This document shows, one piece after another, positions 1-64,000 of a stretch of 64,000 nt of DNA (position 1 is the stretch's first letter; every line of letters begins with the position of its first letter). The notes beneath the pieces were generated by a model, which worked only from the letters and a program-made list of their open reading frames with translations, had not been told where the DNA came from and ran no database searches. The translations under genes and the position numbers were made by a program. The stretch is taken from positions 1 to 64,000 of the forward strand of contig JAQVVR010000001.1 in the NCBI GenBank assembly GCA_028698875.1, in the 5' to 3' direction. This DNA comes from Candidatus Izemoplasmatales bacterium. Lineage in GTDB: Bacteria > Bacillota_I > Bacilli_A > Izemoplasmatales > Hujiaoplasmataceae.

Positions 1-372
1 AAATTATGATGACTTCAAATACATTCACTTTTTCTACTTGGAATCCGAAAATAATAATCAAGCAATTCCAGAATCTGGGAATTGTATGTGAACCACACAC
101 AAAAAAGATACATAATCCGTGCGATACCAATTTCCATTTTTGGTTTTACCAATGATTTCATTCAAAACCCTTGGGCGGACAATATTTTTTTCAGTTGATT
201 GGTATGGTTGAGGGACATTGCAGCGCTTGGATTAATCGGTTTAATTCAGTAGGCCCGAGATGTCATCAATAGGTACAAAACACGGACTATGGGGTGAAAA
301 AAATAAACTTGTAGCCGTGTATAATGGAGGAAGTTTGTCAATAAACTATTTTTAAGAGAAAGGTGATGACAA
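1..372. other. Left-edge region without a supportable complete gene
   Basis: Frame 2 is open from the window edge to a TGA at 89-91, so the last 29 codons of a gene beginning outside the window could lie here; its residues are not recognisable. Frame 1 stays open from about 58 to 199 and reads like a short hydrophobic fragment, but it has no start and no ribosome site. The rest has stops in all frames. A TATAAT at 320-325 may be the -10 of the next gene, without a good -35. Decayed gene remnants are a possible reading; I cannot name one. Confidence 0.3.
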
Positions 373-750
373 ATGGTAAAGAAAAAGTTCGTAATGGTTT
401 TTGTTTGCTTATTTTATATGTGTTTACTTATTTGTTGTGATTCAGTTTATCCTTGTGAAGGACTAAAGATATCAAATGTTGATCCTATTGCTCAACATGA
501 ATCAATTGAAATTGAAATAACATATCCCAACATCGGAGGATCAATAGTAATAGGTTGGGAAAATGTGTCTTTGGAAATTATCAGTGGTGTAGATGTTGTT
601 TCAGTAGATGGATTAACTATTACGGGTTTATCTCCGGGAACCGCAGAAATAAAAATTAGCGCCACTACTATATTATCAGATGAAGCTATTGCCCAAGGCT
701 ACGAAGAAAAGATTTATAGTACAATGCTGGAAATTGTTGTTTATCAGTAG
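373..750 (+). CDS. Small secreted or lipid-anchored protein with Big_2-like domain
   Basis: A 125-residue protein starting at ATG 373 after AAAGGTGATG. Residues 1-22 form a basic then hydrophobic export signal ending in LLICCD. The Cys pair could be a lipobox, but the residue before each Cys is not the usual G/A/S, so lipidation is uncertain. The rest resembles one bacterial Ig-like (Big_2) domain: VDGLTITGLSPGTAEIKI around residues 78-95 matches the usual VDxxGVVTGLxxGTAxI pattern. Such domains are surface-exposed beta sandwiches for adhesion or as spacers. It stands alone, with a terminator behind it. Function unknown; the fold call is from pattern only. Confidence 0.6.
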   Translation: MVKKKFVMVFVCLFYMCLLICCDSVYPCEGLKISNVDPIAQHESIEIEITYPNIGGSIVIGWENVSLEIISGVDVVSVDGLTITGLSPGTAEIKISATTILSDEAIAQGYEEKIYSTMLEIVVYQ

Positions 751-798
751 ATTACTATCATTTCAAACAACTAATACAACATGTATATTTTAAGATGA

Positions 799-827
799 AT
801 CATCGATACGAAAAGGACGATGATTTT
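799..827 (+). terminator. Hairpin terminator after the Big_2-like gene
   Basis: Inverted arms 799-805 (ATCATCG) and 818-824 (CGATGAT) form a perfect 7-bp stem followed by a short T run. It lies about 50 bases after the stop at 750. Confidence 0.5.
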
Positions 828-874
828 CCACCCGAAATTTGGTGTCACAACATTCTTGACAATACCAACTTTAG

Positions 875-904
875 AAAGCACTTTAAAATATTGAAGTGCT
901 TTTT
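875..904 (+). terminator. Second hairpin terminator
   Basis: Arms 875-883 (AAAGCACTT) and 894-902 (AAGTGCTTT) are perfectly complementary with a 10-base loop and end in a T run. The A tract before it would also let it work on the opposite strand. Confidence 0.6.
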
Positions 905-960
905 AAATGATTATCCGCTAGTATTTCTTAACAAATATACTAGTTAAAATGTATGCTTAT

Positions 961-989
961 TTTACATTTATTGGTTAATGTGTTATAAT
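961..989 (+). promoter_or_regulatory. Sigma-A type promoter of the CBS gene
   Basis: TTTACA at 961-966, a 17-base spacer, and TATAAT at 984-989, about 65 bases before the CBS start codon. Confidence 0.7.
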
Positions 990-1055
990 AACTTTGTGAT
1001 AATTACTTAATATGATTATATTTGGTAGATTCCCTACTTAAGGAGGAAAGAGAAA

Positions 1056-1466
1056 ATGGATATCCTAGCTTTCATCAAACCAAAACAAGAAGTAATTTTT
1101 GTTTATGAAGATGAAACAATTAAAGAAGCTCTTGATAAAATGGAAAAATACCGTTTCGCCTCTATTCCCGTGTTGAATCGGAATGGAAATTTTGTTGGAA
1201 CGCTTACCGAAGGGGATTTGTTATGGCATATAAAAAACAATTCCGATTATCGAGCTTCCAAAGCCGAAAAAACATTAATTTCAACCGTCAATCGTTTTCG
1301 CGATTATGTTGTTATCAACTTTCATTCCAACATGGATGAATTAATAACTAAAGCATCAGACGAAAATTTCGTCCCCGTTATTGATGATCAAAATCAATTT
1401 ATGGGTATTATTACCCGAAAAACATTATTGAACTATTTCTTTGAACATAATTTCATTGTTCTGTAA
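1056..1466 (+). CDS. CBS-domain pair protein (DarB/CbpB-like)
   Basis: A 136-residue protein made almost only of two CBS motifs: FASIPVLNRNGNFVGTLTEG around residues 34-53 and FVPVIDDQNQFMGIITRK around 104-121. CBS pairs bind adenine nucleotides. The stand-alone size and the GIITRKTLL ending resemble the cyclic-di-AMP receptor DarB/CbpB of Bacillota, which links the nucleotide to (p)ppGpp synthesis and potassium control; the match is by pattern only. The start at 1056 has a strong AAGGAGGAAAG ribosome site. It is monocistronic, between its own promoter and a terminator. Confidence 0.75.
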   Translation: MDILAFIKPKQEVIFVYEDETIKEALDKMEKYRFASIPVLNRNGNFVGTLTEGDLLWHIKNNSDYRASKAEKTLISTVNRFRDYVVINFHSNMDELITKASDENFVPVIDDQNQFMGIITRKTLLNYFFEHNFIVL

Positions 1467-1483
1467 CCAAATTAGATTTTAAT

Positions 1484-1510
1484 TGCACCGCTTTGAGCTG
1501 GTGCTTTTTT
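1484..1510 (+). terminator. Terminator of the CBS gene
   Basis: GCACC at 1485-1489 pairs with GGTGC at 1500-1504, followed by TTTTTT. It lies directly behind the CBS stop codon and argues against any gene start at 1483. Confidence 0.7.
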
Positions 1511-1557
1511 CTTGGGAATATCGTCATATCCAACAATTCCCAGAGATGAGGTATATT

Positions 1558-2016
1558 ATGAACCCGACAAATGAAAAAAAATCGACAACGATGTCTGGCC
1601 AATTATTTGCCCCCTGTGGAATCAATTGTGGGGTGTGTGTTAGTTATTTGCGAAAACATAAGCCATGCGCTGGTTGTTTACAAGTTATCAATGGAAAATT
1701 ACCCCACCCAATGTGTAAAATTCGTTTTTGTGTACATGGGCATGATATCCTTCACTGTTTCGAATGCAAAACCTTCCCTTGCGAACGAATTAAGCATCTT
1801 GACTTGCGGTATCGTAAGAATTATGGAATCAGCTTAATATTAAACTCGCTTGCTGTGAAAGAAAATGGAGTCGAAACGTTTATGGAAAGAGAAGCCAGAA
1901 AATGGGAATGTCCATCCTGCCATGAACGACTTTCTATCCATCTGCCGAACTGTTGGAATTGTCAACAACCGAATCCGTTTTTCCCTTCGCCAAAGAACGC
2001 TGGCAAGACAAATTAA
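1558..2016 (+). CDS. Cys-rich DUF3795 protein with C-terminal zinc ribbon
   Basis: A 152-residue protein starting at ATG 1558, six bases after GAGG; longer starts fall in the preceding terminator. The N-terminal part has the DUF3795 layout: CGINCGVC (Cys20, 24, 27), CAGC (37, 40), then Cys53, 58, 67, 70 and 75. The C-terminal part has two CxxC pairs (ECPSC, NCWNC) typical of a zinc ribbon. DUF3795 has no established activity; the Cys spacing suggests zinc or an Fe-S cluster. It is not visibly linked to the neighbouring genes. Confidence 0.75.
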   Translation: MNPTNEKKSTTMSGQLFAPCGINCGVCVSYLRKHKPCAGCLQVINGKLPHPMCKIRFCVHGHDILHCFECKTFPCERIKHLDLRYRKNYGISLILNSLAVKENGVETFMEREARKWECPSCHERLSIHLPNCWNCQQPNPFFPSPKNAGKTN

Positions 2017-2077
2017 ACTTTTGGAGATATAATAATTATCCGGATATGAATATATATTTATTTTCATACACTTTTCC

Positions 2078-2106
2078 TTTTCATTTAAATGTCAATTTGA
2101 TATAAT
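2078..2106 (+). promoter_or_regulatory. Promoter of the branched-chain oxoacid operon
   Basis: TTTTCA at 2078-2083 (4/6 match to the -35 consensus), 17-base spacer, TATAAT at 2101-2106. The leader is about 45 bases long. Confidence 0.6.
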
Positions 2107-2111
2107 ATTCG

Positions 2112-2125
2112 TGTAAGCGTTTTCC
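2112..2125 (+). promoter_or_regulatory. Putative cre site (CcpA operator)
   Basis: TGTAAGCGTTTTCC fits the catabolite-responsive element consensus TGWAANCGNTNWCA at 13 of 14 positions (last base C instead of A). It starts six bases after the -10, where bound CcpA would block RNA polymerase. This suggests repression of amino-acid fermentation when sugars are available. No ccpA is in the window. Confidence 0.55.
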
Positions 2126-2159
2126 GACAAGATACTATAAAATAACAAAGGAGGAAAGT

Positions 2160-3230
2160 ATGAACAAGTTTGATTACATGGAAAAATACGGGTACGAACA
2201 GTTGATTTATTTTTACGACAAGACGACTGGACTCAAAGGGATAACTTGCATCCATGATACAACGCTTGGTCCGGCTCTTGGTGGAACAAGATTATGGAAT
2301 TATGCATCCGAAGATGACGCTGTGCTTGATTGCCTGCGGCTTGCTCGAGGAATGACATTCAAAGCAGCGGCTGCCGGTTTAAATCTTGGCGGTGGCAAGA
2401 CAGTCTTGATTGGTGATGCTAGCAAAGTAAAATGTGAAGCCTATTTCCGCGCCCTCGGACGCTATGTTCAAAGTCTTAATGGTCGGTATATTACCGCCGA
2501 AGATGTCAACACAAATACCAAAGATATGGATTACGTTTACATGGAAACCGATCACGTTGTTGGTCTTGAGGGAAAATCAGGAAACCCATCTCCAATAACT
2601 GCAGTTGGTGTTTTTCATGGAATTCGTGCTTCTTTGAAATATGCGTTTGGAAATGATGATATCTCTCAATACACATTTGCCGTACAAGGAGCAGGAGAAA
2701 CCGGGTATTATCTCATCAAAAAACTTATTGAAGCAAAAGCTAAAAAAATTTATTTTTCCGAAATTAATCCGTCTCATATCGAAAGAATGAATACTGAGCA
2801 TCCGGAAGTTGAGATTGTCGAACCAGATAAAATTTATGATATGGATGTCGATGTCTTTTCTCCTTGTGCTTTTGGAGCGATTCTTAATGATGTAAGCATT
2901 CCTCGTATAAAAGCAAAGATCATTGCTGGTTCAGCAAATAATGTTTTGTTTGATGAAGAAAAACATGGACCTATGATTAAAGAAAAGGGGATCCTTTATG
3001 CACCCGATTTTGTTATTAATGCGGGTGGACTTATCAACGTTTATCATGAAATCATTGGATATAATGCTGAAAAGGCGATGCGGGATACAGAAAAAATTTA
3101 TGATCGTTTATTAGAAATCTATGCAATCTCTGACAAAGAAAACACCGATACCAATACCGCAGCCAATATATATGCAAAAAATCGGATGAGAACTATTAAT
3201 CATCTGCATGCCAATTACATTCCGTATTAG
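2160..3230 (+). CDS. bcd: Leucine/valine dehydrogenase (Glu/Leu/Phe/Val family)
   Basis: A 356-residue NAD-dependent branched-chain amino acid dehydrogenase, the usual family length. It converts leucine, isoleucine or valine to 2-oxoacids plus ammonia in the cytosol. Visible motifs: LGPALGGTRLW at 36-46, substrate Lys68, GLNLGGGK with catalytic Lys80, and the dinucleotide loop GAGETG at 177-182. Its start has a strong AAAGGAGGAAAG site. It is the first gene of an operon that feeds its 2-oxoacid products to the oxidoreductase encoded downstream. The substrate range cannot be read from sequence alone. Confidence 0.93.
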   Translation: MNKFDYMEKYGYEQLIYFYDKTTGLKGITCIHDTTLGPALGGTRLWNYASEDDAVLDCLRLARGMTFKAAAAGLNLGGGKTVLIGDASKVKCEAYFRALGRYVQSLNGRYITAEDVNTNTKDMDYVYMETDHVVGLEGKSGNPSPITAVGVFHGIRASLKYAFGNDDISQYTFAVQGAGETGYYLIKKLIEAKAKKIYFSEINPSHIERMNTEHPEVEIVEPDKIYDMDVDVFSPCAFGAILNDVSIPRIKAKIIAGSANNVLFDEEKHGPMIKEKGILYAPDFVINAGGLINVYHEIIGYNAEKAMRDTEKIYDRLLEIYAISDKENTDTNTAANIYAKNRMRTINHLHANYIPY

Positions 3231-3233
3231 TAA

Positions 3234-3884
3234 ATGAAACGAATCACTTTCATTACTGGGTATTTTGGCAGCGGAAAGACTGAAATTGCCCTCAACCTGG
3301 CAGTCCAAAAACGAGTAAATATCTTATTGGATCTTGACATTGTCAATCCATATTTCCGCAGTCGTGAGCAAGAACCACTTCTCAAAGAACTGGGAATAAG
3401 AACCATTTCATCTGGCCTTGTCAACTCGCCTCACGCTGATTTGCCGTTTCTTGCCAAAGAAGTATATATTCCCTTCCACGACCAATCCCTTTCTGCCGTC
3501 TATGATCTGGGCGGTTCTGGTTCTGGAGCGAGATTAATTAGACAGTTTAAAGATTACCTTCCCAATGATGAGGTAGACCTTTTGTTCTGCGTTAATATTA
3601 ATCGTGAGGTTACTGATACAGCTGAAAAAATAATTGAAGAAATCCATATTATTGAATCATCTGGAGGCGTTCGTCCCACTGGGTTAATCAATAATTCCAA
3701 TTTTCTCAAAGAAACAACTGTTCAAGACATTATTGCGGGCGAAAAAGTCCTATTGTCTGTTGCAAAAGCCACAAAATTACCAATCGTTTATACGGGAGTT
3801 GTATCTTCCATAGATAGCGATGACTTTCATGTGGCGGGTGAAAAAATCATTTTAAAATTATACTTTAATAAGCATTGGCTATAA
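3234..3884 (+). CDS. ParA/MinD-like P-loop ATPase of unknown role
   Basis: A 216-residue P-loop protein. The Walker A motif GYFGSGKT is at residues 9-16, LLDLDIVNPYFRSRE follows the first core strand, and YDLGGSGSGARLI looks like a Walker B-type region. The fold resembles the deviant-Walker ParA/CobQ ATPases, but the signature second Lys near the start of the P-loop is absent. It starts three bases after the dehydrogenase stop with no clear ribosome site, so coupled translation is likely. Its place before the oxidoreductase genes suggests an accessory role (cluster or cofactor handling, or regulation), but this is inference only. Confidence 0.7.
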   Translation: MKRITFITGYFGSGKTEIALNLAVQKRVNILLDLDIVNPYFRSREQEPLLKELGIRTISSGLVNSPHADLPFLAKEVYIPFHDQSLSAVYDLGGSGSGARLIRQFKDYLPNDEVDLLFCVNINREVTDTAEKIIEEIHIIESSGGVRPTGLINNSNFLKETTVQDIIAGEKVLLSVAKATKLPIVYTGVVSSIDSDDFHVAGEKIILKLYFNKHWL

Positions 3885-3894
3885 GGAGGAACTC

Positions 3895-4113
3895 ATGCCA
3901 AAAGGAATACTGACGTTTGAGACCGAAAAATGCAAAGGCTGCGGTTTATGCGTAGCTTTTTGTCCGGTCAAAATTCTTTATCTTGACAAAAGCACTATGA
4001 ATCAATCTGGTTACAACATTATCAAAATTACGGATCCAGACAAGTGTATCGCTTGTGCGACTTGCGCTTTGATGTGTCCCGATTCAATTATCACAGTGGA
4101 GGTAAATAACTAA
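3895..4113 (+). CDS. 2x[4Fe-4S] ferredoxin subunit of 2-oxoacid:ferredoxin oxidoreductase
   Basis: A 72-residue delta-type subunit with two classical cluster motifs, CKGCGLCVAFCP (around residues 13-24) and CIACATCALMCP (around 46-57). It passes electrons from the TPP subunit to free ferredoxin. A strong AAGGAGG site precedes ATG 3895. Its TAA overlaps the next ATG (TAATG), a sign of coupled translation. The four-gene order delta-alpha-beta-gamma matches VOR/KOR-type enzymes of anaerobes. Confidence 0.92.
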   Translation: MPKGILTFETEKCKGCGLCVAFCPVKILYLDKSTMNQSGYNIIKITDPDKCIACATCALMCPDSIITVEVNN

Positions 4114-5183
4114 TGGCTAAACAATTGATGAAAGGCAACGAAGCGATTGCTAGAGCGGCAATGCTTGGGGGTCTTGATGCTTTTTTTGGTTATCCGATTA
4201 CTCCACAAAATGAAGTGCCTGAGTATTTATCTCGGTACATGCTCGAAGAAGGAAAAGTATTTGTCCAATCAGAATCAGAAGTTGCCGCCATTAATATGGT
4301 ATATGGTGCAGCCGCGGCTGGATTTAGAGCTATGACATCATCATCTTCGCCGGGAATCGCACTTAAGCAAGAAGGAATAACTTATTTGTGCGGAAGCGAA
4401 TTACCTTGCGTTATTTGTTCAGTCATGCGTGGGGGACCCGGACTCGGAAGTATTCAGCCATCACAAGGTGACTATAATCAAGCAACAAGGGGTGGTGGCA
4501 ATGGTGATTATCATGTTATCGTGTTTGCCCCAGAAACAATTCAAGAAACAATCGACATTATGAAAGAAGCTTTTGACATTGCCGATTATTACCGTAATCC
4601 GGTTATGATTCTTGTGGATGGTCTTATTGGTCAAATGATGGAATCGGTCGATTTAACAAGACCAGTTAAAAAACGTTTTCTCCCAGAAAAGGATTTTGCG
4701 ACCACAGGAACTAATCATCATAATAAACGAAATGTCGTAAACTCATTATATTTAGAATCAGCTGAATTAGAAGCACATAATTTAGCACTTAAGAAAAAAT
4801 ATGATAAAGTGATTATCAATGATACTCGATATGAACTAATCAATATGGAAGATCCTGATTATGTTATCGTTGCTTTTGGAACAATGTCACGCGTATGTCG
4901 ATCTGCCATCGAAACGTTGTCGGAAAAGAAAATTCGTGTGGGTATTATCCGACCAATTTCGTTATGGCCGTTTCCTAACCGTGCTTTTGAAACATTAGAA
5001 GCTCCGCATCTAAAAGGAATATTAGTAGTCGAAATGAACCTTGGACAAATGCTAACGGATGTAATCGTAGCTAATAACGGTAAATATCCAATCGGTTTTT
5101 ATGGTCGTGCCGGTGGTGTGGTCCCTGATCCATCCAACGTTGTCGATGCGATTGTGCACTTTAAGGATTTGGTGGTGAAATAA
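4113..5183 (+). CDS. vorB: 2-oxoacid:ferredoxin oxidoreductase alpha subunit (VorB-type)
   Basis: A 356-residue alpha subunit with the pyruvate:ferredoxin oxidoreductase domain I start (MKGNEAIARAAMLGG, FFGYPITPQNE) and the C-terminal transketolase-like region (YVIVAFGTMSRV, GIIRPISLWPFP). Together with the subunits around it, it oxidatively decarboxylates 2-oxoacids to acyl-CoA. Operon context with leucine dehydrogenase and Ptb/Buk favours 2-oxoisovalerate and related branched substrates (VOR) over 2-oxoglutarate (KOR), which it otherwise resembles. It starts in a TAATG overlap and ends in another. Confidence 0.88.
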   Translation: MAKQLMKGNEAIARAAMLGGLDAFFGYPITPQNEVPEYLSRYMLEEGKVFVQSESEVAAINMVYGAAAAGFRAMTSSSSPGIALKQEGITYLCGSELPCVICSVMRGGPGLGSIQPSQGDYNQATRGGGNGDYHVIVFAPETIQETIDIMKEAFDIADYYRNPVMILVDGLIGQMMESVDLTRPVKKRFLPEKDFATTGTNHHNKRNVVNSLYLESAELEAHNLALKKKYDKVIINDTRYELINMEDPDYVIVAFGTMSRVCRSAIETLSEKKIRVGIIRPISLWPFPNRAFETLEAPHLKGILVVEMNLGQMLTDVIVANNGKYPIGFYGRAGGVVPDPSNVVDAIVHFKDLVVK

Positions 5184-5935
5184 TGGATATTAAATATAAA
5201 AAAACTAATGGTTTGACTGATACCCCGCTATCATATTGCCCAGGATGTTCGCATGGAATCGTTCATAAACTGGTCGCTGAAACACTAGAAGAACTCGGAG
5301 TTTTAGGGGAGACAATTGCTATTGCAAGCGTTGGTTGTTCAGTATTTTCATACAAATTTTTTAACGTTGATGCGGTTCAAGCCGCCCATGGACGGGCTTG
5401 CGCAGTCGCAACTGGTGTGAAACGTAATCTTCCTGATCGAATTGTTTTTACCTATCAAGGTGATGGTGATTTAGCATCTATAGGAATTGCGGAAACAATT
5501 CATGCAGCTAACCGTAAAGAAAATATCACCGTAATCTTTATCAATAATTGTATTTATGGGATGACTGGTGGCCAAATGGCCCCAACTTCATTAATTGGTC
5601 AAAAAACCACGACCTCTCAGACGGGAAGAAAATCTGATGTCCATGGTAATCCAATCCACATCAGCGAAATGTTTTCACAAATTGAAGGCGTCGCTTATTT
5701 GGAACGTGTTTCTGTTTGTAATCCTCGTCAAGTACGTAATGCTAAGAAAGCTATCAAAAAAGCATTTACTTACCAAATGGAGAAAAAAGGTTTCACCATG
5801 ATTGAAGTTTTATCTAGTTGTCCAGTTAATTGGGGTATGACTCCCGTTGATGCATTAAAGTGGATTGAAGAAAAAATGACTCCCGTCTTCCCGCTCAAAG
5901 TTTTTAAAGATTTGGGGGATGAGAAAAATGTGTAA
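5183..5935 (+). CDS. 2-oxoacid:ferredoxin oxidoreductase beta subunit (TPP-binding)
   Basis: A 250-residue beta subunit that carries thiamine pyrophosphate. CPGCSHGIVHK near residue 20 is the usual N-terminal motif, HGRACAVATGVKR precedes the cofactor site, and GDGDLASIGIAET with NNCIYGMTGGQ is the GDG-to-N TPP motif. The large pyruvate enzyme is fused into one chain; this split form is typical of VOR/KOR. Start overlaps the alpha-subunit stop, and the end overlaps the gamma-subunit start by eight bases. Confidence 0.92.
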   Translation: MDIKYKKTNGLTDTPLSYCPGCSHGIVHKLVAETLEELGVLGETIAIASVGCSVFSYKFFNVDAVQAAHGRACAVATGVKRNLPDRIVFTYQGDGDLASIGIAETIHAANRKENITVIFINNCIYGMTGGQMAPTSLIGQKTTTSQTGRKSDVHGNPIHISEMFSQIEGVAYLERVSVCNPRQVRNAKKAIKKAFTYQMEKKGFTMIEVLSSCPVNWGMTPVDALKWIEEKMTPVFPLKVFKDLGDEKNV

Positions 5936-6482
5936 AGCAATCAACATAAGAGTCGCTGGTTTTGGTGGTCAAGGCGTCATGATGACAGGACAATTGATGG
6001 CTTACTGCGCAACTTATGAAAATATGTTTAGTCTTTGGGTTCCTTCATATGGACCAGAAACCAGAGGCGGAACAGCTAATTGTTCAGTCATCGTTTCTAC
6101 TAAAACAATTGCCTCCCCAGTTTTTATGAATGCCGATGTTTTAATTGCATTTAATTTACCATCACTCACAAAGTATATGAATATGGTCGTTGACACTGGT
6201 GTCATATTGTATAATTCATCAATGATTAAGGACCCAGTAATTAAACAAGGTATTAAAGCTTTCGGAATTCCCGTTAATGATATCGCTATCGGCTTGGGGA
6301 CGATTCAAGTAAGCAACATGGTAATGCTTGGTGCTTATATGGAATTTTCAGGTTTATTTAGTGATCAAACCGTCGAAAAAGTCTTGGAAAAGTTTTTGGG
6401 TGAAAAGAAAGCTCACTTGTTAGGAATTAACAAACAGGCAATTCAAGCTGGAAGAGAAGCGATGATTGCGGTAAAGGAGTGA
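5928..6482 (+). CDS. 2-oxoacid:ferredoxin oxidoreductase gamma subunit
   Basis: A 184-residue gamma subunit. RVAGFGGQGVMMTGQLM near the N-terminus is the family hallmark, and VPSYGPETRGGTANC follows. I prefer ATG 5928 over 5919 because the G-rich site at 5913-5918 then has workable spacing; 5919 would add three residues. It completes the four-subunit enzyme, and its end leads straight into ptb four bases later. Confidence 0.9.
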   Translation: MCKAINIRVAGFGGQGVMMTGQLMAYCATYENMFSLWVPSYGPETRGGTANCSVIVSTKTIASPVFMNADVLIAFNLPSLTKYMNMVVDTGVILYNSSMIKDPVIKQGIKAFGIPVNDIAIGLGTIQVSNMVMLGAYMEFSGLFSDQTVEKVLEKFLGEKKAHLLGINKQAIQAGREAMIAVKE

Positions 6483-6486
6483 AACG

Positions 6487-7401
6487 GTGAAATCAGTCAA
6501 CGAATTATTATATAAGGCAAAAGCCCTGCCAAAACAAAGAATAGCTGTCGTTTTTGCCCATGATGAGTTTGTTATGGACGCCGTCAAAGCCACTTGTGAC
6601 TTAGGCATCATTTCTCCCATTTTAATTGGCCAAGCACAAGTTATTTCCGATTTAATAAAGAAACTTAATATTACTGAACCATGTGAAATAATCGACGAGA
6701 ATGATGGTGAAAAAGCCTCAAGAATCGCCGTTGATTTGGTAAACGCACACAAGGCCGATGTATTGATGAAAGGCCTTTTAGACACTAAAATATTATTGAA
6801 GGCTGTTGTTAATAGCGAATGGGGAATAAAGGATGCCAAGTTGCTTTCCCATGTCGGCTTAGTTTCATTCCAAGGATTTGATCGGGTTTTATTTGCAACA
6901 GATGGAGCAATGAATATCTATCCAACTGTCGAAGAAAAAATTATGATTGTTGAAAACGCTGTTAAGTTAACCCGACTATTGGGATACAAAAACACCCATG
7001 TTGGATTAGTGTCAGCGGTCGAAAAGGTTAATCCGAAAATCATTTCGACCGTTGAAGCCGATGCCATCAAAAATCACTTTTTGGCTATCAAGCCTACCGA
7101 TTTTGTAGTCGATGGTCCGTTTGCAGTTGACAATCTTGTTTCCCTTGATTCAGTGAAGCATAAGGGACTTAGCAGTCCCGTGGCGGGAATCGCCGATGTT
7201 CTTGTATTCCCCAATCTCGATGGTGGTAATATATTTTACAAAACATGCGTTTTTCTTGGCAATGCTGATGCGGCAGGAATTGTTATCGGCGCAAAAGTCC
7301 CAATTGTTTTAACTAGTCGCGCTGATTCGGCGGACACAAAAACAAATTCAATCGCGTTAGGAGTGATTTGTGGTTATGGATTATCTATTACTCGTCATTA
7401 A
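6487..7401 (+). CDS. ptb: Phosphate butyryltransferase
   Basis: A 304-residue enzyme of the phosphate acetyl/butaryl transferase family, starting at GTG 6487 after AAAGGAGTG. It exchanges CoA of butyryl-, isobutyryl- or isovaleryl-CoA for phosphate. Family features: VLMKGLLDTKILLKAV near 94-109, LSHVGLV, and the C-terminal VPIVLTSRADS followed by serine- and alanine-rich turns. The butyrate kinase downstream overlaps its 3' end by 32 bases, the classical ptb-buk pair. Here it probably works on branched acyl-CoA made by the upstream oxidoreductase. Confidence 0.93.
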   Translation: MKSVNELLYKAKALPKQRIAVVFAHDEFVMDAVKATCDLGIISPILIGQAQVISDLIKKLNITEPCEIIDENDGEKASRIAVDLVNAHKADVLMKGLLDTKILLKAVVNSEWGIKDAKLLSHVGLVSFQGFDRVLFATDGAMNIYPTVEEKIMIVENAVKLTRLLGYKNTHVGLVSAVEKVNPKIISTVEADAIKNHFLAIKPTDFVVDGPFAVDNLVSLDSVKHKGLSSPVAGIADVLVFPNLDGGNIFYKTCVFLGNADAAGIVIGAKVPIVLTSRADSADTKTNSIALGVICGYGLSITRH

Positions 7402-8446
7402 CCCAGGGTCAACATCCACCAAAATCGCTATTTTCAATAATGATAAATTGCTTCAGGATCAGACCCTTAAGCACGATGTTGAGATAATTCAATCATTTCC
7501 AAACGTCATCTCGCAAAAAGACTTTCGCAAAGAAGTCATTATCAACTTTCTAACAGATCATCATTATAAATTGTCTGATATTGATGTTTTTGTCGGTCGA
7601 GGCGGTATGTTAAAACCGATTCATAATGGTGGAACATTCCTCGTCACTCAGGAAATGGTTGATGAACTTACAATTGCAAAATATGGACAACATGCCTCCA
7701 ATCTTGGGGCGGTTATTGCTTTTGAGTTCGCCAAAGAACTAAATCGACCGGCATACATTGTTAATCCGGTTTCCGTTGATGAGTTAGAAGACATTTCACG
7801 CGTTTCAGGACTAAGTTCTATTGAGAAAACCAGTGTTTTCCATGCACTTAATCATAAAGCAATTGCGAAGCGATATGCAAAAAGCATCAATCGCGATTAT
7901 GAAGATCTTAATTTAATCGTTGTTCATTTGGGTGGTGGAATATCTGTTGCATTACATAAAAATGGACGCTGTGTTGATTTGAATAATGCTTTAGGAGGGA
8001 CAGGCCCATTTTCACCCGAGCGAACTGGTACTTTACCATCATTTCCATTAGTTGAATTATGCTTCTCTGGAAAGTATACGATTGATCAAGTTAAAAAAAT
8101 GTTGGTTGGCAAGGGCGGATTGGTATCTTATATCGGGACGGCAAATGGCCTTGAAATCAAAAAGCGTATCGAAAATGGCGATGAAAAAGCTAAGTTTTAT
8201 CTGCAAGCCATGGCTTATAATGTTGTCAAAGAAATCGGTGGGCTCTATTTTGCCAACTCAGGAAGAATTGATGCCATTATTCTTACGGGCGGACTAGCAT
8301 ACAGCACTATTTTTGTGGACATGATTCGCGCATATATCAATCCAATTATGTCTGTAGAGGTTTTTCCCGGCGAAGATGAAATGCGGGCTTTGGCCGAGGG
8401 TACTTTACGAGTACTGAACAAACAGGAAAAATTACAAGTCTATTAA
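7370..8446 (+). CDS. buk: Butyrate kinase
   Basis: A 358-residue ASKHA-fold acyl kinase that transfers phosphate from (iso)butyryl phosphate to ADP. LVINPGSTSTKIAIF at the N-terminus is the adenosine-phosphate loop, and VVHLGGGISVALHKNG and ILTGGLAYS are the other nucleotide-binding segments. AGGAG at 7359-7363 lies six bases before GTG 7370, so I keep that start; ATG 7376 is the alternative and loses two residues. It is the last gene of the operon and is followed by a strong terminator. It is the substrate-level ATP step of the pathway. Confidence 0.93.
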   Translation: MVMDYLLLVINPGSTSTKIAIFNNDKLLQDQTLKHDVEIIQSFPNVISQKDFRKEVIINFLTDHHYKLSDIDVFVGRGGMLKPIHNGGTFLVTQEMVDELTIAKYGQHASNLGAVIAFEFAKELNRPAYIVNPVSVDELEDISRVSGLSSIEKTSVFHALNHKAIAKRYAKSINRDYEDLNLIVVHLGGGISVALHKNGRCVDLNNALGGTGPFSPERTGTLPSFPLVELCFSGKYTIDQVKKMLVGKGGLVSYIGTANGLEIKKRIENGDEKAKFYLQAMAYNVVKEIGGLYFANSGRIDAIILTGGLAYSTIFVDMIRAYINPIMSVEVFPGEDEMRALAEGTLRVLNKQEKLQVY

Positions 8447-8452
8447 TCAATT

Positions 8453-8475
8453 AACCCCCGTTAACGGGGGTTTTT
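8453..8475 (+). terminator. Strong terminator of the oxoacid operon
   Basis: AACCCCCG (8453-8460) and CGGGGGTT (8465-8472) form a perfect GC-rich stem with a TTAA loop and a T tail. Confidence 0.9.
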
Positions 8476-8578
8476 ACTTTTTATACCGATTTATCGACTT
8501 TTTTTGTAATATAATAATAAGGAATATATGACATTTTTTTCGATGGTATTTTTTCACAGTTCAAAATGGTTAAAGCCT

Positions 8579-8607
8579 TTGACAATGTCTATTCAATTGT
8601 TTATAAT
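8579..8607 (+). promoter_or_regulatory. Consensus promoter of the deoxynucleoside kinase
   Basis: TTGACA at 8579-8584, exactly 17 bases, TATAAT at 8602-8607: a perfect sigma-A match. Confidence 0.9.
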
Positions 8608-8666
8608 TAGAGAAGTAAATTGTGATTCGCATAACATATCATGACACCATTCAAGGAGATCCCAAT

Positions 8667-9278
8667 ATGAGAATTGGCATTATCGGTCCGATCGGCAGTG
8701 GAAAATCCACGTTGTCAAAAAAACTAGCTGATTATTATCATTGTTCCATTGTTGAAGAACCGGTAGAAAAAAACGAATATCTGCCTTATTTTTATAAGGA
8801 TAAAGAGACATTCGCAATGCTTTCTCAAAACGCTTTTTATAGTTCTTTATTTTTGATGATGTGGAAAACCAAAGATATTCAAGATGTTGTATGCGATTCT
8901 ACTTTATTTTCCAATTTAGTTTTTACTGAATTATTGCGTTTAGAAGGAATCATGTCAGCGATGGAAGTGGCACTGACTTATGCAATAGCTGATGAACATC
9001 TGAAACGAATTCCTGATGTCGACTTGCACATTGTCATTGTCAGACCAACAGAACAATTATTTGAAAACGTCCGTCGTCGCGGCCGGGCCATTGAAAAAGG
9101 ACAACATGAATATTTAACTTTTCATTATGCCAATTACTATGATGTTTTACGACGTATATTTAAAAACTACAAAGTACCTGATACAAAAATTATATGGTTG
9201 CCAATTGATGATATGGAGCAGCCGGAAGAGTTTAAAGCCATCGTAGACAAAATTGAGCAAAAGTATCAATCATTATAA
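8667..9278 (+). CDS. Deoxynucleoside kinase (dAK/dGK family)
   Basis: A 203-residue kinase that phosphorylates purine or pyrimidine deoxynucleosides for salvage. GPIGSGKST near residue 7-15 is the P-loop, IVEEPVEKN follows, and VRRRGRAIEKG is the arginine-rich lid segment. ATG 8667 has an AAGGAGAT site six bases upstream; a GTG at 8622 lies only about 15 bases after the -10 and has no ribosome site. It has its own consensus promoter. Which base it prefers cannot be told from sequence. Confidence 0.88.
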   Translation: MRIGIIGPIGSGKSTLSKKLADYYHCSIVEEPVEKNEYLPYFYKDKETFAMLSQNAFYSSLFLMMWKTKDIQDVVCDSTLFSNLVFTELLRLEGIMSAMEVALTYAIADEHLKRIPDVDLHIVIVRPTEQLFENVRRRGRAIEKGQHEYLTFHYANYYDVLRRIFKNYKVPDTKIIWLPIDDMEQPEEFKAIVDKIEQKYQSL

Positions 9279-9280
9279 AA

Positions 9281-9312
9281 AAAAGACCGATCGTTCTATC
9301 GACCGGTCTTTC
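9281..9312. terminator. Bidirectional terminator between convergent genes
   Basis: An AAAAGACCG-type arm (from 9281) pairs with CGGTCTTT (9303-9310); A run on the left and T run on the right let it serve both strands. It overlaps the last codons of the minus-strand epimerase. Confidence 0.75.
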
Positions 9313-10240
9313 TATTTTGAAACCAAGAAATTGTATCTTTTACGGTTGTCTTAAAAGGAATTAATTCGGGCAATAGATCAGTTACCATCCGATTGTTAAT
9401 ATAATTGTAATTATCAACTAATGCATCAACCATCATATTGGAAACATCATGCATAAACATCGCCCCAATCCGCGCCAGCCACACCGGAACACGAACAAGA
9501 AAGATTTTTTTTCCAAGATTTTTGGCAATTTCTATGTAAAAATTACGAATAGTAACGGGATGGCCTGAAAGGATATAACTGCCACTAGTAGTCAATAGCG
9601 AGGCTTGATAAATGGCTTTTGCGGTATCACGAACGTCAATAAAATTGTAACCGCCTTTAATATAAAAAAACAAACGTTTTGTAAAACAACTTCGGATTTC
9701 TTTGCCGGCGGCAGAGGGTTTATAATCATTGATGCCTATAACGGCTGAAGGATACAGAATTATTGCCTTTAAACCCTTTGTTTGCATCAAATCGTAGATA
9801 TATGCGGTTCCGGCGGCTTTAGAAGCCGAATAAACGTTTTGAAATCGATTAGGGTAAAACAATGTTGGCTCGTAAACATCTGATGTCATATCGTCTTTAT
9901 AGATGGCATCGACACTAGATGTATAGATTAATTTAATTTTATTTTCCAAGCAGAAATCAGCTATTATCTTTGTTCCATCACAATTAACGCGATATGATTC
10001 TGCTTTCAACTTGTTAGTAAGATCAATTAATCCTGCCATATGGATGAATATATCACCATCTTTTACTTCATGCTTCAGGAATTGGACATCAAAGATATCA
10101 CCATATTTAATTTCGACATTAAGATTGGCTAGTGCTGGCCCAAATTGACGCGCTAATACTTTGACATTTTCACTCTTTTCTATCAACAAGCGAACTAAAG
10201 TATTACCAATGTGCCCTGTGGCACCAGTAACGACATACAT
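9296..10240 (-). CDS. NAD(P)-dependent epimerase/dehydratase family protein
   Basis: A 314-residue extended short-chain dehydrogenase. VVTGATGHIGNTLV at residues 3-16 is the GxxGxxG nucleotide loop, and YSASKAAG contains the catalytic Tyr-x-x-x-Lys, preceded by a TSS motif for the catalytic Ser. Similar to dihydroflavonol reductase/3-beta-HSD-like members, so the substrate is unknown. It is divergent from the flavodoxin gene and convergent with the deoxynucleoside kinase, with which it shares a terminator. Confidence 0.85.
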   Translation of the reverse strand: MYVVTGATGHIGNTLVRLLIEKSENVKVLARQFGPALANLNVEIKYGDIFDVQFLKHEVKDGDIFIHMAGLIDLTNKLKAESYRVNCDGTKIIADFCLENKIKLIYTSSVDAIYKDDMTSDVYEPTLFYPNRFQNVYSASKAAGTAYIYDLMQTKGLKAIILYPSAVIGINDYKPSAAGKEIRSCFTKRLFFYIKGGYNFIDVRDTAKAIYQASLLTTSGSYILSGHPVTIRNFYIEIAKNLGKKIFLVRVPVWLARIGAMFMHDVSNMMVDALVDNYNYINNRMVTDLLPELIPFKTTVKDTISWFQNRKTGR

Positions 10241-10276
10241 ATCATAATCCTCGTTTCATCAGTTTGACTCATTGAT

Positions 10277-10308
10277 ATTATATCAAAATATCATTTATAT
10301 GCTATAAT
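10277..10308. promoter_or_regulatory. Divergent promoter region (epimerase and flavodoxin)
   Basis: A minus-strand TATAAT (10277-10282) and a plus-strand TATAAT (10303-10308) lie back to back. Neither has a clear -35, so both are tentative. Confidence 0.4.
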
Positions 10309-10383
10309 TTAAGTAGAAATAATCAAAATGAGATTGATAGAATATAAAAAAGGGGGGAATTCATTGCCATTTCGATTAAGATT

Positions 10384-10947
10384 ATGATGGTTAAAAAAAC
10401 CATCACTCGATATGCAATGAGCATTGATAATATGAACAAAGGAACCGGCAAAATAAAATCATTAAACATACTCATAATTTATGATTCGATTTTCGGAAAC
10501 ACAAAAAAAGTCGTTCAAGCATTACAAGATGGATTTAAGGAGATACATGCCAATTGTCAAATATTACATGCATCTGAGGTGGATATAAAAGCCTTGGATA
10601 ATACCGATTTGCTAGTTTTCGGGTCACCAACAAGAGCCTTTCATCCAACACCGTTATTATCTAGTTTAATTAAAAATAAAACCTTGGTCTTCGCTGGTAA
10701 AAAGGTTGCCGTCTTTGATACCAGAGCTGATATTTCCACGATCAAATCCAAGTTTTTCCGTTCTTTCTTAAACAATATGGGTTATGCCGACGCCTGCTTA
10801 CGGAGAAAACTTGCCAAGCGAAACGCAATTGTAATCAATGAAACCCAAGGATTCTATGTCACTGGATCGGAAGGGCCATTACGTGAAGGGGAATTAGAAC
10901 GCGCTTTTTTGTGGGCACAAACGTTAATTACCAATTTATCTAAGTGA
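10384..10947 (+). CDS. Flavodoxin family protein
   Basis: About 187 residues. NILIIYDSIFGNTKKVVQAL is the FMN phosphate-binding loop of flavodoxins, and LVFGSPTRAFHPTPLLSSLI the second FMN contact. Electron carrier or FMN-dependent reductase in the cytosol. The start is uncertain: the GGGGGGAA site at 10352-10359 is too far from ATG 10384, and the core begins only about 25 residues in, so a later ATG (10417 or 10432) is possible. A shared terminator separates it from the pyrophosphatase. Confidence 0.8.
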   Translation: MMVKKTITRYAMSIDNMNKGTGKIKSLNILIIYDSIFGNTKKVVQALQDGFKEIHANCQILHASEVDIKALDNTDLLVFGSPTRAFHPTPLLSSLIKNKTLVFAGKKVAVFDTRADISTIKSKFFRSFLNNMGYADACLRRKLAKRNAIVINETQGFYVTGSEGPLREGELERAFLWAQTLITNLSK

Positions 10948-10985
10948 AGAGGATTTATATACAATTTAATATTGTATTAGAATGA

Positions 10986-11025
10986 AAAAAGCCCTATTCA
11001 GCATATAACTGAATAAGGGCTTTTT
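10986..11025. terminator. Bidirectional terminator
   Basis: AAAAAGCCCTATTCAG (10986-11001) is fully complementary to CTGAATAAGGGCTTTTT (from 11009), with A and T runs for both strands. It lies between the convergent flavodoxin and pyrophosphatase genes. Confidence 0.9.
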
Positions 11026-11073
11026 CTTAAGACAATGATAAATATGATTACATCTGATTGGGCCTTCTAGTAA

Positions 11074-13179
11074 TTAGAAAATAGAGGTAGTAAGAAAGAT
11101 GATAGCCAGAAGACTTGCGACTAAACTAACAACGGTAATTTGCGTGTTTATGGATGGGCCAGCTGTGTCTTTAAACGGATCGCCAACGGTGTCACCAACA
11201 ATGGCAGACTTGTGAGCAAAGCTGCCTTTACCCCCGTTGTTTCCAGCTTCAACATACTTTTTGCCATTATCCCATAAGCCACCAGAATTACTCATGAATA
11301 AAGCGAGAAGAAGACCGGATACGATGTTTCCTGTTAAGAACCCACCAATAGCATAAACACCACCGACAAGACCAACAGCAATTGTGGTAATAATGGTGAA
11401 TAATCCAGCAGGAATCAATTCTTTTAAGGCCCCGCTAGTGGCAATGGTAATACATTTGTCGTATTCGGGAAGAACGCCTTCCTTACCTTCTTTAAGGCCG
11501 GGTATATCTTCAAATTGACGATGGATTTCTGCAACCATCCGCTCAGCATTTCTGCCTACGCCTAGCATGAGCAAAGCACTGAATACTGCTGGAACCGCAG
11601 CTCCAATTAATAATCCAAAGAAGACTGTTGGATTCATCACATCAAAGCCAACAATTGCTTGATATATAGTAGCACCGGCTTGGGAATTTAATTCGATTAC
11701 AGCATCATTGACTTGACTTTGGAAAGCACCTAATAAGGCAATGACGGTTAATCCTGCCGCCCCAATGGCAAAACCTTTTGTAACGGCCTTGACCGTATTT
11801 CCCGCTGAATCGAGTTTGTCTGCAATTTCAATAACATCTTCCCCTAAACCGCCCATTTCCGCTAGGCCTTTAGCGTTATCAACGATAGGACCGTAGGCAT
11901 CATTTGAGATTATCATGCCAACAATCGATAACATTCCCACTGCTGCCATTGAAATTCCAAACATTGCATATCCTGGTCCAAGAGGATCACATAATAAATA
12001 AGCAGCGAGTGCGGAAACAGCGATGCCAATCATGGCTGGCAGCACAGAAAGGAATCCATAACTAATTCCCGTTATAATTGTAAAGGCAGGACCACTTTCA
12101 CTAGCTTTTGCGACTTCATGGACTGGTTTTTTGGTATCGTCGGTAAAGTAATCGGTGATAATTCCGATCAAAACACCGACAAATAGACCGACCATTGCAG
12201 CACCATAGATTCGCCATGAAAAGGAGAAAATTAAAGTAGCTATACCAGTTAAGATGGCAAAGGCGCCGGTAGTTATATAAGTGCTTTTGTTTAGAGCTTG
12301 GGTTGGTGTTCCTTTTTTTCCCATTCGGGCAAAGGCAACACCCAAAATTGATGCCAATAGACCTAATGCGGCATAGCAGAAAACTAAGGATATGTTTTCA
12401 GAACCGAACTTAGCATCAAGACTAGAGGCCATAACTAACGCAGCTGTCATGGATGCGACATTGGAATCAAAAAGATCGGCTCCCATACCGGCAACATCAC
12501 CCACATTATCACCAACATTGTCGGCGATAACTGCGGGGTTACGAGGATCGTCTTCAGCAAAACCAAGTTCTACCTTACCAACAAGATCAGCGCTAATGTC
12601 GGCGGTTTTAGTAAAAATTCCTCCCCCCGCTTTGGCAAAGAGTGCTAAACTAGAAGCACCAAAACTGAAACCTAAAAGCATGGTTGTGTTATTGGTAATT
12701 AATAAGACCAAGGAAACACCAAGTAAACTTGCGCCTACAACGGCCATTCCCATAACTGCGCCACCACGGAAAGCCATTAAAAAGCTAGGTCTAATTCCGG
12801 TTTGTGCCGCATGAGCAGCCTTCATATTAGCAATTGTGGCGACCACGATTCCGATTTTTCCGGCAATTGCAGAGAAAGCAGTACCAAATAAGTAAGAAAT
12901 AGTCATTGTTAAGTTAGTAAGAATATTACCGTTCCAAATTGGAGTTGGCAAAAACACAAAGATTAAAACGGCGACAACACCAGAGAACTTTGCTAAAACA
13001 GCATATTCTTTACGAAGAAATGTTGCGGCACCTTGACGAATGTATTCACCAATTGTAGCGATTTTGTCGTTTGCTTTGGGTTGCGATTTTACCCATAGAA
13101 ATAGCCATAAAGCAAACATAAAGGCTAAAATGGAAATGCCTATACCAAATAGCGCGAAAATCAATGATTCTGTACTCAT
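11074..13179 (-). CDS. hppA: Membrane-bound proton-pumping pyrophosphatase (K+-independent type)
   Basis: A 701-residue multi-span membrane enzyme that hydrolyses pyrophosphate and pumps ions. DNVGDNVGDVAGMGADLFDS near residue 221 and VGDTVGDPFKDTAGPSIN near the C-terminus are the acidic, Mg-pyrophosphate sites. At residues 464 and 467 it has Lys and Thr (GNTVKAVTKGF); this pair marks K+-independent, proton-pumping forms, where K+-dependent ones have Ala and Gly. Start is GTG-free: ATG 13179 follows GAGGAGG, and the upstream ATG at 13224 lies before the promoter. It could energise the membrane with waste pyrophosphate. Confidence 0.95.
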   Translation of the reverse strand: MSTESLIFALFGIGISILAFMFALWLFLWVKSQPKANDKIATIGEYIRQGAATFLRKEYAVLAKFSGVVAVLIFVFLPTPIWNGNILTNLTMTISYLFGTAFSAIAGKIGIVVATIANMKAAHAAQTGIRPSFLMAFRGGAVMGMAVVGASLLGVSLVLLITNNTTMLLGFSFGASSLALFAKAGGGIFTKTADISADLVGKVELGFAEDDPRNPAVIADNVGDNVGDVAGMGADLFDSNVASMTAALVMASSLDAKFGSENISLVFCYAALGLLASILGVAFARMGKKGTPTQALNKSTYITTGAFAILTGIATLIFSFSWRIYGAAMVGLFVGVLIGIITDYFTDDTKKPVHEVAKASESGPAFTIITGISYGFLSVLPAMIGIAVSALAAYLLCDPLGPGYAMFGISMAAVGMLSIVGMIISNDAYGPIVDNAKGLAEMGGLGEDVIEIADKLDSAGNTVKAVTKGFAIGAAGLTVIALLGAFQSQVNDAVIELNSQAGATIYQAIVGFDVMNPTVFFGLLIGAAVPAVFSALLMLGVGRNAERMVAEIHRQFEDIPGLKEGKEGVLPEYDKCITIATSGALKELIPAGLFTIITTIAVGLVGGVYAIGGFLTGNIVSGLLLALFMSNSGGLWDNGKKYVEAGNNGGKGSFAHKSAIVGDTVGDPFKDTAGPSINTQITVVSLVASLLAIIFLTTSIF

Positions 13180-13214
13180 AAAAAGTAAGTCCTCCTCATA
13201 GAATTCATTTCTTA

Positions 13215-13243
13215 ATTTTATCATGGTAAATGCACTTTTTCAA
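13215..13243 (-). promoter_or_regulatory. Promoter of hppA
   Basis: Read on the minus strand: TTGAAA (13238-13243), 17-base spacer, TAAAAT (13215-13220). It fixes the downstream start codon of hppA. Confidence 0.65.
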
Positions 13244-13360
13244 CCTTGATTAGCAAAATATAAAGGATTATTAAAATATAATATTATGCATTATTGGATA
13301 TAATGCTATGCTTTTATGCACCTGCGTTGACATCGATGAATGGATGTGATAGATTATCTA

Positions 13361-13366
13361 TATAAT
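13361..13366 (+). promoter_or_regulatory. Probable -10 element of the rubredoxin gene
   Basis: TATAAT at 13361-13366, 26 bases before the rubredoxin start. A TTGACA at 13327-13332 is too far away (28 bases), so the -35 is unclear. Confidence 0.4.
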
Positions 13367-13392
13367 GAAAGCAAAAATGGAGGTATTATATT

Positions 13393-13551
13393 ATGAATAA
13401 ATGGGAATGTGTTTGCGGATATATTTATGATCCGGCAATTGGTGACATTGATAATGGAATTCAGCCGGGAACAGCCTTTGAGGATTTACCTGATGACTGG
13501 GTTTGCCCTCAATGTGGTTTGTCTAAAGAGAATTTTAGTTTGATTGAATAG
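13393..13551 (+). CDS. Rubredoxin with shortened first Cys motif
   Basis: A 52-residue rubredoxin starting at ATG 13393 after [19 protein letters not shown] with Cys38 and Cys41 is the second iron knuckle. The first, usually CxxCG, reads [11 protein letters not shown] here, so Cys6 and Cys8 are only one residue apart; one codon seems missing. Rubredoxins hold one Fe in four Cys and carry electrons, often to oxygen- or peroxide-reducing enzymes of anaerobes. It shares a transcript with mscL, 34 bases downstream. Whether iron binds normally is open. Confidence 0.9.
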
Positions 13552-13585
13552 TTAATAGTATAACGACAGATATTTGGGGGGTTCT

Positions 13586-13993
13586 ATGAAAAAATTCTTC
13601 AAAGAATTCGGGGCTTTTATATCCAAGGGAAACGCTTTGGACTTGGCTGTCGGAATTGTCATTGGGACCGCTTTTAATGCGATTATTAAAAGTCTTGTTA
13701 GCGATATAATAATGCCATTACTCGGTTTGATTGGTGGAACTGAATTTAATAACTTATTTTGGGTTATGAAGGGCCCACAACCCATTATAGTTGATGGAGC
13801 GTATATTTTTGATCCGACATCTGTCGTTTTGCGCTATGGGAGTTTTATTCAATCAATAATCGATTTTTTAATCATAGCTTTGGCAGTTTTCTTGGCTTTG
13901 AAAGTGGTCATTGGAATTCGCAAGAGTCTCGATCTAGCAAAAACGAAACTTTTAAGGACAGAAGAAGCGTCGCAAGAAATTAAAACTAAATAA
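13586..13993 (+). CDS. mscL: Large-conductance mechanosensitive channel MscL
   Basis: A 135-residue pentameric channel that releases solutes on hypo-osmotic shock. FKEFGAFISKGNALDLAVGI is the N-terminal amphipathic helix plus TM1; a second membrane helix (around 80-105) and a charged C-terminal helix follow. I chose ATG 13586, five bases after a GGGGGG site; an upstream start would add four residues. It lies 34 bases behind the rubredoxin gene and ends at a terminator. Confidence 0.93.
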   Translation: MKKFFKEFGAFISKGNALDLAVGIVIGTAFNAIIKSLVSDIIMPLLGLIGGTEFNNLFWVMKGPQPIIVDGAYIFDPTSVVLRYGSFIQSIIDFLIIALAVFLALKVVIGIRKSLDLAKTKLLRTEEASQEIKTK

Positions 13994-14008
13994 TTGTATT
14001 CTCGATTT

Positions 14009-14046
14009 AAAAAGCGTGATTTATATTATATAATCGCGCTTTTTAA
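14009..14046 (+). terminator. Terminator of the rubredoxin-mscL unit
   Basis: AAAAAGCGTGATT (14009-14021) pairs with AATCGCGCTTTTT (14032-14044), one G-T wobble, followed by T residues. Confidence 0.85.
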
Positions 14047-14143
14047 ATGCCGATAATTACATCATAAAAAATGAAATGTGACTTTATTTATCGAATATTT
14101 TAAGTTATAATTTGAACATAGAATTTATATAAAGGTGATATTT

Positions 14144-14920
14144 ATGTGGGATTATATTCGCAAGTTCTTTTCTTATTACGAAAACCCTAGTGGCATTGGT
14201 CCATATTCCGATGGCTTGGGGGAAGGTGCTTTTGAATGGCGACATATAATATGGATTTTAATTACTATTTTTTTAGTTGTATTCGTTTTTAATTACTTTA
14301 AAAAGCACCCCATTACTGGAAGAAGACTTGTGTTAGTTATGGCGATAATGTTGTTTTGCACGCGTTTAGTCAATCAGACATTTCGAGCGATTGTGGGCGC
14401 AGAAGTCCCTTGGACGCAAGCTTTTCCTTTCCACATGTGTACACTTCTAACATTTATATTGCCAATTGTGGCCATTTTTGATATTAAAAAATTGAAAACA
14501 CCAATTTATGTTTTAGGTATCATGGGAGGCACGATTACAATCTTAAATGGTGATTACTTTAACGATTTGTTTTTATCGTTTGCGGCCATTGAAGGGATGA
14601 GTGCGCATATGATATTGATTTTAATTCCGGTCATCGAAATAGCAACGAATCGATTTGAACTTAAATTCTCCGAATCATGGAAAGTGCCAGTTGGAATGTT
14701 AGTTTTTATGGGGTGGGCTACCCTTGCCAATCGGGTTTTTTATGCTGGCATGGGAACTAACTATATGTATCTTGAGCATAATTCATTACCTTTTGGAGAT
14801 GAACAAAACTATTTTTTATTCTATACACTTATATTCATTTTTTTCTTCAGTTTGATATATGGAATTCCGCCATTGGCTAAATTATTAAGACAACGAGTTA
14901 GAAGGGAAATCCACAGTTAA
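14144..14920 (+). CDS. YwaF/TMEM164-like integral membrane protein
   Basis: A 258-residue protein with about seven hydrophobic segments. The pattern EWRHI near the start, R in WTQAFPFHMCTLLTF and LNGDYFND in the middle resemble the YwaF family (TIGR02206, distantly related to TMEM164), whose role is not settled. AAGGTGAT is five bases before ATG 14144. Its TAA overlaps the ATG of the next gene, so it is translated together with a glycoside hydrolase-like enzyme; a link to surface glycans or lipids is possible but unproven. Confidence 0.65.
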   Translation: MWDYIRKFFSYYENPSGIGPYSDGLGEGAFEWRHIIWILITIFLVVFVFNYFKKHPITGRRLVLVMAIMLFCTRLVNQTFRAIVGAEVPWTQAFPFHMCTLLTFILPIVAIFDIKKLKTPIYVLGIMGGTITILNGDYFNDLFLSFAAIEGMSAHMILILIPVIEIATNRFELKFSESWKVPVGMLVFMGWATLANRVFYAGMGTNYMYLEHNSLPFGDEQNYFLFYTLIFIFFFSLIYGIPPLAKLLRQRVRREIHS

Positions 14921-16887
14921 TGGAAAAACTATATCGATGGTCAAAATTCCCTTTGACTTGTTTTCATCCCAATGGGTGGCTTAGACGATTGATGGATATT
15001 CAAGGTAATGGACTATCTGGCCACGTCGGCGAAGTATGGACTGACTTGTCTTCCCAATCAGCTTGGCTATCAGGAAATGGTGAAGCTTGGGAAAGGGGAC
15101 CATATTATCTTGATGGCTTAATTCCTTTGGCGTGGCTGACCCAAGATGATAAAATAATAAATATAAAAAACAAATGGATTGAAAGCATTTTAGCTAGTCG
15201 TCAGGAAGACGGGAATTTCGGACCCAAACGCAATCAAGATATGTGGCCTCGTTTAGTCGTTATGAAGGCAATGATAGAAGAATATGAGGCGTCTCATGAC
15301 GAACGTATTTTTCGCCTTTTAGACGGATATGCGCATTTTCTTGAAAAAAACATTGACAGTTCTTTGCCTAAATTTTGGGCAGCCGCTCGTGCTTTGGAAG
15401 GATTTGAAGCTTTAGTTAAATTACAGGATATTACTAATGATGTAAACTATGATCAACTGATTCGTAAACTTAAGTGCTCAATGACTGACTGGTTCAGCTA
15501 TTTCGCCGATTTTCCTTTTATCGAACCTACCACTAAGTACTTGCCACGAGTGCCGTTTAAGATTGTTAAATGCATATTTGGTTTTTTTGATGAAATCGCT
15601 AAAAAAAACCAAATCATTAAAAAGCCGGAATCAGTTGAGCATATTAAAGCATTTAATCATCAGCCTTTGATTACTAAAATGATGTTTACTCATGGTGTAA
15701 ACATCGCTATGGCTCTGAAATATCCGGTTTATTATGGCTGGTATATCAATGATACTAAGTTAATCGAACTGGGGAAAACAGCCTACTCTACGATTATGAA
15801 ATACCATGGAACGGCACTGGGAATTCATACTTCTGATGAACACCTATCGGGACATGCTTCTTATCAAGGCACCGAGTTATGCACTATTGTCGAAGAAATG
15901 TATGCTTTCGAAGCAATGTTACCAATTACTAAAGATCCATTTTTTGCCGATCGTCTTGATTGGCTTGCATTTAATGCTTTGCCGGCAATGATATCCGCCG
16001 ATATGACAAAACACCAATATGTACAACAGGTTAATCAGATTGCCGCTGATAAAAAGTCTCGTTCTTTTTATGATACCAATAATGAAGGTAACATTTTTGG
16101 ACTTGCACCAAATTATGGATGCTGTTTGGCTAATATGCACCAAGGTTTTCCTAAGTTTGCTCGTTGTCAGATATTTCGAACAACGGAAGGAATAGCGGTA
16201 ACTGGCTATGCACCGATTTCACTATCGACAACAATTGATGGTGAACCATTGATTATTTCGATAGATGGAGATTATCCGTTTTCTAATACAACGACAATCC
16301 ATATACACGCTTGGCCAAGTGCAAGCACAAAACTACTACTTCGAATACCAGAACTAACGAAAGCATCGGTGTATATTAATGATAAGTATATCGGTGGTTA
16401 TAGTTCGGGAATGGTTGGTGTAGATCAATCTTTATATACTGATGATAAGATCAACATCGTATTTGATATGGAAATTTGCAGTTTTGAAAATGCAGATGGC
16501 AGTATTTCTTTCCGGAAAGGACCGATCTTGCTAGCAATGCCTATCGAATCGCAAGAAACATATCTTCGTGGCACATTACCATTCAATGATGTGGAAATCA
16601 AACCGATTTCCCCATGGAATTTGGCACCCATTTTAAAGGGGGGAAATTTACAAATAATTAAAACCATCGAACAAGAAACCCCAAAACAGCCGTTTTCACG
16701 TAATACGTTTTCTTTTGAAATACGTGTGCTGGGAACAGTAATTCTTAATTGGAAAGCTAAACATGGTTCTGCTGGAGATATACCCAAAAAGATTATTCGG
16801 GGTGAGGATAGAACTTTCTCTTTGGTTCCCTATGGTTCTACGACTTTAAGAATCGCAGCTTTTCCAAGGGTTGAAGATTTGTCTTAA
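14920..16887 (+). CDS. GH127/DUF1680-type glycoside hydrolase
   Basis: A 655-residue protein without signal peptide. It has the alpha/alpha-barrel family's zinc-thiolate site: Glu319 and Cys321 in GTELC, and Cys401-Cys402 in YGCCLAN; in the Bifidobacterium beta-L-arabinofuranosidase these roles are Glu338, Cys340, Cys417 (nucleophile) and Cys418. SDEHLSG around 305-311 is the likely acid/base region. C-terminal beta-sandwich domains follow. Substrate is unknown (L-arabinofuranosides or other sugars). Cytosolic by sequence, so it would act on imported oligosaccharides. Translationally coupled to the membrane protein upstream. Confidence 0.82.
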   Translation: MEKLYRWSKFPLTCFHPNGWLRRLMDIQGNGLSGHVGEVWTDLSSQSAWLSGNGEAWERGPYYLDGLIPLAWLTQDDKIINIKNKWIESILASRQEDGNFGPKRNQDMWPRLVVMKAMIEEYEASHDERIFRLLDGYAHFLEKNIDSSLPKFWAAARALEGFEALVKLQDITNDVNYDQLIRKLKCSMTDWFSYFADFPFIEPTTKYLPRVPFKIVKCIFGFFDEIAKKNQIIKKPESVEHIKAFNHQPLITKMMFTHGVNIAMALKYPVYYGWYINDTKLIELGKTAYSTIMKYHGTALGIHTSDEHLSGHASYQGTELCTIVEEMYAFEAMLPITKDPFFADRLDWLAFNALPAMISADMTKHQYVQQVNQIAADKKSRSFYDTNNEGNIFGLAPNYGCCLANMHQGFPKFARCQIFRTTEGIAVTGYAPISLSTTIDGEPLIISIDGDYPFSNTTTIHIHAWPSASTKLLLRIPELTKASVYINDKYIGGYSSGMVGVDQSLYTDDKINIVFDMEICSFENADGSISFRKGPILLAMPIESQETYLRGTLPFNDVEIKPISPWNLAPILKGGNLQIIKTIEQETPKQPFSRNTFSFEIRVLGTVILNWKAKHGSAGDIPKKIIRGEDRTFSLVPYGSTTLRIAAFPRVEDLS

Positions 16888-16916
16888 GCAAGTATCACTT
16901 AAAACAATGATATATA

Positions 16917-16925
16917 TGGTATAAT
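16917..16925 (+). promoter_or_regulatory. Extended -10 promoter of the aldo/keto reductase
   Basis: TGGTATAAT at 16917-16925 is an extended -10 element, 33 bases before the start codon. No good -35. Confidence 0.5.
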
Positions 16926-16958
16926 AATGTATAAATTTAATCAAGAAGGAGTATAAAC

Positions 16959-17792
16959 ATGGAAATTAAAAGCGATTATCTGTTGAGTAATAACGTTTCA
17001 ATTCCATCCATTGGCTTTGGTACATGGCAGATTCCTTCGGGCAAAATAGCGTATGAATCGACGATGCATGCCCTAAAATCCGGGTATCGACATATTGACA
17101 CCGCTGCTGCTTATGAAAATGAGAAATCGGTTGGCGAAGCTATAAAAGCATCGGGAATTAACCGTCAGGAAATATTTATTACTTCCAAGTTAAAGGCAGG
17201 TATGAAGGGCTATGAGATTGCCAAGCGCGAATTTGCAGAGACAATTAAAAAACTTGACGTCGATTACCTTGATCTTTATCTGATTCATGCCCCAAAACCA
17301 TGGGGCATAAATACCAGTGGCATTGAATATAATGATCAAAATGTTGAAACTTGGAAAGCTTTTATTGATTTGTATCATGAAGGAAAAATAAAAGCTATTG
17401 GCGTATCAAATTTCCGGCCAGAACATCTTCAACCTTTGCTAGATAAAACTGGATTTGTCCCGCATGTAAATCAAATATTTCTTTGTCCAGGAGCGCTTCA
17501 GACGGAGACGGTTGCCTATGCAAAACCAATATCTATTTTAATTGAAGCATATTCTCCATTTGCGACAGGACGATTGTTTAAATTGGATTTGTTAAAAACA
17601 ATGGCGATAAAATATAATAAAACGATGGCTCAAATCGCTTTACGGTGGAGTCTTCAACATGGGTTCTTACCGTTACCAAAATCAGTTACACCAGAAAGAA
17701 TTGAACAAAATCTTGATGTCTTCAATTTTGAAATTGCGCAAGCAGATATGGATCTGATTGATACTGTTAAATTGCCATTTTCTCACCACTAA
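16959..17792 (+). CDS. Aldo/keto reductase
   Basis: A 277-residue NADPH-dependent (beta/alpha)8 reductase. HIDTAAAYENEKSVG carries catalytic Asp and Tyr, ITSKL the Lys, LYLIHAPKP the His; IGVSNFRPEHL and PLPKSVTPERIEQN are the later cofactor-binding signatures. ATG 16959 follows AAGGAG. Similar to 2,5-diketo-gluconate reductase-like members of Bacillota, so detoxification of carbonyls is a reasonable guess. It is monocistronic: extended -10 in front, GC-rich terminator behind. Confidence 0.92.
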   Translation: MEIKSDYLLSNNVSIPSIGFGTWQIPSGKIAYESTMHALKSGYRHIDTAAAYENEKSVGEAIKASGINRQEIFITSKLKAGMKGYEIAKREFAETIKKLDVDYLDLYLIHAPKPWGINTSGIEYNDQNVETWKAFIDLYHEGKIKAIGVSNFRPEHLQPLLDKTGFVPHVNQIFLCPGALQTETVAYAKPISILIEAYSPFATGRLFKLDLLKTMAIKYNKTMAQIALRWSLQHGFLPLPKSVTPERIEQNLDVFNFEIAQADMDLIDTVKLPFSHH

Positions 17793-17794
17793 AT

Positions 17795-17823
17795 GCCGGC
17801 CGGAGTTACGACCGGCTTTTTTA
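17795..17823 (+). terminator. Terminator of the aldo/keto reductase
   Basis: GCCGG (17795-17799) pairs with CCGGC (17812-17816), extended by further pairs, then TTTTTT. Confidence 0.8.
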
Positions 17824-17829
17824 GATATA

Positions 17830-17859
17830 GTGACATACTTTATTTATCTGTGATATAAT
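17830..17859 (+). promoter_or_regulatory. Promoter of the CAT-like/NYN unit
   Basis: GTGACA at 17830-17835, 18-base spacer, TATAAT at 17854-17859. Confidence 0.65.
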
Positions 17860-17910
17860 AAAAACAATGATATGGATTTAGGTTTGTTAAATATGTCGGA
17901 GGTAATAGCC

Positions 17911-18537
17911 TTGATTCAAGTTGATATTGTTAATTGGCCTCGCAAAAATCATTATTTACTATTTAAGGATTTTCAAAATCCGTTTTTCAATATTTGTGCC
18001 AACGTTGAAGTGACAAACTTAGTAGAATATGCTAATCGTAATGGTTTTCCGTTTTTTGCGACATTTTTGTTTCTTGTGATGAAAACCATTAATAAAACTT
18101 TAGAGTTTAGATATCGGATTAGAGAAAATGGCGTCGTTCTTCATGATGTTGTCCATCCTTCATATACTGTGATGACCGATGAGAAACTATTCCGGTTTGT
18201 AACCACGCTTTATGTAAGTGATATGCGCGAATTTATTACTAACGTAACCAACGATATCTTTAAATCCAAAAAAACCATTTCTTTAGAGGATGCTGAAGGC
18301 GTTGATGATTTGGTTTATATTTCTTCGCTAAAATGGGTTAGTTTTACTAGCGTCAGTCATCCGTACGATAATAAAAAAATCGATTCGTTCCCACGAGTAA
18401 CTTGGGGAAAATATTATACCGATAATAATAAGATAATCATCCCCGTTTCCGTAGCTGCACATCACGCACTTTGTGATGGCGAACATGCTGCTATATTTTT
18501 GAATGATCTTCAAAAAGAAATAAATCAGTTAGTATAA
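17911..18537 (+). CDS. Chloramphenicol acetyltransferase-like CoA acyltransferase
   Basis: A 208-residue CAT-family protein. The active-site string HHALCDGEHAAIFLNDL holds His185 and Asp189, as in type I-III CAT (HHxxxDGxH). I start it at TTG 17911, since GGAGGT at 17899-17904 is six bases upstream, while ATG 17872 lies almost at the predicted transcript start without a ribosome site. The family acetylates chloramphenicol or other small hydroxyl compounds; resistance cannot be claimed from sequence. It is the first gene of a pair with the NYN protein. Confidence 0.82.
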   Translation: MIQVDIVNWPRKNHYLLFKDFQNPFFNICANVEVTNLVEYANRNGFPFFATFLFLVMKTINKTLEFRYRIRENGVVLHDVVHPSYTVMTDEKLFRFVTTLYVSDMREFITNVTNDIFKSKKTISLEDAEGVDDLVYISSLKWVSFTSVSHPYDNKKIDSFPRVTWGKYYTDNNKIIIPVSVAAHHALCDGEHAAIFLNDLQKEINQLV

Positions 18538-18550
18538 AGAGAGGTAATTT

Positions 18551-19372
18551 ATGGAAAAACAAAACCGGAAAGTTGCTATTTTGATTGATGCTGAGAATGT
18601 AAATTCCGCAAATGCAAGACAGATATTCGATACCATGTCTACATATGGAGAAGTAATTATTCGTCAGATATTTGCTGATTGGTCAAATGAAGCGGTGAAA
18701 AGTTGGAAAACGGCTATATCTAATTATTCCATAGTTTCCAATCAACAGTTTACTTTCGTGCCACGGAAAAATTCTTCCGATATTGCTTTAGTTATTCAGG
18801 CTATGGTTTTCCTATTTGAACGGAATGTTGACATTTTTTGTTTAGTTTCAAGTGATTCAGATTTTACTCGTCTGGTTCAAGAATTGCGTGAGCGCAATAA
18901 AACCGTCATAGGCATGGGTGGTCGCAATTCGATAAAGTCCTTTGTTAATGCCTTTTCTGAGTTTATATACCTTGGTGAAGACAATCCTGAGAATGGATAT
19001 CATTTATATGTGAAAGCAGAAGATAAATCATCAATCAAACCCACAGAAGTAAAACGTAATGAACCTACGCCATATATAAGTTCGATTAACATCAAACCAA
19101 ATGAGTTTATCCCCCTTGAAGAAGAAAAAATGGATGCGATTCGAGAAATAATCGAAACGTTAATCGATGAGAACGGAAAAGCATATTATAGCCAAATCGG
19201 TACGGATATGAAAAATAAATTCTCTGATTTTATCCCCAAGAACTATCATTGCAAATCGTTGAAGTTTTTAATTGATAATATTTTGAAAGATTTACCGGAA
19301 TTTGAAAAAAGCCGCGATCAACTTGGCAAGAATAAAGGTGCTGAGATTTTATACTTGATAAGAAAAAAATAA
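18551..19372 (+). CDS. NYN-domain protein with C-terminal OST-HTH (LOTUS) domain
   Basis: A 273-residue protein of the LabA/DUF88 type. VAILIDAENVNSANARQIF at residues 8-26, the aspartates in NSSDIALVIQAM, and LVSSDSDFTRLV mark the PIN-like NYN nuclease core with four acidic metal ligands. After a linker (about 150-185) the C-terminal part (AIREIIETLIDENGKAYYS onward) fits an OST-HTH/LOTUS RNA-binding domain. The combination suggests an RNA-binding or RNA-cleaving protein. GAGGTAAT precedes ATG 18551; it is 13 bases behind the CAT-like gene. Confidence 0.8.
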   Translation: MEKQNRKVAILIDAENVNSANARQIFDTMSTYGEVIIRQIFADWSNEAVKSWKTAISNYSIVSNQQFTFVPRKNSSDIALVIQAMVFLFERNVDIFCLVSSDSDFTRLVQELRERNKTVIGMGGRNSIKSFVNAFSEFIYLGEDNPENGYHLYVKAEDKSSIKPTEVKRNEPTPYISSINIKPNEFIPLEEEKMDAIREIIETLIDENGKAYYSQIGTDMKNKFSDFIPKNYHCKSLKFLIDNILKDLPEFEKSRDQLGKNKGAEILYLIRKK

Positions 19373-19375
19373 CTC

Positions 19376-19410
19376 AAAAAGTCCTAACGTCAAATCGTTA
19401 GGATTTTTTT
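19376..19410 (+). terminator. Terminator of the CAT-like/NYN unit
   Basis: TCCTAACG (19382-19389) and CGTTAGGA (19396-19403), perfect stem, then seven T. Confidence 0.9.
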
Positions 19411-19421
19411 AATCGTCTAAT

Positions 19422-19450
19422 TTGACGACACATGTATTCAATGGTATAAT
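19422..19450 (+). promoter_or_regulatory. Promoter of the copper operon
   Basis: TTGACG at 19422-19427, 17-base spacer, TATAAT at 19445-19450. Confidence 0.8.
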
Positions 19451-19457
19451 AAAGTAT

Positions 19458-19477
19458 GACACCCCCAGGGGGGTGTC
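19458..19477 (+). promoter_or_regulatory. Putative CsoR operator (C/G-tract palindrome)
   Basis: A 20-base inverted repeat: GACACCCCC (19458-19466) and GGGGGTGTC (19469-19477) with two central bases. Runs of C and G in dyad symmetry are typical of CsoR operators. It begins 8 bases after the -10, covering the transcription start, so the repressor would block initiation; copper would release it. The csoR gene is the last gene of this operon. Confidence 0.7.
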
Positions 19478-19493
19478 GTAATAGAGGGATAAT

Positions 19494-21752
19494 ATGAAAT
19501 CCAAATTCGATATCATGGGAATGACATGTACTGCTTGTAGCGCTGCTGTTGAGCGAAATGTAAAAAAAGTTAAAGGCATTACTTCTGTCAATGTTTCTTT
19601 GCTGACAAACTCAATGAGCGTAGAATACGATGAAAATGTCATCACGCCAGATAAGATTATTAATGCTGTCAAAAATGGTGGATATGATGCTAAGGTATCT
19701 GGTATATCAAAAACATCTTTAGAACAAGCAAAAATAAGTAAGCAACGAATGGTAATTCGTTTGTTTGGATCATTAATATTGTTTTTGCTTTTGTTATATG
19801 TATCAATGGGTGCTATGATTGGTTTCCCAGTTCCGAAGTTTATGGATTCTCATCAACAACCAGTTATCTTTGGAATAATTCAAATGAGTATAACGATTGG
19901 TATTATTATATTAAATCGCAATTATTTTTTTGTAGGAATTCCTCAAATATGGAAACGTCACCCAAATATGGATTCTTTGATAGCGATCGGATCGGCTTCT
20001 GCTTTCATATATGGAGTCTATATTATCATCATGTTTGCCTTTTTCCCGGATTTGATGGCGGGGCGAATGATTGATAATGAGCTATATTTTGAAGCTGCTG
20101 GAGCCATCTTGACACTTGTTACTTTAGGGAAATATCTTGAGTTCAAAAGTAAGGCTAAAACTGGCGATGCTATTGCTCGTTTGATTGATTTGGCACCCAA
20201 AAATGCTATTGTTTTTCGTGATGGCAACGAAGTTGAAGTCAGTGTCGATTCAATACAGGTTGGAGAAACAGTAATTATCCGTCCCGGTATGAAAATACCT
20301 GTGGATGGGTTAATTACCGAAGGTTATTCTTCGCTTGATGAACAAGCTATTACTGGTGAATCAATGCCAGTAGATAAAAAACCTGGTGATAAAGTAACAA
20401 CCGCAACAATTAACACCTCAGGAAGTTTTCGTTTCCAAGCCACCGAAGTTGGGGAGGATACGACATTGGCGCGGATAATCGCCTTGGTACAAGAAGCGGG
20501 TAATTCGAAAGCGCCGATAGCAAAATTGGCCGATAAGATTAGCGGTATATTCGTCCCCATTGTTATTGGAATTGCGATTTTAACTTTTGTAGGATGGCTA
20601 ATCGGTGGTGCTCAGTTTGGATTTGCACTTTCAATGGCTATTACGGTTTTAGTAATATCATGCCCTTGTGCATTGGGATTGGCCACTCCAGTTGCCATAA
20701 TGGTCGCAACCGGAAAAGGAGCGGAAAACGGGATTTTAATAAAATCAGCGGAAAGTTTTGAAATAGCTCATGCAATCGATACAGTCGTATTGGATAAGAC
20801 TGGCACAATTACATATGGAAAACCAGAAGTCACTGATATGATAACTGTTGGTTCCATAACTCCAACTGATTTGTTGATCATTGCAGCATCAATCGAACAT
20901 AACTCAGAACATCCTATTGGCCAAGCAATTGTGAGATATGCGAAAAAAGCCCAAGTTCAAATCCATGAGGTAAATGATTTTTTTAATGAACCAGGGAAAG
21001 GCCTTAAAGGCAAAATTGATGGTCATATTTATTACGCTGGCAATGATATGATGATGATTGATTATAAAATCGATTTATCTGCCGGTCGTGATATCGCACA
21101 AAGCCTTGCCACAATGGGAAAAACACCAATCTATTTGGCTGATGAAAAACAACTTGTTGGTGTTTTTGGAGTATTTGATTCTATCAGACCAACAAGTTTA
21201 GAAGCGATTGATTGGTTTAAAAGTCACAAGATATCGGTAGTCATGGTAACGGGAGATCATGCCATTGTTGCCAATACTATCCGCAATCAATTAGGTATCG
21301 ATCAGGTCTATTCTGAAACCATGCCTGATAAAAAAGCATTGATTATTGCTAAATTACAAAATGACGGTCATCGTGTGGCAATGATTGGCGATGGAATTAA
21401 CGACGCAATTGCCTTAGTTAAAGCCGATGTTGGCATGGCAATCGGAGCCGGAACAGACATCGCTATCGAGTCGGCTGATATTATACTAATAAAAAATGAT
21501 TTACGTGACGCTGCTTTAGCAATTGAATTATCACGCAAAACTTTGGTAACAATCAAAATGAATTTGTTTTGGGCTTTTTTCTACAATGCAATCGGAATAC
21601 CGATTGCCGCGGGTGTGTTTTACACGTGGCTTGGATTGAAACTTGATCCCACAATCGGAAGTTTAGCTATGAGTCTTTCCAGCATCTCAGTTGTTTTAAA
21701 TGCCCTAAGATTAAAATTGTTTCATAAATCGAAAAGGAGGATAACATCGTGA
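19494..21752 (+). CDS. copA: Copper-exporting P1B-type ATPase CopA
   Basis: A 752-residue heavy-metal ATPase. One N-terminal HMA domain (GMTCTACSAAV, residues 8-18), then eight predicted membrane helices. SCPCALGLATP is the ion site, DKTGT the phosphorylated Asp, SEHPIG the HP signature, and GDGIND the hinge; after that it reads AIAL where most have APAL. YN and MSLSS in the last helices are the Cu(I)-specific residues. It pumps Cu(I) out of the cell. The start follows AGAGGGATAAT. copZ overlaps its end by four bases. Confidence 0.93.
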   Translation: MKSKFDIMGMTCTACSAAVERNVKKVKGITSVNVSLLTNSMSVEYDENVITPDKIINAVKNGGYDAKVSGISKTSLEQAKISKQRMVIRLFGSLILFLLLLYVSMGAMIGFPVPKFMDSHQQPVIFGIIQMSITIGIIILNRNYFFVGIPQIWKRHPNMDSLIAIGSASAFIYGVYIIIMFAFFPDLMAGRMIDNELYFEAAGAILTLVTLGKYLEFKSKAKTGDAIARLIDLAPKNAIVFRDGNEVEVSVDSIQVGETVIIRPGMKIPVDGLITEGYSSLDEQAITGESMPVDKKPGDKVTTATINTSGSFRFQATEVGEDTTLARIIALVQEAGNSKAPIAKLADKISGIFVPIVIGIAILTFVGWLIGGAQFGFALSMAITVLVISCPCALGLATPVAIMVATGKGAENGILIKSAESFEIAHAIDTVVLDKTGTITYGKPEVTDMITVGSITPTDLLIIAASIEHNSEHPIGQAIVRYAKKAQVQIHEVNDFFNEPGKGLKGKIDGHIYYAGNDMMMIDYKIDLSAGRDIAQSLATMGKTPIYLADEKQLVGVFGVFDSIRPTSLEAIDWFKSHKISVVMVTGDHAIVANTIRNQLGIDQVYSETMPDKKALIIAKLQNDGHRVAMIGDGINDAIALVKADVGMAIGAGTDIAIESADIILIKNDLRDAALAIELSRKTLVTIKMNLFWAFFYNAIGIPIAAGVFYTWLGLKLDPTIGSLAMSLSSISVVLNALRLKLFHKSKRRITS

Positions 21753-21964
21753 AAACAACGCTACAGATTGAAGGTATGAAATGTATGCATTGTCAAAAGC
21801 ATATAGAACAAGCACTTATATTAATAAATGGTGTAACAAAAGTCGAAGTAAACTATAAAACCAAATTTGCTCAAGTGGAATCAAAGGATGTAATTTCCGA
21901 TGCTGATTTTAAATCAGCTATCGAAGCAGCAGGATATCAAGTCACACATATTAGTGCCAAATGA
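21749..21964 (+). CDS. copZ: Copper chaperone CopZ
   Basis: A 71-residue HMA-fold protein with GMKCMHC near residue 9-15 as the Cu(I) site, delivering copper to CopA. The GTG start sits in a GTGA overlap with the copA stop, and AAAGGAGG is upstream inside copA, so coupled expression is expected. Its TGA overlaps the csoR start in the same way. Confidence 0.92.
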   Translation: MKTTLQIEGMKCMHCQKHIEQALILINGVTKVEVNYKTKFAQVESKDVISDADFKSAIEAAGYQVTHISAK

Positions 21965-22221
21965 TGAGAGCTGATCCGAAAACAGTAAAGAAACTATTAA
22001 ATACTGCACGTGGCCAAATTGATGGAATCGGTAATATGATTGAAGAGAACCGGTATTGTATTGACATATCTACTCAAATTTTAGCAGCTATTGCGGTGCT
22101 AAAAAAAGCTAATCAAGTGGTAATCCAAGCGCATCTAGAAAACTGTGTTCGAGAAACATTAAATGAAGAAGGACAACAAAAAATAACTGAGATAGTACAA
22201 ATTATAAATAAAATAACATAA
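21961..22221 (+). CDS. csoR: Copper-sensing repressor CsoR
   Basis: An 86-residue all-helical repressor of the CsoR/RcnR family. Cys33 (RYCIDI), His58 and Cys62 (HLENC) are the Cu(I)-binding C-H-C triad that separates CsoR from FrmR and RcnR. It starts in an ATGA overlap with copZ. It should bind the palindrome at the operon promoter and come off when copper binds, giving a self-regulated operon. Confidence 0.9.
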   Translation: MMRADPKTVKKLLNTARGQIDGIGNMIEENRYCIDISTQILAAIAVLKKANQVVIQAHLENCVRETLNEEGQQKITEIVQIINKIT

Positions 22222-22233
22222 TTGATCAATTAT

Positions 22234-22264
22234 AAAAAGTCTTCGTAAAGAACGAAGGCTTTTT
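22234..22264 (+). terminator. Terminator of the copper operon
   Basis: AAAAAGTCTTCGT (22234-22246) pairs with ACGAAGGCTTTTT (22252-22264) with one wobble; T tail. Confidence 0.85.
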
Positions 22265-22281
22265 ATATGTGTATAAGCAAT

Positions 22282-22309
22282 TTGATTGTAGATTATGATT
22301 GCATATGAT
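22282..22309 (+). promoter_or_regulatory. Promoter of the AraC-type gene
   Basis: TTGATT at 22282-22287, 16-base spacer, TATGAT at 22304-22309. This places transcription start after 22310 and supports the start at 22340. Confidence 0.5.
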
Positions 22310-22339
22310 AGAATTATTGAAATTATAAAGAGGCACATT

Positions 22340-22795
22340 ATGGAAAAAAAAGATGCGTATAAAAAAACAAATGATTTAAGTCTTAATAAAGCCAATCGGG
22401 TTTGTAGAACTAAAGAAAAAGCAGATGGACATCAGAAAAATTATGTCGAAAAGGCAGTCGATTATATACATAGGCATATAAATGAACCACTAAGCCTTGA
22501 GTTGATTGCAAAAAACACTTATATAAGTAGTTTTTATCTTTCGCATTTGTTTCATCAAGTAAAGAAAACGACAGTGGGTGAATATATTAACCGAAAACGA
22601 ATAGAGGTAGCTATAAAAATGATGAAAGATCATCGATTATTGGTTAAAGAAGTTGCAAAGCAAATTGGATATGCTGATGCGGGGTATTTTTCGAAAACAT
22701 TCATAAAATATTTGGGAATCAATCCCAAGCAATATATGCGTCAAATATACAAGGAACCAATTACAACACATTCACTAAGTGATAACCCATTGTAA
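22340..22795 (+). CDS. AraC-family DNA-binding protein without effector domain
   Basis: A 151-residue protein. Residues 40-145 are an AraC/XylS-type double helix-turn-helix: YVEKAVDYIHRHINEPLSLE, IAKNTYISSFYLSHLFHQVK, then EVAKQIGYADAGYFSKTFIK and GINPKQYMR. The N-terminal 35 residues are basic and have no cupin or other sensor domain. AAAGAGG is six bases before ATG 22340. It lies between the copper operon and the B12 unit; its target is unknown. Confidence 0.82.
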   Translation: MEKKDAYKKTNDLSLNKANRVCRTKEKADGHQKNYVEKAVDYIHRHINEPLSLELIAKNTYISSFYLSHLFHQVKKTTVGEYINRKRIEVAIKMMKDHRLLVKEVAKQIGYADAGYFSKTFIKYLGINPKQYMRQIYKEPITTHSLSDNPL

Positions 22796-22839
22796 TAGAC
22801 ATTATAGTTTGTATTGATGATGATTCGGTTTGTTTGGGG

Positions 22840-22868
22840 TTGCAAAATGAAACCAATAGTGATAGAAT
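22840..22868 (+). promoter_or_regulatory. Promoter of the B12 riboswitch transcript
   Basis: TTGCAA at 22840-22845, 17 bases, TAGAAT at 22863-22868, upstream of the riboswitch. Confidence 0.55.
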
Positions 22869-22940
22869 TATTAATGGTTTCGTATTTAGTAAAACGAATA
22901 ACCACTCGGTTTTTAACCGATAAAACTTAATGCTGATATT

Positions 22941-23074
22941 ACAGGTGTATAACAGGGAATCCGGTTCAATTCCGGAACTGTGCCAGCAACCGTAAGGTCG
23001 ATGAAAGGCGTTTATCCATTGCGAAAGCGAGAAGGAGCCGAGTAAAACGAAGCCGAGTCGGGAGACCTACCTGT
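22941..23074 (+). ncRNA. Cobalamin riboswitch
   Basis: The core has the conserved segments of cobalamin riboswitches: ACAGGTGTATAACAGGGAAT, CCGGTT-CAA-TCCGGAACTG, TGCCAGCAACCGTAAGG, and the B12-box-like GCCGAGTCGGGAGACCTACC. ACAGGT (22941-22946) and ACCTGT (23069-23074) close the outer stem. There is no terminator before the gene. GACCT (23064-23068) could pair with AGGTC (23096-23100) next to the ribosome site AGGGAAGG, so control of translation is the likely mode. It should turn the two downstream genes off when cobalamin is plentiful. Confidence 0.88.
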
Positions 23075-23104
23075 ATGTCAAATATAAAAAAGGGAAGGTC
23101 CTTT

Positions 23105-23572
23105 ATGAAAAAAGTACTGGGTATCATGCTTTTCATGTTTTTATTTTTAGCTTTTTTTGGATGTAATCTCACCACTACAACACCAGTGGTGACAACGAAC
23201 GGTGTTCAAACCACCAGCGAAGAAGAACAAACTACAAGTCTTATTCTTGGACAAGTAACACTGCAGCTTTACGGATCAGATAATGCTTTAGTAAAATCCA
23301 TCACAGTTGATTTTGATGCACAAGATTCGTTACTCTCATTAATGATGGAAAACTACACTGTGTATTGCGATAACAATGGTAGTCTTGATGACACGTGCTC
23401 TGTTCCGGGAGCCTATGGATTGTATATCCGAGGAATTGATTCTGTTATCGGGGAAGATGCGAATAGAACATATATATCAATGTGGATAAATGACGTTTAC
23501 GCAATGACGGGGATCGCTGATACTGATCTTGTCAATGGCTATACATATGCGTTTAAACTCAGTTCATATTAA
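23105..23572 (+). CDS. DUF4430 lipoprotein, probable cobalamin-binding
   Basis: A 155-residue surface lipoprotein. Residues 1-21 are a signal peptide with FLAFFGC before the lipidated Cys. A Thr-rich linker (LTTTTPVVTTNGVQTT) leads into a DUF4430 domain: VTLQLYGSDN, ITVDFDAQDSLLSLMMENYTV, YGLYIRGIDSVIGE and YISMWINDVYA. DUF4430 is related to the C-terminal domain of transcobalamin/intrinsic factor. The cobalamin riboswitch directly upstream supports a B12-capture role. AGGGAAGG is six bases before ATG 23105; ATG 23075 lies inside the riboswitch end and is less likely. Confidence 0.82.
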   Translation: MKKVLGIMLFMFLFLAFFGCNLTTTTPVVTTNGVQTTSEEEQTTSLILGQVTLQLYGSDNALVKSITVDFDAQDSLLSLMMENYTVYCDNNGSLDDTCSVPGAYGLYIRGIDSVIGEDANRTYISMWINDVYAMTGIADTDLVNGYTYAFKLSSY

Positions 23573-23582
23573 TACACCGCAT

Positions 23583-24107
23583 ATGACAATAAGAAGCATC
23601 ACGGTTTCCGCGATGCTTCTTGCCGTTTTAATTGCGCAGGAATACGCTTTTATGGCTTTACCTAATGTGCAATTAACAGTAGTGCTAATCATGGTTTATG
23701 CAGCTGTCTTACCATGGGCAACACTGTTGCCACTAATTGCCATATATGTACTTATTGACAACCTAATTATGGGCTCACTTAGTATAATGTATTTTTGGCC
23801 GATGTTAGCGGCTTGGATGTTTTTGGCGGTAATTTCAAAGTTGCTTATGCAAAAGGATTTATGGGTACAAGTGGGTTTTGCATCACTTTTTGGATTTGTC
23901 TATGGATGGTTTTTTTGCGTTGTATATGTCATTCTTTTTGGGTGGGCGACTTTAGTTCCTTATTTAATAAGTGACTTGCCATTTGAAATCATCATGGCAG
24001 TAAATAACTTTGTCACGGTGTTAGTTATATATTTACCTATTAGGAAACTACTTGAAAAATTAATTAATCCGAAAACTAACTCATCAGATAATTTATATGA
24101 ACAATGA
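23583..24107 (+). CDS. ECF transporter S component, probably for cobalamin
   Basis: A 174-residue very hydrophobic protein with about six membrane helices. ITVSAMLLAVLIAQEYAF at the N-terminus has the small-residue pattern of substrate-specific (S) components of ECF vitamin transporters. It shares the cobalamin riboswitch transcript with the DUF4430 lipoprotein, hence the substrate call (CblT/CbrT-like role). No EcfA or EcfT gene is in the window, so it would use a shared energising module. The start is uncertain: no clear ribosome site; upstream starts overlap the lipoprotein gene. Confidence 0.72.
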   Translation: MTIRSITVSAMLLAVLIAQEYAFMALPNVQLTVVLIMVYAAVLPWATLLPLIAIYVLIDNLIMGSLSIMYFWPMLAAWMFLAVISKLLMQKDLWVQVGFASLFGFVYGWFFCVVYVILFGWATLVPYLISDLPFEIIMAVNNFVTVLVIYLPIRKLLEKLINPKTNSSDNLYEQ

Positions 24108-24141
24108 GTAATGACAAATGATTACAAAAAACTAAGTATAT

Positions 24142-24175
24142 AAAAGCGATTCAGCCCCTGACTGAATCGCTTTTT
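24142..24175. terminator. Bidirectional terminator
   Basis: AAAAGCGATTCAG (24142-24154) pairs with CTGAATCGCTTTT (24162-24174), between the convergent S-component and clpB genes. Confidence 0.9.
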
Positions 24176-24177
24176 CT

Positions 24178-26298
24178 TTATTTGATAAAAATACGCAAAC
24201 CATCAGAAGCATAGTCTAAAATATAATTTTGATGTGGCAAAATAGTGCCATCAATAATAGCTTTTGCAATCGTTGTTTCTACATGGTGCTGAATAAATCG
24301 TTTAATCGGACGAGCACCATAATCAGGATCGAAAGCATTTTCGATTATCTGTTTTTTAACTCGATCAGTAAAATCGACATTAATGTTTTGGTTTTGTAAT
24401 CGTGAGCTTAACTCTAAAAGCATTTTGTCAACAATTTTTACCTGAGTTTCATAAGATAACGGATTGAAGATAATAATCTCATCAATCCGATTTATGAACT
24501 CGGGTTTAAATGATTTCTTAATTAGATCCATGACGATCTTATTTCCGGTTTCTGGATCTTTTATTAGGTATTCACTGCCCAGATTAGATGTCATAATAAT
24601 GATGGTGTTTTTAAAATCTACCGTCCGGCCTTGGTTATCTGTTAATCGTCCATCATCGAGAATTTGAAGCAAGATATTGAAGACCTCAGGATGAGCTTTT
24701 TCGATTTCATCAAACAAAATAATTGAGTATGGCTTTCGTCGGATGGCTTCAGTTAATTGACCACCCTCGTCATAACCTACATACCCTGGGGGAGCACCGA
24801 TTAGACGGGAAACAGAAAACGATTCCATATATTCACTCATATCAATTCTGACGATATGCGTTTCACTAGCAAATAATTGCTCCGCTAATGACTTGGCAAC
24901 TTCGGTTTTTCCGACTCCTGTGGGTCCTAAAAACATGAAAGAACCAATCGGACGATGTTCATCTTTGATGCCAGCTCGTTGACGAATGATAGCATCGGCA
25001 ATTAAGTTAATGGCATAATCTTGGCCAATTACCCGTTTTTTTAAAGCGTCAGCTAAATTCAAAAGTTTCTCTTTGTCCCCCTGCATTAATTTAGCAACAG
25101 GAATTTGAGTCCATTTACCAACGATATTGGCGATATCTTCCTCGCTGACGACTTCGCTGATTAACTTGTGATTAGAAGAATCAGACAACGTTTGAATCTC
25201 TTTTTCTAAAGTTGGAATTTTGCTGTATTGAAGTTCAGCAGCTTGCGAATAGTCGCCTTTATTCATGGCGTTTTGCATGTCCGTTCGTAATCGTTCTAAA
25301 TCGGACTTCAAAGCTTTAACATGTTCTAGTTGTTTTTTTTCTTGTTCCCATTGAGTTTTAAGTGCTTTTTCCTGATCCTGTAAAACAATTAGTTCTTGCT
25401 TGATTTTGCTTAAACGGTCTTTGCTTAAGGCGTCCGTTTCTTTGGCAAGGGCTCGTTTCTCAATTTCATGCTGCATGATTTTACGCATGATTTCATCTAG
25501 TTCAGATGGCATAGAATCAATTTCAACACGAATCGATGCACAGGCTTCATCAATGAGATCAATTGCCTTATCAGGCAGAAAACGATCAGTGATATAACGG
25601 TTTGAAAGAGTGGCTGCGGCAATAATGGCATTATCACTTATGTGAACACCATGATGTGCCTCAAAACGATCTTTAAGACCACGAATGATTGATATCGTAT
25701 CTTCAACACTGGGCTCATCAATCATGACCTTTTGAAACCTTCGTTCCAAAGCATTATCCTTTTCGATGTATTTACGATATTCGTTAAGGGTCGTTGCGCC
25801 AATACAGTGGAGTTCACCGCGGGCAAGCATTGGCTTAAGCATATTGGATGCATCCATAGCCCCATCAGTACGGCCAGCGCCAACAATCATATGAATTTCG
25901 TCAATGAAAAGCAGAATTCCACCGTCAGACGCTTTAATTTTAGTTAAAACCGCTTTTAACCGTTCTTCAAATTCACCGCGATACTTGGCTCCGGCAAGCA
26001 AACTTGCCAAGTCGAGTTCGTATAATATTTTATTTTGTAAACCTAACGGAACATCTTTGTCCACAATTCGTCTGGCTAATCCTTCAATAATGGCTGTTTT
26101 TCCGACACCAGGTTCACCAATTAAAACGGGATTGTTTTTTGTTTTCCGACTAAGAATTTTGATGATTCGTCTAATTTCGTCATCGCGACCAATGACGGGG
26201 TCAATTTTGCCACTTTGAACTTCGGTAATTATATTACGTCCAAATTTATTTAACACCTCAGGGTCATCGCGATAATTTTCCATTTCTTGTCCATTCAT
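24178..26298 (-). CDS. clpB: ClpB disaggregase lacking the N-terminal domain
   Basis: A 706-residue HSP100 ATPase. Walker A of the first AAA+ domain (GEPGVGKT) is at 61-68 and Walker B at 129-134; a coiled-coil M domain spans about 270-395; the second AAA+ domain has GPTGVGKT at 458-465 and ILFDEIE near 526. The M domain and lack of a ClpP loop make it ClpB rather than ClpC/A. Usual ClpB is about 860 residues; the first 140-150 (Clp_N) are absent, and the promoter with CIRCE lies right upstream, so this is native and not a sequence break. With DnaK it rescues aggregated proteins. Confidence 0.93.
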
Positions 26299-26336
26299 AT
26301 TGTCACCTCCACGGCGTGTTTATAACACATATATTT

Positions 26337-26365
26337 ATTATACGCTTAATTGTTAGCACTGTCAA
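26337..26365 (-). promoter_or_regulatory. Consensus promoter of clpB
   Basis: Minus strand: TTGACA (26360-26365), 17 bases, TATAAT (26337-26342). The -35 lies inside the CIRCE element. Confidence 0.9.
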
Positions 26366-26379
26366 TAGTAGAGTGCTAA
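26353..26379 (-). promoter_or_regulatory. CIRCE operator (HrcA site) of clpB
   Basis: Plus strand: TTAGCACTG, nine bases, GAGTGCTAA. The consensus is TTAGCACTC-N9-GAGTGCTAA, so only one base differs. It covers the -35 of clpB, so HrcA should repress until heat shock. Confidence 0.93.
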
Positions 26380-26415
26380 TCATTTACATATTCAGTGATA
26401 TTTAGGGAAGAATCA

Positions 26416-26444
26416 TTGACTTATAGAATGGTATTTGTTATAAT
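26416..26444 (+). promoter_or_regulatory. Promoter of lpdA
   Basis: TTGACT at 26416-26421, 17 bases, TATAAT at 26439-26444. Transcription should begin near 26451, leaving a leader of about 75 bases. Confidence 0.8.
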
Positions 26445-26465
26445 TCAAATCATGATAATCTAACA

Positions 26466-26507
26466 AAAAAAGTTGCAGACTGCACATTTTGCAGCTGCGA
26501 CTTTTTT
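26466..26507 (+). terminator. Terminator-like hairpin in the lpdA leader
   Basis: An arm starting AAAAAGTTGCAG (26466) pairs with CTGCGACTTTTTT (26495-26507), with one bulge and one wobble, and ends in a T run. It lies between the promoter and the lpdA ribosome site and ends no upstream plus-strand gene, so it may be an attenuator or end a tiny RNA. Confidence 0.55.
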
Positions 26508-26524
26508 GTAGAAAAGGTGACAAT

Positions 26525-27931
26525 ATGAGCGATACTATAACGAAGGATTTAGTGATTATTGGATCGGGGCCTGGAGGCTATGTTGGAGCTATTTATGCTG
26601 CTCGCAAAGGCCTTAAAGTATCACTAATAGAAAAACGTTGGCTGGGTGGGACATGCCTAAATGCTGGGTGTATTCCAACCAAAGCCTTGATTAAAGCTGT
26701 GGAAGTATATGATGAAGCAAAGAACAGTTCCAAGTTTGGAATTGATATTGAAGGCGTGACTGCAAATTGGCCTAATATTCAAAACCAAAAAATCAAAGTA
26801 ACTGATTCTCTTCGGCAAGGGATCGATATGTTGTTAGCTAAAAACGGAGTTGACTTGATTAGAGGAGAAGGATCATTTGCAAAAAATGGTACCATCCTAG
26901 TATCATCCGTTGAAGGCAACAAAACCCTCATTAGCAAACACATTATTATAGCTACCGGAGCTAAAACAAAACATTTACGCATTCCCGGAATTGATTTGCC
27001 GGTGGTGATTGATTCCGAACAGATATTATCATTAAAGTCAATGCCTACATCACTTACTATTATTGGTGGTGGAGTTATTGGTATGGAGTTTGCTTTTATT
27101 TTTGGACGGTTAGGAGTAAAAGTAACGGTGATCGAGTTTTTACCGCAAATTCTCCCCATGGTTGATCTTGATATCGTTCAAAGATTAACTCGCTATGCTA
27201 AAATGGCAAATATCACCGTTATTACTAATGCAGCCGTCCTTTCCATAATGCAAAATGATAATGGCATGGCTATTGTAAAGTATCGGCAAAACGATGCAGA
27301 AAAGTCAGTAGAATCAGAAGTGGTTTTAGAGGCCGTTGGCCGAATTCCTGAACTAAATAATCTTGGGTTAGAGAATATAAATATTACTCTTGCTAAAAAC
27401 GGCGGCATTCAAGTTGATTCGCAAATGCGGACGAATGTTGAAAACATATATGCGATTGGTGATTGTACAAATTTAGTACAATTGGCACATGTTGCAAGTC
27501 ACCAGGCATTTGTTGCTGTCGATAATATTCTTGGCATTCCAACAAAAATGGATTATAATTTTATTCCATCGGTTATTTTTACAAGCCCAGAAATTGCGAC
27601 GGTAGGCAAATCGGAGAAAAATCTGCAAGACGCTGGCATTTCATATCAAGTTTCCAAGATTCCATATGGATCAAATGGAAAAGCATTAATTTTAAACCAG
27701 CCAATCGGTTTTGTTAAACTTTTACGAGAAACTGAGTCTAAAAAACTAGTTGGCGCTTCAGCGTTTGGTGTTGAAGCCAACGCCTTAATTGCAACCTTGA
27801 CGGTGGCTTTGAATAATAACCTTTCCGTTTCTGATATTAAAAAAACTATCTTTGCTCATCCAACATTATCAGAGATAATTCATGATTCTGCGTTAGCACT
27901 TGATAATGAGGCAATTCATTTTTTTGAGTAA
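26525..27931 (+). CDS. lpdA: Dihydrolipoyl dehydrogenase
   Basis: A 468-residue FAD/NAD disulfide oxidoreductase. IGSGPGGYVGAIYAARKG is the FAD loop, GGTCLNAGCIPTK the redox-active Cys pair, IGGGVIGMEFAFIF the NAD loop, IYAIGDC the second FAD contact, and FAHPTLSEIIHD near the C-terminus carries the catalytic His. AAAAGGTGAC precedes ATG 26525; the longer start at 26489 lies in the leader hairpin. It re-oxidises lipoyl groups of 2-oxoacid dehydrogenases or the glycine system, but none of these partners is in the window. Confidence 0.93.
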   Translation: MSDTITKDLVIIGSGPGGYVGAIYAARKGLKVSLIEKRWLGGTCLNAGCIPTKALIKAVEVYDEAKNSSKFGIDIEGVTANWPNIQNQKIKVTDSLRQGIDMLLAKNGVDLIRGEGSFAKNGTILVSSVEGNKTLISKHIIIATGAKTKHLRIPGIDLPVVIDSEQILSLKSMPTSLTIIGGGVIGMEFAFIFGRLGVKVTVIEFLPQILPMVDLDIVQRLTRYAKMANITVITNAAVLSIMQNDNGMAIVKYRQNDAEKSVESEVVLEAVGRIPELNNLGLENINITLAKNGGIQVDSQMRTNVENIYAIGDCTNLVQLAHVASHQAFVAVDNILGIPTKMDYNFIPSVIFTSPEIATVGKSEKNLQDAGISYQVSKIPYGSNGKALILNQPIGFVKLLRETESKKLVGASAFGVEANALIATLTVALNNNLSVSDIKKTIFAHPTLSEIIHDSALALDNEAIHFFE

Positions 27932-27972
27932 TGTAGTTAATATTTGATACATTATCATTAAGGAATTAAATC

Positions 27973-28725
27973 ATGACTAAGCAAATAAATCCAGAAATAT
28001 TTAATGATATGATTAACCACTCAGAAAACATTGTTTTTTTTGGTGGTGCCGGAGTTTCAACCGAATCGGGAATTCCAGATTTTCGCAGTCAAGATGGCAT
28101 CTATAATTCGTCACATTCATATCCACCCGAAATGATATTGTCGCATTCCTTTTTTGTGTCAAGGACTGATGAATTTTATCGCTTTTATAAAGAAAAAATG
28201 ATATATCTTAATTCTTTGCCGAATGCTTGCCACCGGCTTTTGTCAATATGGGAAGCAACTGGAAAACTAAAAGGAATTATTACTCAAAATATTGACAATC
28301 TACATCAAATGGCAGGATCATTTAATGTTATTGAATTACATGGGTCTATATACCGTAATCATTGTCAGAAATGTGGGAAGTTTTATGATGTTGCCGCAGT
28401 ATTGTATACAACAGGCATTCCAAAATGCGATTGTGGTGGCATAATTAAACCAGATGTAGTGCTATATGAAGAAACATTGGACAATGATAAAATCAAATCC
28501 GCAATCAAATTGATTGAGCAAGCAGATATCCTTATAATTGGTGGCACTTCATTAAGCGTTTACCCTGCTGCTCAATTGGTTAATTATTATCGTGGTGATA
28601 AAATGATTTTAGTTAATAAAAACAAAAGTTCTTTTGATCGAAATGCTGATTTCGTTTTTTATGGTCCCATTGCCGATTTTTTTGCAAAAACCGCACAAAT
28701 AGGCCAAATTAATCATGATTCATAA
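27973..28725 (+). CDS. cobB: SIR2-family NAD-dependent protein deacylase
   Basis: A 250-residue sirtuin. FFGGAGVSTESGIPDFRS is the NAD-binding start, TQNIDNLH the second NAD motif, His123 in ELHGS is the catalytic base, Cys131, 134, 152 and 154 bind zinc (the last pair as CxC), and GGTSLSVYPA ends the Rossmann part. It removes acetyl or other acyl groups from lysines using NAD+. It lies 41 bases behind lpdA without a terminator between, so the two may be co-transcribed. Acyl-CoA made by the ptb-buk pathway could be a source of such modifications; that is inference. Confidence 0.92.
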   Translation: MTKQINPEIFNDMINHSENIVFFGGAGVSTESGIPDFRSQDGIYNSSHSYPPEMILSHSFFVSRTDEFYRFYKEKMIYLNSLPNACHRLLSIWEATGKLKGIITQNIDNLHQMAGSFNVIELHGSIYRNHCQKCGKFYDVAAVLYTTGIPKCDCGGIIKPDVVLYEETLDNDKIKSAIKLIEQADILIIGGTSLSVYPAAQLVNYYRGDKMILVNKNKSSFDRNADFVFYGPIADFFAKTAQIGQINHDS

Positions 28726-28759
28726 TCATAATAAAAATAGGTAATTAGCCTTAGCAAAA

Positions 28760-28788
28760 TTGACAAACATTTAATTATCGCATATAAT
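28760..28788 (+). promoter_or_regulatory. Consensus promoter of the desulfurase unit
   Basis: TTGACA at 28760-28765, exactly 17 bases, TATAAT at 28783-28788. Confidence 0.92.
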
Positions 28789-28821
28789 TACATTCAACAA
28801 ATTGATTGAGGAGGCACTACC

Positions 28822-29928
28822 ATGATCTATCTTGATTATTCGGCTACTACGCCTGTTAATCGACGCGTTTTGGATTATTTTTGTACGGTTAGCGAACAAT
28901 GCTATGGCAATGCTAACTCGACTCATCAAATGGGGAAAATTGCCAAAGAAAAAATTGATTTGGCATCAAAAGCAATTCTTAAGATGTTTGACACCGATAA
29001 TCATGAAGTAATCTATACAAGCGGTGCAAGCGAAGCCAATAATCTTGCAATTAAAGGTGTAGCATTTCGAAAACAGCATCTGGGCAAGCACATCATCACC
29101 AGTGTTTTTGAACATCCTTCTGTCACTACCTGTATGGGATATTTGCAGAATCAAGGTTATGATATTGAATTTGCACCGACAAACAATATGGGTGTTGTTG
29201 ATGTAGAAGCATTAAGAAATATGATAAGATCTGATACGATTTTGGTTTCGATTGCGGGAGTAAATAGCGAGATTGGAATAATACAACCCATCAATGAAAT
29301 CGGATTAATGATGAAAATGTTTCCCTTTGCTACCTTTCATTCGGATTTAACCCAAGCAGTAGGAAAAATTCCGATAACTATTACGAATATAGATTTAGTG
29401 ACTTTTTCTGCCCATAAATTTTATGGTTTAAAAGGCATCGGAGCTTTACTAAGAAAAACCACAACCATTTTGGAACCACAAATACATGGAGGCAAATCAA
29501 CAACGGAAAGCCGAAGCGGAACTCCAGCGGTTTCGCTTATTTGCTCTATGGAAAAAGCTTTGGATTTAGCTGTTTGTCGACTAGATAGTCAATACCGAAT
29601 TGTTTTTGGTTTGAAGAAACTTTTATTAGCAAAATTAGCACTTATTCCCAATGTGGTTGTCAACAGCAATGATGCTTGCTTGCCTCATATTGTTAATTTG
29701 AGTGTATTATCAAAAGATGCACATACAATGGTGGACATTCTTGATCGCCAGGGAATCATGGTTTCAATGCAAACTGCTTGTTACACTGGTTCCCAACGAT
29801 CAGAATCAGTATATCGTTTAACAAACAATGAACAAAGGGCGCAAACCAGTTTTCGGATTAGTATTTCCTATTTAACAACACTGTTAGAAATTGATGCCTT
29901 AATTGATGTTATCGAAATGGCGGCATAA
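28822..29928 (+). CDS. nifS: NifS/IscS-like cysteine desulfurase
   Basis: A 368-residue PLP enzyme taking sulfur from cysteine. YLDYSATTP at 3-11, FEHPSV with His98, and SAHKFYG with PLP-Lys199 are standard; the mobile active Cys is Cys320 in MQTACYTGS, a less common loop than the SGSAC type. GAGGAGG precedes ATG 28822. It leads an operon with a small thioredoxin-like protein and a CcdA-like membrane protein, so sulfur transfer may be joined to thiol redox control. An Fe-S scaffold (IscU/SufU) is not seen here. Confidence 0.9.
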   Translation: MIYLDYSATTPVNRRVLDYFCTVSEQCYGNANSTHQMGKIAKEKIDLASKAILKMFDTDNHEVIYTSGASEANNLAIKGVAFRKQHLGKHIITSVFEHPSVTTCMGYLQNQGYDIEFAPTNNMGVVDVEALRNMIRSDTILVSIAGVNSEIGIIQPINEIGLMMKMFPFATFHSDLTQAVGKIPITITNIDLVTFSAHKFYGLKGIGALLRKTTTILEPQIHGGKSTTESRSGTPAVSLICSMEKALDLAVCRLDSQYRIVFGLKKLLLAKLALIPNVVVNSNDACLPHIVNLSVLSKDAHTMVDILDRQGIMVSMQTACYTGSQRSESVYRLTNNEQRAQTSFRISISYLTTLLEIDALIDVIEMAA

Positions 29929-29929
29929 C

Positions 29930-30193
29930 ATGAAAATCATTCGTTTTTCCGCCCTTTGGTGTATGAGTTGTATTCTCATGAAGTCTCGTTGGCTTCAAGT
30001 GTTGAAAACCCACCCAAATCTTGAAGTTATCGATTATGATTTTGATGAGCATTCAAAGGAAGTAATTAAATATCAAGTTGGGAATATATTACCAGTTGTA
30101 ATTTTTGTACAAAATGATATTGAAGTTACGCGAATAATTGGCGAGAAGAGTCTCAAGGAATTAAATAAAATTCTTGAGACGATGGGTTTATGA
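29930..30193 (+). CDS. Small thioredoxin-like protein
   Basis: An 87-residue protein starting at ATG 29930, one base after the desulfurase stop. FSALWCMSC gives Cys11 and Cys14, a WCxxC redox site, and ILPVVIFVQND contains the cis-Pro strand of the thioredoxin fold. No signal peptide, so it is cytosolic. Its TGA overlaps the next ATG (ATGA). It is a good candidate electron donor for the CcdA-like membrane protein that follows. Confidence 0.82.
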   Translation: MKIIRFSALWCMSCILMKSRWLQVLKTHPNLEVIDYDFDEHSKEVIKYQVGNILPVVIFVQNDIEVTRIIGEKSLKELNKILETMGL

Positions 30194-31419
30194 GTATGGC
30201 CAAAAAAATCTATGTCGTTCTTGTTTTGTTATTTTTTTCTTTGCCTTTATTAGTCTTTGATGTTCATGCCAACACACCTATTGTGATTCATTTTTTCTAT
30301 CTAGAATCCTGTCCCAATTGTCACATTGAAGAATTATACCTAACTGAACTACAATCACAAAACAACAATGTTACTATAGTAAGGTATGAGGTATCTGATC
30401 CTCAAAATCAAATTTTATATGATCAAGTATATACTTGTTTCAATGACGCAGAGACGATTGATTATAATCTTCGATATGGAACACCCTTTACGGTTATTGG
30501 TGGTTACGCTTTTTCGGGATTTAATGATCAGAGTAAGAACAATATTGAAAAAATGATATCGCATTATACAACTCAACAGTATGTTGACATTGTGTCCAAA
30601 ATCATAAATGAGGAAACGATTGAAGACAGTGATTTTGATTCGATTGACTTACAAACCGGAGATATTGTCACATTGCCGATTATTGGCGATATATCAATCG
30701 AAAGTGTTTCTTTGGGACTGGCTGCCATTTTATTAGGCTTTGTTGATGGCTTTAACCCCTGCGCCATGTGGATATTGGTATTTTTAATAACTATGCTTGC
30801 TAACCAACGAGATCGAAAACGCATGTGGATTTTAGGGTCGACATTTTTATTTACTTCAGCACTAGTATATTTTTTGGCCATGACGGTTTGGATGCAAGTA
30901 GCTATTACGTTTACAGAAATTGTTTGGATTCGAATTGCAATTGGGGTTGTTGCTTTCATCTTTGGGGTATATAATTTAAGTAAATTTGTTAAAACCGTTA
31001 AAACCCCAGAAATCGGTTGTGAAGTCGTTGACGAAAACAAACGCCGAAAGATTATCGACAAAATCAAAATCATAATTTCAGAGAAACATTTGGTTTCTGC
31101 TTTGATCGGAATCATCTTATTGGCAATATCTGTAAATTTAATTGAGCTTGCTTGTTCAGCTGGATTGCCATTATTATTTTCTCAAATTGTTGCCTTTAAT
31201 CATGTGGCACCAACCACTTCAATCATGCTTACCTTGTTATACGTTTTCTTTTTTATAATCGATGATTTAGTAATCTTTTCAATTGCCATGATAACATTAA
31301 AAGTAACAGGAATAACCAATAAATATACACGATTCTCGCATCTGGTTGGTGGTCTCATCATGATTATCATTGGTTTTTTACTGATTTTTTTTCCAAGCAT
31401 TATTATGTTAAATTTTTAA
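30190..31419 (+). CDS. CcdA/DsbD-like membrane thiol reductase with exported thioredoxin-like domain
   Basis: A 409-residue fusion. Residues 1-28 are a signal peptide; an exported thioredoxin-like domain follows with CPNC at 41-44. From about 170 there are six membrane helices: GFVDGFNPCAMW with Cys191 and ELACSAGLP with Cys322 are the paired intramembrane Cys of CcdA/DsbD-type electron carriers. It should move reducing power from cytosolic thioredoxin across the membrane to its own outer CxxC domain. The order is inverted relative to DsbD, whose thioredoxin domain is C-terminal. Confidence 0.8.
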   Translation: MSMAKKIYVVLVLLFFSLPLLVFDVHANTPIVIHFFYLESCPNCHIEELYLTELQSQNNNVTIVRYEVSDPQNQILYDQVYTCFNDAETIDYNLRYGTPFTVIGGYAFSGFNDQSKNNIEKMISHYTTQQYVDIVSKIINEETIEDSDFDSIDLQTGDIVTLPIIGDISIESVSLGLAAILLGFVDGFNPCAMWILVFLITMLANQRDRKRMWILGSTFLFTSALVYFLAMTVWMQVAITFTEIVWIRIAIGVVAFIFGVYNLSKFVKTVKTPEIGCEVVDENKRRKIIDKIKIIISEKHLVSALIGIILLAISVNLIELACSAGLPLLFSQIVAFNHVAPTTSIMLTLLYVFFFIIDDLVIFSIAMITLKVTGITNKYTRFSHLVGGLIMIIIGFLLIFFPSIIMLNF

Positions 31420-31443
31420 GGTCTTTCCAAAGACCTTTTTTTA
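31418..31443 (+). terminator. Terminator of the desulfurase unit
   Basis: AAGGTCTTT (31418-31426) and AAAGACCTT (31429-31437), then T residues. It overlaps the stop codon. Confidence 0.8.
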
Positions 31444-31464
31444 ATCTAAAAAATATTTAAAATA

Positions 31465-31491
31465 ATAGCACTCAACGCTTGACAGTGCTAA
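31465..31491 (+). promoter_or_regulatory. CIRCE operator 1 of hsp20
   Basis: ATAGCACTC, nine bases, CAGTGCTAA: two bases differ from consensus. It covers the -35. Confidence 0.88.
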
Positions 31492-31506
31492 CAATCGTGA
31501 TATAAT
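31479..31506 (+). promoter_or_regulatory. Promoter of hsp20
   Basis: TTGACA at 31479-31484, 16 bases, TATAAT at 31501-31506. Confidence 0.88.
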
Positions 31507-31510
31507 ATAA

Positions 31511-31537
31511 TTAGCACTCGAGATAGCTGAGTGACAA
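31511..31537 (+). promoter_or_regulatory. CIRCE-like operator 2 of hsp20
   Basis: TTAGCACTC, nine bases, GAGTGACAA. The left arm is perfect and the right arm has two mismatches. It lies at the transcription start, five bases after the -10. Confidence 0.8.
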
Positions 31538-31559
31538 AAAAAATATAGGAGGATTTACT

Positions 31560-31982
31560 ATGAATAATTTAATTAGACGCAACAAAACGGATTTAGATTA
31601 CTTTGATGATATTTTTGCAGGTTTTTTACCGCAATCGTTTCATCAGGTTAATAACCTTTACATGAAAACGGATATCAAGGAATTAGACAAGGTCTATGAA
31701 CTGGAAATCGATGTACCTGGATTTGAAAAAGACGAAATAAAGATTAGTCTTGAAAATGGATATTTAACAGTTGAAGCAAAACATGAAACTACGACAGAAA
31801 ACAAAGAAGAAAGATATTTACATCGTGAACGACTCGTTGGTCAGGTGGCAAGAACATTTTATGTTGGCGAAGACATTAGCGAAGCCGATATCAAGGCCGG
31901 GTACAACAAAGGAATATTAACATTGTCCATTCCTAAACAGGGAACATTAGTAAAAGATAAAAAGTACATTTCTATTGAATAA
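31560..31982 (+). CDS. Small heat-shock protein (Hsp20/alpha-crystallin)
   Basis: A 140-residue ATP-independent holdase. The alpha-crystallin domain runs from about 38 to 130: ELEIDVPGFEKDEIKISLEN, LTVEAKHE, and the typical AGYNKGILTLSIPK near the end. AGGAGG precedes ATG 31560. Two CIRCE elements around its promoter point to HrcA control together with clpB. Monocistronic, with a terminator directly behind. Confidence 0.95.
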   Translation: MNNLIRRNKTDLDYFDDIFAGFLPQSFHQVNNLYMKTDIKELDKVYELEIDVPGFEKDEIKISLENGYLTVEAKHETTTENKEERYLHRERLVGQVARTFYVGEDISEADIKAGYNKGILTLSIPKQGTLVKDKKYISIE

Positions 31983-31994
31983 GTATTAAACATC

Positions 31995-32027
31995 AAAAAA
32001 AGCTTCCAACTTAAAGGGAGCTTTTTT
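31995..32027 (+). terminator. Terminator of hsp20
   Basis: AAAAAAGCTTCC arm pairs with GGGAGCTTTTTT (one wobble), T tail. Confidence 0.85.
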
Positions 32028-32130
32028 GATAATATATTACAGAAATTACGTATGAATCGTTCATTATTTTTGTATTTGGTGTTTGTTCGTATGTTATAAT
32101 AAAAACAGATGTATGAAAGGAGGAGTTTGA

Positions 32131-34503
32131 ATGGCAATTTTTTTGAAATCCATTGAAACCTTACCTTATAATGCTTTGTTATTAACTCGTGAGATTGATA
32201 AAAAAGTATTTCTTGATTCAGCTCATAAATTACATCACTTCGTATATCAAAAATTTATAAATGCTAAAGATTACCGGGCAAGAATTTCATCTGATTACTT
32301 TCTTTTTATGAAAACGGAATTCGCAATTGACCCGTTTTATGCCGCTAAAATAAAGCCCTTTCTGGACTATGCAAGTTCCGGTGTGGCGGACCGATATGAA
32401 AAATTGGGTTATTTATTGAAAATTCGTGAGCGTTTAATTGCCGAAGGAAAATACACAGAACCCAATCCAATGGTTTTTGACAACCGATTGGTTTTTTCTG
32501 TTAATCTCGACTGTTATGAACCATTACTAGAAAAATACCATATTCGTCGACTTACAACCTTTTTGCCAACTCCGAGTTCTGTGGTTTTGAAAGAATGTTT
32601 GGATAAAGAGACTGAAATTCGGTCGGTATTAGAGACAATAGCGAACTTGATTGCATCAGGGATAAACATTAATAACATTAAAATAATCAATGCTCATGAG
32701 TATGATCGTCAACGACTTCAAATTGAGGCACAAGGTTTTGGATTTTCCTTAATTGATCATAGTCAACGTAAGTTAATCGAATTTCCGTTAACATTAACAG
32801 TTCTTAAAAGGATGGAAGCCGAATCATTAAAGCTAATTTTAGAAACAATAAAAGCAAAAATTGATCCCAGTTCCAGCATCGATAGTCGAGTGTTTTCAGC
32901 ATTAATGGGTATCATCAACGATTATGGATTTGATGTTCTTGATGAAAACCATGATATTTTTCATTATGAGACTGAAGTGAGAAGTATAAATGCTGATTCA
33001 CTGATAGATGGAGTCGGTTTAATTAATATTGAAGATGTTTTACCAGATGAAAATAATCATTATTTATTAATCAATTATATCGATTCGGATTTTCCTGCTT
33101 TTAAAAAGGATGATGATTATTTATCCGATACTGAGAAGCGGGTATTGGGTTTACGAACTTCCATTGAAGAAAATGATTTAATCCGTTTTGAGACCGAGAC
33201 TATCATTAATGGCATACCGAATTTAACTTTGTTTTATGCAAAAAGAAGTCAAAATGGAGAACAACATCCATCGGATTTGGTTATTGATAGAATAGTAAAT
33301 AAAGAAATTGTTTTTACTAAAGCAAACAGTGTCTCTTTTGCAAAAGAAAATGATTATCGGCTATATGCAAAATTTAGATTAAAACGAGAAAAATTCGGAG
33401 TAACAACACCCGATTTTCCGCTATTGCACGCCACATTTTCTGCTTTTTGGCATCCATATCAGGCTCGTTTTTCGGGAATTGATGCCCAAACAATGACTAA
33501 ATTGATGGAAAAACAGATCACAATATCTGCGACTTCTCTTACTGTATTTCGACAATGTCATTTTCGTTTTTTGCTACAATACATCTTGCATTTGGGTCAA
33601 TACGAGCAATCATTAGAATTATCTTTGGGCAATTTAGCTCATTATGTCCTTTCGCGAGTGTTTTACACACCAGGAGTAGTGAAACAATATGCCGATGAAT
33701 ATATCCAATCTGATTCATTCCTAATTAACGATTCCCGACATTATAACCTTGCCAAGATGTTTGTTTCTCGTTTGGAAATTGTGACTAGATATTTAATTGA
33801 ACGCAATAAAAATTCGGCTTTTTCAGATTTGGCAGTTGAAAAAGTGTTTTCTTATATTCATCCCGATGATTCAGATTTTATTATTTTTGGAAAAATCGAT
33901 TTGATTAAAATATTAGCTAAAGCCGATATGAATTATGTTATCGTTATTGACTATAAAACCGGAACTAAGCAATTCTCTGATGAAGAATTTATTAAGGGAT
34001 TAGATATACAATTGCTCTTTTATCTTAATTTATTGGTAAAGTCACATGCTATTCGTTCAATTAAACCAGTCGGTTTCTTTTTTCAACCAATTAATCCAGG
34101 AAAGATTACTAAAAGTAACGATGCAGATCCATTGGCGGAGCGTTTGCAATTAGAAGGACGATTAATAAGTGACTATGAAGTGGCAAAGTTGCTAGGTGCT
34201 CAAGGTCAAATTCGTGGCGTTGCTTACAAGAATAATGGTGATTTTCGCTCTAATAAACATTTGATTGAAGCCGATAAAATGAATGAATATATAAATGTCA
34301 TGAATGGTTTTATCGATGAAGCAGTTTCAGACATAAAAAGGAGAAATTTTTCTATTACTCCGCTTCCCATATCCGCTAACAAATCCACTTCGGCAAGTTG
34401 TGAGTATTGCAAATTTCAAGGCATATGTTACCTCGCAAACTCAGAGGACGACTCCAATCAAGAGTCATTTGAAACGGAGGATGAAGATGATGAATCTAAC
34501 TAG
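32131..34503 (+). CDS. addB: AddB/RexB-like subunit of the helicase-nuclease, no Walker A
   Basis: A 790-residue protein. The C-terminal part is a PD-(D/E)xK nuclease: FGKIDLIKI and VIDYKTGTKQF hold the metal and Lys residues, and QLLFYLNLL follows. One Cys in FRQCHFRFL and three in CEYCKFQGIC match the Fe-S cluster ligands of AddB. The usual N-terminal P-loop (GRxGSGKT) is absent and the protein is about 350 residues short of Bacillus AddB; RexB proteins are similar. It processes double-strand ends with AddA for RecA loading. GGAGGAG precedes ATG 32131; it overlaps addA. Confidence 0.85.
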   Translation: MAIFLKSIETLPYNALLLTREIDKKVFLDSAHKLHHFVYQKFINAKDYRARISSDYFLFMKTEFAIDPFYAAKIKPFLDYASSGVADRYEKLGYLLKIRERLIAEGKYTEPNPMVFDNRLVFSVNLDCYEPLLEKYHIRRLTTFLPTPSSVVLKECLDKETEIRSVLETIANLIASGININNIKIINAHEYDRQRLQIEAQGFGFSLIDHSQRKLIEFPLTLTVLKRMEAESLKLILETIKAKIDPSSSIDSRVFSALMGIINDYGFDVLDENHDIFHYETEVRSINADSLIDGVGLINIEDVLPDENNHYLLINYIDSDFPAFKKDDDYLSDTEKRVLGLRTSIEENDLIRFETETIINGIPNLTLFYAKRSQNGEQHPSDLVIDRIVNKEIVFTKANSVSFAKENDYRLYAKFRLKREKFGVTTPDFPLLHATFSAFWHPYQARFSGIDAQTMTKLMEKQITISATSLTVFRQCHFRFLLQYILHLGQYEQSLELSLGNLAHYVLSRVFYTPGVVKQYADEYIQSDSFLINDSRHYNLAKMFVSRLEIVTRYLIERNKNSAFSDLAVEKVFSYIHPDDSDFIIFGKIDLIKILAKADMNYVIVIDYKTGTKQFSDEEFIKGLDIQLLFYLNLLVKSHAIRSIKPVGFFFQPINPGKITKSNDADPLAERLQLEGRLISDYEVAKLLGAQGQIRGVAYKNNGDFRSNKHLIEADKMNEYINVMNGFIDEAVSDIKRRNFSITPLPISANKSTSASCEYCKFQGICYLANSEDDSNQESFETEDEDDESN

Positions 34504-37500
34504 TAATCAACTATTAGCCATCAATCATGATGGTGAAAATATTCTTGTAAGTGCCGGAGCTGGATCGGGAAAAACTGCAGTTTTAACTGAAAGAGTAATG
34601 GCAAAATTATCTCGTGGTGTTTTAATAGATGATTTGATTATTTTGACTTTCACAAATGCTGCTGCCGCAGAAATGAAAATGCGAATCAAAAATAAAATCA
34701 TCGAGAATGCGAAGTATTCAAAGCAATTAAAACGATTGGATAATGCCGTTATTTCGACTTTTGACAGCTTTGCATTAAGACTAGTTAAAGAATATCATTA
34801 CCTGATTGGTCTTTCCAATAATATCCGTATTGTTGATTCGGTTGTCAGTTCGAGAATTAAAGAAAAATTGCTCGATGAAGTACTCGATGAATCATATAAA
34901 TCGGGATGCACAACGTTTTTATCATCGGTAGATCGCATATTCGATAGGGGGGATCAAACCTACCGGGATGCAGTTATAACATTATATAATGGTCTAGAAG
35001 CCAATCCTAATCGTTATGATTATCTTGATAACTATGAAAATAAATACTATTCTACGATTGCACTATGTAACGCAGTAAAAGACTATCAGACACTTTTAAA
35101 TCGGCGAATTGACGAAATTCAAGTCGCAATTAAACTAATGAATGAACAGTTAGCCAACTGTGATGATGATAAAATTCATGATTTTGTTATATTAATTAAT
35201 AAACTATATGCGTCTTTAAAGACCAATTGTTGTCTTGAGGAAATATTCGCCTTTTTTAAAGACCTTTCGCACCCATCTATTCCGCGTCTTTCAAAAGAAA
35301 ATCAAGAACTTTTTGGAACCACTCTTAAAGACCAAAATGATCATTTAAAGAAACTGGTATATGCTTTACGAGATGATATTAATAAACTCTTTGTCGATGA
35401 TACCGAGCAGATAAAAAACGCTATATTAGAAACCAAAGAATCAACATTAGCCGTTGTGGCTACATGTAAAACCTTTTTAACCAAATTAATCGCATATAAG
35501 CAAGAGCATAATATGTTCGAATATACGGATATTATGAATTTAGCCATTAGAATTCTAAAGGAATTCCCTGACATCCGTAATCGCTATCGGAACCGAATTA
35601 ATGAAATAATGGTAGATGAGTATCAAGACACTAACGATTTACAGGATTATTTGTTACATCTACTCGACAAAGGTAACGTTTTTTTGGTTGGAGATGTAAA
35701 GCAATCAATATATGGTTTTCGCAATGCTAACCCCAATAATTTCATTGCGAAGTATCACGATTTCGAAACAAATGGCACGGGAAAAACAATTGACTTGCTA
35801 GAGAATTTTCGCTCACGTAAGGAAACACTTGCTGGCATTAATGAATTCTTTTTTGACATCATGGATGAGGAAATTGGTGGTGTCAACTACAAGAATCGTC
35901 AAGCTTTAGTGTATGGCAATCATGAATATGATCAGAATTCATCCAATAAGACGGATTATTTCCCGGAAGTTCTTGTTTACAAAAATGAAATTGATTCGCA
36001 AATACATAATAACAAAACTATCTTAAAACCATATCACGAAGGCCAGATCATTGCATTGGACATTATATCAAAAATCAAACAAGGTTTTTGTGTCTACGAT
36101 TCCCATAAAAAATGCAACCGTTTGGCTACGTACAGCGATTTTACGATTCTTGTTGATCGAAAGTCGGGATTTGAACATTATCAACAAGCGCTTGTCGATC
36201 AAGGACTGCCGGTCGTAGCAGTAACTGACGAAAAATTTATTGCTTCAACAGAAATATTATTCATTCACAATTGTTTATGTTTGTTAAAACATTTCGCATG
36301 TTCTGTTAATTTTTCCGAAGAAATTAAACCAGTTTTATACGGCGTTGCCCGTTCTTTTGTCTATCAAATACCAGATAATATAGTAATACAAGTGTTAAAT
36401 GATATTCCTCTTAATTCACGTGACGATCTGGCGCAACTAGCTAATCTCCCTGCTTTTATGCAACTTTATTTAGATTTTTCTAATTTAGCAAATACAGCAT
36501 ACTCTTTGCCACTTGATGAAATGCTAATGGCATTGTACAAACAAATAAAAATATTTGATAAACTAGTTAGTTTACCCGATCCAGAAAGCGTTGAGTCAAA
36601 GTTAATGTTTCTACTGGGGAAAGCCAAAGAATTACCTGAATTTACCTTTGATGATTTTATTAATTATTTTCAAGACTTGTATGATAATGGCAATCTTGAT
36701 GTTGAATACTCACGTCCATATGACGCTCAAACCAATGCCGTTAAAATCATGACAATGCACAAATCTAAAGGATTGGAGTTTTCAGTTTGTTATTATCCCG
36801 GGCTTGACAAACGATTTAATTACAGCGAGTCAAAAGCTTTCTTTATTTTTGATAAACAATATGGTTTATTTACTAAATCATGGGATAATGGATTTAAAGA
36901 AACAATTATTCACCAACTTTCTAAATGGTATAATTACAAGGATTATGTTTCCGAACGTTTACGCTTATTTTATGTGGCATTGACAAGGGCGAAGGAAAAA
37001 ATCATACTAGTATATGACGAGTCAAAAGCAAAAAGCCCTTTTTTATCCTATAATAATTCCGGATATTTGGATGCAGTAATCAGATCGAAATATGGGTCTT
37101 TTAAGGATATATTGGAGTCAGTACCGGCGGTCAAGAAATGGTTTAAACCCCTTGAAAGTATCGAAACCAACATTACTATATCTCCAACTCAAGATCCCAT
37201 TCCTTTTTCCAAACCGATTATCTATAAGAAAATTGACATCCAAATCCAAAAACTTTCAGAAAGTCATTATAGTAAGCAATTGACTGATTTTCAAACTCCA
37301 AATGAAAAAGCAGCACTAGAATATGGCGAGCATCTTCACAGAGAATTAGAACTTTTTGATTTTTCCAACAAGGAAGCCTCATTACTATTATTGCCAGATC
37401 TGTTAAAACGAACATTTATGCATTTTCTTTCCCAATCGGAGTTAAAAGGAATTGATGATGCGATTATTCATAAAGAATATGAATTTTTTGATGAAAATAA

Positions 37501-37714
37501 TGGCCATGTATTGCATGGGATAATTGACCTTCTTATTGAATATTCGGATCGAATAGTAATTGTTGATTATAAACTTAAAAATGTCGTTGATCAAATGTAT
37601 ATAAACCAGCTTAATGGTTATCGACAATTTATTCAAAAAGTTTCAAATAAACCAGTATATACCTATTTGTACTCACTTGCTGAAATGCAACTCATTGCCA
37701 TAGGAGGTGTCTGA
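34487..37714 (+). CDS. addA: ATP-dependent helicase/nuclease subunit A
   Basis: A 1075-residue UvrD-type helicase with a C-terminal nuclease. AGAGSGKTAVLTERV is Walker A, FTNAAAAEMK motif Ia, VDEYQDTN Walker B, GDVKQSIYGFRNANP motif III, TMHKSKGLEF motif V and FYVALTRAKEKI motif VI; HGIIDLLIEY and VIVDYKLKN near the end are the nuclease motifs. CGGAGG lies six bases before ATG 34487, and the gene overlaps addB by 17 bases. Somewhat shorter than Bacillus AddA (about 1230). Confidence 0.93.
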   Translation: MMNLTSNQLLAINHDGENILVSAGAGSGKTAVLTERVMAKLSRGVLIDDLIILTFTNAAAAEMKMRIKNKIIENAKYSKQLKRLDNAVISTFDSFALRLVKEYHYLIGLSNNIRIVDSVVSSRIKEKLLDEVLDESYKSGCTTFLSSVDRIFDRGDQTYRDAVITLYNGLEANPNRYDYLDNYENKYYSTIALCNAVKDYQTLLNRRIDEIQVAIKLMNEQLANCDDDKIHDFVILINKLYASLKTNCCLEEIFAFFKDLSHPSIPRLSKENQELFGTTLKDQNDHLKKLVYALRDDINKLFVDDTEQIKNAILETKESTLAVVATCKTFLTKLIAYKQEHNMFEYTDIMNLAIRILKEFPDIRNRYRNRINEIMVDEYQDTNDLQDYLLHLLDKGNVFLVGDVKQSIYGFRNANPNNFIAKYHDFETNGTGKTIDLLENFRSRKETLAGINEFFFDIMDEEIGGVNYKNRQALVYGNHEYDQNSSNKTDYFPEVLVYKNEIDSQIHNNKTILKPYHEGQIIALDIISKIKQGFCVYDSHKKCNRLATYSDFTILVDRKSGFEHYQQALVDQGLPVVAVTDEKFIASTEILFIHNCLCLLKHFACSVNFSEEIKPVLYGVARSFVYQIPDNIVIQVLNDIPLNSRDDLAQLANLPAFMQLYLDFSNLANTAYSLPLDEMLMALYKQIKIFDKLVSLPDPESVESKLMFLLGKAKELPEFTFDDFINYFQDLYDNGNLDVEYSRPYDAQTNAVKIMTMHKSKGLEFSVCYYPGLDKRFNYSESKAFFIFDKQYGLFTKSWDNGFKETIIHQLSKWYNYKDYVSERLRLFYVALTRAKEKIILVYDESKAKSPFLSYNNSGYLDAVIRSKYGSFKDILESVPAVKKWFKPLESIETNITISPTQDPIPFSKPIIYKKIDIQIQKLSESHYSKQLTDFQTPNEKAALEYGEHLHRELELFDFSNKEASLLLLPDLLKRTFMHFLSQSELKGIDDAIIHKEYEFFDENNGHVLHGIIDLLIEYSDRIVIVDYKLKNVVDQMYINQLNGYRQFIQKVSNKPVYTYLYSLAEMQLIAIGGV

Positions 37715-39555
37715 TGAAACCGTTATTTCCCCCAGTAAAAAAACGCACTGATTATCCTGGAATATATCAAATCTTATCTACTTTAAGTGTTTGTTTGCCT
37801 GATAGCCTTTCTAAACTTCAAATGTCACTTGATAAATTTACGGTTATTCAGTACAAAGATACTGTGCCTGCTGATATAGTTTTTGAGTTCACTGCCAAAC
37901 TTAATCCCCAAGGATATGTACTTTCCATAAATGAAAAGGGAATAGAAGTAAAATATAGTGACTATTCTGGCGCTTTTTATGCTTTTGTGACAATTCAGCA
38001 ATTATATAACTCAACACTCAAAGCATTTCCTTATATATTGGTTGAAGACTGGCCAGATTTATCAATTAGAGGTTTATTAATGGATATTAGTCGCGATAAA
38101 ATCCCGACATTGTCCACAATAAAAGCCATTCTGGATAAGATGGCCACTCTGAAAATGAATCACTTTGAATTATATGTAGAGGGTTTTTCTTATGAATATC
38201 CATCATTTGTTGGGATTAATGAGAGTGAAAATTCACTTACCCTTTCTGATTACTTAGAACTTGAATCATATGCCAATCAACTTGCGATTGACTTTGTTGG
38301 AAATATGAATGGGTTCGGTCATATGACTAAGTGGCTTGAATTGCCAGATTTCCATCATTTAGCGGAATGCTCACATGGGTTTTGGCATTGGGGATACCAT
38401 TTCCCCGCCTCAACGCTCAACCCTCTTAATCCGCAAAGTGAGCAACTGGTAGTGAAAATGTATCAAGATATGTTACCTCATTTGAAATCTACTTTATTTA
38501 ACATAAACTGTGATGAACCGTTTGAACTTGGACGGGGCAAGAGTAAAAAAGCAGTACATAAATACGGACTCGGAAATGTATATGTTGATTTTGTTTCTAA
38601 ACTTGTTGCACAAGTAAATAAATATGACAAAACCGCTATGGTTTGGGGAGACGTTTTAATCCATCATCCCGAGGTTTTAACAAAACTACCACCCAAGATG
38701 ATCTTTTTAGATTGGGGTTATGATCGTGGCTATCCTTTCGATAATCATATGCAAATGCTTGCGAATATGAAAGTTAACTTTATCGGATGTCCTGGAACAT
38801 CGTCTTGGAACAGTTTTTCGGGAAGAAAAAATGATATGATGGAAACCACTAAAAATGCGGCGGATAATGCGAAAAAATATGGTGGATTAGGAATTATTAC
38901 TACGGATTGGGGAGATTTTGGTCACCTGCAATATCTGCCTTTTTCTTATCCGGGTATTATATATGCCGGATTGGTTTCTTGGGGTGATTCTGATTTTGCG
39001 AATACATTAATTGAACCAGTTCTTTCTTCGTGGCTCGGACAAAAAGAACTTGCAAAAGCGATTCTTGATTTATCAGATTATTCTAAGTTAGAGAATAAAT
39101 ATGTCGATAACGGCACGTTAGCGTTTTCCTCTATCATGTTTGTTGATCCGGCATTAAAGCATCCTATTTTTGTGAAACGATTCGTTTTACAAAAAGCTTT
39201 ACATAAAAATCGCCTTTCCTTTGAAAGTGGAAAAGATATTCATCGATTACTAAATAATGTTATTCATAGTTTGAAAACATTAGTACCTAATAATGAGGAA
39301 CAAACAATCGTTTATGATGAAATTATGCAAACAATTGAGAATATTAAGATTGCAGTTGATGTAAATTTAGTAATTAATCGTGATTTATTGTCGGATTGTC
39401 CAACTCTTGTTAATCAAATTATTGTTGGCTTGGAATCGACAATAATTGAACATCAAAGACTATGGAACATTAGAAATAAACCAAATGGGTTAGATAGATC
39501 ATTGTCACGTTTAGTATCATTAAAAGCCATTATTCAAAGTCTTCGCAAAGCCTAA
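37714..39555 (+). CDS. GH20-type beta-N-acetylhexosaminidase-like enzyme
   Basis: A 613-residue protein without signal peptide. The N-terminal 110 residues form the usual GH20b alpha/beta domain; LSIRGLLMDISRDKIPT begins the barrel, and Asp267-Glu268 in NINCDEPFELGRGKSKK are the catalytic pair of GH20, where the Asp orients the substrate acetamido group. DWGYDRGYPF and WNSFSGR are further barrel-end motifs. It likely removes GlcNAc or GalNAc from cytosolic sugars. Its ATG overlaps the addA stop (TGATG), an unexpected partner for DNA repair genes. Confidence 0.82.
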   Translation: MKPLFPPVKKRTDYPGIYQILSTLSVCLPDSLSKLQMSLDKFTVIQYKDTVPADIVFEFTAKLNPQGYVLSINEKGIEVKYSDYSGAFYAFVTIQQLYNSTLKAFPYILVEDWPDLSIRGLLMDISRDKIPTLSTIKAILDKMATLKMNHFELYVEGFSYEYPSFVGINESENSLTLSDYLELESYANQLAIDFVGNMNGFGHMTKWLELPDFHHLAECSHGFWHWGYHFPASTLNPLNPQSEQLVVKMYQDMLPHLKSTLFNINCDEPFELGRGKSKKAVHKYGLGNVYVDFVSKLVAQVNKYDKTAMVWGDVLIHHPEVLTKLPPKMIFLDWGYDRGYPFDNHMQMLANMKVNFIGCPGTSSWNSFSGRKNDMMETTKNAADNAKKYGGLGIITTDWGDFGHLQYLPFSYPGIIYAGLVSWGDSDFANTLIEPVLSSWLGQKELAKAILDLSDYSKLENKYVDNGTLAFSSIMFVDPALKHPIFVKRFVLQKALHKNRLSFESGKDIHRLLNNVIHSLKTLVPNNEEQTIVYDEIMQTIENIKIAVDVNLVINRDLLSDCPTLVNQIIVGLESTIIEHQRLWNIRNKPNGLDRSLSRLVSLKAIIQSLRKA

Positions 39556-39590
39556 TTGTGATATAATATTTTCAAGGAGTGATGATTACG

Positions 39591-40541
39591 ATGGATCAAG
39601 AAGCATTAATCAATGAAGCCGTCCGACTGTATGAGATACGGCAATATGAATCAGCACTGCCGACATTTCGGAAATATGCAAAAAAAGGAGATAAAATCGC
39701 TTTGCTCCATCTAGGTAAAATGGCATTTTTTGGTCAAGGTATGAAAAAAGACCCTTCTCTTGCGTATGATTGTTTTTATAAGGCTGCCATCGAACTTGAC
39801 ATCGAGTCAGTTTACATGGTAGGACGATGCTTTGAAGAGGGATTTGGAGTTGAACAAAATTTAGAAAAAGCATTTGAATATTATTGTGCATCATCCGTTC
39901 GCGGAAGCATTGATGGGCAACTTAAAGAAGCGTTGTGTTATGAGGAAGGTATCGGAGTCACTCAAAACGAACAGAAAGCACTAACGATTTTTGTCGATTT
40001 ATCAAAACGGTATAATCATCCATATGCTACTTTTCGAATCGGAAAGGCATATTTGGATGGCCAAGGTGTTCAAAAAAGTCCCGAGAATGCCTTTTCATGG
40101 CTAAATAAAGCCTTATTGCTTGGATCCACAGATGCAATGAATCAATTTCGTTTGATTGGGACCAAAAGTAAAAGAGATGACCGTACTTTACAAGATATTG
40201 AAGCGATTGGTAATGACCTTTTTCGAAGTGACCGCCCCGCAGATGCAATCATATTTCTTCAAATTGCAGTCAATGAAGGATCAATTAAAGCAATATTATT
40301 GTTAGAGGAGGCATACCGTGAAGGTAGAGGTGTTTCACAATCGTCAAAAATAGCCTTCGATTATGCGTTAAAAGGCGCTCAAGCTAATGATTTAGAGGCA
40401 ATGTTTCGTTTGGGCCAAAAGTACGAGCTAGGAAATGGGGTTTCCTCATCATTTACTAAAGCAGCATTTTGGTATGAAAATGCGGCGAAATTAGGTCACG
40501 AGAATGCTAAAAATCGCTTAAAAGCAATTCGGGGGTATTGA
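39591..40541 (+). CDS. Sel1-repeat protein (first of two)
   Basis: A 316-residue soluble protein built of Sel1-like (TPR-related) helical repeats; examples are YDCFYKAAIELDIESVYMVG and AFWYENAAKLGHENAKNRL, with GxGVxQ turns repeated about every 36 residues. Such repeats hold proteins together in signalling or envelope complexes. AAGGAG lies 11 bases before ATG 39591; ATG 39582 is the alternative. A TATAAT at 39562-39567 may start a transcript. The next Sel1 gene begins one base after its stop. Confidence 0.82.
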   Translation: MDQEALINEAVRLYEIRQYESALPTFRKYAKKGDKIALLHLGKMAFFGQGMKKDPSLAYDCFYKAAIELDIESVYMVGRCFEEGFGVEQNLEKAFEYYCASSVRGSIDGQLKEALCYEEGIGVTQNEQKALTIFVDLSKRYNHPYATFRIGKAYLDGQGVQKSPENAFSWLNKALLLGSTDAMNQFRLIGTKSKRDDRTLQDIEAIGNDLFRSDRPADAIIFLQIAVNEGSIKAILLLEEAYREGRGVSQSSKIAFDYALKGAQANDLEAMFRLGQKYELGNGVSSSFTKAAFWYENAAKLGHENAKNRLKAIRGY

Positions 40542-40542
40542 T

Positions 40543-42261
40543 ATGAAAGATACCATGTCTCCAAAAGCGTTAAATGATATGGGTGATGCATACTTTTATG
40601 GCATCGATCGACCGATTAATCATGAACTGGCATATACATTTTATAAGCAAGCAGCTGATATGGATAATCCAGTCGGACTTTTTAATGTGGGGATGTACTT
40701 CTACCATAAAAGTGATTTTAAAAAAGCAATAGAATTTTTAGATAAATCACGTGCTTGCGGTCACTCTCCGGCAGTTCTTTTGTTAGCTGATATGTATAAA
40801 AATGGCTATGGATTTCATAAATCACGTAAAAAAGCTTTTAAAATGTATCTTCAAGCCGCCAATTTAAATGACATTGATGGATATAATGCTGTCGGCGAGT
40901 GTTATAAAAACGGCTATGGATGTGGGAAGAATCCCGAAAAAGCTTTTTCATACTATCAAAAATCCGCAGACCACGGCGATATGACCGGTGAATTAAATGT
41001 TGGGTTGTATTATTGGAAATCATCAAGTTATAAAAAGAACCCCGAGCCAGCTCTAACTTGGCTCGATAAAGCTGCGACCCACGATTCTCTTGAAGCAAAA
41101 CACTTACTTCAAGAAATATATCAAACTCATAATCTGCCGTATTTCAAAAAGAAATCACTGGCATCATTACGAGAAATGGCTTTTTACTACACCGAATCAC
41201 TGGCCAAAGCAAATGATATAAAAGCATTGAAAACGGTTGCGGATACGTATTATAATGGATCGGACATCACTAAAAAGAACCATGAAAAATCGGCGTTGTA
41301 CTATAAATCCTTATCGGATATGGGTGATCAGGAAGGCAAATATGGTTACGCAGTTTCTTTGCTATATGGCCAAGGCGTACCAAAAGATGTTGGATTAGCA
41401 AAGAAACTGTTGGAAGAATGTGCTATCCACAGTCATCCGATGGCATTAACTCGCTTAGGCGATATTTTTCGTTTGGGACTAAATGTGCCGGTTGATAATG
41501 AAGAAGCAAAAAAATGGTATTTGGAAGCCGCAAAGCATAACGACCCAGAAGCTTTAATGAATTTAGGGTTGCTTAATTATCGTCAGGTAATTGAAGGTCA
41601 TAATCCGACATTAGCATATAATTTTATGGAAACAGCTGCAAAGAAGGGCTATTTTCAAGCCTGGTATTGGTTAGGCATTTTTCATGATAAAGGTATTGGC
41701 TGTGAACCATCTTTTCATGAGGCTCAAAAAAGTTTTGAAAAAGCGATTCAACAAGGCAGTTTAGGTGCTAAATATAAATTCGCTGCCATGATTATTGATG
41801 AAACACGTAAAGGGAAAAACGAAGGAAAGAAAACGATTGCGCTTTTTCAAACAGCACGACAGCTATTTACAGAATATATTGCCGATTCAATGCATAATGC
41901 GGCAAATTCCGCATATGCAATGGCATATTTAGGTGAGATGTATCGTGATGGATTGGGAATGGCACCAAATCCGCATATCAGTAGATTTTGGTATGAGAGT
42001 GCTGCCGAAGCTGATTTATCAAGTGCAATGGTTGAAATGTATCGCATACTAAAAGATAAGGAATTTGATCAAGCTATGCAATGGTTGAATAAAGCCATTC
42101 AGGATACGACAGCGGCAGATGCATTTTATGAACTTGGTTTGGTATATCTATATGGCATTCCCGATAATATTCAAATTGATGTCAAAATGGCAAAAGCATA
42201 TTTAGAAACTGCCGCCCGGCAGAATCATAAAGGGGCATTAGAAAAATTGATGATGTTATAA
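40543..42261 (+). CDS. Sel1-repeat protein (second of two)
   Basis: A 572-residue protein with about a dozen Sel1-like repeats, such as AYTFYKQAADMDNPVGLFNV, AFSYYQKSADHGDMTGELNV, KWYLEAAKHNDPEALMNLG and KAYLETAARQNHKGALEKL. No signal peptide or membrane helix. GGGGGT precedes ATG 40543. The two adjacent genes probably arose by duplication and may form one scaffold. Partner proteins are unknown. Confidence 0.82.
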   Translation: MKDTMSPKALNDMGDAYFYGIDRPINHELAYTFYKQAADMDNPVGLFNVGMYFYHKSDFKKAIEFLDKSRACGHSPAVLLLADMYKNGYGFHKSRKKAFKMYLQAANLNDIDGYNAVGECYKNGYGCGKNPEKAFSYYQKSADHGDMTGELNVGLYYWKSSSYKKNPEPALTWLDKAATHDSLEAKHLLQEIYQTHNLPYFKKKSLASLREMAFYYTESLAKANDIKALKTVADTYYNGSDITKKNHEKSALYYKSLSDMGDQEGKYGYAVSLLYGQGVPKDVGLAKKLLEECAIHSHPMALTRLGDIFRLGLNVPVDNEEAKKWYLEAAKHNDPEALMNLGLLNYRQVIEGHNPTLAYNFMETAAKKGYFQAWYWLGIFHDKGIGCEPSFHEAQKSFEKAIQQGSLGAKYKFAAMIIDETRKGKNEGKKTIALFQTARQLFTEYIADSMHNAANSAYAMAYLGEMYRDGLGMAPNPHISRFWYESAAEADLSSAMVEMYRILKDKEFDQAMQWLNKAIQDTTAADAFYELGLVYLYGIPDNIQIDVKMAKAYLETAARQNHKGALEKLMML

Positions 42262-42274
42262 AGAAGGCGATATA

Positions 42275-42808
42275 TTGAAATTATTACTTCATATTTGTTG
42301 TGCTCCATGTAGTGTGATGTGCATCAGTAAACTGCGTGAGGACGGCATAGATGTCACGGGATACTGGTACAATCCTAATATTCACCCTTTTACCGAATAT
42401 CAAAACCGATTAGCCGCATTAAAAGGATACAGTGAATTAATTAATTTACCAGTTATCTATAATGACTTTTATGGGTTGCGATTATTTGTAAAATTAATCG
42501 ATGGAAAAATGGATGATCGTTGCAAATCATGTTATGAAGAACGACTCACTGCAGTAGCTCTAGAAGCCAAAAAACTTGGCTATGACGCTTTTTCCACTAC
42601 TTTACTTATAAGTCCTTATCAGCAGCATGAAACGTTACGATTGGTTGCTGAACGGGTTGCGGCAAAAATAAAAATCCCCTTTTACTATGTCGATTTTCGC
42701 AATTATTTCCGTGAAGGTCAACAAATAGCAAGAAAATTACCATTATATATGCAAAAATACTGCGGTTGTATTTTTAGTGAAGAAGAAAGATATTTAGGTA
42801 AAAAATAA
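42275..42808 (+). CDS. queH: Epoxyqueuosine reductase QueH
   Basis: A 177-residue DUF208 enzyme for the last step of queuosine synthesis in tRNA, not dependent on cobalamin (unlike QueG). LLHICCAPCS carries the Cys-Cys pair, DDRCKSCYEERL and QKYCGCIFSEEER the other Cys that bind the Fe-S cluster and metal. It starts at TTG 42275, behind AAGGCGAT. It follows the Sel1 genes by 13 bases. No other queuosine gene is in the window. Confidence 0.92.
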   Translation: MKLLLHICCAPCSVMCISKLREDGIDVTGYWYNPNIHPFTEYQNRLAALKGYSELINLPVIYNDFYGLRLFVKLIDGKMDDRCKSCYEERLTAVALEAKKLGYDAFSTTLLISPYQQHETLRLVAERVAAKIKIPFYYVDFRNYFREGQQIARKLPLYMQKYCGCIFSEEERYLGKK

Positions 42809-42913
42809 TTAAGAAAACTATTGGGGTAAATATTTTGTTTTTTATATATCATAACTGTTTTCTCACAATGAATATGCTATAATCAAATTAACAAATAATA
42901 ATGGAGGATGCAA

Positions 42914-43966
42914 ATGATATTTCCGCGTAAAGAGTTCGAAAAAACATCTTGCAAAGATGCTAACATCGAAAAAGGTCTTTTAGTCGACATGTTCGATAAA
43001 ATCGATAACGAAAAATGGAATTTACATTCCATCCTGCTTTTGAAAAATGGAGCTAAAGTATTTGACACTTATGCGAAAGGCTTTGGAGCAAACGTAAATG
43101 AAGATGTCTTCTCGATTTCTAAGTCATTCACGAGTTTAGCTATCGGTATATGTTCTGATTTGAAACAATTACATCTTAGTGATTTCGTAATTTCTTATTT
43201 CAAAAATGAATTAGGTGATTTTCAGCCAAACGGTTATGAAAAAGTCACAATCGAACACCTATTGACGATGACTGTTGGTCAAGAACGCGATGGCATTGAC
43301 GATTTCAAAATGGGAAAGAATCCCTACATAAGTTTTTTTAGCATTCCTATCGAACACGAACCCGGAACTTACTTTATGTACAACAATCTTGCCTCATATA
43401 TGCTTTCTGCGATAATTACTAAGGTTACTGGTATGACTTTAAATGATTTTTTAGGAATTTACCTTTATCCGAAACTGGACATAGAGAAACCAGAGTGGAT
43501 TGAATTTTGTGGCAATTCCTTAGGTTGCTCCGGACTAAAAACTAATGTAGTTGTATTAGGAAAAATCGGTATGCTATTGCTTAACCACGGTGTATGGCGA
43601 GACCAACAAATAATTTCCGAAGAATATATAAAAGCAGCAACAAGTCCCCAAATATCCACAAAGCATCTCGATAATCCCGAACGTCAATATGGATATGGTT
43701 ATCATTTTTGGATTACTAAAACCAATGATTTTCTTATGGCTGGCAAATTTGGCCAACGAGTTGTAGCTAATCGTCAATATGAAACTGTCTTCATTGTTTT
43801 AGGAATGGAAAATCGTGATCCATATTGCTTCTTTTATGATTATATTGCCTTAGCACTCAATAAGGGCTGGAGTTATGATAATTTTACATTACGGACATAT
43901 TTACAACGATTTACTGATCATTCAAGCGTCATTATGGAATCGGCAGACAAAGAAAAAGTGTTATGA
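42914..43966 (+). CDS. Beta-lactamase-fold serine hydrolase
   Basis: A 350-residue cytosolic member of the class C beta-lactamase/DD-peptidase fold. FSISKSFTSLAIG holds the SxxK nucleophile pair and TYFMYNNLASYML the YxN motif; the third, KTG-like motif may be AGKFGQ. Likely esterase or peptidase; resistance should not be assumed, and there is no signal peptide. GGAGG at 42903-42907 is six bases before ATG 42914; ATG 42908 would touch it. Confidence 0.85.
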   Translation: MIFPRKEFEKTSCKDANIEKGLLVDMFDKIDNEKWNLHSILLLKNGAKVFDTYAKGFGANVNEDVFSISKSFTSLAIGICSDLKQLHLSDFVISYFKNELGDFQPNGYEKVTIEHLLTMTVGQERDGIDDFKMGKNPYISFFSIPIEHEPGTYFMYNNLASYMLSAIITKVTGMTLNDFLGIYLYPKLDIEKPEWIEFCGNSLGCSGLKTNVVVLGKIGMLLLNHGVWRDQQIISEEYIKAATSPQISTKHLDNPERQYGYGYHFWITKTNDFLMAGKFGQRVVANRQYETVFIVLGMENRDPYCFFYDYIALALNKGWSYDNFTLRTYLQRFTDHSSVIMESADKEKVL

Positions 43967-43967
43967 A

Positions 43968-44013
43968 ACCAAAAGAAAAGCGTTTGGATTATTCCATACG
44001 CTTTTCTTTTGGT
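43968..44013 (+). terminator. Long perfect inverted repeat behind the serine hydrolase
   Basis: Sixteen-base perfect arms at 43968-43983 and 43998-44013 with a 14-base loop. The T run is inside the right arm, so it could act as terminator or stabilise the 3' end. Confidence 0.65.
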
Positions 44014-44237
44014 AAACAAAGGAGAATAAAATAGAAGAAGGAAAAAATAATGTACCACTTGGTTGGTACATCCAAAATTATATATGACAACTGTGATGAT
44101 TTGTTGAATTAAACATGGGATTTATGTGTATTATTGAATATTATCAGGTTCATGATGAAGGATCAACCACGGGTTAAAACAAATATAACCGATATTGTTT
44201 AAATGGTTTATTTCGCCACATTATCGATATTCTTAAG

Positions 44238-44266
44238 TAGACAATTACGGGTATTTTTGATATAAT
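44238..44266 (+). promoter_or_regulatory. Promoter of cvfB
   Basis: TAGACA at 44238-44243, 17 bases, TATAAT at 44261-44266. Confidence 0.8.
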
Positions 44267-44343
44267 ATGAAGGAATTCGAAAAAATCGTTTTTTTTGCGA
44301 GTTTATATTAAAAGAATCATTATTTGAAAGAGGAGGAGAAAGT

Positions 44344-45204
44344 ATGAATCTTGGTGATTTTAATAAGTTATCAGTTGTTCGCGAAACTGACATTGCTTAC
44401 TTATTAACTGACGGCGAATACGAATATTTTCTCCACAAAAAAGAAGCGCTTCGTGATTATGTTAAGGGTGAAATGATTGAAGTGTTTTTGTATGTCGATA
44501 ATTTGGGACGACCAACTGCCTCAACAAAAATCCCACTTGTCACCGTACATACCGCAGCATTTTTGGAGGTTGTATCAGTCAATCCTGAACTTGGTGTTTT
44601 TCTTTCATATGGGATGATAAAAGATTTATTATTATCAAAAGACGATTTGCCGTTATCATTTAATTCTTGGCCTATCGTTGGCGATGAATTATTCGCCACC
44701 ATAAAAATCAAAAAAAATATGATGTTTGCAAAACTAACCAGTCGTAAATTAATTTCAAACTTCGTACCTCCTCCGACGGAACTTGAAGAAGGTACCAGTT
44801 ATGAGGCAATTGTTCTATTTCTTTTAGTAGAAGGACTAGTTTGTTTCACTAAACAAGGTCATGAAATATTCGTTCACTATAACAACACACGCAAAAAGTA
44901 TCGAATGGGAGAAAATGTTTCGGTAACCATAATTCAAAAACACGATAACAATGAATATACCGGAACATTAATCCAACAAAAAGAATATATGATTCATCCT
45001 GATTCTCTTACTATTCTTAATTATCTCCAAAATCATGCTGGTACTATGCGTTTCACTGACAATACATCTCCTGAAGAGATTCAGGCCGCCTTTCATATGA
45101 GTAAGGGTGCATTCAAAAGAGCTTTGGGCACCTTATATAAATCAGGACTTGTCGAATTGAATCCTGAGAGCACTAAACTGGTTCATCAGATCCCCGAGTT
45201 ATAG
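44344..45204 (+). CDS. cvfB: CvfB-like S1-domain RNA-binding protein
   Basis: A 286-residue protein like Staphylococcus CvfB/Bacillus YitL, with several S1-like OB folds followed by a winged helix. The tail (MSKGAFKRALGTLYKSGLVEL, quoted in part) is the most typical segment: MSKGAFKRALGTLYKSG. YLLTDGEYEYFLHKKEAL in the first fold also fits. The family affects RNA turnover and virulence gene expression. AGGAGGAG precedes ATG 44344. Forty bases separate it from the YebC-type gene, likely one transcript. Confidence 0.88.
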   Translation: MNLGDFNKLSVVRETDIAYLLTDGEYEYFLHKKEALRDYVKGEMIEVFLYVDNLGRPTASTKIPLVTVHTAAFLEVVSVNPELGVFLSYGMIKDLLLSKDDLPLSFNSWPIVGDELFATIKIKKNMMFAKLTSRKLISNFVPPPTELEEGTSYEAIVLFLLVEGLVCFTKQGHEIFVHYNNTRKKYRMGENVSVTIIQKHDNNEYTGTLIQQKEYMIHPDSLTILNYLQNHAGTMRFTDNTSPEEIQAAFHMSKGAFKRALGTLYKSGLVELNPESTKLVHQIPEL

Positions 45205-45244
45205 GCACGGGAATCAAAAAAAGTTAAGAAAAGGTGAATATATT

Positions 45245-45976
45245 ATGGGAAGAGCACATGAAGTAAGAAAAGAAGCAATGGCTAGAACAAGTCTTTTAAA
45301 AAGCAAACTTTATTCGAAATTTGGAAAGGAAATATATATGGCTGCTAAATCAGGCAGTCCCGATCCGGATACCAACCAAACATTGAAAAAGATTATCGAA
45401 AAAGCAAAAGCCAGCCAAGTTCCGGCGGATGTCATTAAACGTAACATTGAAAAAGCTAAGGGCCTTGGTGGTGCCGATTATGTTCCAGTACGGTATGAGG
45501 GCTTTGGACCTGGTAATTCCATGATAATCGTTGAATGCATGACCGATAACGTCAACCGCACATTTGGAGAAATTCGTTCATGTTTCACAAAAACCGGCGG
45601 TAAAATTGGTGTTGCCGGTAGTGTGACTCACCAATTTTCCTATGTTTCTCTTGTATCCTTTGAAGGGCTTTCGGAGGACGAAGCTTTAGAAGCACTTATG
45701 GAAGCAGAATGTGATGTTTCCGAAATTGAATCCGATGAGGATATCGTGACAGTGATTGGAAAATCTGGCGATCTTGATCGCATTAAAGAGGCTTTGCAAG
45801 CCGTCAAAGATGACATCGTTTTTATTGAAGAAAAAGTAACTTATTTACCAAATGATTATATAAAAATTGACGATGATGATATTCGTAAGTTTAATAATTT
45901 CTTAGCAATGACTGACGAACTTGACGATGTTCAGGAAGTATTTTCAAATATCGATTTTCCACCAATTGAAGAATAA
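45245..45976 (+). CDS. YebC/PmpR-family regulator or translation factor
   Basis: A 243-residue TACO1/YebC-family protein: GRAHEVRKEAMARTSLLKSK, AKASQVPADVIKRNIEKAKG and YEGFGPGNSMIIVECMTDN are the conserved blocks. It starts GRAHEVR rather than AGHSKW, which places it in the YeeN-like subgroup. Members are described as DNA-binding regulators and, more recently, as ribosome-associated factors for hard-to-translate proline stretches. AAAGGTGA precedes ATG 45245. A terminator follows. Confidence 0.9.
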   Translation: MGRAHEVRKEAMARTSLLKSKLYSKFGKEIYMAAKSGSPDPDTNQTLKKIIEKAKASQVPADVIKRNIEKAKGLGGADYVPVRYEGFGPGNSMIIVECMTDNVNRTFGEIRSCFTKTGGKIGVAGSVTHQFSYVSLVSFEGLSEDEALEALMEAECDVSEIESDEDIVTVIGKSGDLDRIKEALQAVKDDIVFIEEKVTYLPNDYIKIDDDDIRKFNNFLAMTDELDDVQEVFSNIDFPPIEE

Positions 45977-45991
45977 TTAACAATCTAAATG

Positions 45992-46018
45992 GCAACCAAA
46001 AAAGGTTGCTTTTTTTTG
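45992..46018 (+). terminator. Terminator of the cvfB-yebC unit
   Basis: GCAACC (45992-45997) and GGTTGC (46004-46009), then nine T. Confidence 0.9.
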
Positions 46019-46036
46019 CAAAATCGATGGTTTTCA

Positions 46037-46065
46037 TTGGCATAAAAAACTAAATATGCTATAAT
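46037..46065 (+). promoter_or_regulatory. Promoter of pgsA
   Basis: TTGGCA at 46037-46042, 17 bases, TATAAT at 46060-46065. Confidence 0.8.
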
Positions 46066-46129
46066 GAAATGTAACATAAATAATGACGTTTTTATTAAGC
46101 TAAAATTGCGATATATTGGAGGGAAATAA

Positions 46130-46702
46130 ATGTCTTTACCAAACAAATTAACTCTATTTCGTGTTGTTTTAATACCGGTTATGGTTATCATATATTTATT
46201 AAGGAATTATCTTGCTGGTAGTACATTTTGGCTTATGGGAGCGATATTTGTTATTGCCTCATTTACTGACTTTCTTGATGGTTATATCGCCAGAAAACAT
46301 AATATAGTTACTACATTGGGCAAGTTTATGGATCCACTGGCGGATAAATTACTGGTCATGACAGCCTTATTAATCTTGGCAGATTTGTATGCATCGGGAA
46401 TGACCCAGATGTGGATGCCATTTTGGGTGCCTTTGATTGTTTTATCTCGTGAGTTGATTGTAACTAGCATTAGATTAATTGCCGTCGGCGATGGTAAAGT
46501 TATTGCCGCCTCGAAATTGGGCAAATACAAAACCGCTAGTACTATGATTGCTATATCCGTCTATCTGTTTATCATTCCGTTTAATATCCTTGCTTTTAAC
46601 ATAATCGCATGGGTTTTAATGGGAGTTGCGGTAATCTTGACAATCGTATCCGGTATCGATTATTTCTTAAAAAATAAAAATATAATTTTTCAAAGCAAAT
46701 AA
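46130..46702 (+). CDS. pgsA: CDP-diacylglycerol-glycerol-3-phosphate phosphatidyltransferase
   Basis: A 190-residue membrane enzyme for phosphatidylglycerol phosphate. It has the CDP-alcohol phosphotransferase signature D-x2-DG-x2-AR-x8-G-x3-D-x3-D: DFLDGYIAR then GKFMDPLAD. LPNKLTLFRVVLIPVMV is the typical N-terminus. About five membrane helices. GGAGGG precedes ATG 46130. pgsA directly before recA is a known Bacillota order. Confidence 0.95.
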   Translation: MSLPNKLTLFRVVLIPVMVIIYLLRNYLAGSTFWLMGAIFVIASFTDFLDGYIARKHNIVTTLGKFMDPLADKLLVMTALLILADLYASGMTQMWMPFWVPLIVLSRELIVTSIRLIAVGDGKVIAASKLGKYKTASTMIAISVYLFIIPFNILAFNIIAWVLMGVAVILTIVSGIDYFLKNKNIIFQSK

Positions 46703-46790
46703 TAAAGAAAATATTTACTAATGGTGTAATATAATACCGATAAATTGAATGTTAAATGATTGGAAGTATAGCCTAACCAGGAGGTTTACC

Positions 46791-47786
46791 ATGGCTGATG
46801 AAAAACGCAAAAAAAATCTTGAAGCTGCTTTAAAAGAAATCGAAAAAGAATTTGGCAAAGGTGCTGTCATGATTTTGGGTGACGAAGTTGCCAATATGTC
46901 AGTTGAATCTGTTTCTACAGGCTCACTCTCTCTTGATCATTGTTTGGGAGTCGGCGGTTATCCAAAAGGACGTATTGTGGAAATCTTTGGACCAGAGTCT
47001 TCGGGAAAGACTACATTTGCTCTTCATGCCATTGCTGAGGTACAAAAGGGTGGAGGCTATGCCGCTTTTATTGATGCCGAGCATGCTTTAGATCCAATAT
47101 ATGCTCGCAATCTAGGTGTTGATATTGATTCACTTATTTTATCGCAACCCGATACAGGTGAACAAGGATTAGAAATAGCTGAAGCATTGATTCGTAGCGG
47201 CTCTGTTGACATTATGGTCGTCGATTCAGTGGCTGCCTTAGTTCCGGAAGCTGAAATTCGGGGTGAAATGGGGGATTCCCATGTGGGCCTTCAAGCTCGT
47301 TTAATGAGCCAAGCAATGCGAAAATTATCTGGTGTATTATCAAAATCAAACTGCATTGCTATATTTATCAATCAAATCCGGGAAAAAGTCGGAATCATGT
47401 TTGGCAATCCAGAAACCACTCCCGGTGGCAGAGCACTTAAGTTTTATGCTTCTGTACGCTTGGATATTCGTAAGGGTGAACAAATAAAAGTTGGTGACAC
47501 AATCATCGGCAACCAAGCCAGAGTAAAAGTTGTAAAAAATAAAGTAGCCGCGCCTTTCAAAACATGCGAGATAGACATTATTTTTGGCAAAGGCATTTCT
47601 CGCTCAGGTGAAATTGTCGATTTAGGTGTTGAACAAGAAATTATACAAAAAAGTGGTGCTTGGTTTGCATACAAAGATCAAAAAATTGGGCAAGGCCGTG
47701 AGAATGTCAAAAAATATCTTGAAGAAAACCCTATTGTCATGGAAGAAATATCCGGTTTAATACGACAACATTTTAATATGAAATAA
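46791..47786 (+). CDS. recA: Recombinase RecA
   Basis: A 331-residue ATPase for homologous recombination. [19 protein letters not shown] is Walker [16 protein letters not shown] Walker B, and [20 protein letters not shown] contains loop L2. AGGAGG precedes ATG 46791, which gives the standard N-terminus; the ATG at 46749 would add 14 unusual residues. It loads onto ends processed by the AddAB encoded about 9 kb upstream. The C-terminal acidic tail is short. No LexA-type box could be identified. Confidence 0.97.
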
Positions 47787-47815
47787 AGAAGACCATTATG
47801 GTTTTCTTTTTTTTT
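47787..47815 (+). terminator. Terminator of recA
   Basis: AGAAGACCA (47787-47795) pairs with TGGTTTTCT (47799-47807), one wobble, then a T run. Confidence 0.75.
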
Positions 47816-47853
47816 AATCGGATTCTATTTAATAAAGAATTTGGAAATAATTT

Positions 47854-47882
47854 TTGACTATGATAGGTAATTATAATATAAT
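47854..47882 (+). promoter_or_regulatory. Promoter of rny
   Basis: TTGACT at 47854-47859, 17 bases, TATAAT at 47877-47882. The leader is about 115 bases long, with no recognised RNA motif. Confidence 0.8.
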
Positions 47883-48003
47883 AGAGAAGTAAAAGTAAGT
47901 TGACTCAATTATATAGATGGAACGGTAACGGTATATGGGAATCCGGGCCTGTTCTTAAATATATTAACAACTTTTATAACTAAATATAACGGAGGTAATA
48001 ATT

Positions 48004-49569
48004 ATGCTCGATCCAGTAGTAATTATTATTTCCAGTTTGCTCGGTTTAATCATCGGTGTGGTTATCGGATTTATAATCCGTATCATGGTCGTGGAAAAAG
48101 GATTCCAGGCTACGAAAGAAAAAACCCAAAAATTGATCGATGATGCCACAACTCAAGCGGAAAAACTAAAAAAAGAAAAGTTATTAGAAGCTAGACAAGA
48201 GATTTACACTCTTAATTTAGAAAACGATAAAATTCTTAAAGAGAAGAAGGCTAATGTTCAAGATCTTGAAAACAAGTTAAATCAACGCGAAGATCTGCTC
48301 GAACGCCGTTCATCCAATTTGGATAAACGGGAATTGAACATTGACCGCAAAGAAGAAAATCTCGATGAGAAAAAAATGGCACTTGAGGAAAAAAATAGCA
48401 AATTGGAATCAATAATTCAGCAACAAAACACCAAATTATTTGAAATCGCTAATTTCACTGAACAACAAGCTCGTGATGTTATCATGGAGCGTGTCGAAGC
48501 CGATATGGTTGATGGAATCAACCGCTTCATCCGCGATGCTGAAGAAAATGCCAAAGCTGATGCAACAAAAATCGCTAAGGATATCATTTCTCAAGCCATT
48601 CAAAAATACGCTCAGGATGTCACTGCCGAGTCCACAGTATCTGTCGTCAACCTTCCCAATGACGAGATGAAAGGGCGAATTATCGGTCGTGAAGGCCGTA
48701 ATATTAGAACCATTGAAGCCATGACTGGAGTAGATTTAATAATTGATGATACTCCAGAAGCCGTTGTTCTCTCTGGCTTTGATCCCATCCGCCGTGAAAT
48801 TGCTAAAAAAACGATTGAAACTTTGATTACTGATGGTCGAATTCATCCGGCTCGAATCGAAGAAATCGTCGAAAAAACCCGTGTTGAAGTAGATCAATTC
48901 ATTCGTGATATGGGAGACAAGGCTGTTTTTGAAACCGGAGTTGGTCGAATGCATCCAGATCTGGTTAAACTTTTAGGCAGATTGCACTACCGCACTTCGT
49001 ATGGTCAAAACGCATTGAAGCATTCAATTGAAACTGCATTTTTAGCCGGGAAACTTGCTGTTGAACTTGGTGAAAATGAGATTATTGCTAAACGTGCCGG
49101 ATTATTACATGATATCGGTAAGGCAGTCGATCACGAAGTTGAAGGATCACATGTTGATATTGGTATCATGCTCGCAAACAAATATCGTGAACATCCTACC
49201 GTCATTGATGCGATTGCATCTCATCATGGCGATACCGAAGCAAAAACTGTTATCGGTGTGTTGGTGGCTGCTGCTGATGCATTGTCAGCTGCTCGTCCTG
49301 GTGCAAGAAGTGAATCATTAGAAAACTACGTTAAACGATTAACCCAACTCGAAGAAATATCTAATTCAATCGTCGGCGTTGACCAAGCATTTGCAATTCA
49401 GGCCGGACGTGAAGTCCGAGTAATTGTAAAACCAAACGAAGTCGATGATGCCCGTACATATGTTATTGCTCAAGAAATTCGGCAACAAATAGAGGAAAAA
49501 CTTAGTTACCCAGGCACCATCAAAATTACGGTTATTCGGGAGACCCGCGCTCAGGATATCGCAAAATAA
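48004..49569 (+). CDS. rny: Ribonuclease Y
   Basis: A 521-residue membrane-anchored endoribonuclease that starts mRNA decay. Residues 5-28 are the membrane anchor, about 30-200 a coiled coil, [19 protein letters not shown] a KH domain, and the HD domain follows ([32 protein letters not shown]). GGAGGT precedes ATG 48004. The next gene, a YmdB-type phosphodiesterase, is its usual neighbour. Confidence 0.96.
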
Positions 49570-49572
49570 CTA

Positions 49573-49596
49573 ATAGCCTTCCCGCGGGAAGGCTAT
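49573..49596 (+). terminator. Perfect palindrome behind rny
   Basis: Twelve-base arms, ATAGCCTTCCCG and its complement, without loop bases as written; the tail CATTTT is weak. It may lower readthrough into ymdB or protect the rny 3' end. Confidence 0.6.
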
Positions 49597-49622
49597 CATT
49601 TTCAATGAAGGGTGGAAGGAAT

Positions 49623-50381
49623 ATGCGAATATTGTTTATTGGTGATGTATATATGGAACAAGGTCGAAAAGCCCTTGTTAAATATTTTGAAACAGTAAAG
49701 ACCAATACAAAACCAAATATAATCATTTTAAATGCTGAAAATATAGCTGATGGTCATGGAATTACCCAAGAAATATATAAACAACTAATGGGGATGGGTA
49801 TCAATGTTTTGACACTTGGCAATCACGCCTACACACGTCGTGATTGCGCATCAGTATTAGAATTACCAAACATCGCAAGACCTGCTAATTATGGCATAGG
49901 AGCCAAAGGAAAAGAGTATATAACTCTTAACTATAATGGGAAAACAATCACCATTATTAACTTGCTAGGACGAGTATTTATGCGTGACCAAATTGACAAT
50001 CCGTTTACAAAAATGGATCAGTTGCTGGAGATGGTAAAAAGTGATTACTACATCGTTGACTTTCACGCTGAAGCAACAAGCGAAAAATACGCGATGGCAA
50101 ATTACCTTGACGGCCGTGTCAATGCATTGCTAGGAACTCACACTCATGTTCCTACCGCTGATGCTTGCGTATTTCCCAAAGGGATGCTTTATATCAGCGA
50201 TGTGGGAATGACTGGTATTAAATATGGAATCATTGGTGGCGAAATTCAACAAGGCATCCGAAAATTTTTAACAGGTGTTCCTGAACGCGTCATCCCGGAA
50301 ACAACTGGATTACTTCAGTTTAATGCCGTAATTTTGGATCTTGATCAAAAGAAAATCGAGACAATTAATATTTTTGAATAA
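49623..50381 (+). CDS. ymdB: YmdB-type metallophosphoesterase
   Basis: A 252-residue dinuclear metal phosphodiesterase (TIGR00282). ILFIGDVYMEQGRKAL has the first metal Asp, LNAENIADGHGIT, LTLGNHAYTRR, DFHAEATSEK and LLGTHTHVPTAD give the other ligands. Bacillus YmdB cleaves 2',3'-cAMP and influences biofilm and nanotube formation. GGAAGGA precedes ATG 49623; a start at 49605 adds six residues. Confidence 0.92.
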   Translation: MRILFIGDVYMEQGRKALVKYFETVKTNTKPNIIILNAENIADGHGITQEIYKQLMGMGINVLTLGNHAYTRRDCASVLELPNIARPANYGIGAKGKEYITLNYNGKTITIINLLGRVFMRDQIDNPFTKMDQLLEMVKSDYYIVDFHAEATSEKYAMANYLDGRVNALLGTHTHVPTADACVFPKGMLYISDVGMTGIKYGIIGGEIQQGIRKFLTGVPERVIPETTGLLQFNAVILDLDQKKIETINIFE

Positions 50382-50423
50382 CTTACAAAAGGTTATGATA
50401 TGACGCGATAAAATGGTGGTTAT

Positions 50424-51860
50424 ATGCAAAATTGTGATTACAACAAACCACAAATGAATGCTGCTCGGAAACGAACCAAAACGACGACTTCGGTCGTCGA
50501 TTTTGCGATTCCCAAATCTGCCATGGAAATCGGAATTGATAAAAAATATATCTTACTAACATATGGTTGTCAGGGCAATGAATCTGATTCTGAGAAAATA
50601 CGCGGATTATTGGAAACGATTGGCTTTTCACTTGCATCAGATGAAACGATGGCTGATTTAATTGTCCTTAATACATGTGCTATTCGTGCTAACGCAGAAA
50701 ACAAAGTATTTGGCGAATTAGGACGTTTAAAAAAATATGTAAAAGCTAAACCAGATTTAATTATTGCAATCGGCGGTTGTATGCCGCAAGAAGAAATTGT
50801 TGTCGAAAAAATTTTAAAAACTTATCCCCAAGTAAAAATAATCTTTGGAACTCACAATTTATATCAATTACCTCAGTTTTTAGAAAGGGTTATGTCAAAT
50901 CACAACCGGGTCATTGAAGTTCTTTCTGAGGAAGGTAATATTATTGAGAAACTTCCTACGGTTAGAACTAGTAGGTCAAAAGCATGGGTTGATATTATGT
51001 ATGGTTGTGATGAGTTTTGTACTTACTGCATTGTTCCATATACTCGTGGCAAAGAAAGAAGTAGAAAGCCCGAATACATTATAAAAGAAGTTCAAAGTTT
51101 GATTGATCAAGGATATCATGAGGTTACTCTTTTAGGTCAGAATGTTAATTCATATGGTTTGGATTTTACAGAATATAGATATCGTTTTTCTGATTTGTTA
51201 CAAGCATTATCGCAATTGCCAATTGAGAGAATTCGATTCACGACTAGCCACCCCAAAGATTTTTCAACTGATTTAATCACTGTTTTAGCTAAACAAAAAA
51301 ACCTAATGCCTGCCATTCATTTACCGGTCCAATCCGGATCAGACAAAATATTAAAAGCGATGAACCGTAAATATACAAAAGCTGACTATATGGACCTTGT
51401 CGATAAAATATATCAAGCAATCCCTGACGTTTCTTTAACTACGGATATCATTGTCGGCTTTCCTGGCGAAACTGAATCTGACTTTCTTGAGACAATTGCA
51501 TTAGTCGAATACTGTCGGTTTGAAGGGGCTTATACATTTGTGTTTTCGCCTCGCGTTGGGACTCCTGCCGCGCAATTCAATGATACGGTGAGCATTGATG
51601 AAAAAATGCAACGCTTATATCGTTTAAACGATGTTATCAATCAAGGATTTGCCCGTGGCAATCATCGATTTGTAAATCAAACACTCAAAGTGCTTGTCGA
51701 TGGGAGATCGAAAGGAAAGGCCGATGTATTATCAGGCTATTCCGAACATAACAAATTGGTCAATTTTCGTGGTTCAAAAACCCTTATTGGTACCATTGTC
51801 AATGTCAAAATTACCGACGCAAAAACTTGGTCGCTTGCTGGAAAACTTATAAATGAGTAA
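50424..51860 (+). CDS. miaB: tRNA methylthiotransferase MiaB
   Basis: A 478-residue radical SAM enzyme adding a methylthio group to i6A37 of tRNA. The first cluster is held by Cys in YGCQGN, NTCAIR and GGCMPQ, the radical SAM cluster by CDEFCTYC, and a TRAM domain ends the protein. The substrate-making enzyme MiaA is encoded about 6 kb downstream. A 40-residue N-terminal extension precedes the core, as in Bacillus. GGTGG lies before ATG 50424. It overlaps the next gene by eight bases. Confidence 0.95.
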   Translation: MQNCDYNKPQMNAARKRTKTTTSVVDFAIPKSAMEIGIDKKYILLTYGCQGNESDSEKIRGLLETIGFSLASDETMADLIVLNTCAIRANAENKVFGELGRLKKYVKAKPDLIIAIGGCMPQEEIVVEKILKTYPQVKIIFGTHNLYQLPQFLERVMSNHNRVIEVLSEEGNIIEKLPTVRTSRSKAWVDIMYGCDEFCTYCIVPYTRGKERSRKPEYIIKEVQSLIDQGYHEVTLLGQNVNSYGLDFTEYRYRFSDLLQALSQLPIERIRFTTSHPKDFSTDLITVLAKQKNLMPAIHLPVQSGSDKILKAMNRKYTKADYMDLVDKIYQAIPDVSLTTDIIVGFPGETESDFLETIALVEYCRFEGAYTFVFSPRVGTPAAQFNDTVSIDEKMQRLYRLNDVINQGFARGNHRFVNQTLKVLVDGRSKGKADVLSGYSEHNKLVNFRGSKTLIGTIVNVKITDAKTWSLAGKLINE

Positions 51861-52176
51861 AGCCATTGAGTTGATTTCCTTACTTGAAAGATCAGATTTG
51901 GTGTGTGAACTAAAAAAATTAAAAAAAATCCTTGATAAATCTCCAAATGGTCTAAAAGCATTTCAAAATATACTAGTCTTTCAAAAAAAGATTGTACATA
52001 ATGATCAAACTAAAAACAATGGATTAGACTCGGATATGGTTTTATTATATCATGATAAATTCGCGTCATTTAAGGAATATCCGGTTGTTGCACAATATAT
52101 TAATCAAACCGAAGAATTGCAAATGCTTGTCAAGGAAATACAAGATATACTAAATAATGGGCTGACAAATATATAA
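51853..52176 (+). CDS. YlbF/YmcA-family protein, RicA-like by position
   Basis: A 107-residue helical protein (SDLVCELKKLKKILDKSP, YPVVAQYINQTEELQMLVKE). In Bacillus the gene after miaB is ymcA (ricA), a part of the RicAFT complex that helps RNase Y; the same position and fold suggest a relative, and rny is nearby. It is shorter than RicA (about 143) and lacks the C-terminal Cys that hold a cluster, so function may be reduced or different. Confidence 0.7.
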   Translation: MSKAIELISLLERSDLVCELKKLKKILDKSPNGLKAFQNILVFQKKIVHNDQTKNNGLDSDMVLLYHDKFASFKEYPVVAQYINQTEELQMLVKEIQDILNNGLTNI

Positions 52177-52300
52177 CATTTTCTTTGATTAGTCGGTTAA
52201 ATTAACTCGATTATTTTACGCAAAAAGAGAGTTGAAGACTCCTAAAAATTGTCACAAATAAAGAAGATGGAAATCCTTATTTTTCGTTATTATCTATTGA

Positions 52301-52336
52301 TTTACAATTTATTTTATAGTAGTATATTATTATAAT
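52301..52336 (+). promoter_or_regulatory. Probable promoter of the 457-residue protein gene
   Basis: TTTACA at 52301-52306 with TATATT at 52323-52328 (16 bases) or a TATAAT at 52331-52336. The exact pairing is unclear. Confidence 0.45.
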
Positions 52337-52356
52337 AGTAAAAAAAGGGTGAGATT

Positions 52357-53730
52357 ATGAGCAAACTGAAAACAACAGAAGATTTATTTGCCTATTCTAA
52401 AACACTAAGTGTTATTCCTGCGGAAGATTTGGTAAATTTACTTTTGTCCTCAAAAATCCATGTTCCCTACTATATTCATCGCTTTGTATTGCGCGAAACA
52501 ATCTATCCAAAAGTATTTGCAAACGCTCTTTACCAAACCTATACGGATGAATTGAAGTATCGCTTGCGAGGATATAATGATTATTCGATTTATCTTTTGG
52601 ATAAGTTAATTTCTGATTTCAATCTTGATTTCGATGCAGCGAAATACAAAGAAATCTTCTTTGATGTTTTGTTTTTGAATGCTGAATTATATGGTATTAA
52701 AGACCATTTTTTTAACGAATTAGATAAGTTAAAATATAAATATCTTGTTGATTTTGAAACTATTAACTATCATAATTTTATGTCTATGTTTGGTAAAATA
52801 TTTTTTGAACCCTCTGGCTATCTTGATGGCGTAAAATTAACAATTTTGAAAGACGTTATGATTCATTCCAGTACTTTGGGAGACTTGCGTGGGTTAGGAG
52901 AAAAATACGGTGTAAAAGTCCCACGTCGAATCAACAAAACTCAGTTGGTTGATATTCTTGCAAAGCGTTTTCGTCTATCTGACGAAGAAGTAATTTTGCT
53001 TAATGCTAAGTCCGTTTTAGAGTTAGAGATTTATGCCAAAGAAAAAGGATTTAGTATTTCAATTGATTTAAAGAAGAGTGATATGGTTGAATACATCGTT
53101 TATTCTTTAGCTATGTACCATCAAGAAGTAACAAAAGATATGCATAATTATTCTGTTCCCTTGGCTGTTGACCTTGATTCTGTGAAAATTGAGGAAATCA
53201 AATTTGAATCTAATGATCAGGATATTCCTGTCATTCTAGATGAAAAACCCATCTTTGCCACGGCTGTTAAGGATTCAGAACCTATTATTCAAGAAGAAGA
53301 GGTTATCGAGCCTGAACCGATGCCGGAACCAGAACATATAGAACCAATAGTTGAACCAGTAGTTGAACCAATAGTTGAACCAATAGTTGAGCCGGTTGAA
53401 GATAAATCTGAACCTGTAGTAATTGACAAAACTCCAAAAGTTGAAGTTCAAACGCCAGTTGAGACAAAAACACAAATTCATGATACAGAATCCGTGTCTA
53501 ATCCGATTTCAACCGATAGCGGAAGGAATTTCTCCGAAGAAGAACGGGCACTACTTGATGAAAAAATTAATATCATTATCAAAAAATATCAACGGAAACG
53601 CCATCAAAAAACATTTTGGACTATTTTTTGGGTTTTGCTTGGAGTAGCTATTATCGGTTTCGTTGGTTATTCATATGTAATATACACCACAACGGGAAAT
53701 TTGCCATTTGGTATTGATGTTTTTTGGTAA
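52357..53730 (+). CDS. Unknown tail-anchored protein with SAP/Rho-N-like and EPIV-repeat regions
   Basis: A 457-residue protein I do not recognise. Residues 1-160 are helical and charged; around 165-250 two helix-extended-helix units (YGVKVPRRINKTQLVDILAK and YAKEKGFSISIDLKKSDMVE) resemble SAP or Rho-N nucleic-acid-binding motifs. Around 300-350 is a flexible Glu-Pro region with EPIVEPVVEP repeats. One membrane helix follows a basic patch near the end (WTIFWVLLGVAIIGFVGYSY), so most of it faces the cytosol. AAAAAGGGTGAG precedes ATG 52357. It lies between the ricA-like gene and mutS. Confidence 0.65.
   Translation: MSKLKTTEDLFAYSKTLSVIPAEDLVNLLLSSKIHVPYYIHRFVLRETIYPKVFANALYQTYTDELKYRLRGYNDYSIYLLDKLISDFNLDFDAAKYKEIFFDVLFLNAELYGIKDHFFNELDKLKYKYLVDFETINYHNFMSMFGKIFFEPSGYLDGVKLTILKDVMIHSSTLGDLRGLGEKYGVKVPRRINKTQLVDILAKRFRLSDEEVILLNAKSVLELEIYAKEKGFSISIDLKKSDMVEYIVYSLAMYHQEVTKDMHNYSVPLAVDLDSVKIEEIKFESNDQDIPVILDEKPIFATAVKDSEPIIQEEEVIEPEPMPEPEHIEPIVEPVVEPIVEPIVEPVEDKSEPVVIDKTPKVEVQTPVETKTQIHDTESVSNPISTDSGRNFSEEERALLDEKINIIIKKYQRKRHQKTFWTIFWVLLGVAIIGFVGYSYVIYTTTGNLPFGIDVFW
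53341..53388 (+). repeat. Coding tandem repeat, 12-base unit
   Basis: Four copies of GAACCAATAGTT (one with G for A), coding Glu-Pro-Ile/Val-Val. A degenerate unit follows. Slippage could change copy number in frame. Confidence 0.85.
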
Positions 53731-53760
53731 AAGCTTCCCCCACGATATAAGGTGATTGTT

Positions 53761-56355
53761 TTGGAAAAAAGTTCTGATCTAAACTACACCCCTATGATGC
53801 AACAATATCTTGAAATTAAAAAAGACTATAGCGATTTTATAGTCTTTTTTAGAATTGGTGATTTTTACGAAATGTTTTTTCAAGATGCTATTATTGGATC
53901 AAAGGAACTGGAAATCGTTCTGACCGGTAAGGATGCTGGTCAAAAAGAACGAGTTCCGATGTGCGGAATACCTTTTCATGCTGTAAATATCTACCTAGAG
54001 AAACTTGTCGAAAAGGGTTATAAGGTTGCAATAGTTGAACAAGTTGAAGACCCTGCACTAGCTAAAGGACTTGTCAAACGCGATGTCATAAAACTAATCA
54101 CCCCAGGGACAATTATTGAAGATGGTGCCATTGATGAAAAAACTAATAATTATATTGTTTCCGTTTCAGAGTCAAAAGAAAAATATCTGTTGGCATATTC
54201 TGATTTAACCACCGGACAAAACTGCATTGTATCTACGCCAAAAGATCCCGAACTACTATTTAACGAAATTCTTAATCTTAATTCTCGAGAAATTATTATT
54301 GGAACAAAGTTTAATCAAAAAGTCATTAACCATTATTTGCAAAATTATGCAATAACGGTATCAATCTCTGATCGTACCGATATACCTATTTTTTATCGAC
54401 ATTTGGTATCAGATATCTATGACAAAGAATCCCTTGAGGCTTTTGGTCGTCTAATCAATTACTTAATTCTGACTCAAAAGCAAGAACTATTGCACCTACA
54501 AAAAATCCAAATCTTTGAATCCACGTCATATTTGCGTATTGACAATAATTCCAAGAGAAACTTAGAATTGATTGAAACGTATCGTTTTGGCAGTCGCAAA
54601 GGAAGTTTGTTTTGGTTGCTTGATCAATGTAAGACTGCTATGGGCTCTCGCTACTTGAAACAAAATATTATGCGTCCTTTGGTCGATCAAGACAAAATAG
54701 AAAACCGATTTTCTTTGATTGAAGCTTTTAACGAAAACTTCCTGATTCGCGAGGAAATTAAGGAATTACTACAAGAGGTTTATGATTTAGAACGAATTAT
54801 TGGTCGTATATCTTTTGGTAACGCTAATGCCAAAGATCTAATTAACTTGTCCAAAACGTTAAAAGTGATGCCTAGTATTAAAACAAAACTGCTTTCATTG
54901 GATAATAAATATGCCACTCATTTAGTGGCCAATCTTGATTCATTAGAAGCCATCACAACTTTAATTACTCAAGCCATTGTCCCAAATCCCCCACTATCGA
55001 TTAAGGAAGGCGGAATCATCAATTCTGGCTACTCTTCTGATTTGGATCACATCAAATATGCTAGCGCCCATGGAAAGACTTGGCTAGGCGAGTTTGAAGC
55101 TAAGGAAAGAGAACGGACTGGAATAAAAAAACTACGGATTGGTTATAATCGAGTTTTTGGTTATTATATCGAAGTAACAAAGGGTCAAATGGAATTTGTC
55201 AAAGATGAATTTGGATATGAGCGCAAACAAACTTTATCTAATTCCGAACGCTATGTAACACCGGAATTACAGGAAAAACAAGCTATAATCCTCGGTTCGG
55301 AAGAAGATGCAATCCGCTTAGAATATGAAATATTTGTCGAGGTTCGTGATACTACAAAAACCCAAACCAAAGCGATGCAAGATATGGCGAAAGCAATCGC
55401 GGAAATCGATATGATTTTAGCGTTTGCCAAGGTTGCCTCTGATAACCGATATGTTCGTCCACAAATTATTACCCAACGAATAATCGATATCACTAATGGG
55501 CGCCATCCTGTTGTTGAGAAAGTTCTCGAAAATGAAAAGTATGTTGAAAACGATATTCACATGGGTGAAAGCACGAGTATTTTGTTAATTACCGGCCCAA
55601 ATATGTCAGGAAAATCTACATATATGCGCCAATTGGCCTTGACAATAATTATGATGCAAATGGGTTGTTTTGTTCCTTGTGAAACCGCTAAATTGCCGAT
55701 TTTCGACCAAATATTTACACGGATAGGCGCTAGCGACGATTTGGCTGGTGGAAAATCAACTTTCATGGTTGAGATGCTTGAAGTGAACTATGCTTTGCAA
55801 AATGCAACCGATGCTAGTTTAATTCTTTTTGATGAAATCGGTAGAGGAACTGCTACATATGATGGCATGGCTTTGGCCCAATCGATTATCGAATATTCTC
55901 ATCAAAAAATTAAATGTAAAATCCTGTTTTCTACTCATTATCATGAATTGACATACCTAGAAGATGAATTGAAATCACTTCATAATGTTCATGTGTTAGC
56001 TAAAGAAGAAAGAGGTAATATCGTTTTTTTACATAAAGTTATTGATGGCCCCACTGATCGTTCGTATGGCATTCACGTTGCAAAATTAGCTAATCTACCT
56101 TTGGCATTGATTAATCGCGCAAAAAATATATTATCAGAACTAGAAACAAATCATGGATATAATGTGATAAAACCTCAAGAAATGAACCTTTTCAATTTTG
56201 AGGATGTTTTAAAAAAAGATGAAGCATTGCCCGATGAATATGCGCCTTTAATCGAACAGTTAAAAGCCATTGATATTAACGAATTAACACCAATTAAAGC
56301 CATGAATATTTTGGCTGACGTTATTGAAGAAATTAGGAAAAAAACTGTTGACTAA
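53761..56355 (+). CDS. mutS: DNA mismatch repair protein MutS
   Basis: An 864-residue mismatch sensor. FFRIGDFYEMFF near residue 30 has the Phe-x-Glu mismatch wedge, GPNMSGKSTYMRQ is Walker A, LILFDEIGRGTATYDG Walker B. The start is taken as TTG 53761: AAGGTGAT at 53749-53756 has good spacing, while GTG 53752 lies inside it. Codons about 20-30 hold a terminator-like hairpin (53818-53850). mutL follows 57 bases later. Confidence 0.95.
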   Translation: MEKSSDLNYTPMMQQYLEIKKDYSDFIVFFRIGDFYEMFFQDAIIGSKELEIVLTGKDAGQKERVPMCGIPFHAVNIYLEKLVEKGYKVAIVEQVEDPALAKGLVKRDVIKLITPGTIIEDGAIDEKTNNYIVSVSESKEKYLLAYSDLTTGQNCIVSTPKDPELLFNEILNLNSREIIIGTKFNQKVINHYLQNYAITVSISDRTDIPIFYRHLVSDIYDKESLEAFGRLINYLILTQKQELLHLQKIQIFESTSYLRIDNNSKRNLELIETYRFGSRKGSLFWLLDQCKTAMGSRYLKQNIMRPLVDQDKIENRFSLIEAFNENFLIREEIKELLQEVYDLERIIGRISFGNANAKDLINLSKTLKVMPSIKTKLLSLDNKYATHLVANLDSLEAITTLITQAIVPNPPLSIKEGGIINSGYSSDLDHIKYASAHGKTWLGEFEAKERERTGIKKLRIGYNRVFGYYIEVTKGQMEFVKDEFGYERKQTLSNSERYVTPELQEKQAIILGSEEDAIRLEYEIFVEVRDTTKTQTKAMQDMAKAIAEIDMILAFAKVASDNRYVRPQIITQRIIDITNGRHPVVEKVLENEKYVENDIHMGESTSILLITGPNMSGKSTYMRQLALTIIMMQMGCFVPCETAKLPIFDQIFTRIGASDDLAGGKSTFMVEMLEVNYALQNATDASLILFDEIGRGTATYDGMALAQSIIEYSHQKIKCKILFSTHYHELTYLEDELKSLHNVHVLAKEERGNIVFLHKVIDGPTDRSYGIHVAKLANLPLALINRAKNILSELETNHGYNVIKPQEMNLFNFEDVLKKDEALPDEYAPLIEQLKAIDINELTPIKAMNILADVIEEIRKKTVD
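53818..53850 (+). terminator. Terminator-like hairpin inside the mutS coding start
   Basis: AAAAAAGACTATA (53818-53830) and TATAGTCTTTTTT (53838-53850) form a perfect 13-bp stem with a 7-base loop and a six-T end. It lies in mutS codons about 20-30. It has the form of an intrinsic terminator; ribosomes on mutS would prevent folding. Confidence 0.6.
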
Positions 56356-56374
56356 GTCCATTTAAAATGGACTT
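56354..56374 (+). terminator. Weak hairpin between mutS and mutL
   Basis: AAGTCCAT (56354-56361) and ATGGACTT (56367-56374) pair, with a poor T tail; partial termination or a processing site. Confidence 0.4.
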
Positions 56375-56412
56375 TGTTATTAAGTGAATCATTTTTTAAA
56401 GAAGGTGAAATT

Positions 56413-58158
56413 ATGGGTGTTATAATAAAACTCGATGAACATATCGCCAATATGATTGCTGCTGGTGAGGTAATTGAAAGACCTGCAAACGTGGTAAAAG
56501 AACTGACAGAAAATGCAATTGATGCCAACAGTTCTGTGATTGAAATAGATTTAAAAGAAGCTGGCATGGAGATGATTCGCATCACCGATAACGGCTGTGG
56601 CATGGATGAAGCTGACGCAAATAGCGCTTTTGAAAGACATGCCACTTCGAAAATAAAATCAGAATATGATCTATTTCGAATTCATTCTTTAGGATTCCGG
56701 GGTGAAGCATTACCTTCCATAGCGGCTATCGCAAAAATTGAATTGACAACATCCCTTGGAGATAATACCGGTTATAAAATCGCTTTTCAAGCGGGTAAGA
56801 AAATTAGTAGTGGTGTCGCTGCAGCTCGTAAGGGAACCGCAATAACAGTTACAAAGTTATTTTATAACACTCCTGCTCGACTTAAATATATGAAAGGTCC
56901 TAATTATGAGTTAGCAATCATTACTGAACTTGTCGATAAATTTGCTCTTGCGCATCCAGATGTTGCTTTTACGTTAATCAATAATGGGAAAGTTCTGTTT
57001 AAAACATCAGGCTCCGGTAATGTTTTAGAAGTGCTTGGGTCAATATATGGTTATAGTGTTGCCAAGCAAATGAAGTTGTTTAAAAATGATGGACGGGATT
57101 ATCAAATTAATGGTTATATTGCCAACCCACTCATTAATCGGAGCAGTAAAAATTGTATTACCTTAATTACCAATGGACGGGTAATCAAAAACCCAAAAAT
57201 AATCAGCACTGTTGTTGCCGCGTTTGACCAACGAATCCCTAAAGGTCGATATGCAATTACATTGATTAATATTACTTGTGATCCTTTATTGATTGATGTG
57301 AACATTCATCCCACCAAACAAGAAATAAAGTTTTCAGAAGAAGCCAAATTATCAAATGTATTAACAGCCGCCTTAAAAAAAACTATTGACCAATTTGCGA
57401 TGATTCAAGAGTCAGAAAATCTAGTCATCGGTCCATCAATAAATACTATTCAAGACCAACTTGATTTTTTGGGTGACAATTCACTTGAAAATATGAAAGC
57501 TGTAATTGACTATTCAGTATTTGAACAATCAACAGAAAAACATGAAATGACATTACCCCCCCTTGAAACATCAAATTTGATTCCCGATATGGAGTATATC
57601 GGTCAGTATGCTGGAACATATTTACTTTTTCAAAACACAGATGGTTTGTATCTTGTTGATCAGCATGCTGCAGCCGAACGAATTAGATATGAAAATTACA
57701 TTTTGCACATGAGTCATCCCCAAAAAACATATTATGATTTACTAATTCCATTCAATCTTGATTTTTCCAATCACGATGTAATTCTTATTAATGATCACAT
57801 GACGGAGATTTCTGCTTTCGGAATTATACTTTCCCCATCCGGAAATCAATCGTTTTTTATCAATAGTGTCCCCAGTTGGTTTCCCAAAGGATTGGAAGAA
57901 GCATATACTGAAGAAGTCATAAACCTCGTTTTAGAGTCATTAGATTTGAATGTTGCAACTGTTCGTGATGAACTGGCCAAACGATTAGCATGCAAACAAT
58001 CAATAAAAGCCAATCATTATGTAAATGATGGCGAAGTGCAAACGATAATGCACGATCTGCGTCAATGTAATAATCCCCATACTTGTCCCCATGGCAGACC
58101 AATTATCGTCAAAATTAGTTTGCGTGAAATTGAGAAAATGTTCAAAAGGGTGATGTGA
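56413..58158 (+). CDS. mutL: DNA mismatch repair protein MutL
   Basis: A 581-residue GHKL ATPase. AAGEVIERPANVVKELTENA, DNGCGMD and HATSKI, SLGFRGEAL are the ATP-binding motifs. The C-terminal part has DQHAAAERIRYE, the metal-binding motif of endonuclease-type MutL, plus CKQSIKA and CPHGRP. It nicks the strand marked by MutS, in the absence of MutH. AAGGTGA precedes ATG 56413. The stop overlaps the miaA start (TGATG). Confidence 0.95.
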   Translation: MGVIIKLDEHIANMIAAGEVIERPANVVKELTENAIDANSSVIEIDLKEAGMEMIRITDNGCGMDEADANSAFERHATSKIKSEYDLFRIHSLGFRGEALPSIAAIAKIELTTSLGDNTGYKIAFQAGKKISSGVAAARKGTAITVTKLFYNTPARLKYMKGPNYELAIITELVDKFALAHPDVAFTLINNGKVLFKTSGSGNVLEVLGSIYGYSVAKQMKLFKNDGRDYQINGYIANPLINRSSKNCITLITNGRVIKNPKIISTVVAAFDQRIPKGRYAITLINITCDPLLIDVNIHPTKQEIKFSEEAKLSNVLTAALKKTIDQFAMIQESENLVIGPSINTIQDQLDFLGDNSLENMKAVIDYSVFEQSTEKHEMTLPPLETSNLIPDMEYIGQYAGTYLLFQNTDGLYLVDQHAAAERIRYENYILHMSHPQKTYYDLLIPFNLDFSNHDVILINDHMTEISAFGIILSPSGNQSFFINSVPSWFPKGLEEAYTEEVINLVLESLDLNVATVRDELAKRLACKQSIKANHYVNDGEVQTIMHDLRQCNNPHTCPHGRPIIVKISLREIEKMFKRVM

Positions 58159-59063
58159 TGAAACCGATGATTGTAATTGTTGGTCCCACCGCCTCTGGTA
58201 AAACCACGCTATCAATTGCCTTAGCACAACATTATAATGCCGAAATCATCTCCGCTGATGCAATGCAATTTTATCGGCATTTAGATATTGGCACGGCAAA
58301 AATTATGCCATCAGAACAAAACGGAATTCCTCACCATTTGATCGATATTATTGATCCAAATGCTGAGTTCTCTGTTGCGGATTATCAACGCATTGTACGA
58401 GCGAAAATCGACGAATTGCGACAGCGTAATATCACACCTATTCTTGTCGGCGGTTCGGGTTTGTATATCAAGTCAGTTTTATATAATTATCGGTTCAATG
58501 GTAAAAAACGGGATCTAAAAACGACTTCTATGTTTGCTCACTTTACAAATGAAGAATTATATGCAAAACTAACTGTTATTGCCCCTTTAATTGCTAAAAA
58601 AACGCATCCAAATAATCGTAAGCAAGTTATAAGACTATTAGAATTAAGTTCTGATAATACTTCGTTTGATTCCTCAGAAGGACAACAAGTGTATGATCCT
58701 TGTTTTGTGATGATTGGTCTACAACCATCGCGTCCGATTCTGTATGAAAGAATCAATACAAGAATCGATAAGATGATTGAGGCTGGATTGATTGCTGAAG
58801 CGCGTCATCTTTATGATTCACAGATTTTTGGTCAAAGTATTATGGCCATAGGATACAAGGAATTGTATTCCTATTTTAAGGGCGACTGTCTTCTTGCTGA
58901 AGCAATTGATAAAATTAAACAAAATTCACGAAATTATGCCAAGCGACAAATGACTTGGTTTAAAAATCAATTCATTGTCGAGTGGTTTAATCCCGATTTT
59001 GATAACTTTGATAAGACTATTCAAGAAGTGATTTCCTATATTGATACAAAAAGTAACAAATAA
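58158..59063 (+). CDS. miaA: tRNA dimethylallyltransferase MiaA
   Basis: A 301-residue enzyme that isopentenylates A37 of tRNA, the substrate for MiaB. IVGPTASGKTTLSIALA is the P-loop, SADAMQFYRHLDIGTAK holds the general-base Asp, LVGGSGLYIK and KRQMTWFKNQ are further signatures. ATG 58158 overlaps the mutL stop, with AGGG seven bases before. A bidirectional terminator follows. Confidence 0.95.
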   Translation: MKPMIVIVGPTASGKTTLSIALAQHYNAEIISADAMQFYRHLDIGTAKIMPSEQNGIPHHLIDIIDPNAEFSVADYQRIVRAKIDELRQRNITPILVGGSGLYIKSVLYNYRFNGKKRDLKTTSMFAHFTNEELYAKLTVIAPLIAKKTHPNNRKQVIRLLELSSDNTSFDSSEGQQVYDPCFVMIGLQPSRPILYERINTRIDKMIEAGLIAEARHLYDSQIFGQSIMAIGYKELYSYFKGDCLLAEAIDKIKQNSRNYAKRQMTWFKNQFIVEWFNPDFDNFDKTIQEVISYIDTKSNK

Positions 59064-59064
59064 A

Positions 59065-59093
59065 AAAATGTTGTCCATCAAGGGCAACATTTT
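59065..59093. terminator. Bidirectional terminator between miaA and the rhodanese-like gene
   Basis: AAAATGTTGTCC (59065-59076) pairs with GGGCAACATTTT (59082-59093), one wobble; A and T runs on both sides. Confidence 0.8.
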
Positions 59094-59096
59094 ATA

Positions 59097-59498
59097 TTAA
59101 AACTCTTTAACGCTAAATTGCCACTTTTCCAAACCACCAGCTAATACATAGACGGGATGGAACCCTTTACGAACCAATTTCCGACTGACTGCTTTCAACA
59201 TTTTTGATTGCGTTTTATCATAAAGGAAAATTGGTTGGTCAACTCGTAGTCGGAAAATATTCTGATAAATTGTTTTTTTAGGAAAATTGCGACTTCCATT
59301 GATTCGTTTTATAGCAAACTCGGCTTCTGAGCGAATGTCAATCAATTGACCTTTCCGCATATTTAGACGAAAATCTTCGGCATTTAGAACAATGATTTTG
59401 GTATAATCATGATTTTTTCGGGTAGCAAGCACAATTCCCAATCCCAATCCTAATGCGATAGGGAGGATCCAAGACCAAATCGAAGTTTCTAAAAACAT
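59097..59498 (-). CDS. Membrane-anchored rhodanese-like protein without catalytic Cys
   Basis: A 133-residue protein: a membrane helix (IWSWILPIALGLGLGIVLA, residues 8-26) and a rhodanese domain (VLNAEDFRLNMRKGQLIDIR, then SEAEF and VLAGGLEKW). The active loop that normally reads LYCxxGxRS reads LYDKTQSKML, so Asp replaces the nucleophilic Cys. It cannot transfer sulfur in the usual way and may bind partners instead. GGAAGTGAC precedes ATG 59498; longer starts lie before or in its promoter. It is divergent from efp. Confidence 0.8.
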   Translation of the reverse strand: MFLETSIWSWILPIALGLGLGIVLATRKNHDYTKIIVLNAEDFRLNMRKGQLIDIRSEAEFAIKRINGSRNFPKKTIYQNIFRLRVDQPIFLYDKTQSKMLKAVSRKLVRKGFHPVYVLAGGLEKWQFSVKEF

Positions 59499-59529
59499 AA
59501 TGTCACTTCCCAAATAATACTTATACATA

Positions 59530-59558
59530 ATTATAGTAGTTATTATTTTTATTGTCAA
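59530..59558 (-). promoter_or_regulatory. Consensus promoter of the rhodanese-like gene
   Basis: Minus strand: TTGACA (59553-59558), 17 bases, TATAAT (59530-59535). Its -35 occupies the same bases as the efp -35 on the other strand. Confidence 0.85.
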
Positions 59559-59580
59559 TAAGTGTTTTTTGTAATATAAT
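59552..59580 (+). promoter_or_regulatory. Promoter of efp
   Basis: TTGTCA at 59552-59557, 17 bases, TATAAT at 59575-59580. Overlaps the divergent -35 of the rhodanese-like gene. Confidence 0.85.
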
Positions 59581-59638
59581 ACTCTTGTCAATCAATTTTG
59601 AAGACATCAACATCAGAAATTGTTAGGAGCGATTATTA

Positions 59639-60199
59639 GTGATTAATACGAACGAAATTAGAAATGGAATGACCATTGAATTTGAAGGCAATATTTATGT
59701 AGTATTGGAGTTTCAGCATATGAAAACCGCAAAAGCGGGAGCTATCATGCAAACCAAGCTTCGTAACCTTCGAACCGGAACCATAATTTACAAAAATTTT
59801 AATGGTGGTATCAGCATTGATACCGCTACCGTTGAAAAAGCTCAATATCAATACTTGTATGCCAACGGGGACATGCATGTTTTTATGAATAATGACTCAT
59901 ATGAACAAATCGAGCTTGATAAAAGCCGATTGGAGTATGAATTAAACTTTTTGACAGAGGGTATGGTTGTCAATGTCATGAGTTACAACGAAGAAATACT
60001 TGGTCTCGAATTGCCTGACAAAGTCATTTTAGAAATCGTTGAAACAGCTGGCGCCGCTAGAGGTAATACTGCTTCCAACGCCACAAAAGAAGCTTTAACC
60101 AACACTGGTTATCGCCTTTTAGTTCCCCTCTTTATTGAAAATGGCGAAAAAATCGTGGTTTCAACCGCCACTGGCAAATATGATTCACGATCGAAATAG
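59639..60199 (+). CDS. efp: Translation elongation factor P
   Basis: A 186-residue three-domain factor that relieves ribosomes stalled at prolines. It starts at GTG 59639, nine bases after AGGAG. The tip of domain I reads HMKTAKAGAIM; Lys32 matches the modified Lys of Bacillus EF-P, but the usual Pro-Gly-Lys-Gly around it is Thr-Ala-Lys-Ala. TKLRNLRTG and the domain III end GYRLLVPLFIENGEKI are normal. It is 26 bases before the next gene. Confidence 0.95.
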   Translation: MINTNEIRNGMTIEFEGNIYVVLEFQHMKTAKAGAIMQTKLRNLRTGTIIYKNFNGGISIDTATVEKAQYQYLYANGDMHVFMNNDSYEQIELDKSRLEYELNFLTEGMVVNVMSYNEEILGLELPDKVILEIVETAGAARGNTASNATKEALTNTGYRLLVPLFIENGEKIVVSTATGKYDSRSK

Positions 60200-60225
60200 A
60201 TTGACATTACGAGGAGTGATGGCAT

Positions 60226-61617
60226 TTGGACAGTAGTCTTATACGACCTAGTTTTGGTGCGATTGAAATAAATCCATTTATAGTGCTTTTGATGATTATC
60301 TTGTTATTTGTATCGGCATTTTTTTCTATGTCAGAGATGGCATACGCAGCCGTAGGTAAAGTCAGATTAAAAACTTTACTTGAACAGGATGCTCCGGGAT
60401 CAAAGAAAGCCTATTGGATTGCGGAAAATTTCGACCGCACCCTGACAACGCTTTTGGTCGGCAATAATTTAGCTAATATCGCATTAACTACGGTTAGTGT
60501 GGTTCTTTTTAATGGCATATTCGCAGGAATCACAAATATGGAAACAATAGTATCTGTCCTCAACACTGTGATTATGACGATAATTATCTTGACATTCGGA
60601 GAAATATTCCCAAAAAGTATTGCCAAGAACAATCCAGAGAAAGTAGCTTTGAAAATTAGTGGATTCTTATATTTTTTGATCAAAATTATGACCCCACTCA
60701 CCTTTTTGTTTCGCAAACTGAATCAACATGTTATCAATCGTTCTGAAAACGACCAAAAACTAACCGTCACTGAAGATGAATTAGAAACAATCATTGACAC
60801 GATGGAAGAAGAAGGTTCGATTGATGAAGAAGAAGCCGAAATGCTTCAGCGGGTTTTAGATTTGCCAGAAATCACGGTTGAGGAAATCATGACCCCACGC
60901 GTTGATATGGTGGCTATTGATGTCTCAAAAGACGTTAACGAGATCACGGAATTGTTTTTTAAACATAAATTTTCGCGGATTCCCGTCTATGAAGATACAT
61001 CGGACAATATTATTGGTATTCTTTATGAGCGTGATTTTTTTACTAAATTAATTAAAGGGCACCATGTAAATGTCAAAAAAATATTAAAAAAACCATTGTT
61101 TATTCCCGCTACTACAAAAGTCGATGCATTAATTGAATTACTCCAATTGGAAAACAGTCACATTGCCGTTGTTGTCGATGAATACGGTGGTGTTGATGGC
61201 ATTGTCACTATGGAGGATGCTCTCGAAGAATTAGTGGGAGAAATTTATGATGAACATGATGAGATTGAACAAAGCATCGTCAAACGAAGCGATAAACAGT
61301 ATGTCATTGATGCTGATGTTGATTTAAAAATTTTATTTGAAGAATTACATTTAGGAACGCCTCCCGAGAGTGATTCAACTTCTGTAGGAGGATGGTTGTT
61401 TGAAATGTTCCAAGACATTCCTGAAGTTGGCGAAAAAATCGAATACGTAATCGCCATAAATCAGTCATATAATGAACTAAGCGAATTGGAAAGCGAAGAT
61501 ACGGTTCATTTATCTTTCGAAGTTTTAAAGGTTAACAAACGACGAATTAAATCCGTATTATTGACCATAATCGCTGTCGATGACAGTGAGCCATCGCAAC
61601 ATCAGCCGCAACAATAG
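60226..61617 (+). CDS. CNNM/CorC-type (HlyC-like) membrane protein with CBS pair
   Basis: A 463-residue protein of the hemolysin C/CNNM family. A DUF21 membrane domain with three to four helices covers about 15-150 (SAFFSMSEMAYAAV, TLLVGNNLANIALT, FGEIFPKSIAK); a CBS pair follows (EIMTPRVDMVAIDVS, AVVVDEYGGVDGIVTMEDA), then a CorC C-terminal domain. The family acts in Mg2+ efflux or sensing. GAGGAGTG precedes the TTG start at 60226; the ATG nearby is out of frame. Confidence 0.9.
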   Translation: MDSSLIRPSFGAIEINPFIVLLMIILLFVSAFFSMSEMAYAAVGKVRLKTLLEQDAPGSKKAYWIAENFDRTLTTLLVGNNLANIALTTVSVVLFNGIFAGITNMETIVSVLNTVIMTIIILTFGEIFPKSIAKNNPEKVALKISGFLYFLIKIMTPLTFLFRKLNQHVINRSENDQKLTVTEDELETIIDTMEEEGSIDEEEAEMLQRVLDLPEITVEEIMTPRVDMVAIDVSKDVNEITELFFKHKFSRIPVYEDTSDNIIGILYERDFFTKLIKGHHVNVKKILKKPLFIPATTKVDALIELLQLENSHIAVVVDEYGGVDGIVTMEDALEELVGEIYDEHDEIEQSIVKRSDKQYVIDADVDLKILFEELHLGTPPESDSTSVGGWLFEMFQDIPEVGEKIEYVIAINQSYNELSELESEDTVHLSFEVLKVNKRRIKSVLLTIIAVDDSEPSQHQPQQ

Positions 61618-61625
61618 TCAAAAGT

Positions 61626-61652
61626 GGGGATAGCGATTTATCTCTGCTTTTT
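61626..61652 (+). terminator. Weak terminator behind the CNNM-like gene
   Basis: GGGATA pairs with TATCTC (one wobble) and a run of seven T follows; the stem is short. Confidence 0.45.
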
Positions 61653-61712
61653 TTAAAGCGTGCTCCGGACGTTTGTTTGCCGGAAATCTGATATTTTGTA
61701 TGGTGATTATTT

Positions 61713-62444
61713 ATGGAAAGATTACAAAAAGTTATGGCCGCTGCCGGCGTTGCATCTCGACGTGCAGCTGAGGAAATGATCCTCGAAGGAAAAGTAAAGG
61801 TTAACAATGTCATAGTACGTCAGCCGGGGTTTCCTGTGGCTGACGATGATACAATTATAGTTGATGGAAATATACTAAAAAAAGAAACTAAAGTATACTA
61901 TATTATGAACAAGCCAAAAGGCTATTTATCGACCACAAGCGATGATTTACAACGTCGTACGGTTGTTGATCTCATTCCTGGAAAAGAACGGATTTTTCCT
62001 ATTGGGCGATTAGACTACGATACAACCGGCGTGTTATTATTAACTAACGACGGTGATTTTATGAATGCTTTAATCCATCCACGTTTTAAAGTGGAAAAAG
62101 AATATCATGTTAAAGTAACCGGGTTGCTTCGGAAAGAAGATTCTTCCCGTATCGGAAAAGGCATGAATTTGGGAGATTTTATCTCACAACCAGCTAAAGT
62201 TTTTGATGTTCGTTACGATGATACTAAGACTAATTCGTATGCTAAGGTAATTATATCAGAGGGGAAATACCATCAGATAAAACGGATGTTTGAAATGGTT
62301 GGACATCCAGTTATTAAACTTACTCGAGCTCGTTTTGGAAATATGACTTGTGAAGGCTTGAAACAAGGCGAGTTTCGTCGTCTTAAACCGCATGAAATCA
62401 AGCAATTGTGGAATTTAAGCTGTTTTGGACGTCAAGGTGAATAA
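61713..62444 (+). CDS. rluB: 23S rRNA pseudouridine synthase RluB
   Basis: A 243-residue RsuA/RluB/E/F-family enzyme. An S4 domain (ERLQKVMAAAGVASRRAAEE) starts it; YIMNKPKGYLST and IGRLDYDTTGVLLLTNDGD with the catalytic Asp follow, then KVTGLL and YHQIKRMFEMVGHPV. It makes a pseudouridine in 23S rRNA. GGTGAT precedes ATG 61713. The position before cmk agrees with Bacillota gene order. Confidence 0.9.
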   Translation: MERLQKVMAAAGVASRRAAEEMILEGKVKVNNVIVRQPGFPVADDDTIIVDGNILKKETKVYYIMNKPKGYLSTTSDDLQRRTVVDLIPGKERIFPIGRLDYDTTGVLLLTNDGDFMNALIHPRFKVEKEYHVKVTGLLRKEDSSRIGKGMNLGDFISQPAKVFDVRYDDTKTNSYAKVIISEGKYHQIKRMFEMVGHPVIKLTRARFGNMTCEGLKQGEFRRLKPHEIKQLWNLSCFGRQGE

Positions 62445-62479
62445 TTTTGTTTTTTCCTTGGTGTAAAACCGTGAACTTA

Positions 62480-62488
62480 TGGTATAAT
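62480..62488 (+). promoter_or_regulatory. Extended -10 promoter of cmk
   Basis: TGGTATAAT at 62480-62488, an extended -10 element 22 bases before the start codon; no clear -35. Confidence 0.55.
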
Positions 62489-62510
62489 TGTAAAAGTTGG
62501 GGGCGATAAG

Positions 62511-63182
62511 ATGAATCATAACGCTTTGGCAATTGACGGGCCAGCTGCTGCTGGGAAATCCACCGTTGCTAAATTATTGGCTAAACGCCTCGGATATATT
62601 TACATTGATACAGGGGCTATGTATCGAGCCGCAACATATAAAGCTTTAATCCAAAATGTTGATTTGAATGATCCAAATGCCTTTTCTTTTCTTGATAACA
62701 CTAAAATGGAATTTCATGATGGCGAATTATATATGGATAACGAAAATATTGCCAGTAAGATTCGATCGCATCAGGTTTCTAACAATGTCTCATTGGTTTC
62801 CAGTCACATTCCTGTTAGAATCAAACTTGTGGCAATCCAACAAAAAATCGCCAAAAACGCTAACGTTGTTATGGATGGTCGTGATATCGGCACGGTTGTA
62901 TTACCACATGCGGATCTTAAGATATTCATGACTGCTTCTGTTGAAGAACGAGCAAGACGTCGCCATGAAGAAAATTTATTATCGGGAATTGAAAGTGAAT
63001 ACACTAGGATTTTAAAGGATATTGAAAAACGAGATAAATTCGACTCGACGCGGCTTTATAATCCCTTGCGGCAAGCCGAAGACGCACTATATTTGGATAC
63101 AACTAACCTTGATATCAACGAGGTTACTGATAATATATATAATCTGTTTATTGCCATCATAAATGCTAAAAGGAGCGAGTAA
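62511..63182 (+). CDS. cmk: Cytidylate kinase
   Basis: A 223-residue kinase phosphorylating CMP and dCMP. IDGPAAAGKSTVAKLLAKRL is the P-loop, YIDTGAMYRAATYKA the substrate site, VVMDGRDIGTVVLP and FMTASVEERARRR the conserved nucleotide and lid parts. GGGGGCGA precedes ATG 62511. The S1-domain gene starts five bases after its stop, as in Bacillus (cmk-ypfD). Confidence 0.96.
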   Translation: MNHNALAIDGPAAAGKSTVAKLLAKRLGYIYIDTGAMYRAATYKALIQNVDLNDPNAFSFLDNTKMEFHDGELYMDNENIASKIRSHQVSNNVSLVSSHIPVRIKLVAIQQKIAKNANVVMDGRDIGTVVLPHADLKIFMTASVEERARRRHEENLLSGIESEYTRILKDIEKRDKFDSTRLYNPLRQAEDALYLDTTNLDINEVTDNIYNLFIAIINAKRSE

Positions 63183-63187
63183 GGCTA

Positions 63188-64000
63188 TGGAAGAAATTAA
63201 AGATTTGAAAGTTGGAGACATTGTCGCCGGAAAAGTAATTAAAGTTTCAAAAGAAGAAGCGTTAATCGATATTGGTTACGCATATGAAGGTACCATTTAC
63301 AAAGATCATTTAACTACTCGGAAAATAACCGACTGCAACGAAATCATAAAAGTCGACGATGTAATTACTGTTAAAGTCACCAAAATCAGTGAAGGTGATC
63401 AAACTAATTCATTGTTATTATCTCGATTAGATTTAGAAAAAAAAGAAGCAATTGATCGCTTCCGCTCAGAACTTGAAGTTGGGAATAATGTTAATGCACG
63501 TGTTAAAAAAAGTGTCAACGGCGGACTTTTGCTCGATTTTCATGGTATTGAACTATTCATGCCCGAGTCTTTGATTGATATCAAAAACGCTCCAAAGGAT
63601 ACTTTAGTTGGAACAGAAACAACTGTTCGAATTATCGAAATTCGATTGGAAAGAGGAAAAGAAAAATTCATTGCTAACCGCAAACAAGTTCAACTTGATG
63701 AACAACGACAATTAGAGAAAGCGGAACTAGCAACTTTCAATGTTGGTGATATCGTCAAAGGTAAAGTAGAAAGAATCGTTGATTTTGGCGCTTTTGTTCA
63801 TATTGGCGAATTAACTGAAGGTTTACTTCATATCAGCGAGATTTCCTATTATCACATTATCAAAGTAGAAGATGCTTTGAAAGTCGGCGATTTAGTAACA
63901 GTTAAAATAATCAAAATATCTGGTCGTAAGATCAGTCTTTCTATGAAAGCTTTGGAAGAAAAACCGTGGGATCTTTTTCTCAAAACTCATAAAGTTGGCG
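63188..64000 (+). CDS. rpsA: S1-domain protein (30S ribosomal protein S1 homologue), 3' end outside the window
   Basis: 271 codons are visible from ATG 63188, preceded by AAAGGAGCGAG, and the frame is open at the window end. Three S1 domains are seen in part or whole: VGDIVAGKVIKVSKEEALID near residue 9-28, VGNNVNARVKKSVNGGLLLD near 98-117, and VGDIVKGKVERIVDFGAFVH around 190-209, the last the most canonical. It corresponds to Bacillus YpfD, which also follows cmk, and binds mRNA at the 30S subunit. The number of further S1 domains is unknown. Confidence 0.92.

Follow-up and report, generated by a model that had tools for sequence, protein, structure and literature searches.

The cobalamin S component CbrT was reportedly predicted in a 2009 paper by Rodionov. 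In L. delbrueckii, the gene cluster has the order nrdJ-cbrS-cbrT-pduO, and the uptake of cobalamin as well as of cobinamide has been shown for the ECF-CbrT complex of this species (PDB 6FNP), with CbrT alone having a nanomolar affinity for cobalamin (PMC5997447). Because the construct and the assays were described without the CbrS lipoprotein (PMC5997447), CbrS is probably an accessory and not an obligate part of the transporter. In a proteomics study of Lacticaseibacillus rhamnosus, one protein carries the annotation 'additional lipoprotein component of putative cobalamin ECF transporter', and the paper also lists a DUF4430 protein that neighbours rtpR (PMC9963975).

BtuCDF is also a cobalamin importer with an external binding protein, although its subunits are unrelated to the pair of proteins studied here. 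BtuH of Bacteroidetes is a surface B12-binding protein that aids a transporter, as we propose below for CbrS; it belongs to another bacterial group and, by its abstract, has a binding domain of another kind (PMC8941943). The isolated beta domain of human transcobalamin has been crystallised with cyanocobalamin and with cobinamide (PMC5599065), which indicates that this fold can bind corrinoids as an isolated domain.

Here, we analysed a window of 64,000 nucleotides (the whole stretch of DNA under study) from a Candidatus Izemoplasmatales bacterium. We consider it likely that cbrS and cbrT, the two genes of the locus described below, form an operon for the uptake of vitamin B12 under a cobalamin riboswitch, with capture by CbrS. 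A preliminary description of this DNA had proposed a compact B12 import system; the riboswitch, the CbrT homologue and an ECF module speak for it, but the arrangement is not new, since it is that of cbrS-cbrT. Importers of this kind are already known, and the operon adds a member. The role annotated in L. rhamnosus (PMC9963975) is the same as that predicted for CbrS of the window and is an annotation only; thus, the proposal is close to an existing annotation.

Like ECF-CbrT, the locus encodes an S component that is homologous to CbrT over its length, with a DUF4430 protein beside it at the place of cbrS, and it belongs with a group II shared ECF module. Unlike the L. delbrueckii cluster, the operon has a cobalamin riboswitch and lacks an adjacent nrdJ or pduO. 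The cbrS position was identified in a contig deposited as Faecalicatena absiana (L089), which carries a cluster of the L. delbrueckii type. There, a frame of 739 residues takes the place of nrdJ and is followed by a DUF4430 protein of 154 residues, by CbrT and by a frame resembling PduO, the first and last frames being assigned by position and by eye. This gene order shows a DUF4430 protein at the published position of cbrS and so provides the link to the CHARACTERISED system. CbrT of this contig is 98% identical to the 6FNP sequence, and the cluster is there by contamination or recent transfer. The lactobacillar CbrS in L089 lacks a lipobox cysteine, unlike the lipoprotein of the window. In a draft of the L. 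delbrueckii type strain (L090), the DUF4430 frame upstream of cbrT (5646-5984, + strand) looks broken and gave only a partial match.

Riboswitch and layout of the operon

The preliminary description had named a cobalamin riboswitch at this locus and proposed a scan with the Rfam model. The scan was positive over the full length of RF00174 (Table 1), for which the gathering score of the covariance model is 31.5 bits, and the identity of the riboswitch is practically certain. No second RF00174 match was found beyond it in the 1.42 Mb, 88% complete genome. The earlier coordinates and layout of the riboswitch and the genes were right. The cbrT start lies inside the end of cbrS, with an overlap of 26 nt. 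A promoter candidate precedes the aptamer but is weak: shuffled sequences gave an expectation of 6.0 such sites, and 11 were observed.

We infer that control is translational, because the start of the ribosome-binding site is 4 nt from the aptamer match and because no terminator-like site was found ahead of the lipoprotein ATG. Purine-rich sites occur at the matching position in the related leaders. In minimum-free-energy folding, the leader did not stand out (z = −0.45). A Shine-Dalgarno hairpin spotted by eye was dropped, as it is not conserved in relatives.

Table 1. Features of the cbrS-cbrT operon and of a larger related lipoprotein. Positions refer to the window unless a locus is named.
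Feature	Position	Strand	Basis and remarks
Sigma-70-like promoter candidate	22840-22868	+	Consensus scan, 9/12 matches; TTGCAA-17-TAGAAT, TG before −10
Cobalamin riboswitch aptamer	22926-23088	+	RF00174, 78.3 bits, E 1.3e-17, model 1-189 complete
Ribosome-binding site	23092-23098	+	Sequence GGGAAGG, 6 nt before ATG
cbrS-like lipoprotein gene	23105-23572	+	ATG 23105, 155 aa, DUF4430
cbrT-like ECF S component gene	23547-24107	+	ATG 23547, 186 aa, PDB 6FNP match
Intrinsic-terminator-like hairpin closing the operon	24142-24174	+	13 pairs, T-rich tail
Larger lipoprotein of the sister family	L037:4114-5448	+	Also in L033, L036, L044, L050 and others

Directly upstream of the riboswitch (window 19494-22795), there are genes for a heavy-metal P-type ATPase with an HMA domain, a metal-sensitive (CsoR-type) repressor and a small AraC-type regulator. 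In several relatives (L004, L006, L008, L009 and L029), ends of P-type ATPase genes are likewise found close to the operon.

The DUF4430 lipoprotein

The protein had been described as a lipoprotein with a Thr-rich stalk and a DUF4430 domain, and the sequence agrees with this. Its hydrophobic leader ends in FFG-C (Cys20), the stalk (residues 21-45) contains 48% Ser/Thr over 25 residues, and the DUF4430 or transcobalamin beta-like domain covers about residues 47-154. The score of the window protein itself against PF14478 (DUF4430) is 20.0 bits, which is under the cut-off of 23.8 bits. At the level of the family, PF14478 was matched by 37 of 43 members (E ≤ 0.01, best E = 2.9e-10). The members are widely diverged, being 15-46% identical to the window protein.

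We built an AlphaFold2 model of the lipoprotein from the alignment of 43 sequences (mean pLDDT 87) and compared it with the PDB. All 19 matches at E ≤ 0.001 were 3u7z, transcobalamin, haptocorrin or intrinsic factor, and the isolated human transcobalamin beta domain (5no0) was matched with a target-normalised TM of 0.78 (E = 1.3e-5). A broader DUF4430 profile compared with PDB sequences gave 3u7z (1.4e-15), haptocorrin (5e-4) and intrinsic factor (0.013). On the evidence of the model, the domain shares the beta-domain fold of transcobalamin, haptocorrin and intrinsic factor (5no0, 5np4, 4kki, 3kq4), and the sequence relation is weak but consistent. Thus, the earlier suggestion that DUF4430 is related to the C-terminal domain of transcobalamin holds both in fold and in profile. 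Unlike the transcobalamin family, the window protein is bacterial, is predicted to be lipid-anchored and, with 155 residues, has no helical alpha/alpha-barrel domain.

The best structural and profile match, 3u7z, is RUMGNA_00854 of Ruminococcus gnavus, which has the same DUF4430 domain and is titled a putative metal-binding protein. We know of no link between 3u7z and B12.

By analogy with the human domain, it is fairly probable that the lipoprotein binds a corrinoid. It could instead be a structural partner without cobalamin binding, for example as a docking element, which would either steady the S component while this faces outward or recruit a protein that carries a corrinoid. That ECF-CbrT is described as working without CbrS (PMC5997447) would fit such a role, as would the wide divergence of the bacterial domain and the fact that the DUF4430 Pfam family has no assigned function. 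However, besides 3u7z the nearest solved folds are all cobalamin carriers, and the isolated human beta domain does bind corrinoids (PMC5599065), so that we regard the purely structural role as unlikely, though it deserves to be weighed. Among the papers searched, we found no binding data for any bacterial DUF4430 protein, no report that connects such proteins with cobalamin riboswitches and no test of the function of the DUF4430 partner.

If the DUF4430 lipoproteins beside CbrT-like proteins bind cobalamin, ECF transporters would gain a binding protein on the outside, and bacteria would have relatives of the human B12 carriers. Such lipoproteins are found beside CbrT-like proteins in many genomes, and their cobalamin binding is a neglected question.

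Many short DUF4430 proteins of the order have two cysteines about 10 residues apart, which are absent from the lactobacillar CbrS. In the window lipoprotein, they are encoded at 23366-23368 and 23396-23401 (the region of residues 88 and 98). The pair could possibly form a disulfide or a metal site.

The S component and conservation of the pair

The second gene encodes a hydrophobic protein of 186 residues, for which no match was found in Pfam or NCBIfam. Using phmmer against all PDB chains, we found that residues 15-169 match 6FNP chain A, that is, CbrT (E = 4.4e-9), and no other chain. A family profile built from 42 relatives also matched 6FNP chain A (E = 4.3e-11), and no other PDB chain was matched by it at E ≤ 1. 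S components solved for other vitamins are also in the PDB; since these were not matched, the comparison is a fair test of specificity for the CbrT assignment. Judged by sequence, the protein, described earlier as six-helix and S-component-like, is a CbrT homologue, and its substrate is very probably a corrinoid.

The operon might mainly import not complete cobalamin but some other corrinoid, such as cobinamide or a different cobamide. CbrT of L. delbrueckii takes up cobinamide too (PMC5997447), and the human beta domain binds it (PMC5599065). Against this, CbiC was not found in the 88% complete genome, and the S component is distantly similar to CbrT, with its specificity not fixed by homology. 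We consider this reading improbable, and more so than the purely structural role of CbrS.

The conservation of the pair was explored in 61 related genomes, as the preliminary description had proposed. The S component is present in 50 of them, the window genome included, and the DUF4430 gene is directly upstream in all 50 loci. A cobalamin riboswitch was called in 47 of the 50, which are all the loci with uncut upstream sequence; the remaining three (L018, L039 and L056) are cut by contig ends. Orthologues beside other riboswitches had been named as evidence that would speak for another vitamin, and wherever the upstream sequence is uncut, the riboswitch is of the cobalamin class. In scans of genome contigs, the window S component as the query found no relative, and the CbrT sequence taken from the 6FNP alignment gave matches.

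We also ran the S-component profile over 392 genomes sampled from the phylum and found 85 carriers. The DUF4430 protein is adjacent in 35 of the 37 loci sampled outside the order, with the gene downstream in one (L106) and fused in another (L110). The fusion is a frame of 385 residues (L110:4494-5648, + strand), with DUF4430 at 38-149 and the S component at 207-368, and both a cobalamin riboswitch and another, longer DUF4430 protein precede it. The two loci without DUF4430 (L113 and L114) have low-scoring, distant S components, which probably have a different substrate.

A chance pairing of the riboswitch with the genes was rejected, because the arrangement is conserved. It is hardly credible that the S component transports some other vitamin and stands behind a cobalamin riboswitch by accident: Pfam and NCBIfam do not recognise it, but the family profile matches CbrT alone in the PDB, and the conservation over 50 of 50 related loci, in other families and in one fusion contradicts such a reading.

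Vitamin B12 in the genome and a proposed import route

An S component was expected to borrow an ECF module, and a shared EcfA-EcfA'-EcfT module was indeed found elsewhere in the genome: two ECF ATPases and EcfT lie between rpoA and truA on L116, where rpoA and truA were read by eye. A PduO adenosyltransferase is encoded on contig C18. The B12 users found are lysine 5,6-aminomutase, ornithine 4,5-aminomutase OraE with a GlmL-related partner, and a corrinoid protein encoded beside one of the URO-D type. MetH and NrdJ, like CbiC, were not found in the 88% complete genome.

The absence of BtuFCD noted earlier agrees with our search, within the limits of an incomplete assembly (88% complete): no BtuC was found. 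The single FecCD match was rejected as BtuC and is an ABC-3 permease (164.5 versus 31.4 bits). The QueH noted earlier in the window was located at 42275-42808.

We also compared the occurrence of CbrT and PduO over the 61 related genomes. Both are present in 45 genomes and neither in seven, with CbrT only in five and PduO only in four (Fisher's test, p = 4e-4, which is optimistic in view of the relatedness of the genomes and the incompleteness of many of them).

A likely corrinoid methyl-transfer cluster of this genome (L117:384-3319, − strand) comprises a PocR-domain AraC regulator together with a corrinoid protein and a URO-D-type protein. The genome meant here is that of the window.

The riboswitch, the membership in the CbrT family, the CbrS fold, the linkage of the genes, the ECF module and the B12 enzymes are established through homology, and on this basis we propose a cbrS-cbrT import route. 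When cobalamin is plentiful, the leader RNA would bind it and the operon would be off, probably through a hidden ribosome-binding site; when cobalamin is scarce, both CbrS and CbrT would be produced. CbrT in the membrane would bind cobalamin and import it with the EcfA-EcfA'-EcfT module, as in group II ECF transport. CbrS would be held outside by its lipid and the flexible Thr-rich stalk, where it most likely captures a corrinoid and then hands it over to CbrT or concentrates it there. For a direct hand-over from CbrS to CbrT, we see the chances as evenly balanced. The imported B12 would be adenosylated by PduO and would serve the lysine 5,6- and ornithine 4,5-aminomutases and the corrinoid methyl-transfer protein. 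The operon thus offers a predicted route of B12 import in an organism that has several B12-dependent enzymes and in which no BtuC or CbiC was found.

Between the riboswitch and cbrS, the operons of the sister family and of one genus within the window's own family encode an extra protein with one to three DUF4430 domains. The long-protein profile found no such larger lipoprotein in the window's own genome (88% complete assembly). The extra protein of the sister family is a lipoprotein, about 370-475 residues long, that combines one or two DUF4430 domains with a helical region (Table 1). This region has no consistent Pfam match; its profile gave six PDB matches at E ≤ 10, five of which are transcobalamins and haptocorrin, all five weak (E = 0.09-0.39). 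In a model of the whole protein (pLDDT 85), the beta domain was matched well, and the comparison with the intrinsic factor chain covered 313 columns (TM 0.36-0.41). The model is suggestive of a kind of bacterial transcobalamin with reversed domain order, which would work with CbrT. In the one genus of the window's family, the long proteins (L058:1999-3891 and L054:2116-4014) have three DUF4430 domains and belong to the same riboswitch operon.

Follow-up and report, generated by a model that had tools for sequence, protein, structure and literature searches.

A conserved operon for a cysteine desulfurase, a short thioredoxin and a CcdA-like membrane fusion in an Izemoplasmatales bacterium

Relays of the CcdA type are already known, in which electrons travel outward to serve the maturation of cytochrome c and repair at the surface. 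In sulfur oxidisers, a CcdA-type protein and a thioredoxin (SoxV/SoxW) are tied to sulfane-sulfur chemistry and reduce periplasmic SoxY; we know of no cysteine desulfurase in that unit. The locus described here resembles the CcdA1/2 - SdbB/Sgo_1177 - MsrAB pathway of S. gordonii, in which, according to the accessible passages of the report (PMC7034828), membrane CcdA reduces exported thioredoxin-like proteins, a cytosolic thioredoxin being the proposed donor. That pathway differs in being made up of separate proteins and in serving methionine sulfoxide reductase, and the same passages describe no desulfurase. From sulfurtransferases, thioredoxins also accept sulfane sulfur, which they set free as H2S (passages of PMC7995614). 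In B. subtilis, the consulted part of a review (PMC8300815) has the thioredoxin system reducing a persulfide linked to a cysteine desulfurase, a thioredoxin next to a desulfurase being therefore explicable without any export; there, in contrast to the present locus, the thioredoxin is a general one, the persulfide is that of SufU, and no membrane relay takes part. The tRNA-thiolation desulfurases of the NifZ-ThiI and IscS kind belong to the same enzyme class as the desulfurase analyzed here, relatives of which adjoin a thiI or ttcA-like gene; unlike them, the latter goes with a thioredoxin and a CcdA-like protein. No operon of this kind was found described in the titles, abstract openings and passages surveyed, a coverage outside which most subscription journals lie.

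The window analyzed is a stretch of 64,000 nucleotides from a metagenome-assembled genome (MAG) of Izemoplasmatales type (1.42 Mb, 88% complete). A single unit on the + strand holds three genes, DES, TRX and CCDA, in that order, with the following features:

28760..28788, + strand: promoter, sigma-70-type, TTGACA-N17-TATAAT (12/12 match), upstream of DES
28810..28814, + strand: ribosome-binding site GGAGG, read from the sequence, 7 nt upstream of the DES start
28822..29928, + strand: DES, class V (IscS/NifS-type) cysteine desulfurase, 368 aa (PF00266)
29930..30193, + strand: TRX, short thioredoxin, 87 aa, with WC11-M-S-C14 (PF00085)
30190..31419, + strand: CCDA, 409 aa, leader, exported thioredoxin domain (Trx fold in the AlphaFold2 model) and CcdA-like membrane domain
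31418..31437, + strand: intrinsic terminator, 8-pair stem and T run (-8.5 kcal/mol, z -2.8), straight after the CCDA stop

The single operon proposed in the preliminary description is borne out by these signals and by the close spacing of the genes in homologues. The window holds three perfect promoters on its + strand and two on its - strand, where shuffled sequences (n=200) average 0.1 per strand; the only one belonging to the unit lies before DES. Separate promoters were looked for inside the unit as well: no + strand site is better than 9/12, and promoter-like sites in that region (24) are near the shuffle level (18.3, sd 4.0). Gene overlaps, also part of the earlier account, hold for TRX and CCDA, which share 4 nt, and not for DES and TRX, which are separated by 1 nt when TRX starts from the ATG at 29930 and overlap only if the TTG at 29903 is the start. 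In homologues the median DES-TRX gap is -4 nt (50 bp or less in 81/82 pairs) and the median TRX-CCDA gap -8 nt (50 bp or less in all 109 pairs). The trio is real, and exceeds what chance would give. A terminator-like hairpin also occurs within DES, at 29514-29538.

DES matches PF00266, of the class V aminotransferase fold, with 197.5 bits (cut-off 21.5). Lys199 and Cys320 (codon 29779-29781), by analogy with IscS the residues that would bind PLP and carry out catalysis, are kept in 70/70 aligned homologues. None of the named NCBIfam subfamily cut-offs (NifS, IscS, DndA and SufS equivalogs) is reached, the best score being against the NifS model TIGR03402 (281.9 bits, cut-off 530.75), followed by IscS (270.3, cut-off 643.2), DndA (262, cut-off 480) and SufS (113.7, cut-off 475.1).

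TRX scores 36.3 bits against PF00085 (cut-off 23.5) and features the motif WCMSC, both cysteines of which are kept in 91/91 homologues. It stays below the cut-off of the thioredoxin equivalog TIGR01068 (33.5 vs. 96.8 bits), has no leader on inspection by eye, and is distinct from the second thioredoxin of the genome, C16:238015 (39 bits vs. 124 bits).

The cysteines that matter in CCDA are given below.

30310..30321, + strand: exported redox pair C41-P-N-C44, both cysteines in 96/96 aligned CCDA
30760..30762, + strand: C191, first membrane cysteine, in FNPCA of TM1, 96/96 aligned
31018..31020, + strand: C277, extra cysteine, TM3-TM4 loop, predicted cytosolic, 96/96 aligned
31153..31155, + strand: C322, second membrane cysteine, in ELACSAG of TM4, 96/96 aligned

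In the AlphaFold2 model of CCDA (pLDDT 87.8, pTM 0.74; 75.0 for the membrane domain modelled alone), residues 2-21 form the leader helix and residues 28-130 a Trx fold, superposed by VIA on thioredoxin 1v98 with Z 11.1 and rmsd 1.6 over 85 residues; searches with the whole structure returned essentially matches to this domain. The exported domain with its CPNC pair and the intramembrane cysteine pair, both read earlier from the sequence, reappear in the model as C41/C44 within the Trx fold and as C191/C322, one conserved cysteine per half of the membrane domain. The loops TM1-2, TM3-4 and TM5-6 are basic, which by charge topology places the thioredoxin domain outside and the TM3-TM4 loop, with C277, in the cytosol. 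A fifth conserved cysteine beyond the two redox pairs was unexpected; searched by motif, C277 is present in all 117 CCDA sequences of at least 370 aa (115 with GC, two with AC).

CCDA had no Pfam match at E<=0.1, no PF02683 match was found in its genome, and its only match in NCBIfam is sub-threshold (13.8 bits, a glutaredoxin-like model). Kinship to CcdA is suggested by profile comparison, by weak PF02683 matches of distant homologues and by a weak fold match. Aligned by hhalign to three CcdA proteins, CCDA covers 196 columns with both membrane cysteines in register (probability 33%, E 4e-4). Distant homologues, from loci with the parallel trio described below, scored 21.8, 20.5 and, in one case, 24.8 bits against PF02683, the last rising to 27.9 with its neighbours (cut-off 27.1). 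The model of the membrane domain found CcdA 5vkv in Foldseek with the highest probability of the list, 0.77, but with a weak E of 0.55 and TM scores of 0.45/0.47; in VIA the same pair gave Z 6.9 and rmsd 4.9 over 185/224 residues, at rank 11, below unrelated transporters. Since the PF02683 cut-off is not reached, CCDA is filed as CcdA-like rather than as a member of the family. Like CcdA/DsbD_TM proteins (PF02683, 5VKV), it appears to be of the six-helix type, with cysteines in TM1 (NPC) and TM4 and a collinear alignment. It departs from them in its motifs (FNPCAMW and ELACSAG, vs. SPC and W(T/S)PCIG of CcdA), in the exported thioredoxin domain fused at the N-terminus and in the additional cysteine of the cytosolic loop.

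The anatomy of an electron relay to the surface, suspected for TRX and CCDA from the outset, is accordingly present: the WCxxC motif in 91/91, the four relay cysteines in 96/96, the Trx fold and the CcdA alignment in register. The reading we favour, to which we give a probability of about one half, is a relay that brings thiol reductant from the cytosol to the surface and includes, in the same operon, an enzyme that releases sulfur; TRX would serve both the DES persulfide and CCDA. TRX would be kept reduced by thioredoxin reductase (thioredoxin-reductase-like genes are present, the best of the same genome scoring 328 bits, under the cut-off of 343). Its electrons would pass to C191/C322 of CCDA and from there to the exported C41/C44, and disulfides would be reduced at the surface. 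TRX would likewise remove the sulfane sulfur from the active-site cysteine of DES, sulfide being released and the enzyme reset, and C277 would be the likely docking or hand-over point.

The same chain could in principle run backwards, the exported domain oxidising surface thiols and electrons flowing inward through CCDA and TRX to the DES persulfide, which would leave as sulfide; disulfides would then be formed independently of oxygen and quinones. The exported domain has CPHC in 81 of the 117 CCDA sequences, and this motif carries the dipeptide of the oxidising DsbA; the conversion of cysteine plus two electrons to alanine and H2S would moreover offer a two-electron sink. CPHC is found, however, in an archaeal thioredoxin too, and this protein and glutaredoxins are among the closest PDB profile matches of the exported domain. 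The window itself has CPNC, a motif found in no other sequence of the set, the motifs of a parallel branch described below are varied, and electrons move outward in the known CcdA proteins. Inward flow is, on this evidence, very improbable.

Conservation of the trio, on which the relay reading leans, was monitored in several samples. CCDA was detected at E<=1e-3 in 50/81 relatives and 22/26 genera, outside the window's family mostly as the distant type. In a phylum-wide draw at E<=1e-20, 49/392 genomes were positive, all 49 of the same class or closer; a few of these match through the exported domain only, and the share of other classes in the draw is not visible. DES and TRX are adjacent to CCDA in 92 of 120 close-type loci, TRX only in 20, neither in 8; because loci were selected by CCDA similarity (the best 80 of the 171 GTDB stretches in which CCDA was found, at most 30 loci per genome search), 92/120 is not an unbiased frequency. 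The 92 comprise 88 loci with both genes within three genes of CCDA, and four added after masked open reading frames had been read. Among the 88, the order is DES-TRX-CCDA in 80, two more have one gene between DES and TRX, one has a split CCDA, and five run TRX-CCDA-DES. Five named loci duplicating fetched contigs were dropped, and L129 and L132 have an identical core. Two loci with a partial CCDA (L059, which also has pieces of DES and TRX, and L063) are outside the count. Contigs start at the locus in two of the 20 TRX-only cases (L115, L140) and in two of the 8 lone CCDA cases (L082, L145). The trio, found here in two gene orders, is widely conserved in its bacterial class. Neither of the two grounds on which the preliminary description was to be given up, lack of joint conservation and separate promoters, applies.

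Within the window's family CCDA resides in 28 of 34 genomes, all 28 of which have DES and TRX as well. The six others have no TRX of this kind; five lack DES and one, G017, has a DES fragment. These six are incomplete MAGs and the genes are adjacent, so that one missing contig could explain the joint absence. In four genomes (G015, G019, G025, G029) CCDA has been relocated, and DES and TRX are still together in all four, beside cysE and cysK. Neither DES nor TRX of this kind was found in four tested genomes of a second family, f2, and CCDA was not found there either.

DES also occurs apart from its partners. Eighteen named genomes have TRX-CCDA with no DES alongside, and 17 of them hold a DES-type gene elsewhere, beside thiI in seven, beside a ttcA-like PP-loop gene in six and beside neither in four. 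Three of the thiI and ttcA-like partners were scanned, the others being judged by likeness; one is a ThiI over the TIGR00342 cut-off (384.5 bits), one a TtcA-like protein under its cut-off (215.6 bits), and one a ThiI by Pfam. As 13 of the 18 unlinked genomes have the DES family next to thiI or a ttcA-like gene, the product of DES is not reserved for CCDA, and this speaks against a dedicated or exclusive partnership. That DES is retained in the unlinked genomes (17/18) might have counted as a separate demonstration of a functional tie, but the same neighbourhoods weaken it.

Alternatively, DES might be a housekeeping sulfur donor for tRNA thiolation and thio-cofactors, co-expressed with a general surface-reducing pathway and handing nothing over to it. 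We regard this as possible, if rather unlikely. The 13 unlinked genomes are in its favour, as may be locus L130, which runs TRX-CCDA-DES and then a 273-aa gene. Against it, the linkage persists in branches that part deep in the DES tree, and the pairing is met again in other families, there with another desulfurase and another order of genes. In the tree (84 of 127 sequences, kept by random thinning, with the root on a single long SufS branch), all TRX-type, thiI-linked and ttcA-linked desulfurases fall into one group with a support of 99; trio-linked sequences lie on either side of its deep forks, and those linked to thiI form one clade. The linkage of the desulfurase to the trio looks, from this topology, old and lost several times. 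Nor does thiI require DES in the window's family, where ThiI occurs both with and without it: ThiI is over the cut-off in 40/46 relatives, including G007 and G016, which are without DES, a result by which DES is ruled out as the obligatory ThiI partner in this family. The thiI gene of the MAG itself is on another contig, C7.

Two genes upstream, LPD (26525-27931) and SIR (27973-28725), often adjoin DES in the window's family. Both were rejected as members of the unit, since the promoter in the window falls between SIR and DES. Given the position of this promoter, and GcvH in 18/18 genomes tested, LPD is probably the E3 of an ordinary glycine-cleavage system. A clear E2 of the pyruvate-dehydrogenase type was found in 4/10 genomes tested, the MAG of the window giving only a partial match of 29 bits.

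The recurrence of the pairing concerns distant CcdA-like fusions of families f3, f4, f7 and f20, which are followed by a gene for a protein of about 96 aa and by one for a different desulfurase. This parallel trio is complete in 23/25 loci after re-reading of L191 and L195 (21/25 by open reading frame count). As for the remaining two, the contig of L186 ends after the small protein, and the desulfurase of L192 lies on a separate contig. The desulfurase scores 451.1 bits against the NifS model, vs. 281.9 for DES. The protein of about 96 aa has one cysteine, in a conserved Pro-Cys (22/22); NCBIfam gave no match for it, and Pfam none that is credible (one is at chance level). With no CxxC and no family match, it was rejected by sequence as a thioredoxin. 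The fusions are without the loop motif of C277, and the motifs of their exported domains vary. A TRX of the window's type was not found in two genomes searched (best 26 bits); a parallel trio without it, in these two genomes, suggests that a dedicated thioredoxin is not essential to the link between desulfurase and CcdA-like protein.

The relay with a shared thioredoxin remains the simplest reading, on account of the precedents for thioredoxin chemistry on persulfides, as given in the consulted parts of the reports cited above, and of relay cysteines of the CcdA kind. It leaves unexplained that CcdA-like fusions have been paired twice with desulfurases, once without this TRX, and that one more cytosolic cysteine is kept in each version. 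Both facts leave room for an outward relay, of the kind guessed in the preliminary description, in which sulfane sulfur replaces or accompanies the electrons: the persulfide of C320 in DES would go to TRX or to C277, then to the membrane cysteines and to the exported domain, which would persulfidate surface thiols or free sulfide outside. C277 in 117/117 CCDA fits such a route, as does the coupling of a CcdA-like fusion to a desulfurase in a second, distant branch, which lacks loop motif and TRX but has Pro-Cys in its small protein, both branches thus keeping an extra cytosolic cysteine by the desulfurase. Yet the conserved cysteine pairs are exactly what an electron relay needs, DES has other acceptors in relatives, and the literature surveyed, mostly titles and abstract openings, yielded no report of a CcdA that transports persulfide. 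The preliminary interpretation is thus supported in part, for the operon, the conserved trio and the anatomy of the relay, while the outward transfer of a persulfide or thiol state made by DES is a possibility. Export of sulfur is consequently judged improbable, and electrons supplied through a shared TRX are preferred.

The operon link to cysteine desulfurases is steady, being found with two desulfurase types, in three gene orders and in several families of one class. For these bacteria, which are anaerobic and mostly uncultured, it suggests a coupling between the release of sulfur and the thiol state of the surface. Should sulfane sulfur prove to be a cargo, membrane transport of a new kind would have been found. 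If electrons alone move, a membrane family that is so far unannotated would still gain a function, as would a family of proteins of about 96 aa that have no match in Pfam or NCBIfam.

A ClpC-type gene and an Hsp20 gene lie on either side of the DES-TRX-CCDA trio (cysteine desulfurase, short WCMSC thioredoxin, and exported thioredoxin domain fused to a CcdA-like membrane domain), and carry CIRCE-like motifs in their promoters:

26353-26379, CIRCE-like (HrcA) operator, promoter of the ClpC-type gene (24178-26298, minus strand)
31465-31491 and 31511-31537, two CIRCE-like (HrcA) operators, promoter of the Hsp20 gene (31560-31982)

The motif matches 3 times in the window vs. 0.01 in shuffles; the sites were matched to the general CIRCE consensus, which is associated with HrcA. 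Lipoamide-dehydrogenase and sirtuin genes (26525-28725) frequently precede DES in the family of the window, and in the window lie outside the DES-TRX-CCDA transcription unit.

In three loci fetched by CCDA similarity, a protein of 181-212 aa with pentapeptide-like repeats is found directly 5' of TRX: in L088 and L127 it separates TRX from DES, and in L115 it stands where a contig begins. Two CCDA matches (G006:C194:38745-39926 and G019:C1:1688194-1689393) are each interrupted by a single in-frame stop. Short ORFs of about 180-250 aa, among them G335:C9:57416, G429:C11:63442, G325:C5:66301 and G319:C34:12116, match CCDA solely over its exported thioredoxin part, and could possibly be stand-alone surface partners. 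CCDA also resides in two bins that bear the names of other phyla, a Saccharibacteria bin (L128) and a Microgenomates bin (L082), adjoined by neither TRX nor DES; genome searches found no DES-type enzyme in either (best 204 and 155 bits, respectively), and CCDA there reflects either transfer or mis-binning.

In many relatives within the family, cysE-/cysK-type genes lie 3' of the trio (L034, L035, L037, L038, L048, L051 and others; cysE-type identity was checked in L038); none follows CCDA in the window. Through these downstream neighbours, cysteine synthesis is linked to the trio cluster.
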